Position numbers and translations under genes: made by a program. Below are positions 1-58,251 of a DNA stretch of 58,251 bases, in pieces. The stretch's first letter is position 1, and every line of letters begins with the position of its first letter. Under the pieces are notes generated by a model that had not been told where the DNA came from, searched no databases, and was given only the letters and a program-made list of their open reading frames with translations. Source of the stretch: an alpha proteobacterium SCGC AAA015-N04 (lineage in GTDB: Bacteria > Pseudomonadota > Alphaproteobacteria > Puniceispirillales > Marisalimonadaceae); NCBI GenBank assembly GCA_000383115.1, contig KB910594.1, positions 1-58,251 on the forward strand. Direction: 5' to 3'.

Positions 1-95
1 GCTATGTACAAGGATGTGAAGAAGGTGGCCATAATGCTGATTCAAAAGACTGGAGAGTTGCTAAGTCAATATTTATTTGTGAGGACAGAACTAAA
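1..95. repeat. Inverted copy of 2567-2661 (probable chimeric contig end)
   Basis: Base k of this segment is the complement of base 2662-k for all 95 positions, and identity stops abruptly at base 96. The matching segment lies inside the LLM oxidoreductase gene. The copy replaces the 3' end of the cyclase gene, which loses its homologous C-terminus exactly at the junction. A perfect short inverted duplication at the very edge of an assembled piece is typical of amplification chimeras or misassembly, so I do not treat it as biological. Confidence 0.93.
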
Positions 96-952
96 TCACG
101 TAAATAAAAAATCTCACCCATAGTAATTCCTATCATAGGAATAACAACCCAATGCCATGGCTGCTGAGCATCTTTTGTTTCATTAGGTCTTACTTCGCAT
201 CCCCACGTATCAGTGCAAATGGCTGCTATTTCTTTGTTAAAAATCCATTCAGCAGTATCAAAGGCTAGACCTGGGGCATCACCACCTGCATATCCACCCC
301 ATTCTTCAGCATCTAATCGTTGTTCCATTTGTCCGGTTCGAACAATAACAAAATCACCTTGTTTGATTTCTACATTTTGAGATTTTGCGCATTCATCAAG
401 GTCATTTGCAGATATAGCTGTTCCATCTTCAAAAAATTCCACACCAGCCCATCGCGCAACATCTAATAAAACGCCACGACCTGCCATTTCAGCCCTAACT
501 TTTTCTATCCCATTCTTTTGAGCGCCGTCACTATCAACAAGTCTAGCATCATATCCATTCCACATATAATCATCATAAAAGATATGAGCCAATGCATCCC
601 ATTGAGTAGCACATTGAAGGGGTAATGAAATCATATCATCGGCATATCTTAATCCAAATTCATCAAATCTTCCTGCAACAGCGTCTGTTCCAGTTGCTAA
701 CATTAGGTGAATTGGATTAAATCTATTTCCCCAAGTACCTTTTTGAGGGCCATGTCTATCAAAATTTAATCCTAAACTAAAACGTTTACCCCTTTTTATA
801 AGTTTACTGGCATCTATTACTTTATCAGGAGTTATAAAATTTAAGGTTCCAATTTCATCATCAGGACCCCAGCGACCCCAATTTTTTAGTTTTTCAGCTG
901 TTTCACGTAAATGTTTAATATCAAACATCTTTTCATTATATTTATGTGGCAT
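2..952 (-). CDS. Cyclase family protein (kynurenine formamidase-like), 3' end replaced
   Basis: This is a metal-dependent hydrolase of the cyclase/kynurenine formamidase family, which opens amide or lactone bonds. Residues 1-285 fit the family: a long N-terminal region, then QCATQWDALAH at 113-123. That takes the place of the HxGTHxDxxxH metal motif and is the form I associate with the longer subgroup. GITMGEIFYLRD is the last homologous stretch. After about residue 285 (base 96) the frame is antisense to the LLM gene, because bases 1-95 are an inverted copy of 2567-2661. The last 30 residues are therefore not genuine, and the natural C-terminus is missing. It heads downstream of a VOC protein, a hydrolase and an LLM oxidoreductase on the same strand, so a role late in ring or lactone catabolism is inferred. 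The substrate is unknown. Confidence 0.85.
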   Translation of the reverse strand: MPHKYNEKMFDIKHLRETAEKLKNWGRWGPDDEIGTLNFITPDKVIDASKLIKRGKRFSLGLNFDRHGPQKGTWGNRFNPIHLMLATGTDAVAGRFDEFGLRYADDMISLPLQCATQWDALAHIFYDDYMWNGYDARLVDSDGAQKNGIEKVRAEMAGRGVLLDVARWAGVEFFEDGTAISANDLDECAKSQNVEIKQGDFVIVRTGQMEQRLDAEEWGGYAGGDAPGLAFDTAEWIFNKEIAAICTDTWGCEVRPNETKDAQQPWHWVVIPMIGITMGEIFYLRDLVLSSQINIDLATLQSFESALWPPSSHPCT

Positions 953-983
953 TTTATACTCCCCGATAAAGCTTATAGTTGTT

Positions 984-1394
984 TTACGATGTAGCGTAGT
1001 TTAATTCAACTTTTACACCATCAGGATCCATTATAAAGATTTGCTCTAATGGAAATCCTGGAACTTTTCTATGAGTATATTCCATTGAAATTTTATCAAG
1101 TTTACTCTTCATGCCTTCAATATCATCTGCATTGAAAGCTACATGATCAATTGCTCCTGAACCTGATTTAACATCATCTTTTTTACCAATATAATAATCT
1201 TGTCCAGTATCCTGCTTTCTCATTGCAAGATGAATGCATGCGGCTTTATTATCTTTTAAATAAAGCCAATAACCTTTAAATGGAAAATCTGGTCTATATC
1301 CAACTTCTAAACCTAATATATCAACATAAAAATCTTTTGTTTTATCTACATCATCCGCAAGTATAAGGACATGTTCAAATGTTTTAAGTGCCAT
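984..1394 (-). CDS. VOC family protein (glyoxalase/extradiol dioxygenase fold)
   Basis: A 136-residue single-module protein of the vicinal-oxygen-chelate superfamily. The N-terminal FEHVLILADDVDKTKDFY and the second half IDHVAFNADDIEGMKSKL are the paired beta-alpha-beta-beta-beta units. Possible metal ligands are His8, the His in the HLAM segment, His in IDHVAF and Glu in KVELNY near the C-terminus. It could be a ring-cleavage dioxygenase, an isomerase or an epimerase; sequence alone does not decide. It sits 31 bases before the cyclase and 21 bases after the alpha/beta hydrolase in one minus-strand operon, so a catabolic step is likely. Confidence 0.8.
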   Translation of the reverse strand: MALKTFEHVLILADDVDKTKDFYVDILGLEVGYRPDFPFKGYWLYLKDNKAACIHLAMRKQDTGQDYYIGKKDDVKSGSGAIDHVAFNADDIEGMKSKLDKISMEYTHRKVPGFPLEQIFIMDPDGVKVELNYATS

Positions 1395-1415
1395 ACTACC
1401 CCCATTTATATATGA

Positions 1416-2210
1416 TTAATTTAAAAAATCTAAAATTATGTTATTAACCTTTTCCGAGCATTCAATATTAAGAATATGAGCTGCTCCTGATATGCATTCA
1501 TACTTACTATTAGGCGTAAGGTGGTGCATTTCTTCCATAGCCATAGCAGGTGCTCCCATATCTATTTCACCTGAAATATAAAGTATTTCTTTATTAATTG
1601 TAGACAATTCTTTTAAATAATCGAGTTTTTTAATTGCTTCACAACTACCTATATATCCTTCTTTAGATGTGTTTGTTATCATCTCTTTAGAAAGATTAAT
1701 AACATCTGAATTAGAAGGATCTAATGTGAAATCTTCGCTATACCATCTTTCAAGAGATCCGTTTACTACGCCTGCAGTGTCGTTGTCTTTCACTACAGCA
1801 ATTCTTTGGTTCCAACCATCTTGCATCGGTGGAGGCATATCAGCTCTTGCAGCGCAGCAGATAAATTTATCAAATCTTTTGTGATGTTTAAGTGCTAATC
1901 CTAAAGAGGTCATTCCACCCATAGACAAACCAACAAAATTTGCTTTTTCAATCTCAAGATCATCCATAATTTTAATTACATCATTTTCAAGCATGTCAAA
2001 TGAGTAGGGGCCTTGGGCAGGACTACTTTTACCATGACCTCTTTTATCGTATCTTACAATACAATATTTGCTTTTCATTGCCTCAACTTGTGGGTTCCAC
2101 ATTCTTAAATCTGAGCCAAGAGAGTTTGAAAATATTATTTTAGGAAGATCTAAGCTACCAGTAATTTCAACATTTAAATAATTATTATTCTCCAAAGCAA
2201 TGCGTGTCAT
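1416..2210 (-). CDS. Alpha/beta hydrolase, 3-oxoadipate enol-lactonase-like
   Basis: A 264-residue alpha/beta hydrolase of the PcaD/NicD-like branch. The nucleophile elbow GLSMGG places Ser at residue 96. The acid is probably Asp in SGEIDMGAP near residue 217, and the base is His in GAAHILNIE near residue 245. SNSLGSDLRMW near residues 28-38 supplies the oxyanion region. The family hydrolyses enol-lactones, N-formyl amides and similar ring-opening products. It lies 8 bases from the LLM oxidoreductase and 21 bases from the VOC gene, so it is co-transcribed with them. The exact substrate is not determinable. Confidence 0.82.
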   Translation of the reverse strand: MTRIALENNNYLNVEITGSLDLPKIIFSNSLGSDLRMWNPQVEAMKSKYCIVRYDKRGHGKSSPAQGPYSFDMLENDVIKIMDDLEIEKANFVGLSMGGMTSLGLALKHHKRFDKFICCAARADMPPPMQDGWNQRIAVVKDNDTAGVVNGSLERWYSEDFTLDPSNSDVINLSKEMITNTSKEGYIGSCEAIKKLDYLKELSTINKEILYISGEIDMGAPAMAMEEMHHLTPNSKYECISGAAHILNIECSEKVNNIILDFLN

Positions 2211-2218
2211 TTGAAATC

Positions 2219-3316
2219 CTACTCTGCTGCGATTTTGCTATGTTTATTTATCTTTGGCATAACTTTCTCTGCCATTAATTTCATTGAATTTTTTGCTAAA
2301 TCTACATCTGCCCAATCATGACCAGCATAAAGTAAAGTCCCAAAATCACCAACTTCTTCTCTAAACTCTAAAATTTTATCAGCAACTTCTTCTGCAGAAC
2401 CAAACAATATTAGTTTGTTACAAATATCTTCTAACTTTAAATCGCTGTCTGGCATTTCTTGATCTTCTTTAAACAAATTTGCTCTACCATGCTTAAGCAT
2501 TTTTGTTAGTAATTGTTTGTAATAAAAGACATATGGACTTCCATTACCTAATGCATAATCACGCGCTTTAGTTCTGTCCTCACAAATAAATATTGACTTA
2601 GCAACTCTCCAGTCTTTTGAATCAGCATTATGGCCACCTTCTTCACATCCTTGTACATAGCTTGGCCAGTGAGTTTTAACCCATTTTGGTAGTAAGAAAT
2701 TAGCAGAAATTGGTTTCCAACCCCTAGCTGCTGCCGCAATTAATCCCTTCGAATATGGCGCAACAACGGTACAAACTATAGGTGGATAAGGTTTCTGAAG
2801 CGGCTTTTGCATGATTCCTTGACCAATTTCAGTCATCTGAGTCCGTTCTGTAGAAACATTCCAGTATTTACCTTCAATGTTGTATGGAGCTTCTCTTTTC
2901 CAGATTTCTAAAACTATATCTATACATTCTACAAACATCTCATTTCTATTTTTGTCTAAATTTCCAAAAACTTCAGCATCAGAAGCAAGTCCTCCAGGGC
3001 TAATACCAAAATTAAATCTTCCATCTAACATATGATCTAACATTGCAATTTGGCCGGCAATTGCAGCTGGATGAGAATTTGGCATATTCACAGTACCTGT
3101 TCCAAGTCTAATATTTTTAGTTTCAGCTGCGAGTGATGCAATAAATAGAGCACTTGATGTTATGTTTTCTGCTGCGTCTGTTACATGCTCTCCACAATAA
3201 GCCTCTGAAAAACCTATCTTGTCGGCAAGTAAAAAAGCTTCTCTATCTTCTGACAATGTTTTTTTATAATTTTTGTCAATTGGATGAATAGGCATAGTAA
3301 AAAAGCCAACTTCCAT
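2219..3316 (-). CDS. LLM-class flavin-dependent oxidoreductase (bacterial luciferase family)
   Basis: A luciferase-like monooxygenase of about 365 residues that would use reduced FMN and O2. Visible family blocks are VGFFTMPIHP at the N-terminus, FSEAYCGEHV, LGTGTVNMPNSHP, GRFNFGISPGG and the C-terminal FREEVGDFGTLLYAGHDW. The open frame starts at 3328, but that first ATG contains the GGAG ribosome site of the in-frame ATG 12 bases later, so 3316 is chosen. It is the first gene of the minus-strand operon. The flavin reductase at 10413 is a plausible supplier of reduced flavin. Part of the gene (2567-2661) is copied in inverted form at the window start. Confidence 0.87.
   Translation of the reverse strand: MEVGFFTMPIHPIDKNYKKTLSEDREAFLLADKIGFSEAYCGEHVTDAAENITSSALFIASLAAETKNIRLGTGTVNMPNSHPAAIAGQIAMLDHMLDGRFNFGISPGGLASDAEVFGNLDKNRNEMFVECIDIVLEIWKREAPYNIEGKYWNVSTERTQMTEIGQGIMQKPLQKPYPPIVCTVVAPYSKGLIAAAARGWKPISANFLLPKWVKTHWPSYVQGCEEGGHNADSKDWRVAKSIFICEDRTKARDYALGNGSPYVFYYKQLLTKMLKHGRANLFKEDQEMPDSDLKLEDICNKLILFGSAEEVADKILEFREEVGDFGTLLYAGHDWADVDLAKNSMKLMAEKVMPKINKHSKIAAE
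2567..2661. repeat. Source copy of the inverted repeat at 1-95
   Basis: This is the second arm of the perfect 95-base inverted repeat. Here it is in its natural context, inside an intact LLM-class oxidoreductase reading frame, so it is taken as the original copy. Confidence 0.93.
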
Positions 3317-3461
3317 TTTAATCTCCATTAAAATTTAACATTTTATTTATATTATATTACTTCTAAAACATTAAATGATTATTTTTTATGATATCTATCA
3401 GAAAGTATGATTTAATTACTAAGTATTAATATTTAATAATAAATTAATTAGGGGAGTAATT

Positions 3462-4334
3462 ATGAAAACTATTGGTTCAATTGGATTGGGTGCCATGGGT
3501 GGTTCTTATGCAAAATTCCTAATTGAAGATAATTACACAGTTTATGGGGTTGACCCAGATACTCAAAATGCAGAAATATTTAGATCTTTAGGAGGTGTAT
3601 TGTTAAGTAATATCAGTGAGTTAATAGATAAATCTAATGTTATAATTCTTAGCCTGCCAACTGTTCCTATTTTTAAAGAAGTAATTAATGAAATAGAAGT
3701 TAATGGAAAATTAAATGAATCTAAAATTATAATTGATATGAATACCATTTCATTAGACGACAAAATACAAACTAAAAATAAGTTGGAAAACCTCAATATT
3801 TCCATGGTTGATGCCCCCGTGAGTGGAACGGGAGCTCAAGCTAAAGTAAAAGATATAGTTGTAATGTCCAGTGGAGATAAAACTATTGTTGATGAATGTG
3901 ATGATATATTTAGATCATTTTCAAAACAAAATATTTATGTTGGTGAATTTGGCAATGGTATAAAATTTAAGATTTTGGCAAATTTACTAGTGACTGTTCA
4001 TAATACTGTTACGGCTGAAGCGTTGCTTCTTGGTCAAAAGGTAGGGCTTGAGGAAAAAATGATTTATGAAGTGTTGAATGCAGGTGCGGCTTCGTCAGTT
4101 ATGTTAGATAAGAGAATGCCACTTATGATTAATAAAAATTATGAGCCAGCAACAGCTTCTATGAGGATATTTTTGAAAGATATTGATGTGATTACAGACT
4201 ATCTTAAATCAAACAATTTAAGCTCTCCAACTTTTGAAGCTGCTGCAAATCTATATAATCAATCTAAAGAAAATATACCTATTACATATGACACTGCTGC
4301 TATTTATGAACAATTAAAAACTACTAATGAATAA
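3462..4334 (+). CDS. NAD(P)-dependent oxidoreductase, 3-hydroxyisobutyrate dehydrogenase family
   Basis: A 290-residue beta-hydroxyacid dehydrogenase. The Rossmann motif GLGAMGG is at residues 8-14. MVDAPVSGTGAQA near residue 120 is the substrate-binding block. GNGIKFKILAN near residue 165 carries the catalytic Lys. The family reduces or oxidises short beta-hydroxy acids and semialdehydes. A strong ribosome site (AGGGGAG) precedes the ATG by five bases. It is divergent from the LLM gene across a 145-base spacer and heads a plus-strand operon with the cupin, YciI and cyclase genes. The substrate is unassigned. Confidence 0.87.
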   Translation: MKTIGSIGLGAMGGSYAKFLIEDNYTVYGVDPDTQNAEIFRSLGGVLLSNISELIDKSNVIILSLPTVPIFKEVINEIEVNGKLNESKIIIDMNTISLDDKIQTKNKLENLNISMVDAPVSGTGAQAKVKDIVVMSSGDKTIVDECDDIFRSFSKQNIYVGEFGNGIKFKILANLLVTVHNTVTAEALLLGQKVGLEEKMIYEVLNAGAASSVMLDKRMPLMINKNYEPATASMRIFLKDIDVITDYLKSNNLSSPTFEAAANLYNQSKENIPITYDTAAIYEQLKTTNE

Positions 4335-4343
4335 GGAGTATTT

Positions 4344-4901
4344 ATGAAAGAAAACCAAAAACTTCCAGAAATTAAAACCCTTTCTAGGGAATACATGAAT
4401 AAAAGGATTGCTTTTTTCTCAGAGCAAAATGGCTCTAAAATGGGTTTACCTGATAGTAAATTACCTGAATGCACACGAGAATTAATAAATATAATAGGTT
4501 TTGAGCCACCAAAAGGAGATAGTAAACATGTTTCTCCATTAGGTAATGATAATGCTCAAATGCCAGCAATTAATATTTCTGAAGGATTTAATCTTGGTTT
4601 TTGTAGATGTAAACCTGGTAAAGGACCATTAATGCACAATCATGACACTAATGAGACATTTATGCCAATTACAGGTAAATGGAGATGTGAATGGAATGAG
4701 GGTGAAGACCATGATTATGCTGACTTAGGTCCTTGTGATGTAATCTCATTTCCTCCAGGTTGCTCTAGGCGTTTTATGAACGTTACCGAAGGTGAAGACG
4801 ATAAAGAGCATCTTTTGTTAGTAGTTATAGCTGGAAACGCTCCAAAAGCCGAATTTACTGATTTAGCTTATGAAAGAATAAAAGAATTTGAAAATTCTTA
4901 A
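4344..4901 (+). CDS. Cupin domain protein
   Basis: A 185-residue protein with one cupin barrel. The first cupin motif is in GPLMHNHDTNETFMPITGKW near residues 93-112, with two His and one Glu as metal ligands. The second motif, near residues 132-144, is GPCDVISFPPGCSR, in which the usual second-motif His is not obvious. Cupins of this type are dioxygenases, isomerases or sensor proteins. It is 9 bases downstream of the reductase gene and 19 upstream of the YciI gene, clearly in one operon. Function is otherwise unknown. Confidence 0.75.
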   Translation: MKENQKLPEIKTLSREYMNKRIAFFSEQNGSKMGLPDSKLPECTRELINIIGFEPPKGDSKHVSPLGNDNAQMPAINISEGFNLGFCRCKPGKGPLMHNHDTNETFMPITGKWRCEWNEGEDHDYADLGPCDVISFPPGCSRRFMNVTEGEDDKEHLLLVVIAGNAPKAEFTDLAYERIKEFENS

Positions 4902-4920
4902 TAACTAAGGTCTCAATATT

Positions 4921-5208
4921 ATGATATGGGTTATATTATGTAAGGATAAGCCAAATTCTTTAAATGAAAGAATGAAAATCATTGATGAACACAGGGCATA
5001 TCTATCTACAAATCCCATTAAAACACTTATATCTGGTCCGTTAACTGACAACGAGGGTAATATGAATGGTTCTTTTTTTATGGTTGAAGCAGACAGCGAA
5101 GAAGAAATTAAAGTTTTTCAGCGAAATGACCCAATTTTTAAAGCAAATATTTGGGATGAAATAACTATTTCTCCATTTAATAAAAGGGTAGATAACCTTT
5201 CCAAATAA
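4921..5208 (+). CDS. YciI family protein
   Basis: A 95-residue protein of the YciI/muconolactone-isomerase-like ferredoxin fold. The start MIWVILCKDKPNSLNER, the DEHRAYL block near residues 22-28 with its conserved His, and the acidic C-terminal block of a YciI fold are visible. YciI proteins are small enzymes or chlorohydrolase-like catalysts and often appear in aromatic catabolic operons. Its place between a cupin and a cyclase supports a catabolic role; the reaction is not known. Confidence 0.78.
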   Translation: MIWVILCKDKPNSLNERMKIIDEHRAYLSTNPIKTLISGPLTDNEGNMNGSFFMVEADSEEEIKVFQRNDPIFKANIWDEITISPFNKRVDNLSK

Positions 5209-5225
5209 TAAAGTATGAGGTAAAA

Positions 5226-5999
5226 ATGCCTAGAAAATTCTTGGATTTATCAGTCAGTTTAGAAGAAGGTATAAAATCAGATCCTGATTTTATGTTGCCT
5301 AAAATAAACTATCACCATCATAAAGAAACAGCTGAAGAAATGATGAGTTTTTTTCCTGGTTTAAAAAAAACAGATTTACCAGGTGAAGAAGGTTGGGCAA
5401 TGGAGACAATTACTGTAAGCACGCATAATGGTACCCATATGGATGCCCCATATCATTACCATTCAACAATGAATAATGGGCAAAGAGCGATCACGATTGA
5501 TGAAGTGCCATTAGAATGGTGTTTCAGTGATGGTGTTAAATTGGATTTAAGATCATATGAAGATGGATATGTTTTAACTAGAAGTGATTTGCAAAACGAA
5601 ATAAAAAAAATCAATTATGAATTAAAACCTTTGGATATCGTATTTATAAACACTTCGGCAGGTGGTCATTATGGAAAAGATGATTTTTTATCTAAAGGTT
5701 GCGGAATAAGTAAAGAAGCTACTATTTATTTACTTGACCAAGGAGTGAGAGTTACTGGAACGGATGCTTGGAGCTGGGATGCTCCTTTTTCTTATACAGC
5801 TGAAAAATATAAACAAACAAAAGACCCTTCAATAATATGGGAAGGTCACAGGGCAGGGATGGTTCAAGGTTACTCTCATATTGAAAAATTAAATAATTTA
5901 GATCAATTACCAAATTATGGTTTTAAAGTTTCTGCTTTTCCATTTAAAATCAAAAACGGATCAGCAGGATTTGTAAGAGTTGTAGCTATTTTTGAATAA
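5226..5999 (+). CDS. Cyclase family protein (kynurenine formamidase-like)
   Basis: A 257-residue metal-dependent hydrolase with the canonical family motif THNGTHMDAPYHYH near residues 67-80, which provides His and Asp metal ligands. LDIVFINTSAGGHYG and VTGTDAWSWDAPF are further family blocks. It belongs to a different, shorter subgroup than the cyclase at 2-952, which has a divergent metal motif. The region therefore carries two distinct ring-opening hydrolases. It is last in the operon and ends directly against the convergent DUF2798 gene with no spacer. Confidence 0.87.
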   Translation: MPRKFLDLSVSLEEGIKSDPDFMLPKINYHHHKETAEEMMSFFPGLKKTDLPGEEGWAMETITVSTHNGTHMDAPYHYHSTMNNGQRAITIDEVPLEWCFSDGVKLDLRSYEDGYVLTRSDLQNEIKKINYELKPLDIVFINTSAGGHYGKDDFLSKGCGISKEATIYLLDQGVRVTGTDAWSWDAPFSYTAEKYKQTKDPSIIWEGHRAGMVQGYSHIEKLNNLDQLPNYGFKVSAFPFKIKNGSAGFVRVVAIFE

Positions 6000-6233
6000 T
6001 TACTTATAAATTAAATCAGTAAGTTTACTTGTGATTTTAATTGCTAATGGCCTTACAAATAATATGGCTGGAAAAGCAACAAGAGAAGCATAGAACCAAT
6101 TTTTTGGCCAGACATCAAAGAAAATTGATAAATCTGTTAAAGCTAAATAAGTTACAAGTGAACTTATAAACATTGTAATAAATATTCCAGAAATAGCAGT
6201 GGATATATATAATTGAAACTTTTCTTTTTTCAT
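6000..6233 (-). CDS. DUF2798 family small membrane protein
   Basis: A 77-residue protein with two predicted membrane helices, one around residues 9-31 and one around 45-62, separated by an aromatic loop containing WPKNWFYASLVAFPA. This is the layout of the DUF2798 family, whose function is unknown. It lies downstream of the TRAP operon on the same strand but beyond a strong terminator, so it is probably transcribed separately or at low level. Confidence 0.7.
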   Translation of the reverse strand: MKKEKFQLYISTAISGIFITMFISSLVTYLALTDLSIFFDVWPKNWFYASLVAFPAILFVRPLAIKITSKLTDLIYK

Positions 6234-6243
6234 AGAAAGACCT

Positions 6244-6275
6244 CAAAAAAAAGACGATCTAAAAATAGATCGTCT
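6244..6275 (-). terminator. Rho-independent terminator after dctP
   Basis: On the minus strand a perfect 10-bp stem (AGACGATCTA pairing with TAGATCGTCT, 6252-6261 and 6266-6275) with a four-base loop is followed directly by a run of eight T. It lies 27 bases past the stop of the TRAP binding protein gene and ends that operon. Confidence 0.9.
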
Positions 6276-6301
6276 CTTATTATTTTGTGGTATTAAATTA
6301 A

Positions 6302-7402
6302 TTACCCGCCAATTTTGTAACGCACTGGGAACTTGTGGCCAGTCTTTTCCATTTCTTTCATATATGCGTTCATTATAGCAGCTCCGTCCATGCCATAATC
6401 TTTGGTAATATCCTTAGCTCTTGAATTTGGCCAATCTTTAATTGTTTCTGCCCAAATTTTTTGCTCAGATACTGGCAAATAAGTTACAGCATCATTGATA
6501 CCTTTTTTCTTACCAAGTTTAACTAAATCAGTAAGACCTTTTTGATATCTCTGTTGTCCATCTTTAACAGCAGCTTTTTCATAGTTAACTGATTCTTCCA
6601 TTATTATCTTAACAATTTCAGGTGGTAACTTTTTCATAGTATCTAGGTTAATTGTTGTAATTGTTTGTGCCATTGCACCAAATCCAATAACCTTCCAATA
6701 TGGAGCTTGCTCATAAAATTTAAATCCTCCAGCATGTGCTGATGGGAAAATAATTACGCCTTTTGCAACTCCAGTAGCTAAGTCATTATACATTGTAGGA
6801 AGTGTAGATGTAACTGGTATAGAGCCAAATAAAGAAACCCATGGTAAATTTGGGCCTGCAGCAATAACCTTAACGCCTTTTAACTCACTAGCTTTTTGCC
6901 ACTGCTTAACTGTACCAATTCCATAATCATCAAAGCCCTGCATAGCAAGAAACTTCTGATTATACTTGTCTTCAAGCATTTTGGTTAGTTCTGGGAATTG
7001 CTTAAGAATCTTATGCTTTACTTCCCAATTTGTTACAAGGTTTGTTGTTGTAAAAGGGACAAAATAATCAAAGTTCCATGGTAATAGTTTTGCAGTCTCA
7101 AAACATACACAGTATGAACCTATATCTAGTAATCCTTTTTCTACAGCCTCTAAAGTTTCGTGAACTTTTGCAATTTTACCTGCGTAAGCTTCAATAATTC
7201 TAACTTTATGGTTGGTTTCTGCAGCAACTCTTTTTTTAATATTTGGAACTAAAACTTTTTCCATATTTGTAACATATGCAGTTGGCTTTGATGGGTGACC
7301 AGATCCAACCCTTAATGTAAAAGTATCTGCAAAAGAGGCAGATGCCATTATACCAGTAGCTAAAATGCTTAATGGTATAGCTTTTTTTAAGTACCTAATC
7401 AT
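6302..7402 (-). CDS. dctP: TRAP transporter solute-binding protein (DctP)
   Basis: A periplasmic binding protein that captures the substrate for the TRAP membrane subunits encoded just upstream. The chosen start gives MIRYLKKAIPLSILATGIMASASFA, a clear Sec signal peptide, followed by the mature DTFTLRVGSGHP. The upstream in-frame ATG at 7414 overlaps the GGAGGAAA ribosome site and is rejected. SELKGVKVIAAGPNLPW near residue 190 is the conserved substrate-binding segment. At about 366 residues it is slightly longer than typical. Gene order dctQ-dctM-dctP and a strong terminator after it mark a complete operon. The ligand is probably an organic acid, by family habit only. Confidence 0.9.
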   Translation of the reverse strand: MIRYLKKAIPLSILATGIMASASFADTFTLRVGSGHPSKPTAYVTNMEKVLVPNIKKRVAAETNHKVRIIEAYAGKIAKVHETLEAVEKGLLDIGSYCVCFETAKLLPWNFDYFVPFTTTNLVTNWEVKHKILKQFPELTKMLEDKYNQKFLAMQGFDDYGIGTVKQWQKASELKGVKVIAAGPNLPWVSLFGSIPVTSTLPTMYNDLATGVAKGVIIFPSAHAGGFKFYEQAPYWKVIGFGAMAQTITTINLDTMKKLPPEIVKIIMEESVNYEKAAVKDGQQRYQKGLTDLVKLGKKKGINDAVTYLPVSEQKIWAETIKDWPNSRAKDITKDYGMDGAAIMNAYMKEMEKTGHKFPVRYKIGG

Positions 7403-7426
7403 TATTTCCTCCATAGGTAGTGTTAA

Positions 7427-7458
7427 GTTTAGTATTTAACCCCATGTTTTTACTAAAC
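7427..7458 (-). promoter_or_regulatory. Intercistronic hairpin between dctM and dctP
   Basis: An 8-bp inverted repeat, GTTTAGTA and TACTAAAC, with a 16-base loop spans the dctM stop codon. No T-run follows on the minus strand, so it is more likely an RNA-stabilising or processing hairpin that favours dctP expression than a terminator. It is short and may be chance in AT-rich DNA. Confidence 0.3.
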
Positions 7459-8769
7459 AAATTGTGTTGGCCAGCTGGCTAATTCTGGAAAAAATGCAAC
7501 TAATAACATTACAATTAACATCATTATCCAATATGGAATGGATCCTTTAAAAATAGATCCTAATGATACATTATCTCCTCCAGCTGCTAAAACTCCTTTA
7601 ACTGTATAAACTATTAGACCAAAAGGTGGTGTAAGTAAACCAGCTTCAATTGCTAAAATTCCAAAAATTGCAAATGCGTAAGGATTCATATCGCCTGCTA
7701 ATAATACAAATAATGGAACTGTTAATAAAATTATTGAAATAGAATCTAATAACATACCTAATATAAGCCAAATCACAACCATCATTACTAAAATCATAAA
7801 GCTATTTAAGCCAACAGAAGCCATTGCATCTACAATGACAGAGTCTATATCTGATAATGACAAAAATCTTGAATACATTCCTGCGGTAATTAATAATATC
7901 ATGATTGGAGCAGAAGTTTTACCTGCATCAATTACTGACTCTACAATTCCATTCCATCTCATGCCTTTAAATAAACCAATACCAAAACTTGCAAGAGCGC
8001 CCATTCCAGCGGCTTCTGTAGGGGTAAATATACCTCCCCAAATACCTCCCAAAACAACAACTATTAATCCAAGAATAGACAATCCAGATATAATTTGTTT
8101 GCTAGTTAGTTTTGTAAGGTCTCCTATACTATCAGGCTCAGGGGCAAGTTTAGGGTTAATAACGGCTTTAGAGAAGTTATAGAAAGCAAACATAAGTGAT
8201 AATATAATTCCAGGAATTACTCCAGCAACGAAAAGTTTACCTATTGAGTCTTCGGTTATAATACCCCAAACAATTAGCAAAACACTTGGAGGGATTAACA
8301 TTCCTAGGCAAGCACTACCAGCTATTGACCCGACTGCTAATTTTTGATCATATCCAGCTTTTTTCATTTCTGGCCAAGCAATTCTTGAGAATGCAGCAGC
8401 TGATGCGATTGAGGTACCTGTAACAGCAGCAAAAGCTGCATTACCAGTAACAGTTGCAACACCAAGCCTCCCTGGAACTCCTTTAAGACCTTTATTTATT
8501 AAAGAATATAAGTCACCTGCAGCGCCACTTCTTGATAGAAAATCTCCCATTAATACAAAAAGTGGGATTGTCATAAAAATATGGTCTCTAATTAATTCAT
8601 AAGCAGCACCGCCTACTTGGCTTGCAGCCATATACATATCTTCAAATATAAAGTATGTGCCAATCATTGCTGTAGCACCTAAGGCGAGGGCAATATGAAC
8701 ACCTGAAAAAATTGCTAAGAGCATTCCTACTAATGTTAAAATCATTAATAAATCTAGATCAATTCCCAA
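7453..8769 (-). CDS. dctM: TRAP transporter large permease (DctM)
   Basis: A 438-residue polytopic protein with about a dozen hydrophobic helices, the sodium-coupled permease of a TRAP system. Family blocks include the N-terminal LLMILTLVGMLLAIFSGVHIALALG, the segment GVATVTGNAAFAAVTGTSIASAAAF, GMLIPPSVLLIVWG and the repeated half IFTPTEAAGMGAL. The start is TTG at 8769 with an AAGGAT ribosome site. It lies 22 bases after dctQ and 50 bases before dctP. Confidence 0.93.
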   Translation of the reverse strand: MGIDLDLLMILTLVGMLLAIFSGVHIALALGATAMIGTYFIFEDMYMAASQVGGAAYELIRDHIFMTIPLFVLMGDFLSRSGAAGDLYSLINKGLKGVPGRLGVATVTGNAAFAAVTGTSIASAAAFSRIAWPEMKKAGYDQKLAVGSIAGSACLGMLIPPSVLLIVWGIITEDSIGKLFVAGVIPGIILSLMFAFYNFSKAVINPKLAPEPDSIGDLTKLTSKQIISGLSILGLIVVVLGGIWGGIFTPTEAAGMGALASFGIGLFKGMRWNGIVESVIDAGKTSAPIMILLITAGMYSRFLSLSDIDSVIVDAMASVGLNSFMILVMMVVIWLILGMLLDSISIILLTVPLFVLLAGDMNPYAFAIFGILAIEAGLLTPPFGLIVYTVKGVLAAGGDNVSLGSIFKGSIPYWIMMLIVMLLVAFFPELASWPTQFV

Positions 8770-8791
8770 CTTAATATCCTTTTTTGCTAAT

Positions 8792-9265
8792 TTACTTGTT
8801 TGAAATAAATGATTTTACAATTAGAGATAAATAAATAAAAACCACTATAATTGATGAGAATATAATTACTGTTCTTATTGGATAAACTGGAAATTCAATC
8901 GCTCCAATTCCCTGATATTCTCCAATTTCCCATCCCTTAATCATATCAGTCCATCCACCAACTGCTATACCAACGAATAACATAATACCAATAACATAAG
9001 ATATGACGTTAATTATCATTTTCCCTCTTTTTTTGAAAAAATCATAAATTAGAGTTGTTCTAAGCATTGTTCCAGAAGCTATCGCGAATGGTACTTGAAG
9101 AAAAACTATAGCTGGAACAGAATTTTGAACAATTTGATCTGCTCCAAGGAAGATACCAAGATTTCGAAAGGTAACTTCTGCAAAAATAGTTAAAGCAACT
9201 AAAATTAGCCAAATCGCAGCTATTGATTGAAGATATTCAGGTGTTTTCTTAATGTGGTTTAACAA
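8792..9265 (-). CDS. dctQ: TRAP transporter small permease (DctQ)
   Basis: A 157-residue protein with four hydrophobic helices, the small membrane subunit of TRAP transporters. FAEVTFRNLGIFLGADQIVQNSVPAIVF resembles the conserved helix 1-2 region. The start codon is TTG, preceded by GGGGAAA. It is the first gene of the dctQ-dctM-dctP operon, whose promoter should lie in 9266-9366. Confidence 0.87.
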   Translation of the reverse strand: MLNHIKKTPEYLQSIAAIWLILVALTIFAEVTFRNLGIFLGADQIVQNSVPAIVFLQVPFAIASGTMLRTTLIYDFFKKRGKMIINVISYVIGIMLFVGIAVGGWTDMIKGWEIGEYQGIGAIEFPVYPIRTVIIFSSIIVVFIYLSLIVKSFISNK

Positions 9266-9366
9266 AATATTTCCCCGAGTAGTACGTTTGTATTTATTAC
9301 TTTACGATTACTTTATTTGTATTCAAATCATAAAATTATATAATTCTAATCACTTTACATGATTTG

Positions 9367-10296
9367 CTAGATAGGTCTAACTTTTTGATTCATTTTTTCT
9401 GTAATTGATTTAATTTCATCACAAATCTTTTCACTAAATAATTTTGCTGCAGAGCTTAGCTCTTTACTAGCTGATGTAATTAAAACATATTCTGTTGTGA
9501 AATTTGGGGAAGTGAGTGGTGATAATGTTCTTAAATTTCCAAAAATATCTAAATCACACAAAACGGCTGGAAGAATAGCGCACCAATCACTAGAAGCAAC
9601 CATTCCTAGTGTACCTATCATACCATCCATTTCTAATGTTTTATCTATTTTAATATTATGAGTTGCAAAGTATTCGTCCAATGAAATTCTTCTAGAATTT
9701 TCAACACCAGGTAGAATAATTTTAATTCTATCAAGTTTTGAGAGTTTTATAGGCTTTAAATGTTCAAATTCAGAATTTTTTTTCGTGACTAGAAAATTCA
9801 AATCACTTGACACGAATTCAATATTCAATCCAGTAGGGTTTTTTACTGAAGGGACTATAGCAAATTCAAGTTTATTAGTTCTTACCATATCCTCTAAAAC
9901 ACCAGAGTAAGCTTCTGTTACTTTTACATCTACCTTTGGGTATTCTTTAAGAAATTTAGAAAGTGTTGCAGGAAGGGCTGATCTAGTAAATGTTGGCATT
10001 AATCCACAATTAAAAGTTCCAGATAAGTCTTCAGTATCAGTTTTAGCGTCAATAAGGGCTTTGTCCATCAAACTTAAAATTTCTAAAGTATACTTATAGA
10101 AATTTTTTCCACTCTCAGTTAAAACCATTTTACCAGGAACTCTATTAATTAACTTTTTGCCAATACTTAATTCTAAATTTTGAACTAACATTGACATACC
10201 TGATTGTGTGGCATTAAGCCTTTCTGCGGCTAAACTAAAAGAATTCTCTTCAACCACTGCAACAAAAGCTTTTAATTGTTTAATAGATACAGACAT
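9367..10296 (-). CDS. LysR family transcriptional regulator
   Basis: A 309-residue LysR regulator. The N-terminal helix-turn-helix covers roughly residues 2-60 (SIKQLKAFVAVVEENSFSLAAERLNATQSGMSMLVQNLE). The effector-binding domain follows from about residue 90. It is divergent from the flavin reductase/HisD-like operon and lies upstream of the TRAP operon on the same strand, so it is a good candidate to control both in response to the imported compound or an intermediate. Confidence 0.92.
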   Translation of the reverse strand: MSVSIKQLKAFVAVVEENSFSLAAERLNATQSGMSMLVQNLELSIGKKLINRVPGKMVLTESGKNFYKYTLEILSLMDKALIDAKTDTEDLSGTFNCGLMPTFTRSALPATLSKFLKEYPKVDVKVTEAYSGVLEDMVRTNKLEFAIVPSVKNPTGLNIEFVSSDLNFLVTKKNSEFEHLKPIKLSKLDRIKIILPGVENSRRISLDEYFATHNIKIDKTLEMDGMIGTLGMVASSDWCAILPAVLCDLDIFGNLRTLSPLTSPNFTTEYVLITSASKELSSAAKLFSEKICDEIKSITEKMNQKVRPI

Positions 10297-10412
10297 AATT
10301 TAATTGCTATCAGTTAAATTGATATAATTCATACAAATAAATAATTACATATAATACATATTAATATGCTAAAGAAAACATGTTTTAATTTAAAAGAAAA
10401 GAATTTGTAATA
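10297..10412. promoter_or_regulatory. Divergent promoter region between LysR gene and flavin reductase operon
   Basis: A 116-base spacer between divergent genes, where a LysR protein would normally bind. It is very AT-rich, with TATAAT-like sequences (for example 10350-10355) and an imperfect ATA-rich inverted repeat. I cannot single out a convincing LysR box (T-N11-A) by eye. Confidence 0.4.
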
Positions 10413-10880
10413 ATGAAAACTTCAGATTCAAAGTTTCTTAGAAAGACTCTAGGAAAATATTCAACAGGTGTAACTGTAGTCACTTCAATTGATAATGATG
10501 GAAATCCTATTGGAATGACAGTAAATAGTTTTACATCTGTATCACTTCAGCCTGCATTAGTCCTATGGTGTATAGATAAAAAACAGCCAAGTTATAATTC
10601 ATTTATGAATGCAGATGGTTATGCTGTAAATATTTTATCAAAAGATCAAAATGATCTTTGTCATAAATTTGCTTCACAACTTGATGATAAATTTGAAAAC
10701 GTTGATTGGAAAAAAAGCGAAAATGGATTTCCATTGGTTAAAAATAGCTTGGCTTGGTTTGATTGTAAAAAATGGAACTATTATTCTGGAGGAGACCATC
10801 AAATTTTAGTTGGAGAAGTAACCTCTTTTGATTCAAGTGAATTAGAACCATTGACATACTGGAATGGTAAGATTTCTTAA
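10413..10880 (+). CDS. Flavin reductase family protein
   Basis: A 155-residue flavin reductase-like (HpaC-type) FMN-binding split-barrel protein. FLRKTLGKYSTGVTVVTS at the N-terminus, IGMTVNSFTSVSLQPALVLWCID near residues 30-52 and YAVNILSKDQNDLCHKFAS are typical. Such proteins supply reduced FMN to monooxygenases of the LLM class. A fitting partner lies at 2219-3316, in a different transcription unit of the same region. It is first in a plus-strand operon and just downstream of the divergent LysR gene. Confidence 0.87.
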   Translation: MKTSDSKFLRKTLGKYSTGVTVVTSIDNDGNPIGMTVNSFTSVSLQPALVLWCIDKKQPSYNSFMNADGYAVNILSKDQNDLCHKFASQLDDKFENVDWKKSENGFPLVKNSLAWFDCKKWNYYSGGDHQILVGEVTSFDSSELEPLTYWNGKIS

Positions 10881-10939
10881 TTGAAATATTTCAAAAAAAT
10901 TATAGGATCAAATAACAATTTAAAATTAATGAGGAATAA

Positions 10940-12247
10940 ATGGCAAAGTGGTTAAAAAATGGAAAATCTGAGAAAGAAATTGTAGAAGCGGATGCAGAGG
11001 TTAGACAAACAGTTGAAAAAATTCTACAAGATGTAGCTAAAAGAGGTGATGAAGCAGTTAGAGAGCTTTCAATTAAATTCGATAATTATTCACCTGACAA
11101 TTTTATTTTAAGTAAAGAAGAAATAGAAACGGCAATAAGCAAAGTATCTAAGAGAGATATTGAAGATATTAAATTTGCACAAACACAAGTAAGGAATTTT
11201 GCAAAAAAGCAACTTGAATGTATTAAAGACTTAGAAGTTGAAACTATGCCAGGTGTAGTTTTGGGGCATAAGAATATACCAATGAATGCAGTAGGTTGTT
11301 ATGTTCCTGGAGGTAAATACCCAATGGTAGCTTCTGCACACATGTCAGTTTTAACAGCCAAAGTGGCTGGGGTGAAAGATATTATAGCATCAGCACCTCC
11401 GCAAGGTGGCGAACCTCATCCTGCTATTGTGGCTGCTATGCATATGGGTGGAGCAGATAAGATATTATGTTTAGGTGGAATACAAGCAGTAGCTGCAATG
11501 GCTATCGGCACCGAAACCATAAATGGTGTAGATATGTTAGTTGGTCCTGGTAACATGTTTGTTGCCGAGGCAAAGCGTCAATTATTTGGTAGAGTTGGAA
11601 TTGACTTGTTTGCAGGTCCCACAGAGACACTTATAATTGCCGATAAATCATCTGATCCCGAAATATGTGCAATTGATCTATTAGGTCAAGCAGAACATGG
11701 ACCTACTAGCCCGGCTATTTTGTTAACTGACTCAGAAAAACTTGCTCTTGAAACATTAAAAGAAGTTGAGAGACAGCTAGAAATTCTACCAACTGCTGAA
11801 ATTGCTAAAGTTTCATGGAAAGAATATGGCCAGGTTATAGTTTGTGACAATACTGATGAAATGGTTAGAGTTGCAGATGACTTGGCGTTTGAGCATGTGC
11901 AGGTAATGACAGAAGATCCTGATTTTTTTCATAAAAATATGACTAATTATGGAGCTTTGTTTTTAGGCTCAAGAACAAATGTTGCTTTTGGTGACAAAGT
12001 TATAGGGACAAATCATACTTTACCAACTAAAACTGCTGCAAGATACACTGGCGGATTATGGGTCGGTAAATTTCTAAAAACTTGTACTTATCAAAAAGTT
12101 TTAACTGACGAGGCCTCTGCCCTTGTTGGAGAGTATTGCTCAAGGTTATGTGCATTGGAAGGTTTTTCCGGCCATGGTGAGCAGGCTAATGTTAGAGTAA
12201 GAAGGTATGGCGGAAGAAATATTGAGCCATATGCTGCTGCAGAATAG
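10940..12247 (+). CDS. Histidinol dehydrogenase-family dehydrogenase (HisD paralog, HpsN-like candidate)
   Basis: A 435-residue NAD-dependent dehydrogenase of the HisD fold. Blocks seen include [72 protein letters not shown] and the C-terminal [17 protein letters not shown]. There are no histidine biosynthesis neighbours. It is followed by an SDR and an MDR enzyme and lies near a TRAP transporter. HisD paralogs in such settings include sulfopropanediol 3-dehydrogenase (HpsN), which oxidises 2,3-dihydroxypropane-1-sulfonate, a marine sulfonate. That assignment is an inference; other polyols are possible. No sulfolactate lyase genes are present here. Confidence 0.82.
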
Positions 12248-12255
12248 GAGAAAAT

Positions 12256-13020
12256 ATGAATTATCCAAAATTACCAAGTTTTCGATTGGATGGAAAAAGA
12301 GCTCTAGTTACTGGAGCTGGTCGAGGAATTGGAATGGGCGCATCTATTGCTTTAGCGGAATCTGGTGCAAACGTTACTTTGGTCTCTAGAACAGAAAAAG
12401 AATTAAAAGATTTAACGGATCACATAAATAACGAAGGCTTTAAAGCATCTTATGAAGTATTGGATGTCAATAATGATGATGAGGTATCAGCTTTTATAAA
12501 TAATGCTGAGCCTTTTGATATACTTATAAATAATGCCGGTACTAATAGGCCAGCAAAACTTATAGATACAAAAATAAAAGATTTTGATTATGTTATGTCT
12601 TTAAATGTAAGATCTGTAATCAGTCTAACAAAACTAGTTGTTAAAAAAATGTTAGATAGTAATATAAAAGGATCTATAATTAATGTTTCATCACAAATGG
12701 GGCATGTAGGCGGGCCTAATAGGACTACATATTGTTCAAGTAAGTTTGCCATTGAAGGTTTCACAAAATCGTTAGCTATTGAATTAGGGCCTGATGGTAT
12801 AAGGGTAAATGCGATCTGCCCTACCTTTATTCAAACCCCTATGACTGAGCCATTTTTAAAAGATGAAGACTTTAAAAAAACTACTATTGGAATGATACCA
12901 ATTGGTAGATTAGGCGAAGTAACTGACTTGATGGGTCCATTTGTATTTTTAGCGTCTGATGCGTCTTCCTTAATGACTGGATCAAGTGTATTAGTAGATG
13001 GAGGTTGGACTGCAAGATAA
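12256..13020 (+). CDS. SDR family oxidoreductase
   Basis: A 254-residue short-chain dehydrogenase. The cofactor motif TGAGRGIGMG is near residues 19-28, NNAG near 91, a catalytic Ser in INVSSQMG near 145 and YCSSK near 158-162. GSSVLVDGGW is the family C-terminus. It begins 8 bases after the HisD-like gene and is surely co-transcribed. It would oxidise or reduce a hydroxyl or keto group, possibly interconverting stereoisomers of the HisD-like enzyme's substrate as HpsO does. Confidence 0.9.
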   Translation: MNYPKLPSFRLDGKRALVTGAGRGIGMGASIALAESGANVTLVSRTEKELKDLTDHINNEGFKASYEVLDVNNDDEVSAFINNAEPFDILINNAGTNRPAKLIDTKIKDFDYVMSLNVRSVISLTKLVVKKMLDSNIKGSIINVSSQMGHVGGPNRTTYCSSKFAIEGFTKSLAIELGPDGIRVNAICPTFIQTPMTEPFLKDEDFKKTTIGMIPIGRLGEVTDLMGPFVFLASDASSLMTGSSVLVDGGWTAR

Positions 13021-13044
13021 ACAAAATTTAATAAGGTTTATTTT

Positions 13045-14049
13045 ATGATAGCAGTTACATTAACTAATAATGGAGTAGAAATAAAAGATCTTCCTATTCC
13101 TGAAATTAAACCTGATCAAGTTTTAGTAAAAGTTTATACATGTGGCCTAAACAGATCTGATTTATTGGAAACTCAAGGTCAATCATTTGGTCACACAGGT
13201 GGAGAACATAAAATTATTGGCGGAGAATTTGCTGGTAAGATTGTTGAATTAGGCAAATCTGTCAATAATTTTAATATTGGCGATAAAGTAATGTGTAGAG
13301 GAGGCTCTGGTTGGGCTGAATATGCAGTAGCTAATTTTAAAAGAATTGTAAAATTTGATAATGATAAAATTTCTTGGGAGCAGGGCGCTTCAATTCAAGG
13401 AAGCCTTCAAACTATGCATGATGCTATTGTAACAAACGGAAAATTTGTTAAAGGACAAACAGTTTTTATTCAAGGTGCAACTACTGGTGTAGGATTAATT
13501 GGGCTTCAAATGGCAAAATCACTAGGAGCAAGTAGAGTTTTGGGCTCTTCAACAAATAAACTAAAATTAAATAAACTAAAAGAATATGGTGCTAATGTAC
13601 TTATAGATATATCAAGTGACAATTGGCTTGATGATGTCTTAAAAGCAACAAGTGGAGAAGGAGTAGATATTTTAATTGATATGCTTTCAGGTAATTATGT
13701 AAATAAAAATATGGAAGCAACTAAAATACATGGTCATATTGTAAATATTGGTAGACTTGCAGGTATGAGTGGAAATTTTAATTATGATCTTCATGCTAAA
13801 AGAAGACTTCATTATGTTGGGACTACTGGTAGAACAAGATCCCTTGAAGAAAATGAAATGGTAGCTACATTGGCAAATAATGATCTTTGGGCGAGTGTTT
13901 TAGCAGGAAAAATTAGACAAGTTATTTATTCAAAAATGCATTTAACAAAAGCAAAAGAAGCACTAGATATTATGAATAAAAACAGTCACTTTGGTAAAAT
14001 AATTCTTTTTACAGATGAATTTACAAACAAGGATAATAAAGTTAATTAA
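13045..14049 (+). CDS. Quinone oxidoreductase-type medium-chain dehydrogenase/reductase
   Basis: A 334-residue MDR protein. The N-terminal GroES-like domain contains CGLNRSDLLETQGQ (residues 33-46), the pattern of zinc-independent quinone oxidoreductases. The NADPH domain has FIQGATTGVGLIGLQMAKSLGAS near residues 143-165. Zinc ligands of alcohol dehydrogenases are absent, so an enone or quinone reductase activity is more likely than alcohol oxidation. It lies 24 bases after the SDR gene in the same operon. Confidence 0.87.
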   Translation: MIAVTLTNNGVEIKDLPIPEIKPDQVLVKVYTCGLNRSDLLETQGQSFGHTGGEHKIIGGEFAGKIVELGKSVNNFNIGDKVMCRGGSGWAEYAVANFKRIVKFDNDKISWEQGASIQGSLQTMHDAIVTNGKFVKGQTVFIQGATTGVGLIGLQMAKSLGASRVLGSSTNKLKLNKLKEYGANVLIDISSDNWLDDVLKATSGEGVDILIDMLSGNYVNKNMEATKIHGHIVNIGRLAGMSGNFNYDLHAKRRLHYVGTTGRTRSLEENEMVATLANNDLWASVLAGKIRQVIYSKMHLTKAKEALDIMNKNSHFGKIILFTDEFTNKDNKVN

Positions 14050-14067
14050 TTATGGATAGAAAATTAT

Positions 14068-14532
14068 ATGAATTATCTTGATTGCAGCTTTAAAATAAAT
14101 GGTAATTTAAAAAAAATATCCATAATTGAAGATAAAACTCTAATTCATGTAATTAGAGATGAACTTGGTTTAACTGGGACAAAACTAGGATGCGGTCTCG
14201 AGCAATGTGGAAGCTGTGCTATATTAATAGATGGAGAAAAAAAACTTTCGTGTAATTTATTGGCTAAAGATTATCAAAATTGTGAAATTACAACTATTGA
14301 AGGCCTTGAAAACAAAGATGGTTTAAATAATGTTCAAGAAGCGTTCAGAGAATTTAACGCAGCTCAATGTGGGTATTGCACAAGTGGTATTATAATAAGT
14401 ATTACAGCACTATTTGATAAAAATAAAAAACCTTCGTCACAAGAAATTCAAAATGCTTTAAATGGCCATTTGTGCCGCTGCGGATCTCATTCTGTAGTAT
14501 TAAAGGCGATTGATAGTTTAATAGAAAATTAG
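14068..14532 (+). CDS. Molybdenum hydroxylase small subunit, two [2Fe-2S] clusters
   Basis: A 154-residue iron-sulfur subunit of the xanthine dehydrogenase family. The plant-type cluster is held by Cys42, Cys47, Cys50 and Cys62, and the second cluster by Cys101, Cys104, Cys136 and Cys138 (QCGYC and LCRCG). It passes electrons from the molybdenum site encoded next door. No FAD subunit gene is nearby. Two-subunit enzymes such as isoquinoline 1-oxidoreductase and nicotinate dehydrogenase also lack one and hand electrons to a membrane or cytochrome acceptor. Confidence 0.93.
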   Translation: MNYLDCSFKINGNLKKISIIEDKTLIHVIRDELGLTGTKLGCGLEQCGSCAILIDGEKKLSCNLLAKDYQNCEITTIEGLENKDGLNNVQEAFREFNAAQCGYCTSGIIISITALFDKNKKPSSQEIQNALNGHLCRCGSHSVVLKAIDSLIEN

Positions 14533-14545
14533 AGTAATTAATATT

Positions 14546-16699
14546 ATGAATCAATTTAACAGCGGCCCTAGTATTAATACTTACAACAAATTAAGTCATT
14601 GGTTTGATTTTAGTAATCCTGGAATTTTAAAAGTTTACTCTGGTAAAATCGATATAGGACAACATATAAGTTCTACACTGGCATTAATTGCTTCTAAAAT
14701 CACTGAAATTAAATATGATCAAATAGAAATTATTAAATTAAGTACTGATATATCACCTAATGAAGGCATTACTGCTAGCAGTTTGTCTGTAGCAAATTCA
14801 GGATCTGCTATTAAGGCTGCTTCTATTACTCTAAAAATAAATTTTATCAATTATGCATTAGAAAATCTTGAGATTAAAAATGAAGATATTCTTTTTGAAA
14901 ATGGAGTTATTAAAGATAAGAATTCTAACAAAACTATTTCTTATTGGGATTTTGCTAAAACAGATGATTTTAGAAAAATTATTATTCCTGAAAATTTTGA
15001 TGAGAACTCTATTAAAAAAATAAATTATGAAAATAATCAAAAAATAGAGTTAAAAACTATTAATGATATTGTTACAGGAAAATATAAATATGTTCATGAT
15101 ATTAATTTTCCAAAAATGTTACATGCTAGAATAGTCAGGCCTCCTTCTTATCACTGCAAATTAATCAAAATAAATGAAGACTTTAAAAAAAGACTTGTTG
15201 AGAATGACATTACACTTTTTGTTAAAGGCTCTTTTGTTGCAATTCTGTCTCAGGATGAATTTTTAGTTACAAAGTTCTTGGAGCTTGCTAAAAAAAATAT
15301 TTTTTGGGAAGAAAAGCAGCAATTATCTAATGAAAATGTTTTTAATTCTCTGGAAAAACATGAAAAGGAATCTTTGTTAGTTAAATCTGGAGGAGAGGCT
15401 TTTTATGAAGAGATACCAGAAAAAAAATCTTTTGATGATCCAAAAATTAAATCATTATCAACAATTTTTAAAAAAAGTTATTTAATGCATGGACCTATAG
15501 GACCATCTGCAAGTTGTGCTATTTATAAAGATAACAAATTTACTATATTTTCTCATAGCCAATCAATTTTTGCTCTAAAATACTCCATTAGTAAGTTTTT
15601 TGATATTGATCCAAATCTTGTCAGTTTGAAATTTATGCCTGGCTCAGGTTGCTATGGTCATAATGGAGCTGATGACGTGGCATTTGAAGCATCAGTGATT
15701 GCAAAGGAATATCCTGATCGTCATATCTTATTAAAATGGACACGAGAAGATGAGCATTCATGGGAACCTTACGGAAGCGCATCTTTAAACAAAGTTTTTG
15801 GAGCTATTAATGATTATGGAGAAGTTATTTATTGGTCAAATGAGGCTTATTCGGATACATATTTGTCAAGACCATCAGATTTAGAATTAACTAATTTTAC
15901 AAGTTATAAATTTTTAACTAATAATTTTGCAAAAACAAAATCAAAGCCCAAAACATCTGCTCATATGGGCATACATAGGAATTTAGATCCAATTTATAAT
16001 TTCAAAGAAACTAGATTAGTAAAAAACTTAGTTCATGATTTGCCATTGAGGACATCTGCATTACGAACTTTAGGTGCTTTCGCAAATGTAACAGCGTCTG
16101 AAAGTTTTTTAAATGATTTGGCATCAATTAAAAACATAGATCCTTTTGATATTAGAATTAATCATTTAGATGATGAGCGTGCCATTGATGTTCTTAATAA
16201 CCTAAAAGAGAAAATGGAAATTTTTAAACCTAAAGATGATAGCTTTAGAGGTATAGCTTTTTCAAGATATAAAAATTCTGCGGCATATTGCGCAGTTGGT
16301 GTGGAATTAAATGTAACTGATGATTTAGAAATTAATTTAAATCATGCTTGGATAACTGTAGATGCTGGAGAAATTGCTTATGAAGATGGTATAAAAGCAC
16401 AGGTTGAAGGTGGATTCATTCAAGCAGCAAGTTGGGCTTTATACGAAGAAGTGATTTTCGATTCAAAAGAAATAATTTCTAAGGATTGGGATAGTTATAA
16501 AATTATAGGTTTTGATAACATTCCTGTTTTTACTACAAGTGTAATTGACCAAAAAGGTTCTCCTTATTTAGGCGTGGGTGAAGTAGTTGCAGGACCAACT
16601 GGAGCAGCTATTTCAAACGCATTGTGTAATGCCCTTGGTCAAAGAATAAAAATATTGCCATTTACCAAGGATAATATTACGAAAGAATTATTAAATTAA
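14546..16699 (+). CDS. Molybdenum hydroxylase large subunit (xanthine dehydrogenase family, two-subunit type)
   Basis: A 717-residue molybdopterin-binding subunit. VYSGKIDIGQHISSTLALIAS near residues 31-51 and the mid-region GSGCYGHNGADDVAFEASV with WTREDEHSWEPYG match the isoquinoline 1-oxidoreductase/nicotinate dehydrogenase-like branch. YLGVGEVVAGPTGAAISNAL near residues 672-691 carries the Glu expected at the active site. The family hydroxylates N-heterocycles or oxidises aldehydes with water. It lies 13 bases after the [2Fe-2S] subunit. The protein is AT-codon rich and Lys/Asn rich like the backbone, so no recent transfer is apparent. Confidence 0.9.
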   Translation: MNQFNSGPSINTYNKLSHWFDFSNPGILKVYSGKIDIGQHISSTLALIASKITEIKYDQIEIIKLSTDISPNEGITASSLSVANSGSAIKAASITLKINFINYALENLEIKNEDILFENGVIKDKNSNKTISYWDFAKTDDFRKIIIPENFDENSIKKINYENNQKIELKTINDIVTGKYKYVHDINFPKMLHARIVRPPSYHCKLIKINEDFKKRLVENDITLFVKGSFVAILSQDEFLVTKFLELAKKNIFWEEKQQLSNENVFNSLEKHEKESLLVKSGGEAFYEEIPEKKSFDDPKIKSLSTIFKKSYLMHGPIGPSASCAIYKDNKFTIFSHSQSIFALKYSISKFFDIDPNLVSLKFMPGSGCYGHNGADDVAFEASVIAKEYPDRHILLKWTREDEHSWEPYGSASLNKVFGAINDYGEVIYWSNEAYSDTYLSRPSDLELTNFTSYKFLTNNFAKTKSKPKTSAHMGIHRNLDPIYNFKETRLVKNLVHDLPLRTSALRTLGAFANVTASESFLNDLASIKNIDPFDIRINHLDDERAIDVLNNLKEKMEIFKPKDDSFRGIAFSRYKNSAAYCAVGVELNVTDDLEINLNHAWITVDAGEIAYEDGIKAQVEGGFIQAASWALYEEVIFDSKEIISKDWDSYKIIGFDNIPVFTTSVIDQKGSPYLGVGEVVAGPTGAAISNALCNALGQRIKILPFTKDNITKELLN

Positions 16700-16739
16700 T
16701 TTATCTGCGAATTTATCAAAAAATAATTAGAGATCTATT

Positions 16740-18443
16740 GTGATGACCAAAAAAAAATCAGGTATGTATAAAAATCTTACCAACTATGGGGATAGTGAGT
16801 TTTCGATTTTTTTGAGAAAGGCTTTCATCAAGGGTATGGGTTATTCAGAGGAGATGCTTAATAAGCCTATTATTGGAATCACTAACACTTACAGCGACTA
16901 TAATCCGTGCCATGGAAATGTACCTGATTTAATAAAAAGTGTGAAGGCTGGGATATTATCTTCTGGCGCTATACCATTAGAGTTTCCTACAATAAGTATT
17001 CATGAATCTTTTGCTTATCCAACTTCTATGTATTTAAGAAACTTAATGTCAATTGATACAGAAGAAATGATGAAAGCCCAGCCAATGGATGCATGTGTTT
17101 TAATAGGCGGTTGTGATAAAACAGTGCCTGCCCAATTGATGGGTGCGTTTAGTGCAAATATTCCTGCAATACAATTAGTTACTGGACCCATGCTTACTGG
17201 ATCTCATAGAGGAGAGAGAGTAGGGGCTTGTACAGATTGTAGAGGTTATTGGGCAAAATTCAGAGCAGAAGAAATAGATCTTGCTGAAATTAATGAAGTT
17301 AATAATCAGTTAGTTCCCACTGTTGGAACATGTGGTGTAATGGGTACTGCCAGTACAATGGCACTAATTACTGAAGCTCTTGGCATGATGATATCAAATG
17401 GTGCTTCAGCACCAGCCATTTCTGCAGAAAGAAGAAGAATTGCAGAGGAAACTGGTAAAGTGGCTGTTGAAATTGCCAATAAATCATTTAACCCAAAAAG
17501 TTTCTTAACTCTAAAAAATTTCAAAAATGCATTGACTGTTTTGTCTGCAATTGGCGGATCAACTAATGGAATAGTTCATTTGACAGCTATGGCTGGTAGA
17601 CTAGGTATAGATATTGACCTTAATGAATTTGATAAAATGACAAAAGACACACCCATGATTGTTGACTTAAAGCCGTCTGGCTCTGGTTATATGGAAGATT
17701 TGTTTAAATCAGGAGGGCTACCAAGAATTTTAAAAGAATTAAAAGATTACCTTTATTTAGACGCTATTACAGTTACAGGCGAAACTATCAAAGAAATTAT
17801 TGAGAAAAATAAGTATAATTGGAAGCAAGAAGTTATAAGAAACGTTGAAAATCCTATTTTTGATAAGGGAAGTATAGCAGTATTAAAAGGAAATCTTGCT
17901 CCTAAATCGGCTATAATTAAACAATCAGCAGCAAGCAAAGAACTGTTAGCTCATGAAGGTGTAGTTGAGGTATTTGAGAATCTTGAAGATTTAGCGAATA
18001 GAATTGATAGTGATGATTTAAACGTTACTAAGGACAGTATTCTTCTTCTTAAAAATATTGGTCCAATAGGTGCACCAGGTATGCCTGAGGCTGGCTTAAT
18101 ACCTATTCCAAAAAAATTAGCCAAGCAAGGCGTTAAGGACATGGTAAGAATTTCTGATGGAAGAATGAGTGGTACTGCAGCAGGCACAATTATTTTACAT
18201 GTTTGTCCAGAGGCTGCCGCTGGAGGTACTTTAGACATTGTAAAAAGTGGCGATATTATAAAATTAGATGTTAAAAAAAGATTATTAGAACTTAAGTTAT
18301 CTGATGAAGAGATTACTTCAAGAAAAAAGAGTAAAAAAAGTGATAAAATAATTAAAAGAAGAGGGTATAATAAAATTTTTCATGAAAGTGTGCTTCAAGC
18401 AGATAAAGGGGCCGATTTTGATTTCTTAAGGCCTGTAAAATAA
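16740..18443 (+). CDS. IlvD/Edd family dehydratase (sugar-acid dehydratase-like)
   Basis: A 567-residue iron-sulfur dehydratase. Cluster ligands are Cys57 (YNPCHGN), Cys125 (GGCDKTVPA) and Cys198 (GTCGVMGTAST). The C-terminal RISDGRMSGTAAGTIILHVCPEAA is the family signature. The DKT motif and the catabolic setting point to an aldonate or hydroxy-acid dehydratase (arabonate/xylonate type) more than to branched-chain amino acid synthesis, though IlvD itself cannot be excluded. It converts a 2,3-dihydroxy acid to a 2-keto acid. GTG at 16740 or the adjacent ATG at 16743 could start it. It ends 5 bases from a convergent gene. Confidence 0.87.
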   Translation: MMTKKKSGMYKNLTNYGDSEFSIFLRKAFIKGMGYSEEMLNKPIIGITNTYSDYNPCHGNVPDLIKSVKAGILSSGAIPLEFPTISIHESFAYPTSMYLRNLMSIDTEEMMKAQPMDACVLIGGCDKTVPAQLMGAFSANIPAIQLVTGPMLTGSHRGERVGACTDCRGYWAKFRAEEIDLAEINEVNNQLVPTVGTCGVMGTASTMALITEALGMMISNGASAPAISAERRRIAEETGKVAVEIANKSFNPKSFLTLKNFKNALTVLSAIGGSTNGIVHLTAMAGRLGIDIDLNEFDKMTKDTPMIVDLKPSGSGYMEDLFKSGGLPRILKELKDYLYLDAITVTGETIKEIIEKNKYNWKQEVIRNVENPIFDKGSIAVLKGNLAPKSAIIKQSAASKELLAHEGVVEVFENLEDLANRIDSDDLNVTKDSILLLKNIGPIGAPGMPEAGLIPIPKKLAKQGVKDMVRISDGRMSGTAAGTIILHVCPEAAAGGTLDIVKSGDIIKLDVKKRLLELKLSDEEITSRKKSKKSDKIIKRRGYNKIFHESVLQADKGADFDFLRPVK

Positions 18444-18448
18444 ATTAT

Positions 18449-19351
18449 TTATTCAGGTTTAATATATTGTCTCATATCAGGGTAAGTTTGAAAGTAACTG
18501 TCGTGAAAAACATTAGTAACATTTTTAAAGTCCTTTAAGCTTTTTTTAGTAATAGTTTGTATTTTAATATTTTCTAACTTTAATTTTTTAATTAAAATAT
18601 CATCTTCAGCAATGGCTAATTTTCTTTGATAATCAGTTACCTCTTTTGATTTTTTAATTAAGAATTTCTTATTTAAATTTGTTAAGTTATCGAAATAATC
18701 ATTATTGATGACAAATAAACAAAATCCAAAAATATGAGATGTTAAAGTTACGAATTCTTGTTTTTTATATACCCCAAAATTCCAGTAATTAGTTAGAGGA
18801 TTTTCTTGTGCGTCTATATCATTCTTTTCGATAGCTATTTTAAAATCCCTTACGTCTAAAGGTTTAGGTACAAATCCTAAATTTTTAAAAATTTCTATAT
18901 GAAGTGGACTAGGGGTAGTCCGAATTACCTGCCCTTTACAATCAGAGAGAGTTTTGATTAATTTTATTTTAGAACTTATGTGTCTAATGCCATTGTCCCA
19001 AAAACCTAATAGTTTTAAATTTTTATCTTTTAATTTACCATCTATATAACTAAAAAAATCTGATTTTAAGAAATTGTATGCTTCATTTCTGTTATTAAAC
19101 AGATAAGGTAAATCTAAAATTTTGATTTCTGGTAATATTTTCTCAAAATAGCTAGATAACAAGTAAGAAACATGTATTTCTTCATGTTGTGTTTTCTCAA
19201 TTAAACTTGAAGCTTTATCTCCATCAGTAGTGACATCCATTTTAAAATCAATAACAAAATTATTGCTTATTTCACTAATAAAATATTCAATAGACTTGGT
19301 ATGCAGTGATGCAGAGCCTTGATAACCACCAATAATTATATTTTGTTTCAA
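18449..19351 (-). CDS. TRAP DctP-like protein lacking a signal peptide
   Basis: A 300-residue protein whose fold blocks match TRAP solute-binding proteins: ILDLPYLFNNRNEAYNFL near residue 80, the ligand-site Arg in GQVIRTTPSPLHIEIF near residue 140, and DIDAQENPLTNYW near residue 173. It starts with TTG directly at what would be the mature N-terminus, and an in-frame stop two codons upstream rules out an N-terminal extension. No hydrophobic leader exists, so it should stay in the cytoplasm. It has no permease partner beside it and sits 10 bases after the amidohydrolase gene. It may be a cytosolic sensor or a decayed binding protein. Confidence 0.8.
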   Translation of the reverse strand: MKQNIIIGGYQGSASLHTKSIEYFISEISNNFVIDFKMDVTTDGDKASSLIEKTQHEEIHVSYLLSSYFEKILPEIKILDLPYLFNNRNEAYNFLKSDFFSYIDGKLKDKNLKLLGFWDNGIRHISSKIKLIKTLSDCKGQVIRTTPSPLHIEIFKNLGFVPKPLDVRDFKIAIEKNDIDAQENPLTNYWNFGVYKKQEFVTLTSHIFGFCLFVINNDYFDNLTNLNKKFLIKKSKEVTDYQRKLAIAEDDILIKKLKLENIKIQTITKKSLKDFKNVTNVFHDSYFQTYPDMRQYIKPE

Positions 19352-19361
19352 AGTAGACTAC

Positions 19362-20429
19362 TTATTTAATTTTAAATAATGAACATGCATTACCACCAGT
19401 AATCATCTCAATTTGATCTTTTGAAAGTCCTTCAGTTCCCATAACATGTTCTATGGGGTCATCTTCAGCCATATCATATGGGTAGTCAGTTCCCATGATA
19501 ATATGATCAGCACCATATTTATCAATAAGATACTTTAGTTGATCAAATGAAAAGACTACAGTATCAAAATACATTCTTTTAAGGTAATCGGACGGCTTGT
19601 GTTTGAGATTATTGCCTCTACAATCAGGTCTAGCGCCCCATGCATGATCAATCCTTGCCGAATATGCCGGAAGATAACCACCACCATGAGCAACAAAAAT
19701 TTTTAAATTTGGATTTTTTTCCATTGTTCCATCAAAAATTAAATGATGAAGGGCTGCAGTAGTATCCATTGGATTTCCAATTATATTAATGAAATAATGA
19801 TCTTTTAATCTTTCTCCTTCAGGATAACCATTTGGATGAAGAAAAATAGGGATATCTAATTTTGTGGCTGTTTCCCAAATACCATCATAAGAAGGGTGTG
19901 ATAACTCTTTTCCGTCTTGAAATGTAATAATCTGAAAGCCTCTTATATCAAGTTCATTTACACATCTTTCCATTTCTTTGGCAGCTATATCACCGTTCTG
20001 CATTGGAAGAGTACCTAATGCAACAAACCTATCTTTTCGATTATTAGCTGTTTCTGAAAGTTTATTATTAATAGTTTCTATGGCTTTATATGCAACTTCA
20101 CTTTTTACATTACAATAATGCTGGAAGGGAACAGGTATCAGAACTTGTAGATCAATACCTTGTGAGTCCATCTTTTTTAATCTTGTTTCAATATTAGTTA
20201 AATCCATAAATCTATCTTTAACCTGCTGAATATTTTGATTTGTGGTAATTGGGTTGACATGTCTAAAAGCAGGGATATCTTGTTGATCAAATAATCCTTG
20301 GACTAGGTCAGCCGCTTCTTGAACATGAAGATGACAATGGGCATCTACAGTTTTAGAAGTAGGTCTTATCTCTATACCTGGTTTTCCGTGTTTTCTTCCT
20401 GAAGTTGAACCATAAGGCTTAATAGACAT
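19362..20429 (-). CDS. Amidohydrolase family protein (ACMSD-type decarboxylase/hydrolase)
   Basis: A TIM-barrel metal enzyme of about 355 residues in the amidohydrolase-2/ACMSD family. The N-terminal metal motif DAHCHLH is near residues 30-36, further ligand candidates are His in IFLHPNGYPEG and AHGGGYLP, and the catalytic Asp is in MGTDYPYDM near residue 315. The family decarboxylates aromatic or unsaturated acids, or hydrolyses lactones. The start at 20429 is preferred because the upstream ATG at 20441 contains the GGAG ribosome site. It heads a two-gene minus-strand unit with the signal-less DctP-like protein. Confidence 0.87.
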   Translation of the reverse strand: MSIKPYGSTSGRKHGKPGIEIRPTSKTVDAHCHLHVQEAADLVQGLFDQQDIPAFRHVNPITTNQNIQQVKDRFMDLTNIETRLKKMDSQGIDLQVLIPVPFQHYCNVKSEVAYKAIETINNKLSETANNRKDRFVALGTLPMQNGDIAAKEMERCVNELDIRGFQIITFQDGKELSHPSYDGIWETATKLDIPIFLHPNGYPEGERLKDHYFINIIGNPMDTTAALHHLIFDGTMEKNPNLKIFVAHGGGYLPAYSARIDHAWGARPDCRGNNLKHKPSDYLKRMYFDTVVFSFDQLKYLIDKYGADHIIMGTDYPYDMAEDDPIEHVMGTEGLSKDQIEMITGGNACSLFKIK

Positions 20430-20656
20430 TAATATCTCCATCTAAATTAAATTATATTCACATTATATTATAAATTTATTAGAGACAATTCTTTAGAAAT
20501 TTTTTAATTTTTTATTCAATTCTAACTTTTATTAAACTATATAATGCATTGTTTTTATTTGTTTATATTTGTAGTTTTATAATATAATTGAAGTGGGTGA
20601 TATAATATACTATACAATAAATAAATTACTTTTGTCGCATAATATATATTATGTAA

Positions 20657-21445
20657 TTAAATATTTATTATTAAACCATCATATGCAGGATATACATTCA
20701 TGGGACATATTTCTAATACTTTATTATGATCAGAATCTGAACTAAAATGAGTTAAATAAGCTATTTTGGGCTTTAATTCGGATATCCAATTAAAAGAAAG
20801 GTCGAAATGTGCGTGAGCTGAATGTGGAGTTTCTCTTAATCCAGTAATTATTAAGGCCTTTAAATTATATAAAAAATCAAAACTTTCTTTTGGAAAATCA
20901 ACAACATCAGTACAATATGCAAAATCGTTATTTATAATAAAACCTATACTATCTATAGCACCATGATATTGTCTAATTGGTTTTATGGAAATATCGTTAA
21001 TAAAAAAATCCTTAAAATAATCTATATTATTTAATTCTAACGGAGGTTGAAAATAAGATTGTGACTTCTTCGATTTGTTGAATAAATAGCTAAACCTATG
21101 TAATAGCACATCTGCTGTTTCTTTATTAGTATAGAGTTTTAATCTTTTTCTATTATAAAAATAAAAAGTTCGTAATTCATCTAGACCAGCAATATGATCA
21201 GCATGTTGATGAGTTATTAGAACTGCGTCAAGTCTCTCAACCTTATGTTCTAGAAGTTGATTTTTTATATCAGGTCCAGCATCTACCAGTATAGTTGTAT
21301 TATAACTTTGTATTAGAATTGCACATCTTTGTCTCTTATTCTTTGGATTTAATGGATCACATTTACCCCAACCTAACTGACCTAAGGCAGGAATTCCAAC
21401 GGAAGTACCTGTTCCTAACACAGTAATTTTAATATCATTTTTCAT
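20657..21445 (-). CDS. MBL-fold metallohydrolase (PhnP-like)
   Basis: A 262-residue metallo-beta-lactamase-fold protein. The metal motif THQHADHIAGLDELR is near residues 78-92. YCTDVVDFP and the C-terminal TPHSAHAHFDL and YLTHFSSD provide further ligands. The family includes cyclic phosphodiesterases (PhnP), but the true substrate here is unknown. Its start overlaps the tatD stop (TAATG), placing it at the end of the metG-tatD operon, a conserved alphaproteobacterial arrangement. Confidence 0.88.
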   Translation of the reverse strand: MKNDIKITVLGTGTSVGIPALGQLGWGKCDPLNPKNKRQRCAILIQSYNTTILVDAGPDIKNQLLEHKVERLDAVLITHQHADHIAGLDELRTFYFYNRKRLKLYTNKETADVLLHRFSYLFNKSKKSQSYFQPPLELNNIDYFKDFFINDISIKPIRQYHGAIDSIGFIINNDFAYCTDVVDFPKESFDFLYNLKALIITGLRETPHSAHAHFDLSFNWISELKPKIAYLTHFSSDSDHNKVLEICPMNVYPAYDGLIINI

Positions 21446-22230
21446 TAATTTAACTTATCAAAAATTTTAACTGAATTCATAAATAATTGGTCAACAAATT
21501 TAGAAAACTCACATTTTCTAATTTCAGCTAAATATTTTGCAGTAATAAGACAATTTTTGGGTTCATTTATAGAACCTCTTAATGGTGTTGGAGATAAATA
21601 AGGTGAATCAGTCTCAACTAGAATTTTGTCATCAGGTATCATAGTAGCTATTTCTTGAATTAATTTTGCTGATTTAAACGTAACAATACCAGAAAAAGAT
21701 ACGTAAAAGCCTAAATTTAAACCACAAAAAGCAAGATCCTTGCCTGAACTAAAACAATGAAGAATTGCTTTGAAAGGTCCATTTTTATATTCACTCTCTA
21801 TGATATCTATCATATCTCTATCTGCATCTCTTGCATGAATGATTAATGGCAAACCAGTTATTCTAGCTACCTTTATTTGGGTAATAAAAGATGCCTTTTG
21901 TTGTTTTATGCTATGTTTTCCATAATGATAATCTAGTCCACACTCCCCTATTCCAACACATTTTTTATTTTTTGATAACTCAAGTAACATGTCATAGTTA
22001 GAATTATTTTTATCTTTTAAAACTTCATTTGGATGAATGCCAACTGTATAAAAAACTTGCTCATAATTTTCGGATATTTTAATTAGTTTATCAATATTAT
22101 TTAAGTTTGTGGATATTGTAACAATTTTTTTAACATCATTTTCAATAGCATTTTTTAAAACTTCATCCAATCTATAATTTAAATCAGGAAAATCTAAATG
22201 TGCGTGTGTATCAATTAAGTAATTTTTCAT
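21445..22230 (-). CDS. tatD: TatD family hydrolase
   Basis: A 261-residue metal-dependent deoxyribonuclease/hydrolase with a TIM barrel. DTHAHLDFPD begins at residue 7. GIGECGLDYHYGKHSIKQQKASF near residue 92, IHARDADRD near 130, LHCFSSG near 157 and ETDSPYLSP near 206 are the family metal and substrate motifs. It lies 14 bases after metG and overlaps the MBL gene by one base. Its cellular role is probably DNA repair or 3'-5' end processing. Confidence 0.93.
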   Translation of the reverse strand: MKNYLIDTHAHLDFPDLNYRLDEVLKNAIENDVKKIVTISTNLNNIDKLIKISENYEQVFYTVGIHPNEVLKDKNNSNYDMLLELSKNKKCVGIGECGLDYHYGKHSIKQQKASFITQIKVARITGLPLIIHARDADRDMIDIIESEYKNGPFKAILHCFSSGKDLAFCGLNLGFYVSFSGIVTFKSAKLIQEIATMIPDDKILVETDSPYLSPTPLRGSINEPKNCLITAKYLAEIRKCEFSKFVDQLFMNSVKIFDKLN

Positions 22231-22244
22231 GTTAAAACAATATA

Positions 22245-23759
22245 TTAAATTTTTGGAAATAATGGATTTGGAGATGAGATTTTAACATTTCCATCAAAAA
22301 TAAACTCTACAGAATTTAATTTTCTTTTATCACGAGATATATTCATGTAATCAAGAATTTTTTCAGAAGAATCTGGAAGAAATGGTAGTAATAAAATAGA
22401 AATTTGTCTTATTGTTTCAATTAATGTAAATAATACTACTTCCATACGCTTAAAATTATTTTTTTTAAGTGTCCATGGTGCTTCATCATCTACATATTTA
22501 TTTGCATTAGAAATAACTATCCAAATGTTTTTTAAATATTGATCAAATTTTTGACTATCAATTAAGCTTCTGTAATCATTTAAATTATTCTTAATCAAAT
22601 TTATTAATTTTAAATCTTCTTCATTAAATTTAGTCGGTTTTAAAGGTATTTTTTTATGACAATTTTTAAAAATCATAGAAGCAACTCTTTGAAATAAATT
22701 TCCATAACTATTTGCTAGATCACTGTTAATTCTGTTTATTAGTTGAGTATTTGAGAAATCACCATCATTTCCAAAAGGTACTTCTCTTAATAAAAAATAC
22801 CTAATTTGATCAACACCATATTTATCGACTAGTTGAAAAGGATCAATCACGTTTCCCAAAGATTTAGAAATTTTATTACCCTCATTAGTCCACCAACCAT
22901 GTGCAAATACTTTCTTTGGTAAAGGTAGGTCTGCTGCCATTAAAAATGCAGGCCAATAAACTGCATGAAATCTAATAATATCTTTTCCAACTATGTGTAG
23001 ATCAGCTGGCCAAAATTTTTGAAAAAAATCATTATTTTCATGGTCAGCATAATCGCACGCGGATATATAATTTGTAAGAGCATCTAACCAAACATACATG
23101 ATGTGATTTTCATCATTTGGAACCTTTACTCCCCAAGAAAAACTAGTTCTGCTAATCGATAAATCTTTTAAACCACTTTTTACAAAGTTAATGACTTCAT
23201 TTCTTTTAGTTTTAGGGCAGATAAAATCCTTATTATTTTCATAAAAATCTAAAAGTTTTTGTTGCCATTTTGAAAGATTAAAAAAATATGACGGTTCTTC
23301 TACCCATTCAACTGTAGCTCCAGTTGGTGCTTTCCCATCAACTAATTCAGATTGCGAATAAAATGCTTCATCACGTACTGCGTACCAACCAGAATATTTG
23401 TCTAAATATATATTACCATTTTTAAGGAGCTTATTCCAAATTTTTTGACATGATTTAATATGTTTTTCTTCGGTGGTTCTAATAAATAAATCATTTGAAA
23501 AATTCATACACTTTAGAAGATTTTTGAAGTTTTCTGAAACTTTATTGACGAATTCACAAGGTTTAACACCTTTTTTCTTAGCAGCTAATTCAACTTTTTG
23601 TCCATGTTCATCAGTTCCAGTTAAGAAAAAAACTTCATACCCGTCAATTCTCTTAAATCTTGCAATAATGTCGCACGATAATGTTGTATACGCATGTCCA
23701 ATATGAGGAACATCATTTACATAATAAATTGGAGTAGTAATATAATATTTATTACTCAT
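22245..23759 (-). CDS. metG: Methionyl-tRNA synthetase
   Basis: A 504-residue class I aminoacyl-tRNA synthetase that charges tRNA-Met. The HIGH motif is at residues 19-22 and the KMSKS motif is KISKS at 296-300. SGWYAVRDEAFYS near residue 123 shows the form without the CxxC zinc knuckle. The C-terminal tRNA-binding appendix is absent, so the length suits the short MetG type. Its start overlaps the holB stop by 8 bases. Confidence 0.97.
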   Translation of the reverse strand: MSNKYYITTPIYYVNDVPHIGHAYTTLSCDIIARFKRIDGYEVFFLTGTDEHGQKVELAAKKKGVKPCEFVNKVSENFKNLLKCMNFSNDLFIRTTEEKHIKSCQKIWNKLLKNGNIYLDKYSGWYAVRDEAFYSQSELVDGKAPTGATVEWVEEPSYFFNLSKWQQKLLDFYENNKDFICPKTKRNEVINFVKSGLKDLSISRTSFSWGVKVPNDENHIMYVWLDALTNYISACDYADHENNDFFQKFWPADLHIVGKDIIRFHAVYWPAFLMAADLPLPKKVFAHGWWTNEGNKISKSLGNVIDPFQLVDKYGVDQIRYFLLREVPFGNDGDFSNTQLINRINSDLANSYGNLFQRVASMIFKNCHKKIPLKPTKFNEEDLKLINLIKNNLNDYRSLIDSQKFDQYLKNIWIVISNANKYVDDEAPWTLKKNNFKRMEVVLFTLIETIRQISILLLPFLPDSSEKILDYMNISRDKRKLNSVEFIFDGNVKISSPNPLFPKI

Positions 23760-24828
23760 TCAAAACCTTTGATAATTGTACACCTAACAATTCTTTTAAA
23801 ACATAAATAATTACATCTACTTTATTTAAGTTAAGAGATTCGCTTAGATGCATATATCTATCAAATTTTGACTGCAATTTCAAAATGTTTAGAGTATTAT
23901 TATTTTTTATTATAACATTTAATAAAAGTTTTTCTTTTTCAAGTATTACATTAGAAAGCGTATTTTGATTTAAAAAAATAAAGACTTTTTTCATTAAATC
24001 ATTCAATATCAAATGAAATACATATATTGTAATTTCTTTATCTTTTAAATCTACAGATAAGAAGTTTGATACAATATCCCTAATATTTACTTTGTTATAA
24101 TTTATAATTTCATCTAAAAAACGATTATAATTTTTGTACAAGTTAATATCTTTTACCTTATTAACAAAGCCTGGAGATCCAGCACAAATATTTTTTAGAA
24201 AAGATTTCTCATCCTCATTTTTAGACGTATTTAGATTATTGTTGATATAATTAATGAATTTTTCGTTATTTAGAGGTTCAAAATAAAAGGTTGCACATCT
24301 TGACTTAATTGTCTTTATAATATTGCTTGGTTTATTCGAAAGAATAAATACATAAGATTTTTTTGATAGTTCCTCAATAGTTTTCAAGAGTAAATTTATG
24401 GAATTTAAACTTAAATCTTCAATTGTATCAATAACACCTATTTTTGCATTAGAGATAGAAAAAGTATTTTGAAAAAACTTCTTAAAATTTCTTGTATTTT
24501 CTATTGGAATTACTTTACTTTCATTTATTTTATTCAGATAAAAAAAGTCGGGATGTGAACCATTATTAAATAAAAAAAAAGATTTATTTTTTTTAATATT
24601 ATTAAAACAAAGGTCTTCAGATTGAAATAACTTTGGATCTATTTTGTTATTCATTTCAAACTGACATAAAATATTTCTTGATAAAGAATTTACAAAATTT
24701 AACTTACCAAGACCAGGGGGACCACTTAATATAATAGCGTTAATCGAGTTAGAATAAATTAGATTTATAATTTTACTTCTAACCTTCTCATTTAAATAAT
24801 AATTTTTTTCTAAGGACAAATTAACCAT
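23752..24828 (-). CDS. holB: DNA polymerase III delta' subunit
   Basis: A 358-residue clamp-loader subunit. SGPPGLGKLNFVNSL near residues 35-49 is the P-loop region, but Leu replaces the Ser/Thr after GK, consistent with delta' being a non-hydrolysing subunit. INLLLKTIEELS and the IKSRCATFYFEPL block near residues 170-182 are typical. The C-terminal part is very divergent and Lys/Asn rich. It lies between tmk and metG as in other alphaproteobacteria. Confidence 0.9.
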   Translation of the reverse strand: MVNLSLEKNYYLNEKVRSKIINLIYSNSINAIILSGPPGLGKLNFVNSLSRNILCQFEMNNKIDPKLFQSEDLCFNNIKKNKSFFLFNNGSHPDFFYLNKINESKVIPIENTRNFKKFFQNTFSISNAKIGVIDTIEDLSLNSINLLLKTIEELSKKSYVFILSNKPSNIIKTIKSRCATFYFEPLNNEKFINYINNNLNTSKNEDEKSFLKNICAGSPGFVNKVKDINLYKNYNRFLDEIINYNKVNIRDIVSNFLSVDLKDKEITIYVFHLILNDLMKKVFIFLNQNTLSNVILEKEKLLLNVIIKNNNTLNILKLQSKFDRYMHLSESLNLNKVDVIIYVLKELLGVQLSKVLNE

Positions 24829-24832
24829 TATT

Positions 24833-25483
24833 TTAAAGAATAGACATCACATGTTTAATAATCTTCTCAGAAATTTCTTTTATTGATTGTTGAGCATTTA
24901 TATTAATGATTCTCTTTTCAAACTTTTTACTCAATTTTAAATAACCATTAAAAACTTTTTTATGATAAGATAAACCTAGGCGTTCAAAACGGGTTTCATT
25001 GTTTTTTCTTCGATTTGTCCTATCTAATCCTATTTTTGGATCAAGATTTAAAAAAAATGTAATGTCAGGATAAATGTCATAACAAAATTTTTTATGCAAG
25101 TTTAACAAAACTTTTTTATTAATCCCTTTCCCAATTCCTTGATATACAAATGTCGAATCTATGAATCTATCACAAAGTACAATCTTGCCTTTTTTTATTG
25201 AAGGATTGATTACTTTATTTATGTGTTCTCTTCTCAAAGCATTAAAAATAAGCAATTCGGATAATGGATCAAATGTATTTTTAGCTCCTGAAACTAAAAA
25301 TTTTCTTATTATTTCTCCTTCTTCCGTTCCACCTGGTTCTCTAGTTGTCAAGACCTTAAAATTATTTTCCAATAAATAAGATTTTAATAATTTAATCTGG
25401 GTGCTTTTACCTACTCCTTCACCACCCTCAAAAGAAATTAGTTTTCCCTCATTGTATTTATTATTCAAAGAATTAATTCGCAA
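24833..25483 (-). CDS. tmk: Thymidylate kinase
   Basis: A 216-residue dTMP kinase, the step from dTMP to dTDP. The P-loop GGEGVGKST is near residues 19-27, TREPGGTEEGEIIRKFL follows, and DRFIDSTFVYQGIGKG near residue 105 is the DRX nucleotide-binding motif. The start codon is TTG, with GGAG seven bases upstream. The gene overlaps the end of dacA by 11 bases. Confidence 0.96.
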   Translation of the reverse strand: MRINSLNNKYNEGKLISFEGGEGVGKSTQIKLLKSYLLENNFKVLTTREPGGTEEGEIIRKFLVSGAKNTFDPLSELLIFNALRREHINKVINPSIKKGKIVLCDRFIDSTFVYQGIGKGINKKVLLNLHKKFCYDIYPDITFFLNLDPKIGLDRTNRRKNNETRFERLGLSYHKKVFNGYLKLSKKFEKRIININAQQSIKEISEKIIKHVMSIL

Positions 25484-26639
25484 CTATTTCTCCATATAAT
25501 AAATATTTAATTAATGCTTGGATTCTCATAATAGAAGATAATTTTTCAACATTTCTAGATGAAATAAGATTTTCTTTAATATTTTTTTTTCCAGGCATTG
25601 AAATGTAAATTTTTCCTACAACATCACCCTTCTTTATAGGCGCTGCAATTGGGTCCATCCACTCAACTTTTATATTAGTTTTGCTATACTCAAGTGGCGA
25701 AACAATCTTTTTAAATGGTTTTTCTGCAATAAGTTCAACTTGCGTTTCTTTCCCAAGCCAAACATTTGCTTTACTTAAACTTTTTTGATTATTAAATAAT
25801 GACAAAAGTGTTGTCTCTCTAAAAACTATATTAAATAATCTTTTGCTTTCAAATGTCCTTTGTTTTTTACTTTTGAGACCATTTATAACAATAGAAACTC
25901 TTCTTTTGTTTTTTTTTACTGAACCAATTAAACCAAAACCAGACTCCATTGTATGTCCAGTTTTCAATCCATCGGCGCCATTCATTGTATATAAAAGAGG
26001 ATTTCTATTTGACTGTTTAATATTATTATACGTGAAAACTTTTTCATTAAATAATTTATACAATTTTGGAAAATCATTTATTATTTTTTTGGTTAAAATA
26101 ATCATATCTCTAGATGTGGTTTGAAGATCTGGGTGTGGCCAACCAGTTGAATTAGTAAAATATGTATTTTTCATTCCAAGTATTTTTGCATATCTATTCA
26201 TTTCTCTGGCAAACGCTTCCTCATCACCAGAAATACCTTCTGCTAAAACAACTGCAGCATCATTCCCCGATTGTACAATTAGTCCTAATAAAAGATCCCT
26301 TATTGAAACATTTGAGTTTAATTCTAAAAAAGATCTAGATCCTCCCATACGCCATGCTTTATCAGACACTAAAAAAGTATCAGTCATCTGTAGTGATTTA
26401 TCTTTAAGTCGGTCAAAAACAATATATGAAGTCATAACTTTTGCCATTGATGCTGGTTTCATCAATTCATCTGCATTTTTTTCAAAAAGAATTTCATCGA
26501 CCTCATGATCAAAAATTATAACTTGTTTTGCTGGACTGGTAATATCCAAAATCTGTCCAAAAGAATTTTTTACTAATAAAATTGTTAAATTTAATAAAAA
26601 AAATAAAAACATATTTATTTTTAAAATTTTTTTAATCAT
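25473..26639 (-). CDS. dacA: D-alanyl-D-alanine carboxypeptidase (PBP5/6 family)
   Basis: A 388-residue penicillin-binding protein that trims cell-wall pentapeptides in the periplasm. A signal peptide covers about residues 1-28. The catalytic SMAK is near residues 63-66, SGN near 122-124, and KTG in GADGLKTGH near 225. The C-terminal beta domain and a short amphipathic tail (IQALIKYLLYGEI) suit membrane attachment. It is in one operon with rlpA, tmk and holB. Confidence 0.94.
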   Translation of the reverse strand: MIKKILKINMFLFFLLNLTILLVKNSFGQILDITSPAKQVIIFDHEVDEILFEKNADELMKPASMAKVMTSYIVFDRLKDKSLQMTDTFLVSDKAWRMGGSRSFLELNSNVSIRDLLLGLIVQSGNDAAVVLAEGISGDEEAFAREMNRYAKILGMKNTYFTNSTGWPHPDLQTTSRDMIILTKKIINDFPKLYKLFNEKVFTYNNIKQSNRNPLLYTMNGADGLKTGHTMESGFGLIGSVKKNKRRVSIVINGLKSKKQRTFESKRLFNIVFRETTLLSLFNNQKSLSKANVWLGKETQVELIAEKPFKKIVSPLEYSKTNIKVEWMDPIAAPIKKGDVVGKIYISMPGKKNIKENLISSRNVEKLSSIMRIQALIKYLLYGEIVAN

Positions 26640-26654
26640 GTTTAACCTCTTACT

Positions 26655-27593
26655 TTATTCAATTACAATTTTTGCGCCCTGCATCCCTTTTTTAAGCAGT
26701 AAAGAATGTAATTTATCAACTTTTTTGACTTCTACAAAAGGACCTGCTTTTACCTGATATAAAATAATATTATTTCTTTTTAATTTATAAATATTAATTT
26801 TTTCAACATAAGATAACTTTTTTTTCATTGTTTCTGCAGATTTTAATGAATTAAAAGAAGCTAATTTAATGAAAATTCTATATTCTTTTTTTTCATTTTT
26901 AAGATCTAAATTAAATTGTTTTTTTATAATTTTTTTTCTAGAACCTTCAATTTTTACATTAGAAATTTTTGGTATCTTAACTTCAGGAAGTTCATTTTTT
27001 GGTAAGTCAGCTATTTCTGGAAATGACCCATTTTTAGCTAATTTTTCTAATATTTCACTTTTATTTTTTAAAACTACCACTCTTACTAATCCTGTACCTC
27101 TTTTTTTTAAGTCAAGTATGTCTGCTGCTTTTGATGACAAATCAATTATTCTGTCATTAACAAATGGACCTCTGTCATTAATTCGTAAAATAACTGATTT
27201 TTTATTTTTAAGGTTTGTCACTTTTACAGCTGTTGGTAATGGTAACGTTTTGTGAGCAGCAGTTAGAGCATTTTGATTATAAATTTCTCCGTTAGCAGTT
27301 AATTTACCATGAAATTTTGGGCCATACCAAGAAGCAATTCCTGTTTTATTATAAAAAAGGTTTTTTTTTGGAAAATAGTATTTCCCATTAATTAAGTATT
27401 TTTTACCTATTTTATAAATTGGTTTTGGGGAAATAGTTTTTTTTTCTTTAGGTGTGATATATTTTTTTCCTAAATTTGCGGCAACTTCAACATTTGATGT
27501 ACAAGATTGAAAAATAATAATAACAAATATTATTGGAATGACTTTACACTTTTTAAAAAAATTTTTGTCATAATATAAAAAATTTATTAACAT
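26655..27593 (-). CDS. rlpA: Septal ring lytic transglycosylase RlpA family protein
   Basis: A double-psi-beta-barrel protein followed by a C-terminal SPOR domain. GIASWYGPKFHGKLTANGEIYN near residue 90 and LRINDRGPFVNDRIIDLSSKAA near residue 133 are the RlpA core, with Asp and His of the transglycosylase site. The SPOR domain occupies roughly the last 75 residues (YRIFIKLASFNSLKSAETMKKKL). The start at 27593 (MLINFLYYDK) lies one base after the mltB stop, and the longer frame from 27629 would overlap mltB. A hydrophobic leader ending in FQSC suggests a lipoprotein with a slightly unusual lipobox. Confidence 0.9.
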   Translation of the reverse strand: MLINFLYYDKNFFKKCKVIPIIFVIIIFQSCTSNVEVAANLGKKYITPKEKKTISPKPIYKIGKKYLINGKYYFPKKNLFYNKTGIASWYGPKFHGKLTANGEIYNQNALTAAHKTLPLPTAVKVTNLKNKKSVILRINDRGPFVNDRIIDLSSKAADILDLKKRGTGLVRVVVLKNKSEILEKLAKNGSFPEIADLPKNELPEVKIPKISNVKIEGSRKKIIKKQFNLDLKNEKKEYRIFIKLASFNSLKSAETMKKKLSYVEKINIYKLKRNNIILYQVKAGPFVEVKKVDKLHSLLLKKGMQGAKIVIE

Positions 27594-27594
27594 T

Positions 27595-28554
27595 TTATTT
27601 TTCAATAATTGAGTTTGACAATTTACCAACTGCTATGGCGAAGTAATTTGATCTATTCCAATGAAGAAGAGATTCAAAATTCTTGTATACTAAATACCCG
27701 TAATTCCCATAATTGTCTGGAATAATCAGTCTAGCTTTTAAGTTTATTTGAGGTAATTTTTTTTTATTTTCAGTCAAAATACCCTTTGACGACCATTCTT
27801 TTAATAATAAGTACTTTTTATGTTTATAATTTTTACTATTACCTAAATAAACTTTTCTTCCCCAAGTAAATTTTTTTGACCAACCTACATTATTTAAATA
27901 GTTTGCAGAAGATGCAAAAACATCTGGTTTTGATGACCATATATTTTTATGTCCATCTTTATCCCAATCTTCTGCATAGTTTAAAAAACTAGAAGGCATA
28001 AATTGACATTGACCCATTGCTCCAGCCCATGAGCCAGTCATGTTTTTAAATGATATATGTCCTTCATTAATAATTTTTAATGCGTTGAATAACTCTTTTT
28101 TGAAGTAATTATGCCTTCTTCCATCATATGCCAGTGAAGTTAGAGAAGATATAACTGAAAAACCACCAGTTAATCTTCCAAAATCTGTCTCTATTCCCCA
28201 CAAAGCAACCAAAAATCGTGGTTGAACGCCGTAATGGCTCGATATTATTTTTAAAAGTTTTTTATTTTCTAAATATTTTTGATTTGCTTTTTTAATCCTG
28301 AGTGGAGTTACAACTTTATTTAAATATTCTTTTAGAGACAATCTAAATTCAGGTTGAGAACGGTCAAGTTCAATAACGCGAGGAATAAATTTTACTTCAC
28401 TATTAAATCGTTCAATAGTTTTTTTTGAAATACCTTTTTTATATGCTTCGCCAGCAATATTTTTTACAAAAACATTGAAACTATCGTGTGAGTAAGTTTT
28501 TAACGGATAAATTATCAATATTTTTAAAATTATAAAAAATTTAATATAAATCAT
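27595..28554 (-). CDS. mltB: Lytic murein transglycosylase (MltB family)
   Basis: A peptidoglycan-cleaving enzyme of about 320 residues. VALWGIETDFGRLTGGFSVISSLTSLAYDGRR carries the catalytic Glu. TGSWAGAMGQCQFMPSSFLNYAEDWDKDGHKNIWSS is the family signature. A signal peptide is present at the N-terminus. ATG at 28554 is preferred over 28575 because AAGGAAGGA between them is the ribosome site. It leads the mltB-rlpA-dacA-tmk-holB-metG series. Confidence 0.92.
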   Translation of the reverse strand: MIYIKFFIILKILIIYPLKTYSHDSFNVFVKNIAGEAYKKGISKKTIERFNSEVKFIPRVIELDRSQPEFRLSLKEYLNKVVTPLRIKKANQKYLENKKLLKIISSHYGVQPRFLVALWGIETDFGRLTGGFSVISSLTSLAYDGRRHNYFKKELFNALKIINEGHISFKNMTGSWAGAMGQCQFMPSSFLNYAEDWDKDGHKNIWSSKPDVFASSANYLNNVGWSKKFTWGRKVYLGNSKNYKHKKYLLLKEWSSKGILTENKKKLPQINLKARLIIPDNYGNYGYLVYKNFESLLHWNRSNYFAIAVGKLSNSIIEK

Positions 28555-28681
28555 AATATTATCCTTCCTTGTCATTCTTTAATTCTTATTTCTTAATTGC
28601 AAGAGAAATTTAAAATAAAATCAATTAAGGTATATTTATTCTCAACTTTAATAATTGAAAGAAAAATGTTAAACTTTTACT

Positions 28682-29281
28682 ATGAAAAACAATATCTTAT
28701 TATTACTAATTTGTTTATTTTTTAATGCCTGCAATAATCAAAGTAAATTAGCAACTATTTCTGATAAAGTTACAAATGTTTCTAATGATATTGTTAATAT
28801 AGTAAAATCTGAAAAAACAGCAAAATCTGAAAATGATAGTAATATTTTTAATGGAAATAAAAAATTAAAAAAAAATAATACAATTATTGAGTTTATTGAA
28901 TGGAAATGTGGAACATATTTTCTGTCAAAACCTATTTTAAATGTTGGATATTTCCCTCAAAGCAAGGTAAATAATATTTCTTTTGGAGCTTTAACTTTAG
29001 AAACTAACGATGAAATTTTTCCATCTATTCACAGTATTAACGGTATAGATAACACATTTATTTGGGGAGGTAATGATTTAAATGATTATCTATTAAAAAT
29101 TAAATCTAACAATACAGCTTACTACTATGATTTTTCAAATGCTAGAAAAGAAGAAATAAGAGAGTCCAAACAAACTTTAAGTTGCAAAAAAGATAAGCAT
29201 TATTTGAGAAATAAAGATGTAAGTAAAATATTTCAAGATTTTGTAAAAATTATAAATAAATATGATTTTAAGATACCTTAA
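28682..29281 (+). CDS. Putative lipoprotein, unknown function
   Basis: A 199-residue protein that I do not recognise. Residues 1-17 form a lipoprotein signal with FNAC as the lipobox, and the mature part starts CNNQSKLATISDKV. A Lys/Asn-rich linker (about residues 40-65) precedes a compact C-terminal domain with IIEFIEWKCGTYFL and a second Cys in TLSCKKDK, which could form a disulfide. It is divergent from mltB and lies 119 bases before tRNA-Ser, just outside the island boundary. Confidence 0.7.
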   Translation: MKNNILLLLICLFFNACNNQSKLATISDKVTNVSNDIVNIVKSEKTAKSENDSNIFNGNKKLKKNNTIIEFIEWKCGTYFLSKPILNVGYFPQSKVNNISFGALTLETNDEIFPSIHSINGIDNTFIWGGNDLNDYLLKIKSNNTAYYYDFSNARKEEIRESKQTLSCKKDKHYLRNKDVSKIFQDFVKIINKYDFKIP

Positions 29282-29400
29282 TAAATAAGATTAAATTAGA
29301 TTTTATTATTTTGTTGAAATGGTAAATTTATTTGTTAATGACAATATATTTTTAAAATTTACTTGCCTAAAACCATTAGCTATGTAAAAAAGTTCATATA

Positions 29401-29490
29401 GGATGGGTGACTGAGCGGTTGAAAGTACCGGTCTTGAAAACCGGCGAAGGTGAAAGCCTTCCGTGGGTTCGAATCCCACCCCATCCGCCA
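29401..29490 (+). tRNA. tRNA-Ser (UGA anticodon)
   Basis: A complete class II tRNA. The acceptor stem is GGATGGG pairing with CCCATCC, the discriminator base is G and CCA is encoded at 29488-29490. The anticodon loop CTTGAAA reads UGA. A variable arm follows, then the T-arm GTGGGTTCGAATCCCAC. The last 14 bases, plus TA, are repeated at 39479-39494, marking this gene as the integration site of the neighbouring island. Confidence 0.97.
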
Positions 29491-29492
29491 TA
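29477..29492 (+). repeat. Left attachment-site repeat (tRNA-Ser 3' end)
   Basis: CACCCCATCCGCCATA, the 3' end of tRNA-Ser including its CCA, occurs again in the same orientation at 39479-39494. Direct copies of a tRNA 3' end are the standard footprint of tyrosine-recombinase integration. Confidence 0.85.
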
Positions 29493-29548
29493 AAAATTTC
29501 TTTAAGATATTGATTTATATATATTTATTTACATATTATTTCCTATTT

Positions 29549-29566
29549 GGGACTAATTCCGGGACT
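29549..29566 (+). repeat. Paired GGGACT repeat near left island end
   Basis: Two GGGACT hexamers (29549-29554 and 29561-29566) lie 12 bases apart, 57 bases inside the island. G-rich hexamer pairs stand out in this AT-rich spacer and could be arm-type recombinase binding sites. This is suggestive only. Confidence 0.3.
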
Positions 29567-29692
29567 CTTAACAAATAAAAAATCAATAATTTTGATTAAA
29601 ATTTTATGTTCAAATATCCTAGATAAATAATTTGAATATTTATCTTTAATTTTTTCCCTATTTATATTTTCAAAATTTTTGAAAATCTAATC

Positions 29693-30607
29693 TTAATCAA
29701 TAGATTTTGTAATTCTTGGAGGATCAATTTCAGCAATCTCACAAGCATAATCCAATAACGCACTTATGTCTTTTTTAGCATATTTTCCCGATCTTGCTTG
29801 ACTATAAACAGCTTGCGCTGATGAACCAACAGGCAAACCAACTCTGAAATTATTAGCAGTCTCTATTGCTAGTCCCATGTCTTTATGAGCAAGATCAATT
29901 GTAAATCCTGGTTCAATATCATTTTTTAGCACTTTTGATAGAAAATTCATTTGAAATTGTCCATTATAAGCAGTGGTTCCCTTATTTATTTCTTTAAAAG
30001 TGTTTATATCTAAACCAACTTTTTGAGCAAGTGTAAGAGCTTCAGCTGTTATTTGAGCAATACTACATATTTGAAAATTATTTACAACTTTTGCTCTTAT
30101 TCCTGACCCAACTTTGCCACATCTTATAATAGTAGTACCCATTGCATTTAACAATGGTTCAATCTTTTTAAATGCATTATCATTGTCACATCCTACCATG
30201 AAAAGAGAATCTCCAGAAATAGCATGGCTTACTATTCGTCCAACTGGAGCGTCAATGAAATCTATATTTTTTTCTTTGCACATTTTATTTAATTCGTCTG
30301 TAAAGATAGGTGCAATTGTACTCATATCTAATATAATCGAACCAGGCTTTATGTATGACAAAACACCACTAGGTTCAGTTACTACAGATTTAACGTTTTC
30401 TGTAGATGGCAACATTGTTACAACAATATTAGCATTTTCAACTGTATCTCTAATATTATTTCCAGGAACAGCTCCTAACTGGATGTGTGGTAACATTTTT
30501 TCTTTTTCTATGTCGTAGACAGATAAATTAGTTCCTTTTTTTATAATATTTATAGCCATTGGCCCACCCATAGCACCAAGACCAATAAATGCTACTTTTT
30601 CACCCAT
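29693..30607 (-). CDS. NAD(P)-dependent oxidoreductase, 3-hydroxyisobutyrate dehydrogenase family
   Basis: A 304-residue beta-hydroxyacid dehydrogenase. GLGAMGGPMA at residues 9-18 binds the cofactor. DAPVGRIVSHAISGDSLFMVG near residue 117 is the substrate block. GSGIRAKVVNNFQ near residue 167 contains the catalytic Lys. An AAGGAG ribosome site precedes the start. It is the island gene nearest the tRNA, 93 bases after the SDR gene on the same strand. Related enzymes reduce short semialdehydes such as tartronate or sulfolactaldehyde; the substrate here is not assigned. Confidence 0.88.
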   Translation of the reverse strand: MGEKVAFIGLGAMGGPMAINIIKKGTNLSVYDIEKEKMLPHIQLGAVPGNNIRDTVENANIVVTMLPSTENVKSVVTEPSGVLSYIKPGSIILDMSTIAPIFTDELNKMCKEKNIDFIDAPVGRIVSHAISGDSLFMVGCDNDNAFKKIEPLLNAMGTTIIRCGKVGSGIRAKVVNNFQICSIAQITAEALTLAQKVGLDINTFKEINKGTTAYNGQFQMNFLSKVLKNDIEPGFTIDLAHKDMGLAIETANNFRVGLPVGSSAQAVYSQARSGKYAKKDISALLDYACEIAEIDPPRITKSID

Positions 30608-30700
30608 GGTAATCTCCTTATTATTTAAAATTGAGTAAATTTTAATTTAAATAAGCATGATTTGTAAGCTAAAATATTTTTTTTTAAATTGAAGTATTAC

Positions 30701-31477
30701 TTAAAGCCTGTTTAGAGATAATCCCCCATCAATTGGTATAACGGCCCCAGTAGCGTATGCCATTTTTCCTGTTACTAAAGGGAGTACAACAGAACCTATA
30801 TCTGATGGTTGTCCCCATCTACCAGCAGGAACAATTCCTTCATTTATCTTTTTATCATATTTTTCTTTTACATTAGAAGTCATCGGAGTATCTATAATAC
30901 CTGGGCGCAAGTCAAACACGCCTATGCCTTCATGGCTCAATCTAGCACAAAATAATTTAACCATCATCGAAGCCCCTGCTTTTGAAATACAATATTCTGC
31001 ACGTTCTTTGGATAACATCTCAGCACTAACGGAAGTTATAAAAATCATTGATCTGTAAAATTTGATTTTTTGCCTTAGAATTCTTCTTGCAGTTTCTTGA
31101 GCTAAAAAAAATGTACCTTTTAAATTAATATCCATAACAAAATCATATGATACTTCATTAATCTGAAGCATATCACCTCGAACTAATGGGGAAACACCAG
31201 CATTAGAAATTAGCGAATGGATTGACCCTTGATTAGTTTCTATTTGATCTAAAAGATTAGAAAGATTAGAAATATCACGTAAATCGTGTTGATAGTAATG
31301 AGCAAGAGGACCAAGTTTGTTTAATGCAAATTGAACAGATTTATCTTTAACTGCCGTTTCTGAAATTATTGCTATTCTAAAGTTAGCCTGTATTAACTCT
31401 TTAGCAATTCCAAATCCTATACCAGTATGCCCGCCTGTAATAAGCGCTAATGGTTTAATTTCCCTATTCTCATTCAT
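30701..31477 (-). CDS. SDR family oxidoreductase
   Basis: A 258-residue short-chain dehydrogenase. TGGHTGIGFGIAKEL near residues 14-28 is the cofactor motif, SNAG is near 90-93 and YCISK near 159-163 gives the catalytic Tyr and Lys. GAVIPIDGGL closes the family fold. The Asp/His pattern after beta-2 does not settle NAD versus NADP. Its start overlaps the enoyl-CoA hydratase stop by 4 bases, so translation is coupled. It probably oxidises a hydroxyacyl intermediate in the island pathway. Confidence 0.88.
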   Translation of the reverse strand: MNENREIKPLALITGGHTGIGFGIAKELIQANFRIAIISETAVKDKSVQFALNKLGPLAHYYQHDLRDISNLSNLLDQIETNQGSIHSLISNAGVSPLVRGDMLQINEVSYDFVMDINLKGTFFLAQETARRILRQKIKFYRSMIFITSVSAEMLSKERAEYCISKAGASMMVKLFCARLSHEGIGVFDLRPGIIDTPMTSNVKEKYDKKINEGIVPAGRWGQPSDIGSVVLPLVTGKMAYATGAVIPIDGGLSLNRL

Positions 31478-32241
31478 TTCCCTGAAAAGTCCGGTTTACG
31501 TTTTTCTCGAAAAGACAACACACCCTCTGCTTTATCTTTAGTAGAAGATATCATACCACCACCCAGAGCTTCTATCATAGCCTCAGTATCTTCATTGTGT
31601 GCTACATTTAGCATGTATTTTGTAACTTCATTAGCACGGGGTGATTTGTTAAGAATTTGTTCTGCCATTTCAAAAGCAGTTGCATATGGATCATCGGAAA
31701 TCATGTTAATAAAACCGATTTCATAAACACGTTTTGCAGTAACGCGACTACCGAACAAAGTCATTTCTTTCAAAATTGCAGGTGGAATGTGCCTTGCCAA
31801 TCGTTGGGTACCTGACCACCCAGGTACTATACCAATACTAGTTTCAGGCATTCCAAAAGTTGCTCTGGGTGACGATACACGTAAATCACATGCTGTTATT
31901 AATTCTAAGCCACCTCCAATTGCATGCCCCTTAACAACTGCAATAGTGGGTTGAACTAAACGTGCGAGTCGGTTAAATACCCTATGTCCGTGACGTATCC
32001 AGTCTCTTGAAAAATCAAAAGGAGCAAGGTCACCCCATGCGGATATATCAGCTCCAGCGCAAAAAACGTGATCCCCTTCTGCCGTCAACAATACAACACG
32101 AACATCTGGATTTTTTTCAAGTGTATTACAATGTGACTCAAGTGCCTCAAGCATTGAAACTGTTAAACAATTAAGTTTATCCACGTTGTCAAGGCGCAAC
32201 TCTGCAATTTCATTATTAATATTTAAATGAAGAGCACTCAA
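31474..32241 (-). CDS. Enoyl-CoA hydratase/isomerase family protein
   Basis: A 255-residue crotonase. The oxyanion-hole blocks are HVFCAGADISAWGDL near residues 58-72 and VKGHAIGGGLELITACDLRVSS near residues 103-124. The active-site region FGMPETSIGIVPGWSGTQRL near residue 131 carries the Glu typical of hydratases. It overlaps its neighbours by four bases on each side, forming a translationally coupled trio with the CoA-transferase and SDR. Base composition is visibly richer in G+C than the window's backbone. Confidence 0.92.
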   Translation of the reverse strand: MSALHLNINNEIAELRLDNVDKLNCLTVSMLEALESHCNTLEKNPDVRVVLLTAEGDHVFCAGADISAWGDLAPFDFSRDWIRHGHRVFNRLARLVQPTIAVVKGHAIGGGLELITACDLRVSSPRATFGMPETSIGIVPGWSGTQRLARHIPPAILKEMTLFGSRVTAKRVYEIGFINMISDDPYATAFEMAEQILNKSPRANEVTKYMLNVAHNEDTEAMIEALGGGMISSTKDKAEGVLSFREKRKPDFSGK

Positions 32242-33812
32242 AGTTTTAACCCCATTAATTTAGATGATAAAATAGACTTAGAAATCATTGTAGCGTTATC
32301 GGCAATCTGCACTCGACCTTCTGACACGTCTATGATATCTCTTTGGGGATCAATGCCAGGCATAATCTCTGTCGCCACAAGGCCGCTATCTTTAAGCTTT
32401 ATCACACATCTTTCAGTAATATAAATAACTTCTTGCCTCATTTCACGAGCCCTTTGCCCAGAGAATGTAACATGTTCTACTTTATCTACCATTTTAGTAA
32501 ATTTACCGGGCGTTGTAATTATTAATTCGTCGTCTTTCAAATTAAATTTTGCTCCAGCCTCAAAATACCCAGAGAACACAATCTTTTTTGCATGTGAAGT
32601 AATATCTACAAAACCTCCACAACCCGCTGTTAAGTATGGCTTTTTATCAAGTTTTGATACGTTAACGTTACCTTCACGATCTACTTCCAAAAAGGACAAA
32701 AATGCAATATCAAAACCACCACCTTGAAAATACATAAATTGATTTGGAGATGGGAGAATAGAGTGTGCATTAGCAGAACAACCAAAAGCAAATCCTTTCA
32801 ATGGCACACCCCCTACCGCTCCTTGTTCAATGGCCCAAGTAATCGATTGCTGGTAACCTTCTTCTAATAGTATTCTTGGAACATTTGCAGAAATTCCAAA
32901 ACCTAGAACGGCAGATTGCCCTTCTCTAAGTTCTAAACAGGCGCGCCGTGCTATTACTTTTTCAATTCCATGATCTACCAAATCAAAACTTGACCATGGT
33001 TGCAACACGTCCCCAGATATAGCTGGATCATAAACCGTATCAGTTGTCTGTTTCTGATCAGGATCAATTACAACCATATCAACTAAGTTACATGGAATAT
33101 GAACATTTTGCGGACGAAATGACCCATTTGCTGTTACTCGCTTAACCTGAGCAATTACTAAACCACCATGATTGCGGACAGCAATAGCAAGTTCAAGCGC
33201 ACCTAAATAGGCTCCTTCATGCTCAAAGGTAATATTACCATTTTCATCCGATGTAGTTCCACGCACAATTGCAACGTTAGGTACAATGTTAGGGAAATGC
33301 AGCCAGGTTTCACCTTCAAATTCTTGACGATGTACAATTGGATTTTTTGACGCACTGTCGTTCATGGCGCAACCTTCACGTATAGGATCGACAAAGGTAT
33401 TTATTCCAACTTTTGTAAAAACTCCGGGTTTGCGTGCGGCTACGTCTCGGTGCATATCAAACATTATACCGGATGGAATATTATAGGCTTCAACACGGTC
33501 CTCAACGATCATCTTCCAGATTTTTGGCATCTGTTTCGAAGAAGGGCCACTAGGATATGATCCGGCAAAAATTCTTGAAATTAGTCCTTCCTTGGCGATA
33601 TGATCTATACCTTTAATTCCGTACATATCACCTGCAGCAATAGGAAGTAGCATAGTCAGATTCTTAGGATGAGCTTCCGCATCAAACCGCTTGCCTAATG
33701 CAAGCAATACTTTGTCTGGACAACCAAGACCTGATGATGATGAGACTGTCACTGTGGCATTATCTGAAATTTGAGCAACAGCCTCGTAAGATGTTGTTAT
33801 TTTGGAAACCAA
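32238..33812 (-). CDS. Class I CoA-transferase, fused alpha/beta subunits
   Basis: A 524-residue acyl-CoA:carboxylate CoA-transferase with both halves in one chain. The N-terminal half has SSSSGLGCPDKVLLALGKRF. The C-terminal half has the catalytic Glu in the AIEQGAVGGVP segment near residue 330, the equivalent of the ENGxxGG motif, and GCGGFVDIT as an oxyanion loop. The start is TTG with an AAAGGA ribosome site. It activates a carboxylic acid to its CoA ester, feeding the hydratase and SDR. The G+C is high for the window: 25 of 60 bases at 33301-33360 by hand count. Confidence 0.9.
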   Translation of the reverse strand: MVSKITTSYEAVAQISDNATVTVSSSSGLGCPDKVLLALGKRFDAEAHPKNLTMLLPIAAGDMYGIKGIDHIAKEGLISRIFAGSYPSGPSSKQMPKIWKMIVEDRVEAYNIPSGIMFDMHRDVAARKPGVFTKVGINTFVDPIREGCAMNDSASKNPIVHRQEFEGETWLHFPNIVPNVAIVRGTTSDENGNITFEHEGAYLGALELAIAVRNHGGLVIAQVKRVTANGSFRPQNVHIPCNLVDMVVIDPDQKQTTDTVYDPAISGDVLQPWSSFDLVDHGIEKVIARRACLELREGQSAVLGFGISANVPRILLEEGYQQSITWAIEQGAVGGVPLKGFAFGCSANAHSILPSPNQFMYFQGGGFDIAFLSFLEVDREGNVNVSKLDKKPYLTAGCGGFVDITSHAKKIVFSGYFEAGAKFNLKDDELIITTPGKFTKMVDKVEHVTFSGQRAREMRQEVIYITERCVIKLKDSGLVATEIMPGIDPQRDIIDVSEGRVQIADNATMISKSILSSKLMGLKL

Positions 33813-33856
33813 GAAATATGTCCTTTCATATGTTCTTAAGATGCTCTGTTTTTTGA

Positions 33857-34567
33857 TTAGGGTTTATCTAAACTAAAATCTAACCAAGTTTGATCTGCAT
33901 ATTCATCCCGCCTACCATTACCTTTTGGAAATACTTGTCGAGATGCCTCTAAAATGACATCAGGTGTCTGAGTAAATGGTTTGGCTATTTCGATCAAAGC
34001 TAAATAGCGTTGTTCACCTGGTCCACCACTGTAGATTTTTCGTTCAGATGTCATGATTTTAGAAATATTTTCGTCAACTCGATACATGCGTGCCCTTAAT
34101 ACATTTGTAATTTGACATAAAGAGGTAAGCCACTCATGCGAATATAAGGGCATTAGCGTTTGATCTAGACCGTCTACAAGATTAAAACGAAGAGCAGCTA
34201 AATAAGGAGCTGGAAATATATCTGGTTTTCCACAAGAACCAATTAATTCATAAATATTTCTAACTGGATCACGAAACCAGGTAAGGGCCTCTTTGGTTCT
34301 AGGTGTTGGGTTATTAAGTGCATCCAAATAAGGCTTCGATCCAAGTACAGAAGATTTTTTGGTCTCATAGAATTGCAAAAATCTTTTATGTTCTCCAAAA
34401 ACTGCATATCGACGGCCTGTTTGAAAGCCGGGTATAGAAACACGCTCGATCATATGTTCACAATTGTGCCACTCGACATAACTTGATAAATGCCGCTTTT
34501 CAAAAGTTGCCCAAAAAGCCATTAATCCATGATTTGAAGAGCTTGAATTTTTAACAATTGTTTTCAA
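33857..34567 (-). CDS. EthD/dimeric alpha-beta-barrel-like protein
   Basis: A 236-residue protein that resembles the EthD-type ferredoxin fold family. SSYVEWHNCEHMIERVSIPGFQTGRRYAVFG near residues 28-58 has the W-N-x-EH pattern of that family. A second, degenerate copy seems to follow (EWLTSLCQITNVLRARMYRV near residue 145). No enzyme activity is established for this type, although some members act in monooxygenase or decarboxylase pathways. It lies 45 bases from the CoA-transferase and 45 from the TauD gene, so it is part of the island operon. Confidence 0.6.
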   Translation of the reverse strand: MKTIVKNSSSSNHGLMAFWATFEKRHLSSYVEWHNCEHMIERVSIPGFQTGRRYAVFGEHKRFLQFYETKKSSVLGSKPYLDALNNPTPRTKEALTWFRDPVRNIYELIGSCGKPDIFPAPYLAALRFNLVDGLDQTLMPLYSHEWLTSLCQITNVLRARMYRVDENISKIMTSERKIYSGGPGEQRYLALIEIAKPFTQTPDVILEASRQVFPKGNGRRDEYADQTWLDFSLDKP

Positions 34568-34612
34568 TAAAATCTTTCTTTCTTACTTTGCAAAATTAAT
34601 TATATATAAACC

Positions 34613-35503
34613 TTACTGTTGAATTAACATTTTTGTACCTGCTAGTGTAGTTCTTCGAACATCTCTAATTTCTTTTTGATCGTTAAAATACCTACCTCTA
34701 TGCATAACTTGAGTGTTGTCCCATATAACAATATCATTTTCTTCCCATTTATGTGCGTATACATAATCTGGATTAGTACAAATTTCCATTAAGTCATTTA
34801 TAAATAAAATTGAATCAGCAAGTTCCCAATCTTTTATTAAACCTATGTGTGCAGAAAGATATAGTGATTTCCTATTTGTTATAGAATTTTTTCTAACTAA
34901 TGGTTGAAGAACTGGCTTAAACTTTTCTAATTCCTTTTTAGTAAGAACGTCTTTCATAATAAATCCTAATTTGCTTCTAGAATATTGAAGTGAGTGTTCA
35001 CAAATCAGGTTTTCTACTTTGTTCTTCATTTCTTTAGAAAGCGCTTCATAGCCACAACGCATATCACAAAACTCTGTTTCCCCTCCCTTTGTAGGAACCT
35101 TTCTTCCTGACAAGATTGAAAGAGTAACAGGTTTTTTTTTAAAAGAAGCGTCAGTATGCCATAGCCTATTTCCTAAACCAAAAATTCTATTTTGATTATC
35201 TTTGGCCAAGGGCTTATTATTTTTATCTAGATTTGACACATCATTCATTTGTGATGATAAGCGTCTATCTTTCATTTCTGTAAGTTCAGTATTTGTACCA
35301 GCAGGCTCTATTGTTCCAAAGTTTTCTGAAAATTTTATTTGTTCCTCGTCATTAATTTTTTGATTCTTTAATATTATAACTGCATATTCATTAATTAACT
35401 TAGTTATCTCTGATACATAATCTTTAGATATGTTTTGTCTTATATCTATTCCAAAAACTTCTGCAACAAAACCAATTTTAGATTTTAATACTTTAAAATT
35501 CAT
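34613..35503 (-). CDS. TauD/TfdA family alpha-ketoglutarate-dependent dioxygenase
   Basis: A 296-residue Fe(II)/2-oxoglutarate dioxygenase. The iron triad is His and Asp of LWHTDASFKK near residues 114-123 and His in TQVMHRGRYF near residue 265. The Arg that binds 2-oxoglutarate is in RDVRRTTLAG. The family hydroxylates carbons next to sulfonate, ether, amine or carboxylate groups, often releasing sulfite or an aldehyde. Placed beside a TRAP transporter, it is the likely first enzyme on the imported compound. Its AT-rich codons look more like the backbone than the CoA-transferase group. Confidence 0.92.
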   Translation of the reverse strand: MNFKVLKSKIGFVAEVFGIDIRQNISKDYVSEITKLINEYAVIILKNQKINDEEQIKFSENFGTIEPAGTNTELTEMKDRRLSSQMNDVSNLDKNNKPLAKDNQNRIFGLGNRLWHTDASFKKKPVTLSILSGRKVPTKGGETEFCDMRCGYEALSKEMKNKVENLICEHSLQYSRSKLGFIMKDVLTKKELEKFKPVLQPLVRKNSITNRKSLYLSAHIGLIKDWELADSILFINDLMEICTNPDYVYAHKWEENDIVIWDNTQVMHRGRYFNDQKEIRDVRRTTLAGTKMLIQQ

Positions 35504-35563
35504 TATAAAAATTCCTCATAATAAATAATAATAATTTTTTAAAATTTTATCTCCTATGTATTA

Positions 35564-36865
35564 TTATATAAATTTTGCCATCAACAATTTTGGCAATGCT
35601 AAAATAATTTCAGGAAAGAAAACAACTATCAAGAGAACTAAAAACATTGGACATAAAACAATACCTACATCTCGTAAAGCCTTTATTACTTCAATATCTC
35701 CTAATCTACATGCAATTAAAAGACATAGCCCATAGGGTGGTGTAACTAAACCAAAAGCAAGAGATATTACTCCTATAATAGCAAAATGAATAGGATGCAT
35801 GTTAGAGACTTCAGCTAAGGGCCATAAAACAGTTCCAAGTATAATTATAGCTGGAATGGCATCAATAAACATACCTATTAATAAAAAAGAGCCTGCAACT
35901 ATCAAGCCTGTACTTACTGGTCCAATTCCATATGGCTCTAAAAAAGAAACTACTGCCAAAGGGATCTTAAAATAAGCTAGCAGCCATCCGAAGGCAGATG
36001 CAGTGCCAATACAAAATAATGACATTGCAGCAAACTTAGCAGATTTATACAGAATTGAGGGTAAATTATCGAATCCTATTGTCTTATAGAAGAAACCACC
36101 AAGTACAATTGAATATAAAACAGCAATTACAGAAGCTTCGGTTGGTGTAAACAAACCACCAACAATTCCGCCAACTATAATCAAAGGAGTCATGATAGGC
36201 GGTACAGCATGAAAAATGGCTACAAAAAACTCTTTTAATGACGATCTTGTATAAATTGGATAATTATAAATTTTTGCGAATATATAGACAGCTATCATCT
36301 GTGATCCAGCAATTAAAATTCCAGGAACAACACCAGCTAAGAATAAGCCACCTATTGATACAGACATCAATCCTCCCCAAACTACCATAAGAATACTAGG
36401 TGGAATTACTACGCCCATTACTGAGGAACAAGCTGTAATAGCAACGGAAAAACTACTTGAATAGCCTTGTTTTTTCATCTGAGGTATAAGTAAAGACCCA
36501 ATACCAGCTGCATCTGCTGTGGATGATCCTGAAATCCCAGCAAATAACATACTTACAACTACATTCACGTGACCTAATCCTCCTGGCAAATGACCAACCA
36601 TTGCTCTAGATAAACGAATTAAACGATCAGTTATACCTGCAGCATTCATAATGTTTGCCGCTAAAAGAAAAAACGGTACAGCAAGTAATACAAAGGAATT
36701 GTACGATTTAAACATTTCATTCATGAGTAAAAAAGGTGTCAGTCTGTCCTCAATCAAAAATATAGGGACACAAGCTAAACCTAATGCGATAGCTACTGGA
36801 ATACGTAAAATGACTAGAACAATGAATAAGGGGAACATAATCCCAGCAACTTCAATAGGAGTCAT
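35564..36865 (-). CDS. dctM: TRAP transporter large permease (DctM)
   Basis: A 433-residue polytopic permease with the TRAP-T large-subunit pattern. Blocks include PVAIALGLACVPIF, GGLGHVNVVVSMLFAGISGSSTADAAGIG, MGVVIPPSILMVVWGGL, the half-repeat GGLFTPTEASVIAV and FGLVTPPYGLCLLIACRLGDI. It overlaps the dctQ stop by four bases and forms one system with the dctP at 37443. The imported substrate is unknown but should be the substrate of the island enzymes. Confidence 0.94.
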   Translation of the reverse strand: MTPIEVAGIMFPLFIVLVILRIPVAIALGLACVPIFLIEDRLTPFLLMNEMFKSYNSFVLLAVPFFLLAANIMNAAGITDRLIRLSRAMVGHLPGGLGHVNVVVSMLFAGISGSSTADAAGIGSLLIPQMKKQGYSSSFSVAITACSSVMGVVIPPSILMVVWGGLMSVSIGGLFLAGVVPGILIAGSQMIAVYIFAKIYNYPIYTRSSLKEFFVAIFHAVPPIMTPLIIVGGIVGGLFTPTEASVIAVLYSIVLGGFFYKTIGFDNLPSILYKSAKFAAMSLFCIGTASAFGWLLAYFKIPLAVVSFLEPYGIGPVSTGLIVAGSFLLIGMFIDAIPAIIILGTVLWPLAEVSNMHPIHFAIIGVISLAFGLVTPPYGLCLLIACRLGDIEVIKALRDVGIVLCPMFLVLLIVVFFPEIILALPKLLMAKFI

Positions 36866-37344
36866 GAAGAGACACTCCTATATAATTTAATGTGATCAAA
36901 AACTCGTTCTGATAGAAAAATTATCCATGTAATTCCTGTCAAAGGCCATGCTACATAGATAAAGACCATTGGCATTTCAGCCATTTCAGAGGTTTGCAAT
37001 AGTCCGAATTGAACTAAAGGCCAACCCCATATAACGAAAATAATAGCCATTAAAAATGTCATGGAGTCTACAAACATTAAAGAAATAGCTTTCCCTTTGT
37101 TTGTTTTTTGAGTTGGAAGTAAATCAACTGTAAAGTGTTCATCAGTCCTCATAGCTATCATAGCGCCGACAAGAATAATCCAAATAAAGCAAAATCGAGA
37201 TAATTCTTCAGTCCAGATATAGCGTGGTATAAAATCAACGTACCGAGCGAAAATTTGCATTGTAACAGGGATGATGATTAGCCCCATAAGAACTGTAAGC
37301 ATAATTTTTAAAAATGAATAATAAATGTCTATAAACTTTTTCAT
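36862..37344 (-). CDS. dctQ: TRAP transporter small permease (DctQ)
   Basis: A 160-residue four-helix membrane protein. IFARYVDFIPRYIWTEELSRFCFIWIILVGAMIAMRTDEHFTVDLL near residues 30-75 is the conserved TRAP small-subunit region. It lies between dctP and dctM, separated from dctP by a strong hairpin that may reduce read-through. Confidence 0.92.
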   Translation of the reverse strand: MKKFIDIYYSFLKIMLTVLMGLIIIPVTMQIFARYVDFIPRYIWTEELSRFCFIWIILVGAMIAMRTDEHFTVDLLPTQKTNKGKAISLMFVDSMTFLMAIIFVIWGWPLVQFGLLQTSEMAEMPMVFIYVAWPLTGITWIIFLSERVFDHIKLYRSVSS

Positions 37345-37367
37345 TTTACTCGTTTAATGTTCAAAAT

Positions 37368-37411
37368 TAAAAATAAAAGATTTCAATGACATCAATGTAA
37401 TTGAAATCTTT
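37368..37411 (-). terminator. Intra-operon terminator/attenuator between dctP and dctQ
   Basis: A perfect 12-bp stem (AAAGATTTCAAT at 37376-37387 pairing with 37400-37411) with a 12-base loop is followed on the minus strand by a T-rich tract. It lies 32 bases past the dctP stop and would lower transcription into dctQM, giving the excess of binding protein usual for such transporters. Confidence 0.75.
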
Positions 37412-37442
37412 AAATTTTATGTAACTGTTGTACCTCTACTTA

Positions 37443-38450
37443 TTACTTTACTGCCTGAATTGCATCATAAAGTGAGCTTTGACCCAAATCCTTGAAATAT
37501 GCTTTAAGCACGGGCTTCGCAGCTGTAATTAACTTGTCACGTTCAGTGAAGTTGATTGTTTTCAACTTACCTTGCGCTTCCATTTCAGCCATGATGCCAG
37601 ACCCTTCTGTAAGTTCGGTTACTCTTCCATAAGTACCTGCATCTTTACCAGCTTGAATAATTGCTTCTTGTAAATCTTTTGGAAGTTTACGGAGTGTCTT
37701 ACCGCTAAATGCCAAAGGTCGAACAGTAATAGAGTGAGCAGTTAAAGAAATATTAGGACCAACTTCGTAAAATTTCATCTGTCTGATACCAGCAGCTTCA
37801 TTTTCTGCTGCATCAATAACACCTGTTTGAATAGCATTATAAACTTCAGAATAAGCAATAACGTTAGGTGTCATTCCAAAGGCATTAAATAGTTTGGTTT
37901 GAATTGGAGCACCCATAACACGAATTGGTACATTTTTAATTTCAGCCATATTTGATACAGCTTTATTAACAATCAAATGACGTACACCGCCTCCGCCATA
38001 TCCAAGCAATTTTATGTCAGCGCGTTTATAAACATCATCAACGATTGGTTTCAAAACGTCACTTGATAACACTTTGCTCCAATGACCCGCGTCGCGGTAA
38101 AGCATTGGTGGATCAAGCAAAGTAGCTAATTTAGAAAAAGTTGACATATGTGAGGGTGATGCAACTGCATAATCAACTGATATTCCTTGATTCATGTAAG
38201 CAACATAGTCTTTTTCAAGACCAAGTTCACTATTCAGATGCATAATAAACTCAATTTCGTGTGAACCACTATAATTCAGTTTTACCAACTGTTCAAATTT
38301 ACGCATGAGCCTTGTGAATGCATGCTTTTCGTCAAATTGGCTTGCTCCATGAAATGTAAACTTATCAGCATGCGATACTGATACGATTGCAAAGCTTGTA
38401 AAAGCGGCAATTGCAATAGGCCTTAATAATTTTGAAAAAATTTTAATCAT
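37443..38450 (-). CDS. dctP: TRAP transporter solute-binding protein (DctP)
   Basis: A 335-residue periplasmic binding protein. MIKIFSKLLRPIAIAAFTSFAIVSVSHA is a Sec signal peptide, and the mature protein starts near DKFTFHGAS. VPIRVMGAPIQTKLFNAFGMTPNVIAYSEVYNAIQTGVIDAAENE near residues 160-205 is the ligand-binding block with the conserved Arg. An AGGAGG ribosome site lies upstream. It is the first gene of the island operon, divergent from the GntR regulator, with a FadR-type operator in the spacer. Confidence 0.93.
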   Translation of the reverse strand: MIKIFSKLLRPIAIAAFTSFAIVSVSHADKFTFHGASQFDEKHAFTRLMRKFEQLVKLNYSGSHEIEFIMHLNSELGLEKDYVAYMNQGISVDYAVASPSHMSTFSKLATLLDPPMLYRDAGHWSKVLSSDVLKPIVDDVYKRADIKLLGYGGGGVRHLIVNKAVSNMAEIKNVPIRVMGAPIQTKLFNAFGMTPNVIAYSEVYNAIQTGVIDAAENEAAGIRQMKFYEVGPNISLTAHSITVRPLAFSGKTLRKLPKDLQEAIIQAGKDAGTYGRVTELTEGSGIMAEMEAQGKLKTINFTERDKLITAAKPVLKAYFKDLGQSSLYDAIQAVK

Positions 38451-38485
38451 TTCATTTTTCCTCCTATTTATTATTTAATAAAAAT

Positions 38486-38508
38486 ATTGGTTCAGTGGTA
38501 GGACCAAT
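38486..38508. promoter_or_regulatory. Predicted FadR/GntR-type operator
   Basis: TGGTAGGACCA at 38496-38506 fits the TNGTNNNACNA half-site rule of the FadR branch of GntR regulators. It sits inside a wider inverted repeat, ATTGGT (38486-38491) and ACCAAT (38503-38508). A looser AACC-N8-GGTT repeat follows at 38525-38540. The site lies between divergent dctP and the GntR gene, where the regulator would control both. Confidence 0.65.
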
Positions 38509-38583
38509 GGCTTCAATATCATGAAACCGTTAATGTGGTTGATTGTCAAGTTCAAATCAATTAGATATTGTAATTAATTAGAA

Positions 38584-39324
38584 ATGAAAATTATAATTAT
38601 GATTGAAGACCAGATTATACAATTTAAAAGTTTTGAACAAAAAAGAATTTACCAAAAGGTAGCTGAACATTTAGTCGAACTTATCAATACCAATGAATTG
38701 AGTGTGGGACAAAGGCTACCACCAGAACGTGAGCTTGCTAAAAAAATACAAGTAAGTAGAAACGTTGTTCGCGAGGCTTTCTTAGCGCTAGAAATTGCCG
38801 GTTATATTGAAATTCGTGTTGGGGTTGGAACGTTCGTGGTTTCAAAAACCCCCCAAATATCAAATATGGGGGGGATACATAATTTAGATATTGGTGCTGG
38901 CCCAATTGATATATTAGCAGCACGAAAAACAGTAGAGGGAGAAATTGCTGCTATCTCTGCGACAACTGCAACACATGATGATATTAACAGTCTAGACCAG
39001 GCATTGGTAGAAATTCTTAACGATACAAAAGTTGAAGATACAGTAAATGACTGGCCTCGTATATTTCATACACGTCTTGCCAGTTCTACACAAAACCCCA
39101 TATATATTTCTATTGTAGATCTTCTTTGGGAACAAACACGAGGTCCATTATTTGAAAATTTCAGAAAACATACAAAAATGCGTGAAAATCAAAATGTTTC
39201 ACAAGATCACCGAAGTAAACTCATCAATTGTCTAAAACAAAAAGATGCTAGCGGAGCAAGGCTAGCTATGCACCAACACATAGATGCGGTTGGCGACATT
39301 CTTACGCATCTCGATATGACTTAA
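38584..39324 (+). CDS. GntR/FadR family transcriptional regulator
   Basis: A 246-residue regulator. The winged helix-turn-helix lies at about residues 18-85 (LSVGQRLPPERELAKKIQVSRNVVREAFLALEIAGYIEIRVGVGTFV). An all-helical FCD effector domain follows (roughly 105-235), with Asp and His residues that usually hold a metal and a carboxylate ligand. It is divergent from the TRAP and catabolic operon and probably represses it until the substrate or an intermediate binds. It is the last island gene before the right repeat. Confidence 0.93.
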   Translation: MKIIIMIEDQIIQFKSFEQKRIYQKVAEHLVELINTNELSVGQRLPPERELAKKIQVSRNVVREAFLALEIAGYIEIRVGVGTFVVSKTPQISNMGGIHNLDIGAGPIDILAARKTVEGEIAAISATTATHDDINSLDQALVEILNDTKVEDTVNDWPRIFHTRLASSTQNPIYISIVDLLWEQTRGPLFENFRKHTKMRENQNVSQDHRSKLINCLKQKDASGARLAMHQHIDAVGDILTHLDMT

Positions 39325-39478
39325 CTTTTCTCCAATCAATCATTTGAATAATTGTATAAATAAAACTTAATATCAATCACTCTAAAACATACGCAAACTA
39401 AAAGATGTTAACTCATATTTTAGTTAATGATATCATTTTTTTTTCAGCAACTTGCAGATTTATATATTATTAAATAGA

Positions 39479-39494
39479 CACCCCATCCGCCATA
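39479..39494 (+). repeat. Right attachment-site repeat (tRNA-Ser 3' fragment)
   Basis: This is an isolated copy of CACCCCATCCGCCATA with no tRNA body around it, identical and in the same orientation as the tRNA-Ser 3' end at 29477-29492. It lies in the 277-base spacer 39325-39601, where I otherwise see only AT-rich sequence without a gene. It marks the distal end of the island. Confidence 0.85.
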
Positions 39495-39601
39495 TTCCTA
39501 AAATTTTTTATAATTAATAAGTAAAAAATTGTAATAAGCATAATAAAAACGTCTGCTTCTACAATTAATTTTTTTAAAATGTAGGTGTAGTTAGATAAAT
39601 T

Positions 39602-40594
39602 TTACATACCCCATCTAATAGCAGGAGTGTGGACTGCTGAGTCCCAATGTTTTACTAATTCTGGGTCGAGCTTAGTTAAGGTGATAGAAGCACCTTGCAT
39701 TTCTAGAGATGTACAATAATTTCCAACTAATGATCGTGCAATCTTGATTTTTTTATCATCAAGTATTTTTTTTGCATTATCATATAAAAGATATAACTCT
39801 GAGAGAGGGGTGCCACCCATTCCATTTACAAACAATAAAATTTCATCTTTATTTTCTAGTTTCAAATCCTCTAAAATTGCATTTGATAGCTCATTGGTGA
39901 TTTCTTGCGCAGATTTTATTTTATCTCTTCTCCTTCCTGGTTCCCCGTGAATGCCTACTCCAAATTCCATTTCATCAACACCAAGTTTAAAAGTTGGCTT
40001 GCCAGCGGCAGGAACAATACAACTTGAGAAAGCTACCCCCATAGAACCTGAATTTTTATTAACTTTTTCACCTAATTGTTTACACTCTTCGAGACTACCA
40101 CCGTGCTCAGCAAGAGAGCCAACAATTTTTTCAACAATAACAGTAGCTGCTACACCTCTTCGACCTGTTGTAAAGGATGAATTTTCTACTGCCACATCAT
40201 CGTTAGTCAATATTGTTTCACTTGGTCCAGTCATCATTTCTGCAGCCATCTGAAAATTCATTATATCACCAGAATAATTTTTAACGATAAATAAAACTCC
40301 TGCACCACTATTAACTTTTTCTATCGCTGCAATCATTTGATCAGGTGATGGAGATGAAAAAACAAATCCAGGGCAAGCAGCATCTAACATTCCATACCCA
40401 ACAAACCCAACATGCATTGGTTCATGGCCACTTCCTCCACCAGTTATTAAAGCTACTTTTCCTTCTTTGGTAGTTTTAGATCTAATAATAAAATTTGGAT
40501 CATAATGACAAGTCACGATGTCTTTGTGTGCAGCGCCAAATCCCTGTAAGCTCTCTTTTAGAAATTCATCTGCTGAATTCATAAATTTTTTCAT
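39602..40594 (-). CDS. dhaK: Dihydroxyacetone kinase subunit DhaK
   Basis: A 330-residue substrate-binding subunit. ALITGGGSGHEPMHVGFVGYGMLDAACPG near residues 48-76 forms the dihydroxyacetone pocket. The His that binds the substrate as a hemiaminal is in GVGIHGEPG near residue 215. FVNGMGGTPLSELYLLYDN near residue 255 is a further conserved block. It forms an operon with dhaL 10 bases upstream and is the first backbone gene after the island's right repeat. Confidence 0.94.
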   Translation of the reverse strand: MKKFMNSADEFLKESLQGFGAAHKDIVTCHYDPNFIIRSKTTKEGKVALITGGGSGHEPMHVGFVGYGMLDAACPGFVFSSPSPDQMIAAIEKVNSGAGVLFIVKNYSGDIMNFQMAAEMMTGPSETILTNDDVAVENSSFTTGRRGVAATVIVEKIVGSLAEHGGSLEECKQLGEKVNKNSGSMGVAFSSCIVPAAGKPTFKLGVDEMEFGVGIHGEPGRRRDKIKSAQEITNELSNAILEDLKLENKDEILLFVNGMGGTPLSELYLLYDNAKKILDDKKIKIARSLVGNYCTSLEMQGASITLTKLDPELVKHWDSAVHTPAIRWGM

Positions 40595-40603
40595 AACTTT
40601 CTC

Positions 40604-41233
40604 CTAACAATTTAATATTGACTCGCATACTGTTTTAATCATTAGTTGTGATGAACGAGCACCTGGATCTATGTGACCTTTTGAGCGTTCACCTAAAAAA
40701 GAAGCCCTACCCTTAGTAGCCAACAAGTTCTTAGTTGATAACATGCCTTTTTCTGCTGTTTCAATAGTTTCTATCATTAATTCTTTGAGATTTTTATCGT
40801 TTTTGATTCCCTGCTTTAGGCAATTAGCTACAGGTATTAATACATCCATCATTGTTTTTTCTCCTACATCAGCTTTACCTCTTTCCTTTACAGCTTCAAC
40901 TCCATTAGTGAACATATCTATAGCTTTTTTATAACTAACACCCTTATCTATATTGCTACTTTTTGCCATTGTCATAAATAACGTACCAAATAATGCACCA
41001 GAAGATCCACCAATGCCTGATAAAACTTTCATTGCTATTTGGTTCAATGCTTTAGACATTGATAAGTCTTTGATTATAGGCTCTAACTCAATTACGAGCT
41101 TTATTCCTCTTTGCATGTTAAAAATATGATCACCGTCACCAATTTCTTGATCTAACTTTTCAATTTCAGGTGCATTACTATCTATGACAACTTGGATTTC
41201 TTTTGCTCTTTTGATCAAAAAATCAACACTCAC
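40604..41233 (-). CDS. dhaL: Dihydroxyacetone kinase subunit DhaL
   Basis: An ADP/ATP-binding subunit of about 209 residues. EIGDGDHIFNMQRGI near residue 34 carries the Mg-binding Asp residues, GGSSGALFGTLFMTMA near residue 77 is the phosphate loop and GRASFLGERSKGHIDPGARSS closes the site. The start GTG at 41233 follows GGAG by seven bases. The open frame begins at 41251, but that ATG is upstream of the ribosome site. No dhaM or PTS gene is nearby, so phosphoryl transfer probably comes from ATP. Confidence 0.9.
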   Translation of the reverse strand: MSVDFLIKRAKEIQVVIDSNAPEIEKLDQEIGDGDHIFNMQRGIKLVIELEPIIKDLSMSKALNQIAMKVLSGIGGSSGALFGTLFMTMAKSSNIDKGVSYKKAIDMFTNGVEAVKERGKADVGEKTMMDVLIPVANCLKQGIKNDKNLKELMIETIETAEKGMLSTKNLLATKGRASFLGERSKGHIDPGARSSQLMIKTVCESILNC

Positions 41234-41338
41234 TTTAGTCTCCGTGAACATTCAAAAATAATCATTATTAAATGTTACGAAAAATTAAATAAGCTTTCAA
41301 TGTTAATACTCGATTATGGGCAAAATTGTGAGATAAGA

Positions 41339-42250
41339 TTAATCTCCCCCTCTTTTATTTTTCAATAAATTTTTACAATACTTTCCAATGCTAATTATTG
41401 CATCTTCTGCATCTTTTAAAATATGAGCATTACTGTGCCATCCATGAAACATATCTTCCCAAATCTCAAGTTTTGCATTTACATTTGCTTTTTTTGCTTT
41501 CTCATAAAAACGAATACTATCGTCTAACATTGTCTCAGCAGAACCAACTTGAATTAATATATCTGGTAAACCTGATAATTCACCAATAAGAGGAGATGCC
41601 AAATGAGACATGTTGTTCAAGTTAGGGAAATATAATTTTGCAAATCTATCAAGGTATTTTTTACTTATTATTGGATCAATTTTTTCATTTGTTAGCATTG
41701 TTTTTCCAGTTTGACAAAGATCAGTCCAAGGGCTTAGGGCTATAGCTCCTAATGGCTGAGAAAAATTATTTTCTTTAATTTTTAATAATAATGCTAAACA
41801 TAACCCACCACCTGCAGATTGTCCGCTAACAATTATGTGTTCAGGGCTTATTCCTTCATTAATAAGCCATACATAAGCAGAATATGTATCATCTATAGCT
41901 GCTGGGAAAGGATGCTCTGGAGCTAATCTATAGTTAATTGATAAACATTTAAGTTTTGCTTCTGCAGAAATTCTTGCCACTGTTGCTCTTGAACCAGCTA
42001 CTGATCCCCTGTAATAACCACCACCATGCATGAACATTAATATCCTATCTTCATTTACCTCCCCACATGTGATCCATTCTGCATTAATATTTCCAGCAAC
42101 TACACTTTTGTAATTTATATTTTCAGGAAGTGGAATTGAAGATCCAGCAGTTTCTATTTCCTTTCGAAGTTGGTTAATAGTTTTATTTTCTGTGTATGGG
42201 TTTTTTCTTTTTGCATCTATTATATTTTTAAGTATTATTTTGTTATCCAT
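41339..42250 (-). CDS. Alpha/beta hydrolase, hormone-sensitive-lipase-type esterase
   Basis: A 303-residue esterase of the HSL family. The oxyanion motif is FMHGGGYYRGS near residues 72-82. The nucleophile is Ser in SGQSAGGG near residue 146. The acid is probably Asp in GSAETMLDDS near 245, and the base is His in MFHGWHSNAH near 275. The family cleaves short acyl esters. It is transcribed with the neighbouring PLP enzyme and dhaKL, but a shared pathway is not obvious. Confidence 0.88.
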   Translation of the reverse strand: MDNKIILKNIIDAKRKNPYTENKTINQLRKEIETAGSSIPLPENINYKSVVAGNINAEWITCGEVNEDRILMFMHGGGYYRGSVAGSRATVARISAEAKLKCLSINYRLAPEHPFPAAIDDTYSAYVWLINEGISPEHIIVSGQSAGGGLCLALLLKIKENNFSQPLGAIALSPWTDLCQTGKTMLTNEKIDPIISKKYLDRFAKLYFPNLNNMSHLASPLIGELSGLPDILIQVGSAETMLDDSIRFYEKAKKANVNAKLEIWEDMFHGWHSNAHILKDAEDAIISIGKYCKNLLKNKRGGD

Positions 42251-42291
42251 TTTGGAATTACCCCATAATAATTTATTATTTAATTTGTAAA

Positions 42292-43428
42292 TTAAAAACT
42301 AAACCCTCTTGCAGAAACAGGCCATAAATCGATCACTTTTGTGTCTTTAACAACCACATACCAATCATGTAAATTACAAGTAGGGTCGCAATGCCCAGGA
42401 ATTAAACGAATTTTATCATTAATTTTAAGAATATTATCAGGGTCAGCTATTATTCCATGCTCATCAGAGCATTTTATATATTCTAACTTTGAATTTATTG
42501 TTTTTGGCAAGCCACTATCAACTGCTATTGACTTCAGTCCTGCATCTACTACAGCATGTTTTTGTAATGCTTTTGACATTACCCCAGTAAGAATGAATAA
42601 GGAATTTTCAAAATTATTAGAATTATTTAATTTTCTGTCATGTTTTAAAGATGAATAATGAGCATCCATAAAGGCGTATGAACCAACTTGTATTTCATCA
42701 TATATTTCTTCATTTACTTCTAAATCAAAACAACCGGTTCCTACACCAGTGATAAATGGTGAATGTTTTATGAAATTAGCTTTTAATTCTTTAATTTTAT
42801 TGCAAGTATTTTTGACTTCTATTTGTCTTATTTTATGATCTTCAATATGCTGTATAGAACCATTATAAGCTTGAAAGCCAATAAAATTTAAATTGGCCAT
42901 CTTTTTAATCATTTTAATCAGTTCATTTATTTCGTTAAATGATTTTGTACCACATCTATTAGCGCCACAATCGTACTCAATATAAATATCAATTATTGAA
43001 TTATTTCTTTTTGCTGCTTTTTGGATGTTAATTACATTTTCTTGATTATCTACACAACAACCTATCTTTAATTCTTTAGATACTATTTTAGCTAGTCTTT
43101 CTAATTTAAATGCATCAGTTATTTGATTAGTTATTAGAATATCTTTTATACCAGCTCTAACAAATATCTCTGCTTCACTAAGTTTTTGGCAACAAATACC
43201 ATGTGCTCCACCATTATCAATTTGGTAATTAGCGACATCGACTGATTTATGCATTTTAGCATGTGGTCTCAACTTTACATTATTATTGAGAACAAATTTT
43301 TTCATTTTTGATATATTATTCTCAAAAATTTTATAATCAATAATCAATGAAGGAGTTTGAATTTCATCAACATCCATACCTATTCTAGCAGGAATATTAA
43401 ATCCTACCTCAAATGACCCTAAATTCAT
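42292..43428 (-). CDS. D-threonine aldolase/DSD1 family PLP enzyme
   Basis: A 378-residue fold-type III PLP enzyme of the alanine racemase N-terminal family. IQTPSLIIDYKIFENNI near residue 23 and the PLP Lys in RPHAKMHKS near residues 54-62 are clear. The C-terminal metal-binding GHCDPTCNLHDWYVVV provides His and Cys ligands. Members include D-threonine aldolase, D-serine dehydratase and beta-hydroxyaspartate aldolase (BhcC). None of the other beta-hydroxyaspartate cycle genes is present here, so the exact activity is open. Confidence 0.87.
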   Translation of the reverse strand: MNLGSFEVGFNIPARIGMDVDEIQTPSLIIDYKIFENNISKMKKFVLNNNVKLRPHAKMHKSVDVANYQIDNGGAHGICCQKLSEAEIFVRAGIKDILITNQITDAFKLERLAKIVSKELKIGCCVDNQENVINIQKAAKRNNSIIDIYIEYDCGANRCGTKSFNEINELIKMIKKMANLNFIGFQAYNGSIQHIEDHKIRQIEVKNTCNKIKELKANFIKHSPFITGVGTGCFDLEVNEEIYDEIQVGSYAFMDAHYSSLKHDRKLNNSNNFENSLFILTGVMSKALQKHAVVDAGLKSIAVDSGLPKTINSKLEYIKCSDEHGIIADPDNILKINDKIRLIPGHCDPTCNLHDWYVVVKDTKVIDLWPVSARGFSF

Positions 43429-43519
43429 AAAAAACCTATATTAAATATTTATAAAATCAGTATAGTTGAATTATTAATTTTATGTATATATTATTTATTT
43501 AACAAAGTTTGGATTTAAA

Positions 43520-43960
43520 ATGAAATTTTTACACACCATGATCAGAGTTTCAAATATTGAAGATTCTATAGACTTTTATTGCAATAAGCTTGGTCTTGTT
43601 GAGGTGAGAAGAAAAGAAGTTCCAGAAGGAAGGTTTACACTTATCTTTTTAGCCGCACCAGAAGACAAAGACAATGCAATAAAAACCAGATCACCTGAAA
43701 TAGAATTAACCTATAATTGGGATCCAGAAGAGTATGGAAGCAGTAGAAATTTTGGTCATCTTGCACTTTCTGTTAAAAATATTTATGAAACATGCCAGAA
43801 ATTAATGGATGCGGGAGTAACTATCAACAGACCACCAAGAGAAGGAAGAATGGCATTTATAAAATCTCCAGATAATATTTCAATTGAATTACTTCAGCAA
43901 GGGGATAACCTTGAAATTAAAGAACCTTGGTCAAGTATGCAAAATATTGGAACTTGGTAA
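43520..43960 (+). CDS. gloA: VOC family protein, lactoylglutathione lyase-like (glyoxalase I)
   Basis: A 146-residue single-chain glyoxalase I-like protein. Metal-ligand candidates are His5 (LHTMIRV), Glu in IELTYNWD near residue 56, His in FGHLALSV near residue 77 and Glu in SIELLQ near residue 124. These four positions match glyoxalase I, which detoxifies methylglyoxal via glutathione. That fits its position near dihydroxyacetone kinase, because dihydroxyacetone phosphate is a methylglyoxal source. It is divergent from the PLP enzyme. Confidence 0.85.
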
Positions 43961-43993
43961 TTTCTCTATTTGAGAAAATTAATTCTTTTTTTT
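43961..43993 (+). terminator. Possible Rho-independent terminator after gloA
   Basis: A short stem, TTTCTC with GAGAAA around a five-base loop (43961-43977), is followed a few bases later by a run of eight T. The stem is only 6 bp and AT-rich, so efficiency is uncertain. Confidence 0.4.
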
Positions 43994-44038
43994 CTACAAA
44001 TAATATTTTAAGAATATTTAATAATTTTGAGGTTATAA

Positions 44039-44323
44039 ATGTATAGAAGTATAATTTTAATTTTTAGTTCAATATTTTTGTTCAGCTGTAATAAGCATTC
44101 AAACGTTATTCAATTTAAACCAAAGGAGAATAAAAATTTTGTATATCAAGAAAGACCATTTGAATTAAAATGGAAAATAAAAAAAAACTCAATTACAAAT
44201 ATTCCTTTAGAAATTCATAAAAAGATTAAAAATATATGTAAAAACCATAATAGATTTGTTTTAACTAAAATAAAAACTTTTGAGGATGATACTGCACTAG
44301 GTACATTTGATTGCAGAGTTTAA
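44039..44323 (+). CDS. Small putative lipoprotein, unknown function
   Basis: A 94-residue protein that I do not recognise. MYRSIILIFSSIFLFSC is a lipoprotein signal with the lipobox LFSC, so the mature lipoprotein is about 78 residues. It has two further Cys (ICKNH near residue 70 and the C-terminal DCRV) that may pair. It stops directly against the convergent mfd stop with no spacer. Base use resembles the backbone. Confidence 0.65.
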   Translation: MYRSIILIFSSIFLFSCNKHSNVIQFKPKENKNFVYQERPFELKWKIKKNSITNIPLEIHKKIKNICKNHNRFVLTKIKTFEDDTALGTFDCRV

Positions 44324-47300
44324 CTAAGACTTTAAATCTTCTAAATTGTCTAAAAACGTCAAGACATTTTCAATTTTTTCTTCCCTGTTTTTTAATTGTT
44401 TTTCCATAAAAAGTTTTTGATCTGGTCTAATTTTTATTTGACCAGATGATTTGTTAATCCAATCAAATAGCTTGTCTGTATTTTTGAAAAAATTATTTTT
44501 AAATCCCAATAAAATACCTTTAGGTCCTGCATCTATAAAACTAATATTATTTTTTAAACACTTATTTTTAATTATTAATGTTTGAAGTAAATTATTAACT
44601 TCTAAAGGAGGAGGTCCAAACCTATCAAATAATTCTTCGTTAAACTCATTTATCTCATCACTACTTCTTAAGTCCCCTGCTTTTCTGTACAGTGCCATTC
44701 TAGTTGATAGATCATATACATAAGTATCCGGAATGAGCACTGCCAAGCCTAACGAAATTGAAGGAGACCAAACTTCTTCTAGTGGTGCTTGTTTATTTTT
44801 ATAAGAGTATACAGCATCCCTAAGCATATCTTGATACAACTCAACTCCTACTTCTTTAATTTGACCTGATTGTTCATCACCGAGCAAATTTCCAGCTCCT
44901 CTTATATCCATGTCATAACTGGCAAGTGAAAAACCAGCTCCTAGATTATCAAGGGTTTTAATTACATCTAGTCTTTGTTGAGAATTTTTATTTAAAACTT
45001 TACCTGCCTCGACTGTGAAATAAGCATATGCTCTTTTTTTACTTCGTCCAATACGTCCTCTTAATTGGTAAAGTTGAGAAAGTCCAAACATATCAGATTT
45101 ATAAATTATCATTGTATTTGCATTGGGAATATCTATTCCTGATTCAATAATATTAGTAGAAATTAATACATCTGATTTACCATCTGCAAATGAATTAATC
45201 GAACTATCTAATTCATCTATCTTCATTTGACCATGAGCAACTTTTATCGACAGATTAGGTACCATTTTTATTACTCTTTCATACAAATGATCTATATCTT
45301 TTATCCTTGGGCAAACAATAAAAGATTGCCCTCCTCTCTTTTTTTCACGGTTTAAAGCGTCTAATAAAACAACTTTATCCCATTCAAAAACAAAAGTACG
45401 AATTGACAACCTGTCAACAGGTGGGGTGCTAATCAAACTCAATTGTTTTAGTCCAGACAAAGATAATTGAAGCGTTCTTGGAATTGGTGTTGCACTCAGA
45501 GTTAATACATGAATGTTACCTTGTAATTCTTTAATTTTTTCTTTTTGAGCAACTCCAAAATGTTGCTCCTCATCAACAATTAATAATCCTAAATTGTTGA
45601 AATCAATATCATTAGAAAGCAAAGCATGTGTCCCAACTATAATATTTATATCACCAGATTTAAGATTATTTTTAATAATCTTTCTTTTGCTTGCCAAAGT
45701 CATTCTGGATAATGAAGAAACTTTTAGTGATGAATTTTTAAATCTTTCATCAAAACTTTTATAATGTTGTTTTACTAAAATTGTAGTTGGGGCTACTAAT
45801 GCAACCTGATAACCTGCGTTTGCTACAATAAAAGAAGCTCTTAATGCTACTTCAGTTTTTCCAAAACCAACATCACCACAAATAAGCCTGTCCATAAGTT
45901 TTCCTGCTTCAAGATCAGATATTACATCTTTGATTGCTGAATCTTGGTCATCTGTAAGTTGAAAAGGAAAATCATTAGAAAATTTATCATAATCATGTGT
46001 AATTGATAATTTTTCTGTATTAATGATTTCTCTTTGTGCAGCAACTCTAATTAATTTTTCAGCCATATCTTTAATTCTTTTTTTGACATTCGCTTTTCTA
46101 TTTTGCCAATTGGATGCACCCAACTTATCTAAGTTTCTAATAATACCTGAATCACCAACACGGCTTAATAAATTCATATTCTCAACAGGAAGAAATAACT
46201 TATCACCATCTTGATATAATAATTTCAAACAATCATGATCTATTCCATTGGTTGATATTTTCAATAATCCGTCATATAAACCAATTCCATGATCAATATG
46301 AGCTACTAAGTCACCAACATTTATTGAGTTTACATCTTTAAGAAAATTTTCAGTTTTCCTTCTCCATGATTTTCTTTTATTTTCTGGGAAGCCAAAAATA
46401 TCTCTCGTGAATATAATGATATGATTATTTAATTCAAAACTCTCTAGGTATGGAGAATATGAAAAATTAAAATTTGACAAATTTTCACTGTTAACAAGCT
46501 TTTTAATCTCAATTAATTCAAATATAATTTTATTTTTATTTAAATCTTCTTCAAAAAAACTGACTAAATTATTTATCTTAGATTCATCTTCTGTTACAAT
46601 TGTAATTATTTTACTATTATTAAACTCATTTATACAGAATTGTACAAAATGATTGATTTTATTAATTTTTTCTGAATTTATAAAATTAGTAATTATTAAA
46701 GGTTTAGAAGAAAGATTTATTTTATTTTGATTAGTATTATTTGGTAAGTCATATTCATTTAATTGAATAACATTAAATTTTTTAATATTATCTAAAATAT
46801 TATTTTTTGTAATATATAATTCTTCTGTATCAAAAGCTTTATACTCAGTATTTTCCTCTTTTCTTTCATTGCTAAAATTGTTAATTTCTATCTCTCTTTC
46901 ATGAATTAGATTTTTAAAATTTTTGGTTAGCAAACATGTAATTCCATGTTCAAGTGACAAATAATCAAAAATTGAACTTAATTGATTTTCATGAAATAAT
47001 GGCAAAAAATGCTCTATACCATTAAACTTCATACCAGCAGATATGTTTTCATAAAATAAACTGTTTATTCCAGAAGCGCCGTTTTTACTTCTAAATCTTT
47101 TTCTGAAATTCTCTATGTTTTTTTCATTCAATATAAATTCATTTGATGTGTAAATACTTAAATCATTTATTCTATCTTTCGATCTTTGTGTAAGAGGATC
47201 CATAGTCTTAATTGTTTCAATATTTTCACCTATAAAATCAATTCTAAATGCATTTTTTTCTCCTATAGGAAAAACATCTATTATACTTCCTCGCAAACTA

Positions 47301-47779
47301 TATTCACCGTACTCTCTAACAGTTTGTACTCTTGTATAACCTGAGTTGTTTAAAAACTTGACTATAAATTGAAATTTATAATCTGAAGATAAATTTAGAC
47401 TTATAAAATGTTTTAAAAAAAAATGTTTAGGTGCTGTCTTGATAAATAAACCATTAATAGTAGTTAAAATAACGGTTTTATTTTTATTTTTTTTAAAAAA
47501 ACAAAGATCTGTAAATGATTTTACACGCTCTCCAATTAAATTAAGATTTGGTGACGAAATATCATAAGGCAAACAATCCCATGCTGGGATTTTATATATA
47601 TTTATTTCTTTAAAATTTGAATATAAAAAATTATAGATGTTTGAAAGTTCTAAATCATTTTTTGCTACGTAAAAAATATGTTTATTTTCGGATAGATAAG
47701 AAATTAAGAAAGGTATCAAACTATCTCTGACACCATTTATTTCAGTAATTTCGTTTGTATCATTATTAAAATTAAACAA
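44324..47779 (-). CDS. mfd: Transcription-repair coupling factor
   Basis: A 1151-residue DNA translocase that removes stalled RNA polymerase and recruits UvrA, of normal length for the family. The N-terminal UvrB-like module, the polymerase-interacting domain starting near GDLVAHIDHGIGLYDG (about residue 480), Walker A GDVGFGKTEVA near residue 630, DEEQHFG near 730 and RGRIGRSKKRAYAYF near 905 are all present, followed by the C-terminal autoinhibitory domain. It lies 4 bases after sdhE, a usual alphaproteobacterial pair. AT content is extreme: 11 G+C of 60 at 46561-46620 by hand count. Confidence 0.97.
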   Translation of the reverse strand: MFNFNNDTNEITEINGVRDSLIPFLISYLSENKHIFYVAKNDLELSNIYNFLYSNFKEINIYKIPAWDCLPYDISSPNLNLIGERVKSFTDLCFFKKNKNKTVILTTINGLFIKTAPKHFFLKHFISLNLSSDYKFQFIVKFLNNSGYTRVQTVREYGEYSLRGSIIDVFPIGEKNAFRIDFIGENIETIKTMDPLTQRSKDRINDLSIYTSNEFILNEKNIENFRKRFRSKNGASGINSLFYENISAGMKFNGIEHFLPLFHENQLSSIFDYLSLEHGITCLLTKNFKNLIHEREIEINNFSNERKEENTEYKAFDTEELYITKNNILDNIKKFNVIQLNEYDLPNNTNQNKINLSSKPLIITNFINSEKINKINHFVQFCINEFNNSKIITIVTEDESKINNLVSFFEEDLNKNKIIFELIEIKKLVNSENLSNFNFSYSPYLESFELNNHIIIFTRDIFGFPENKRKSWRRKTENFLKDVNSINVGDLVAHIDHGIGLYDGLLKISTNGIDHDCLKLLYQDGDKLFLPVENMNLLSRVGDSGIIRNLDKLGASNWQNRKANVKKRIKDMAEKLIRVAAQREIINTEKLSITHDYDKFSNDFPFQLTDDQDSAIKDVISDLEAGKLMDRLICGDVGFGKTEVALRASFIVANAGYQVALVAPTTILVKQHYKSFDERFKNSSLKVSSLSRMTLASKRKIIKNNLKSGDINIIVGTHALLSNDIDFNNLGLLIVDEEQHFGVAQKEKIKELQGNIHVLTLSATPIPRTLQLSLSGLKQLSLISTPPVDRLSIRTFVFEWDKVVLLDALNREKKRGGQSFIVCPRIKDIDHLYERVIKMVPNLSIKVAHGQMKIDELDSSINSFADGKSDVLISTNIIESGIDIPNANTMIIYKSDMFGLSQLYQLRGRIGRSKKRAYAYFTVEAGKVLNKNSQQRLDVIKTLDNLGAGFSLASYDMDIRGAGNLLGDEQSGQIKEVGVELYQDMLRDAVYSYKNKQAPLEEVWSPSISLGLAVLIPDTYVYDLSTRMALYRKAGDLRSSDEINEFNEELFDRFGPPPLEVNNLLQTLIIKNKCLKNNISFIDAGPKGILLGFKNNFFKNTDKLFDWINKSSGQIKIRPDQKLFMEKQLKNREEKIENVLTFLDNLEDLKS

Positions 47780-47783
47780 TTTA

Positions 47784-48038
47784 CTAACCTTTAAATTCTT
47801 TTATCAAGTCTATTAGAAAGTTTTCTTTAGAAGATTTAGATTTCTCAATATCTATTGATAAACGCCAAATTCTAGGATCACCTGAATTAAGAAGATCTTG
47901 GTATGCTAATAAATCATCATCATCAAGATTTTTTAAATGGATTTCTGCAAAATTACCTAATAAAATATCAGTCTCTCTAGTGCCAGTATATTTAGATCTA
48001 TAAATTAATTTTTTTATAAAAACAGTTCTATTATTCAA
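47784..48038 (-). CDS. sdhE: FAD assembly factor SdhE (succinate dehydrogenase assembly factor 2)
   Basis: An 84-residue all-helical protein of the SdhE/Sdh5 family, which promotes covalent FAD attachment to SdhA. KKLIYRSKYTGTRETDILLGNFAE at residues 9-32 is the core, and DPRIWRLS near 54 is also typical. The RGxxE signature is altered: Thr18-Gly19-Thr-Arg-Glu22, so the Arg is lost while Gly and Glu remain. The start is TTG. The location upstream of mfd and divergent from recG is the expected one. Confidence 0.88.
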   Translation of the reverse strand: MNNRTVFIKKLIYRSKYTGTRETDILLGNFAEIHLKNLDDDDLLAYQDLLNSGDPRIWRLSIDIEKSKSSKENFLIDLIKEFKG

Positions 48039-48100
48039 TTTTTTCTCGTTATATTAATTTATTTTGTTATTATTTATTATAAATAAAGGTTTTTGATTTC

Positions 48101-50227
48101 TTGTCTAATTTAATTATTAAAAGACCAAAAGAGATTTTTGAGTTATTCTCATCACTTAGAAATTTAAGTGGTGTTGGTGAAAAAAAATTAAAGCTTTTAG
48201 AAAAGAAAATTGGTCCATACTTAATAAATTTATTATTTCACTTACCTCATAAATCTATTGATAGATTTCAGAATGTTTCTCTAAAAAAAGTAAATCACGG
48301 TGATATATTAACTTGCAAAGTGGAGGTTGTAGAAGTTAACATACCTCCTTATAATTTTAGAAAAAAAAATAATATATCTAGGATAATTACATTTGGTAGC
48401 AATGATGAAAAAAATGTTAGATTAGATATTGTATATTTCGGACAAAATACACAATATCTAAAAAACATTTTTAAAGTTGGTAGTAAAATTTATGTAAGTG
48501 GTAAATTTGAGAATTTTAATGGACTTGGACAGATTGCTCATCCAGATTATGTCGTAAAAGAATACGAAAAAAAATTAATACCATTGATACAACCAATTTA
48601 TCCTCTATTTCATGGCATAAACCAGAAATTTATTTCTAAAATTATAAATGAAGGTATTAAAAAAATACCAACCATACCTGAATGGTTGAGAAAAGATATA
48701 TTAATTAAATATCAATTTCCAACTTGGCAAACTTGTATATTTAAAACCCATAATCCTGAAAATAATAGTGATGCAAATTCAAATAGTGTTTTTAGAAAAC
48801 GACTTGCTCTAGATGAATTAATAGCAAATCAGATTTCAATGCTATTGATAAAAAATAAAATTTCTAAGATTCATAAAACAAATAAAACTTATGGGAAATC
48901 GAAACTAATTGAAAATTTTTATTCAACTTTACCGTTTGAGTTAACAAAAAATCAAAAAAAAGTTATTGATGAAATAAAAGAAGACATTCATAGCAATAAA
49001 ACTATGGTAAGAATGCTTCAAGGAGATGTTGGTTCAGGAAAAACAATTGTAGCTGTGATTTCCATGCTTAACGCAATATTAAATGGATCTCAAGCAGTAT
49101 TAATGGTTCCAACTGAAATTCTTGCAATTCAACATTTTAATACAATTCAAAACTTATTAAAACCTATAAAAATTGAACCAATTCTTCTATTAGGAGAAAA
49201 TAGATCTTTTTATGATAATAAAACTAGATCCAATATAATTAAACAAATAGCAGATGGTAAAATTAAAATTATAATTGGAACTCATGCATTAATTTCAAAA
49301 AAAGTGATATATAATAATTTATCTTTAGCTGTTATTGATGAGCAGCATAGGTTTGGTGTTAAACAAAGAGTTGAAATTACAGATAAAGGTAATAGCGTTA
49401 ATTTGCTAGTTATGACAGCAACTCCTATACCTAGATCTCTTGCACTGACTGCTTATGGTGATATGGATATTTCTGTTTTAAGTGAAAAACCGATTGGTAG
49501 AAAATCAATTAATACTTATGTTTTATCACATAAAAAAATAGCAGAAGTATTATCTTCTATTGAAAGAGCAATTAAAGCTGGAGCATTAGTATATTGGGTT
49601 TGTCCTCTAATTGAAGATTCTGAAAATTCAGATCTGATTGCAGTTAATGAAAGATATAATTTTTTAAAAAATAATTTTAAAAACATTAAAGTTTCATTAA
49701 TTCATGGAAAACAAAATCAGATTGAAAGAGAAAAATCAATGAATGAGTTTAAATCTGGTGAAAGTAAAATTCTTGTTGCAACCACAGTAATTGAAGTTGG
49801 AGTAGATATTCCTGAAGCTACTATAATGGTGATTGAATGTGCAGAAAGATTTGGGTTAGCTCAAATACATCAATTAAGAGGAAGAGTTGGAAGAAGTAAT
49901 AAAGAATCCTCATGCATATTATTATATAATTCTAATTTAAGCTCAATTGCTCATTCAAGGTTAAAAATTTTAAAGGAAAATGATGATGGCTTTAAAATTT
50001 CTGAGCATGATTTAGAATTACGTGGACCAGGAGAAATTCTTGGAAGCAAACAATCTGGCAATCTTGACTTTAAGTTTGTAGATTTGCATATTCACAACCA
50101 ATTAATTCCCATTGCAAGAGATGAAGCAAGGAAAATGTTAGAAAATGAAGAAGATAGAGAAAAAATTAATTTTCTTTTATCTATTTTCGAAAATAATGAA
50201 GCTATAAAATTATTAAAAGGTGGGTGA
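48101..50227 (+). CDS. recG: ATP-dependent DNA helicase RecG
   Basis: A 708-residue branched-DNA helicase for fork reversal and recombination. The N-terminal wedge OB domain covers about residues 50-160. Walker A GDVGSGKTIVA is near residue 308, DEQHRFG near 410, TATPIPRSLALTAYGD near 430 and the C-terminal motif RGRVGRSNKESSCIL near 600. The start codon is TTG. It is divergent from sdhE-mfd, a conserved neighbourhood. Confidence 0.97.
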   Translation: MSNLIIKRPKEIFELFSSLRNLSGVGEKKLKLLEKKIGPYLINLLFHLPHKSIDRFQNVSLKKVNHGDILTCKVEVVEVNIPPYNFRKKNNISRIITFGSNDEKNVRLDIVYFGQNTQYLKNIFKVGSKIYVSGKFENFNGLGQIAHPDYVVKEYEKKLIPLIQPIYPLFHGINQKFISKIINEGIKKIPTIPEWLRKDILIKYQFPTWQTCIFKTHNPENNSDANSNSVFRKRLALDELIANQISMLLIKNKISKIHKTNKTYGKSKLIENFYSTLPFELTKNQKKVIDEIKEDIHSNKTMVRMLQGDVGSGKTIVAVISMLNAILNGSQAVLMVPTEILAIQHFNTIQNLLKPIKIEPILLLGENRSFYDNKTRSNIIKQIADGKIKIIIGTHALISKKVIYNNLSLAVIDEQHRFGVKQRVEITDKGNSVNLLVMTATPIPRSLALTAYGDMDISVLSEKPIGRKSINTYVLSHKKIAEVLSSIERAIKAGALVYWVCPLIEDSENSDLIAVNERYNFLKNNFKNIKVSLIHGKQNQIEREKSMNEFKSGESKILVATTVIEVGVDIPEATIMVIECAERFGLAQIHQLRGRVGRSNKESSCILLYNSNLSSIAHSRLKILKENDDGFKISEHDLELRGPGEILGSKQSGNLDFKFVDLHIHNQLIPIARDEARKMLENEEDREKINFLLSIFENNEAIKLLKGG

Positions 50228-50230
50228 TAA

Positions 50231-50875
50231 CTACTTAATCTTGTTAATTTTAATTTTTGGAGTAACGATGCCACCAGAAATTACCATTTTTACAGCATCT
50301 TCGACTTTCATTTTCATATATATTAAGTCCTTCTTGGGAACAAATAAAAGAAATCCACTTGTAGGGTTAGGAGTAGTAGGTATAAAAACATTAATTAGGG
50401 TTTCATCGTTTAAAGTTTGAACTTCTCCTTTTGTCTCTCCAGTAACAAAACCGATAACCCAAATTTCTTTTCTAGGATATTCAACCAAAACAACCTCTCT
50501 AAAACTATCAGAGTTAGTTGACATGACTGTTTCCATAATTTGTTTAATTGCACCATATATACTTCTAACAACAGGCATTTTATCAAGAACTCTTTCCCCA
50601 GCCTTAAGCAATGTTCTACCAATAAATCCAGGAGTTATTGCTCCAATAAAAGTAATAACCACAATACTAATAATTAATCCTATTCCAGGTATCTGGTGAG
50701 GTAATTGTTTAGTAAAATCTAAACTATCAGGTAATAAACCAGCAACTTGAGAATCTATAAAGGTAATTATGATCCAGGTAACATAGATTGTTATTAAAAT
50801 TGGAGATGTTACTAAAATACCTGCAAGAAAATATCTTCTAAATCTTGCAAAAAACCCAATTTTTTCTTCGGACAA
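50231..50875 (-). CDS. DUF502 family membrane protein
   Basis: A protein of about 214 residues with two membrane helices (YFLAGILVTSPILITIYVTWIII and a second around GLIISIVVITFIGAITPGFIG). It is followed by a soluble domain with KAGERVLDKMPVVRSIYGAIKQIMETV and VFIPTTPNPTSGFLLFVPKKD, the DUF502 signature. The function is unknown, and plant relatives are called COV-like. TTG at 50875 is chosen because AGGAG lies just upstream; an ATG at 50932 has no such site and would nearly reach mazG. It is convergent with recG. Confidence 0.87.
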   Translation of the reverse strand: MSEEKIGFFARFRRYFLAGILVTSPILITIYVTWIIITFIDSQVAGLLPDSLDFTKQLPHQIPGIGLIISIVVITFIGAITPGFIGRTLLKAGERVLDKMPVVRSIYGAIKQIMETVMSTNSDSFREVVLVEYPRKEIWVIGFVTGETKGEVQTLNDETLINVFIPTTPNPTSGFLLFVPKKDLIYMKMKVEDAVKMVISGGIVTPKIKINKIK

Positions 50876-50949
50876 TTTAAACTCCTGATGGTATAAATGT
50901 AGTAGACTATATAAATAAATACTCAAAACCAATATGAAAAGATTTAAAA

Positions 50950-51783
50950 ATGAAAAAAATATCTGAAAAAAAATTAACAGAGTTAAATAAGTTAGAATCT
51001 ATTTCAAAAATAAGAAAAATAATTCAAATATTAAGAGATCCAATTAATGGCTGTCCATGGGACTTAAAACAAGATTACAATTCATTGGCTCCCTATTCTA
51101 TTGAAGAAGCTTACGAACTTGTAGATGCTATAGAAAACAATGATATAGAGGAGATAAAAAAGGAGTTAGGAGATTTATTATTACAAGTTATTTTAATTTC
51201 ACAAGTAGCTGATGATAATGGAGATTTTAATTTCGATGATGTTGCAAATGAGATATCTAAAAAAATAATTAGAAGACATCCACAAATATTTGATAAAAAT
51301 TACAAAGAAAATGATTTTCCTCAAGAATCATGGGAAAAAATCAAAAAATTAGAAGAAAATAAAAGCACAAATACAAAAAATACATTAGACCAAATTGAAA
51401 AAAATATTCCAACATTACTAAGATCTCTTAAAATACAAAAAAAAGCTGCATCATTGAATTTTGATTGGGAAAATGAAACTCAAGTTTTAAATAAAATTGA
51501 TGAAGAAATTCATGAATTAAAAGATGCATTCAAGTTTGATGACAAAAAAATGATTGAAGAAGAATTAGGAGATTTATTTTTTACAATTATCAATTTATCA
51601 CGACATTTAAATTTAGATCCAGAGCAAATCATCAGAAAAGCTAATAAAAAATTTATTGCTAGATTCAACCAGATGGAAAACTTTATTGAAGAAAACAAAC
51701 TAAAATGGCATAATTTAAATAAACATGATTTTAAAAATCTTTGGAAAAAAGTAAAAAATAATCAAAGAGGAATTAATGAATAA
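50950..51783 (+). CDS. mazG: Nucleoside triphosphate pyrophosphohydrolase MazG
   Basis: A 277-residue NTP pyrophosphohydrolase with two MazG domains. The first domain carries GCPWDLKQDYNSLAPYSIEEAYELVDAI near residues 33-60 and KKELGDLLLQVI with the Mg-binding acidic residues. The second has EEIHELKDAF and EEELGDLFFTIINLSRHL near residues 185-220. The family clears non-canonical NTPs and tunes ppGpp-related stress responses. Its stop overlaps the SDR start by 8 bases. Confidence 0.95.
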   Translation: MKKISEKKLTELNKLESISKIRKIIQILRDPINGCPWDLKQDYNSLAPYSIEEAYELVDAIENNDIEEIKKELGDLLLQVILISQVADDNGDFNFDDVANEISKKIIRRHPQIFDKNYKENDFPQESWEKIKKLEENKSTNTKNTLDQIEKNIPTLLRSLKIQKKAASLNFDWENETQVLNKIDEEIHELKDAFKFDDKKMIEEELGDLFFTIINLSRHLNLDPEQIIRKANKKFIARFNQMENFIEENKLKWHNLNKHDFKNLWKKVKNNQRGINE

Positions 51784-52540
51784 TAACATACCTAAAACTA
51801 TTCTTATTACAGGTGCCACTTCAGGATTTGGAAAAGCAACGGCAAAGCTATTTAATGAAAAAGGCTGGCAAACAATAATTACAGGTCGAAGAGCTGATCG
51901 TTTAGAGGAGCTTGCAAAGGAATTAGGTGAGAAATCATTACCACTTGCTTTTGATATAAGTGACAGACGTGCAGTTAAATCAGCCATACAAAATATATCA
52001 CCTAATTTTAATAATATATCTGTATTATGTAATAATGCAGGCTTAGCTCTTGGATTAGAAGGTGCTGATAATGCAAACCTAGATGACTGGGATCAAATGA
52101 TTGACACTAATATAAAAGGCTTAGTATATGCTACTCGAACTATTTTACCATTGATGGTTGAAAATGGAGAAGGTCATATAATTAATCTAGGATCAGTCGC
52201 TGGCTCATATCCTTACCCTGGAGGTAATGTTTATGGAGGAACCAAAGCGTTCGTAAGTCAATTTTCTTTAAATTTAAGAGCTGATTTAGTTAACAAAGGC
52301 ATTAATGTTACATCAGTAGAGCCAGGTTTAGCAGAAACAGAATTTTCTATTGTTAGATTTAAGGGGGACAAAGAAAAGGCATCTCAGGTTTATCAAAATA
52401 CAAGATCAATAAAAGCAGAAGATATTGCAGAAACAATTTATTGGGTTGCTACAAGACCTAAAAATATAAATATTAATAAAATTGAAATTATGGCTGGTGA
52501 CCAAGCTTTCAACCCTTTTAATATTGTAAAAAATGGCTAA
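51776..52540 (+). CDS. SDR family oxidoreductase, YdfG-like
   Basis: A 254-residue NADP-dependent short-chain dehydrogenase. TGATSGFGKATAKLF near residues 11-25 and ITGRRADRLEEL (with the Arg pair that favours NADP) start the protein. NNAGLALGL is near 85, INLGSVAGSYPYPGGNVYGGTKAF near 142-165 gives Ser, Tyr and Lys, and VEPGLAETEFS near 183. It is close to YdfG, which oxidises L-allo-threonine and 3-hydroxy acids and reduces malonic semialdehyde. It is translationally coupled to mazG. Confidence 0.9.
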   Translation: MNNNIPKTILITGATSGFGKATAKLFNEKGWQTIITGRRADRLEELAKELGEKSLPLAFDISDRRAVKSAIQNISPNFNNISVLCNNAGLALGLEGADNANLDDWDQMIDTNIKGLVYATRTILPLMVENGEGHIINLGSVAGSYPYPGGNVYGGTKAFVSQFSLNLRADLVNKGINVTSVEPGLAETEFSIVRFKGDKEKASQVYQNTRSIKAEDIAETIYWVATRPKNININKIEIMAGDQAFNPFNIVKNG

Positions 52541-53412
52541 TTTTTATACTTCCTATAAGGATTATCAAATGGGATGATTAAATTTCTAATATTATTCCAA
52601 ACTTGAACATTACTTGCGGCTAGAATTGATCCTTTAGATTTTATATTAAATCTACTTTTATTAATTGCCATATAAACACAACCGCCAGCTTCTTTTATTA
52701 TCAAATCCATTGGAGAATGGTCCCAGGGAGTAACTCTTCCGTGAAAAATAAATTGAATTTCGTTTTTGGCCAACATAATTGTTTCGATTCCTGCACTGCC
52801 AATGAATAATCTTTGTGTGCTTGTTTTTAAATTATAGAGAATAGATTGTCTGTAATTTTCTGGTATCCCCTTACTTCCACCAGAACCTATTATTTTCGAT
52901 ATCTTAGATGGTTTTACTAAAAGTTTAGTTGATATTTTGTTATTTGTATCAACTAAAAAAGCACCATAGTTTTTAAATGCATATACAAATATATTTTTTA
53001 AAGGATAATAAATAAATGTAGCTATAGGAAACATATAACTTACTAGTGAAATCATAGAACAAAAATTTTCTTTCCCATTAATATAATTCTTTGTTCCGTC
53101 TATTGGATCAACAACCCACAATAGAGATTTTTCTAAATATCTATCATATTGCTTATCTAAAAAAGCAGTTTCTTCACCTAATATGTCACTAACATTTAAA
53201 AAACCTTTTAACTGCTTTGTAATAATTTCTTCACTTTTTCTATCTGCAATACTTACAAAATCATCATTTGATGTTTTTGTACTTATATCTTCAGATTTCA
53301 AATTTTTGTGATAACGTAAAATAATATTTTTATTAACATTAATTAATAAATTCATAATATATTCTACAATCTTATTCCTTGTTTCATTATTTTGAATTAA
53401 AATATCATTCAT
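52537..53412 (-). CDS. Inositol monophosphatase family protein
   Basis: A 291-residue Mg-dependent phosphatase of the IMPase/CysQ/HisN group. DDFVSIADRKSE near residue 50, GEE near 82, WVVDPIDGTKNYINGKENF near 99-117 and TPWDHSPMDLIIKEAGG near 232 are the metal and substrate motifs. It could be histidinol-phosphatase, myo-inositol phosphatase or 3'(2'),5'-bisphosphate nucleotidase; I cannot separate these. It lies 2 bases after hflX and overlaps the SDR end by four bases tail to tail. Confidence 0.88.
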   Translation of the reverse strand: MNDILIQNNETRNKIVEYIMNLLINVNKNIILRYHKNLKSEDISTKTSNDDFVSIADRKSEEIITKQLKGFLNVSDILGEETAFLDKQYDRYLEKSLLWVVDPIDGTKNYINGKENFCSMISLVSYMFPIATFIYYPLKNIFVYAFKNYGAFLVDTNNKISTKLLVKPSKISKIIGSGGSKGIPENYRQSILYNLKTSTQRLFIGSAGIETIMLAKNEIQFIFHGRVTPWDHSPMDLIIKEAGGCVYMAINKSRFNIKSKGSILAASNVQVWNNIRNLIIPFDNPYRKYKN

Positions 53413-53414
53413 AA

Positions 53415-54728
53415 TTATCTGATAGTATGCAACTCAATTTCAGGAAAATGTGATTTGAATAAATTTAATTTATCAATAGATATTTTAGCTTTAACTTTGT
53501 TGCCTACAAAATCTATATCACAAAAAATTTCATTATATACATGTGAATTTTTATATAACCAAGAAGAAATTTTGTAAGAGTTCATAGGTATATGAAAAAG
53601 AACCTTCGTAAATTTTTTTTCAGCTAAATTTTCAATGAAATGTTTTAAATCTTTCATGCCATTGGATGTTAAAGCAGAAGTTTTAACAAAATTTTTCTTA
53701 TACTTGATTTTTATCTTACTTAAATCTGAATTTAAATCACATTTATTAAAAACATTTATTATTTTATTTTCTAATTCTTCTTCAGTAAAACCAATAGAAA
53801 TTAATATGTCAAAAACTAATTTTGCTTGATTTTCTATATTAGGGTTTGATAAATCGTGAACTAATAATAAGTAATCAGCAGTAAAAAGTTCTTCTAAAGA
53901 AGATTTAAATGAATCAATTAACTCTGTAGGCAATGCTGATATGAAACCTACGGTGTCTGAGATTATAATTTTTTTATTTTCAGACATTTTTATAGAACCC
54001 ATTTTTGTATCTAACGTTGCAAATACCATATCTTTAACTAGTATGTCAGAAGATGTAAGACTATTAAAAATAGTTGACTTTCCACTATTTGTGTAACCAA
54101 CCAAAGAAAAAATCAAAGAAGAAATATTTTTTCTAAGTTTTCTTTGAACTTCTCTAGTTTGTTTTACCTTTATGAGTGATTTTTTTAATTGTTTTATTTT
54201 TGAATTAATCATTCTTTTATCTAATTCAATTTGACTTTCACCAGGACCACCTATTTTACTTAAAGCACCTCTTTGCCTTTCGAGGTGTGTCCAAGATCTA
54301 ACAAGTCTAGTTTTTTCAAAACTTAAATTAGCCAATTCTACTTGTAATTTACCCTCTTTAGTTTTTGCTCTTAATCCAAAAATTTGAATAATAAGTTGTG
54401 TTCTATCGATTATCTTTATTTGTAAAAATTTTTCTAAATTTCTTTGTTGAATTGGAGATAAAGAACAATCACAAACGATTAAGTCAGTTTTTTGCAAATT
54501 TAACGTTATTTTTATTTCTTTTAATATTGTATTGCTTATCAAAGTAGAAGATTTAGGTACATTTATATTTATAATTTTCTCAAAAACAACTGAAGCATTT
54601 AATGCTTTTACCAAACTTCGTGTTTCAGCAGAGCGAGTTGTTAAATTTTGTTGTTCAAAAATTTTATTCTGACAAAATTTTTTATTTTTGAAAATTGGCA
54701 AAATTAAAAATATATAATATCTATTCAT
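53415..54728 (-). CDS. hflX: GTPase HflX
   Basis: A 437-residue ribosome-associated GTPase that splits stalled ribosomes. The N-terminal HflX domain includes [23 protein letters not shown] and [26 protein letters not shown]. The linker [21 protein letters not shown] precedes the G domain: G1 GYTNSGKST near residue 217, G3 DTVGF near 262 and G4 NKCD near 335. The usual alphaproteobacterial neighbour hfq, normally just upstream, is missing; dat precedes it with an 8-base gap. Confidence 0.95.
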
Positions 54729-54736
54729 TAGATAAT

Positions 54737-55592
54737 CTATTTATTAATAAAATTTCTAAGGTATAGATTTCTAAGTTCAATTGACATATTTCCTACTTTA
54801 CCATCATTTATTTTATTTTCGTCAATTTTAACAATAGGAGTTACAAATGAAGAAGCACTCGTTAAGAAAACTTCTTTAGATTTATACAATTCTTTTTTTG
54901 AAAACTTTCTTTCAACTACTTTTATTTTTTTGTTTTTGGCAAATTCTAATATAGATTTTCTAGTTATACCTGACAAAATTTTACCATCAATTTCTCTAGT
55001 TATAATTTCTTTTTCATAATTATATATCCATATATTAGAACTCGAGCCTTCAGTTATAAAACCGTCATTATCAACAAAAATTGCTTCATATGCATTTTTT
55101 TTATTTGCTTCTGTTTTAGCAAGAACATTTGGTAAGAGTTGTGTTGTTTTGATATCTGGTCTAGCCCACCTATTATCCATTAGGGTTATGGCTTTAACAC
55201 CTTTGATCTCTTTATCAAAATTGTTAAGTTTTTTTTGTTATGGTAATTGACAATATTGGTCTCATATTTAAATCATGATAACTATGACTTCTCTCAACAA
55301 TACCTCTAGATACTTGCAAATAAATACTCCCATATTCAGCCCTATTAATTCTAATTAGATTTTTTATAATTAGCTTTATTGATAAAGGAGATTTATTAAA
55401 ATTTATCTGCAAAGATTTTAGAGAGTTAAATAACCTTTTTATATGAGCATCAAAATCATAATAAGTATTTTTATCAAATATTATAACTTCATATACAGAA
55501 TCACCAAAATGATAACCTCTGTCATTTATATGAACTTTTGATTTTTCATAATTACAATATTCTCCGTCTATATATGAAATATTAGGCATCAA
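54737..55592 (-). pseudogene. dat: D-amino-acid aminotransferase (class IV), broken by a one-base frameshift
   Basis: Two frames together encode a complete class IV aminotransferase of about 285 residues. Codons 1-122 (55592 down to 55224) hold ISYIDGEY, DRGYHFGDSVYEVI and LQVSRGIVERSH. The rest, including an open frame from 55180, holds RPDIKTTQLLPNVLAK with the PLP Lys, and FITEGSSSNIWI, ILSGITRKSIL and FLTSASSFVTPIV. The frame changes at an eight-A run (T at 55229-55236 on the plus strand); seven A would restore it. No other damage is seen. It may be a sequencing or assembly error, a recent mutation, or a gene rescued by slippage. Its start overlaps the trkA stop. Confidence 0.85.
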
Positions 55593-56974
55593 AAAAAATC
55601 CAAATTTACAGATAATAATTCTTCTATCTTTTTCATTGATTTAACTGGAACAAACATAACAACAATATCTCCTGCCTCTATGATGGTATTGCCTCTTGGT
55701 GATAATATATCATTATTTTCTTTTACAACAGCGCCTAATGACACATCCTTAGGTAATTTAATGTTTTTCAAAGGTTTACCAATAATAGAAGAAGATTTAA
55801 GAGCTTCAAAGGAAATAACTTCACCAAATTCTTCAATTATTGAATGAACATGTTCAATTTGTCCACTTCTTACCTCTTGAAGAATTGAGGATGCTGTAAG
55901 ATTTGGAGGACTTACAACTCCTTCAAGATCAAGAGAGTTAAAAAGTGGAATAAATACTGGTAAATTTATAAGTGCGACTGTATGAGATGCTCCTGATCTT
56001 TTTGCAAGTAAAGAAGATAAGATATTAACTTCATCATTGTTAGTTGCTGCTATATATGTTTCTCCTTGTCCTAAACCAGCTTCTTTAATAATCTCAGGGT
56101 CAAGTGAATCTCCTGAAATTATAGTAGCATATTCAAGATTTTCTGCAGCTCGCCTGGCCTTGTCCTTATCTAATTCAAGCATTGTTAGATTTGTATCAGG
56201 AGAAATCTTGTGTATTTCTTCAGCAACTCTTATTCCAATTGCTCCAGCACCTGATATAGTTACTTTTTCAGCAGTTGTTTCAGCATGACCAAATACATTC
56301 AAAGTTCTATTAATCTGTACTGTAGGACATGCTAAATATATTCTGTCACCAGCTAATATTCTATCATCTCCCCCTCTAGGAACAATAAGATTAGTACCTC
56401 TTATTATTGCCATTATAGTTACTGATAAATCAGGAAATAAGTCTGTTAAATTTCTTAAAGGTGTATCAAGCAATGGACAATCAAGTTTACATGATACACC
56501 TAACATCGTAATAGAAGATCTAGCAAAAAATGCTACGTCAAAAGCTCCAGGCGTTCTCCATTGATTTACAATAGCAGTAGCAACTTCATCTTCTGGTGAA
56601 ATTATTCTATTTACTTTTAAATCTTTTAAAAGAAATTCTACGTATTTTGGATCAAGATAAGCCTTTGATCTTATTCTTATTATCATAGTAGGTGTATTAA
56701 AAATTGATTTAGCAACGTGACAAGCTGCAATATTAATTTCATCTGATTGAGTTACAGCAATTATCATTTCAGTATCTTTAACTCCTGCATCCTCTAATAT
56801 ACTTGGATGAGAAGCAAGTCCTTGAACTCCTCTGACGTCATAAAGCTCGGTAACTTTTTGGATAGCTTCATTGTTTGAGTCGATCACAGTAATATCGAAA
56901 CCTTCATTAGAAAGATGTTCAGTAATAGATATTCCAACACGACCTGCACCACAAATTATAATTTTTTGTTTCAT
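55589..56974 (-). CDS. trkA: Trk potassium uptake system peripheral protein TrkA
   Basis: A 461-residue cytoplasmic gating protein of the Trk K+ channel, with two RCK units. The first NAD-binding motif is IICGAGRVGISITEHL at residues 5-20. The second is ISGAGAIGIRVAEEI near residue 238. Each is followed by a TrkA-C domain (for example IIGKPLKNIKLPKDVSLGAVVKEN near residue 388). It lies 27 bases after ntrX in the standard ntrX-trkA order. Confidence 0.96.
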   Translation of the reverse strand: MKQKIIICGAGRVGISITEHLSNEGFDITVIDSNNEAIQKVTELYDVRGVQGLASHPSILEDAGVKDTEMIIAVTQSDEINIAACHVAKSIFNTPTMIIRIRSKAYLDPKYVEFLLKDLKVNRIISPEDEVATAIVNQWRTPGAFDVAFFARSSITMLGVSCKLDCPLLDTPLRNLTDLFPDLSVTIMAIIRGTNLIVPRGGDDRILAGDRIYLACPTVQINRTLNVFGHAETTAEKVTISGAGAIGIRVAEEIHKISPDTNLTMLELDKDKARRAAENLEYATIISGDSLDPEIIKEAGLGQGETYIAATNNDEVNILSSLLAKRSGASHTVALINLPVFIPLFNSLDLEGVVSPPNLTASSILQEVRSGQIEHVHSIIEEFGEVISFEALKSSSIIGKPLKNIKLPKDVSLGAVVKENNDILSPRGNTIIEAGDIVVMFVPVKSMKKIEELLSVNLDFF

Positions 56975-57001
56975 TATATATAAACTTATTCTTTTCTGTA
57001 G

Positions 57002-58251
57002 TTAATTATATTCATTAATATTTATTTCCAACTCCTTAATTTTTCTATGTAAGGCTGATCTATCCATACCAATAAACTTTGATGTCCTTGCAATATTTCC
57101 TTTAAATCTAATTAATTGTTTTTTTAAATAATCTGATTCAAAAACTTTACGTGCGTCTTTTAGAGATAATTCTAATTCAGAAGAATTAATATTTTTATTA
57201 TTTTTCGCATCATAACCTAAAATTTCTGGGGGTAGATGAGAAGGTTTAATTAAAAAATCTTTATTATTCCCATACATAATAATTAACCATTCTAATATAT
57301 TTTTCAACTGACGAATATTTCCTGGCCACTCATAATTTTGGAAAATTGCAATAGTCTCTTGTGCAAATTTTATTTTAAAACTACTTAGATCCTTTGACAA
57401 AATTTTTAAAAAATGATTCATCAAATCTTCAATATCGTCAACACGCTCATTTAATGGTGGGATGTCTATTGGAGCAACAGATAATCTATAAAATAAATCT
57501 TCTCTTAATTTTCCTTCTTTGATTCGTTTTAACAAATTTTGGTTACTTGCTGATATTATTCTTACGTCTACATGAACCTTATTGTTAGAGCCAATTTTAT
57601 AAAAACTTTGATCCTGAATTGCTTGAACTATCTTTGCTTGTGTTTGAATTGGCAAGTCGCATATCTCATCAAAAAAAAGAGTACCATAATTAGCTTGCTC
57701 AAATAATCCTAAATTTGAATAATTATTATGATTACCATCTATATTGTTGTTCCAACCAAAGAGTACTTGCTCTACTCTCTCTGGAGATAGTGTTGCACAA
57801 GATGCAACGATGAATGGAAAAGAATTCCTATTAGATTTTTTATGCACCCATCTTGCGATTAATTCTTTTCCAGAACCTGAAGGACCTTTTATAAGGATTC
57901 TACTATTATTCATTGAAAGCTTATTTAATTGTAGTTTTATATTTTTAAATACAAAAGATTTACCTACTAACTCCATGCGTTCATTTTCTTTAGTTTCAAA
58001 ATCTAAAACTTTAGCCTTTAAGTTCCTGTCATTTAATGCTTTTTCAACTAGTAATAATAGTCTTTTAGCTTTAAACGGCTTTTCAATAAAATCAAATGCA
58101 CCATTTTTTGCTGCAGTCATAGCAGTTTCAATATTTCCATGACCAGACATCATTATAACTGGTGTTAGTGAATTATATTCTTGACTCCACGATAAAAGTT
58201 CTAATCCAGAATTATTATTGTTATTCATCCATATATCAGTTAATATAAGAG
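57002..58251 (-). CDS. ntrX: Nitrogen/redox response regulator NtrX (N-terminus beyond window edge)
   Basis: A partial AAA+ response regulator; the frame is open to the window edge. The receiver domain begins LILTDIWM, whose Asp is the likely phosphorylation site and lies upstream of the first ATG at 58228. VIMMSGHGNIETAM and FDFIEKPFKAKRL complete it. The AAA+ domain has Walker A KGPSGSGKE and Walker B TLFFDEI. The sigma-54-contacting GAFTGA loop is replaced by an Asn-rich segment, as expected for NtrX rather than NtrC. The C-terminal Fis-type helix-turn-helix ends NIARTSKFIGMDRSALHRKI. The partner kinase gene ntrY should lie off the edge. Confidence 0.93.
   Translation of the reverse strand, partial: LILTDIWMNNNNNSGLELLSWSQEYNSLTPVIMMSGHGNIETAMTAAKNGAFDFIEKPFKAKRLLLLVEKALNDRNLKAKVLDFETKENERMELVGKSFVFKNIKLQLNKLSMNNSRILIKGPSGSGKELIARWVHKKSNRNSFPFIVASCATLSPERVEQVLFGWNNNIDGNHNNYSNLGLFEQANYGTLFFDEICDLPIQTQAKIVQAIQDQSFYKIGSNNKVHVDVRIISASNQNLLKRIKEGKLREDLFYRLSVAPIDIPPLNERVDDIEDLMNHFLKILSKDLSSFKIKFAQETIAIFQNYEWPGNIRQLKNILEWLIIMYGNNKDFLIKPSHLPPEILGYDAKNNKNINSSELELSLKDARKVFESDYLKKQLIRFKGNIARTSKFIGMDRSALHRKIKELEININEYN

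Follow-up and report, generated by a model that had tools for sequence, protein, structure and literature searches.

The window, the whole 58,251-nucleotide stretch of DNA analysed here, comes from a draft genome of 74 contigs (1.71 Mb, 66.8% complete). Its GC content (22-41% per kb) indicated that the source is probably a member of the low-GC subclade of Puniceispirillales (SAR116), for which the cited part of an earlier study gives about 30% GC (PMC8547437). Behind an intact tRNA-Ser(UGA) gene, ten genes lie between two copies of a repeat, the outermost within about 200 bp of each core:

29401..29490, + strand, tRNA-Ser(UGA), intact, the proposed integration target (ARAGORN, anticodon TGA)
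29477..29492, + strand, core repeat copy 1, made up of the tRNA 3' end and the next two bases
29693..30607, - strand, 3-hydroxyisobutyrate-dehydrogenase-family gene, near-paralogue of a genus-wide gene
30701..31477, - strand, short-chain dehydrogenase
31474..32241, - strand, enoyl-CoA hydratase/isomerase family
32238..33812, - strand, CoA-transferase
33857..34567, - strand, 236-aa protein without a family match
34613..35503, - strand, TauD-family dioxygenase
35564..36865, - strand, TRAP transporter DctM
36862..37344, - strand, TRAP transporter DctQ
37443..38450, - strand, TRAP transporter DctP, solute-binding protein
38584..39324, + strand, GntR/FCD regulator
39479..39494, + strand, core repeat copy 2, the island's distal end

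The repeat, CACCCCATCCGCCATA, consists of the last 14 bases of tRNA-Ser(UGA) plus TA, and its exact copies at 29477-29492 and 39479-39494, spaced 10,002 bp apart, confirmed the tRNA-derived direct repeat around some 10.0 kb claimed in a preliminary description of this DNA. When up to three mismatches were allowed, a third similar site appeared in the window at position 37985 (2 mismatches, within dctP). In 100 shuffles of the window that preserved dinucleotides, the mean was 0.06 matches. The 12-base core CCCCATCCGCCA has only two sites in the 1.71 Mb of this 66.8% complete genome, and these are the two repeat copies. All gene identities proposed earlier were recovered as given, except that the 236-aa protein (33857-34567) belongs to no Pfam or NCBIfam family at an E value of 0.001. 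By their kinds, the island genes fit one predicted task, in which the cargo would import and oxidise an organic acid, as judged from the gene families. Recombinase and transfer genes are absent among the ten genes. A blastx comparison of the island and its two ends with 11 integrase sequences or fragments from relatives gave a best E value of 0.62, which excluded an integrase remnant inside the island and bore out the earlier claim that it carries no integrase.

The same site was followed in relatives of the source genome. A search for the core pattern in 150 relatives and the source genome was positive in 64 of 151, and the survey of the site covered the 31 of 57 family relatives with the exact pattern, the other 26, mostly incomplete drafts, being left out. 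The gene order, with exceptions, is mltB, tRNA-Ser, variable genes, a D-serine-dehydratase-like gene (the right-hand marker), glyoxalase and mfd. The tRNA end is present in 28 of the 31 genomes, and the marker is reached in 20 of these 28 (not in G017, G019, G027, G030, G035, G042, G043 and G048). Among these 20 genomes, the distance from tRNA to marker ranges from 245 bp (G021) to 14,045 bp (G038); in G021 and G022 (254 bp), no frame of 70 aa or more lies between them. Elsewhere the site holds a fused TRAP transporter with a flavin reductase, an amino-acid ABC transporter, a GNAT acetyltransferase, an MMPL transporter set, an epoxide hydrolase, an Nmad3 protein and others. The window's ten-gene set occurs in none of the 20 relatives whose contig spans the site, and in the fetched stretches only another TRAP permease (31-32%) and a TauD protein (30%) exceed 30% identity to window genes. 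The idea of swappable cargo targeted to a tRNA gene therefore stood, with relatives holding other cargo or almost none; the opposite pattern, named beforehand as counter-evidence, in which all relatives carry the same ten genes, was not found among the 20 spanning genomes. Repeat copies also occur in tandem in other genomes. An odd inversion was observed at tRNA-Ser in G017.

Integrases at this site are of two types. A type A tyrosine recombinase of 409-421 aa, its domains verified on the G020 copy, directly follows the tRNA in G020, G038, G042 and G043, and a 97% identical copy is found in G003 in a unit whose tRNA end falls off the contig. In G039, the first unit has a different integrase, type B, at its distal end. 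Full-length integrases thus occupy the tRNA-proximal unit in 5 of the 28 genomes, the four with type A and G039 with type B, and units arranged in tandem that include an integrase are found in G038 and G039. The tRNA-Ser site is a hotspot at which units are stacked in tandem, and integrases of at least two architectures, A and B, use it. Family-wide, type B matches at E 1e-40 were obtained in 4 of 58 genomes, namely G039 and three others at 33-37% identity. The source genome (66.8% complete) yielded neither a type A integrase at E 1e-15 nor a type B integrase at E 1e-20, so the tyrosine recombinase using this tRNA that had been sought in the rest of the genome did not turn up as either type; searches of relatives at the same thresholds covered G001-G035 and 22 order members. 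Four PF00589 matches are present in the source genome: two proteins of about 325 aa, which we read as the Xer pair, one match adjoining tRNA-Arg and one fragment adjoining tRNA-Leu. Viral packaging was also considered and rejected, as viral_contigs held no close relatives of either integrase type, and its two matches to the type A right-end pattern, on contigs of 53-56% GC with no gene resembling the fetched loci, were read as chance.

The distal junction of the island preserves a displaced tRNA boundary, and the left end bears a motif pair:

29549..29566, + strand, GGGACT pair, putative arm site of a type B integrase, 59 bp past the tRNA
39495..39537, + strand, type A left-end segment, marker of the pre-insertion junction, found directly behind the tRNA in relatives

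The 59 bp at 39479-39537 are 95% identical to the post-tRNA sequence of G031 (BLAST), and the same 59 bp match the post-tRNA sequence of eight other genomes at 88-92%. A profile of type A left ends built from 12 relatives matched the window at 39496-39537 (E 2.7e-4) and gave no match in 194 control loci (1.81 Mb), from which six overlapping the tRNA-Ser site or its elements had been excluded. For the segment past the distal 16-mer, 11 of 12 comparisons with relatives exceeded all 500 mononucleotide shuffles, with G036 as the miss and G009 as a marginal case. Because the distal repeat is followed by the sequence that stands behind the tRNA in relatives, the block appears to have split an older junction. 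The copy at 39479, whose absence or poor conservation at the junction the preliminary description had listed as evidence against an island, is exact and has this post-tRNA sequence behind it. A same-species genome with an empty tRNA-Ser site was not encountered.

The left end resembled type B. All three comparisons with type B left ends (three reference copies from two genomes) exceeded all 500 shuffles, whereas scores against type A were equalled by 102-476 of 500 shuffles and scores against type C by 37, 1 and 5 of 500. Type C denotes left ends with a double CCACC in G008, G027 and G035, which were spotted by eye and then aligned; they were not counted as a third system, as no integrase is linked to them. 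A type B left-end profile from two genomes matched at 29496-29567 (E 0.0032) and had no match in the control loci. GGGACT pairs lie 59-60 bp past the tRNA in the window, G017 and G039; the second left end of G039 retains only half of the pair, and a further pair stands 146 bp ahead of its distal core, beside the integrase. The motif by itself was dropped as evidence, since it has six sites family-wide, four of them at tRNA-Ser cores, and its reversed control is as common (nine sites, scattered); only its placement is telling. From these comparisons we infer that the island's left end goes back to a type B element. The 120 bp leading up to the distal repeat were unlike four type A right ends and one type B right end, with scores equalled by 158-464 of 500 shuffles, and assignment of the island's right end to either type was unsupported. 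The att pair of the island would thus comprise both cores, a type B-like left end and a right end without a recognisable arm.

Taken together, these features led us to regard 29493-39494, with good though not complete confidence, as a cargo-only integrative unit that entered the 3' end of tRNA-Ser(UGA) through site-specific recombination. The unit would have inserted at the tRNA 3' end, leaving the tRNA intact and the unit bracketed by the 3'-end repeat, and would have split the older junction between tRNA and type A end that now lies behind the distal repeat. The integrase may have acted in trans, or it may have been lost later together with the right arm; we consider these two courses about equally likely, and mobilisation of the island in trans is a possibility. 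The second course amounts to a complete element that was inserted with its own integrase, later lost both this gene and the right arm, and is now a fixed remnant, a serious contender that we place a little short of even. It agrees with a left arm pair that was kept beside a right arm that the shuffle test could not recognise, and integrase decay is seen at this site as a 150-aa fragment behind the tRNA in the tRNA-proximal unit of G013 and an 88-aa fragment in the second unit of G038. However, no remnant lies in the island, whose genes come within about 200 bp of both cores, and 22 of the 28 relatives with a tRNA end have neither a full nor a fragmentary integrase in the fetched tRNA-proximal stretch, which in 8 of the 28 falls short of the marker.

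Integration at the tRNA was also weighed against two explanations that need no such event here. Homologous recombination through shared flanks, either the mltB and marker sides or type A scars, could have swapped the cargo between conserved flanking genes, and island replacement by recombination has been proposed for marine bacteria in the cited part of one study (PMC12421898). Such a swap alone, however, would not produce an exact repeat of the tRNA 3' end followed by a type A segment, together with a type B-like end behind the tRNA, and integrases with matching end sequences occupy the same site; we therefore judge it improbable. An assembly or amplification chimera that joined unrelated pieces at the repeat is conceivable in a 74-contig draft, and the inversion at this tRNA in G017 is the kind of oddity that invites the suspicion. 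Against it, recognisable att-type ends stand on both outer sides in the orientation that integration predicts, and repeat copies are in tandem in other genomes, which makes a chimera very improbable.

A second unit would follow the integrated one:

39602..41251, - strand, dhaK and dhaL, apparently an older cargo unit without an integrase, its left end of type A
41302..41359, + strand, weak match that may be a decayed right arm of type A closing the dhaKL unit (E 0.0074)
41339..43428, - strand, alpha/beta hydrolase, then the D-serine-dehydratase-like gene (right-hand hotspot marker)

Just downstream, the dhaKL pair appears to be a comparable but older unit whose ends are of type A, and the window shows at least two stacked putative cargo units without integrases. 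The earlier island limits held for the ten-gene unit and missed this second, older one outside them. The junction suggested for checking, with the dhaK side next to the tRNA, exists in substance in G007 and G015, where one small gene separates dhaK-dhaL from the repeat copy at the tRNA. In G015, a type A right end that has decayed and whose core is mutated closes the pair. The match at 41302-41359 is no more than suggestive that the dhaKL unit ends in a type A right arm: a control scan for such arms gave three weak matches (0.0048, 0.045 and 0.054), two of them in integrase loci. Clear type A right arms occupy the equivalent place in G008 and G020.

Several known systems resemble this arrangement. 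In the excerpts cited here, the fGI1 of Ca. Actinomarinales (PMC7771536) and the fGI-2 of Methylophilaceae (PMC10872708) are cassettes at tRNA genes, marked by tRNA-fragment repeats, and like these islands of streamlined pelagic bacteria the present cassettes vary between close relatives; different cassettes occupy one place in close relatives, as in an additive flexible genomic island. Unlike what those excerpts describe, two end architectures share one tRNA here, an integrase for each is present in some relatives, and a displaced older junction can be read. The ssrA islands of Dehalococcoides, as described in the cited part of PMC3146451, likewise form tandem units with repeats of an RNA-gene 3' end, and 15 of them lack integration modules, but their target is a tmRNA and their enzyme a serine recombinase, whereas tRNA-Ser and tyrosine recombinases are involved here. 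Those 15 islands have been proposed to be cis-mobilizable elements (CIMEs) (PMC3146451). The window unit shares with CIMEs, as outlined there, ends that are putative recombination sites, the absence of both recombinase and transfer genes, and neighbours at the same site; it differs in having no recognisable right arm and no integrase-bearing partner at the site in the source genome. With tycheposons, as presented in the excerpt of PMC10872708, it shares nutrient-related cargo in a streamlined marine bacterium and a tRNA gene at its border, but it has no tyrosine recombinase of its own, which 5 of 28 relatives have at the site.

The preliminary description had expected such a system in a streamlined alphaproteobacterium to be of wide interest, but the idea is less novel than it implied. 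A limited literature search found no paper treating SAR116 and tycheposons together, and the SAR116 case is new; tRNA cassettes are already on record in other streamlined pelagic bacteria in the cited parts of PMC7771536 and PMC10872708, and cargo units in tandem, some of them without an integrase, are known at tRNA or tmRNA genes. What the present locus adds is a well-resolved SAR116 example of a single tRNA at which the order of insertions can be made out along with two end architectures and the integrases that belong to them. This ordered insertion record at one site in an abundant, mostly uncultivated ocean lineage, with candidate recombinases named together with their end sequences, makes it testable how streamlined marine bacteria acquire nutrient-uptake cassettes without visible mobility genes. 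It also raises the question of whether the integrase of one genome can move the integrase-less units of another.

The history of the cargo is not uniform. The TauD-TRAP genes match at 82% DNA identity in G044 and at 83-86% in G041, both of another genus of the same family, the TauD protein being 85-87% identical in both, and no tRNA was predicted in these stretches. Of 39 genus relatives, 34 contain a DNA match to the dehydrogenase at 29693..30607 (71-86% identity), and the source genome itself has a second copy (85%). Distant homologues of the 236-aa protein were found in 36 other genomes among 136, some elsewhere in the family. By contrast, CoA-transferase homologues at E 1e-40 occur in 0 of 57 family relatives. 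Because some genes have 82-86% DNA matches within the family and the CoA-transferase has none, the island cargo is, by these comparisons, a mosaic rather than a single module moved whole. The earlier reading of one functional module thus holds for the kinds of genes but not for their histories, and an entirely foreign origin was ruled out by the same-family DNA matches of some island genes. One might go further and suppose that competing integrase systems share the tRNA-Ser site in low-GC SAR116, that cargo-only units with one such end are moved in trans, and that modules assembled from a family-wide pool are stacked and swapped; we put this broader scenario forward tentatively and consider it rather doubtful as a whole. 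Outside the family, a CoA-transferase homologue at E 1e-40 is present in 15 of the 78 remaining members of the order, and just two of these 15 exceed 50% identity. Relatives of the CoA-transferase in genome_contigs comprise 247 stretches, and among the 80 of these 247 that were kept the top identity is 76% and a hydratase comes next after the CoA-transferase in 75. On two annotated plasmids, relatives of the CoA-transferase have sugar-type ABC transporters and an oxidoreductase as neighbours.

The backbone of the type B element of G039, a relative whose integrase differs from the 409-421-aa type A tyrosine recombinase, was also found in elements of two other genomes, G017 (contig C26, locus L275) and G034 (C22, L276). 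Its 214-aa protein shared 82% identity with the G039 counterpart in the former and 70% in the latter, and the G034 element had two further genes in common with the G039 backbone. Despite this G039-like backbone, the integrases of the L275 and L276 elements were only 36% identical to that of G039. Judged from these sequence comparisons, the three elements appear to represent a single backbone in which integrases have been exchanged. No tRNA was predicted beside either the L275 or the L276 element. In G024 (C16, L283) and G009 (C10, L284), a different serine tRNA, tRNA-Ser(GCU), was adjoined by integrases related to type A at 37% identity.

Two unusual arrangements were seen in the region of the target tRNA-Ser(UGA) itself. 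On contig C17 of G017 (L040), an intact tRNA-Ser bearing a type B left end was reversed in orientation relative to the conserved flanking gene mltB, which was adjoined by a degenerate inverted copy of the tRNA 5′ half, recognized by eye. The arrangement could have arisen by inversion through the tRNA, or it may be an artefact of assembly or amplification. In G042 (C17, L057), a second type A element, inverted and carrying its own core repeat and a split integrase, was located beyond mltB, approximately 9 kb from the tRNA.

The type C left end, a double CCACC repeat, followed the tRNA in G008, G035, and G027 (L035, L052, and L065), and no integrase was tied to it in these three genomes. In G041 (L303, L304), all three TRAP genes lay together on a single contig. 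TauD, accompanied by a DctM stub, occupied a different contig, close to homologues of two hotspot genes, the alpha/beta hydrolase and the flavin reductase.

Two other tRNA sites were observed in the window's own genome, G000. A DUF6538 tyrosine recombinase was associated with tRNA-Arg(TCG) (C4, 7432-10860; L100), and its frame contained a stretch duplicated about an ambiguous base, which probably marks a seam in the assembly. At tRNA-Leu(CAA) (C2, 71183-74344; L101), a C-terminal integrase fragment was accompanied by a 77-aa protein that, by eye, matched one near tRNA-Ser in G043, G048, and G051, suggesting on visual comparison the same cargo at two tRNAs, tRNA-Leu and tRNA-Ser.
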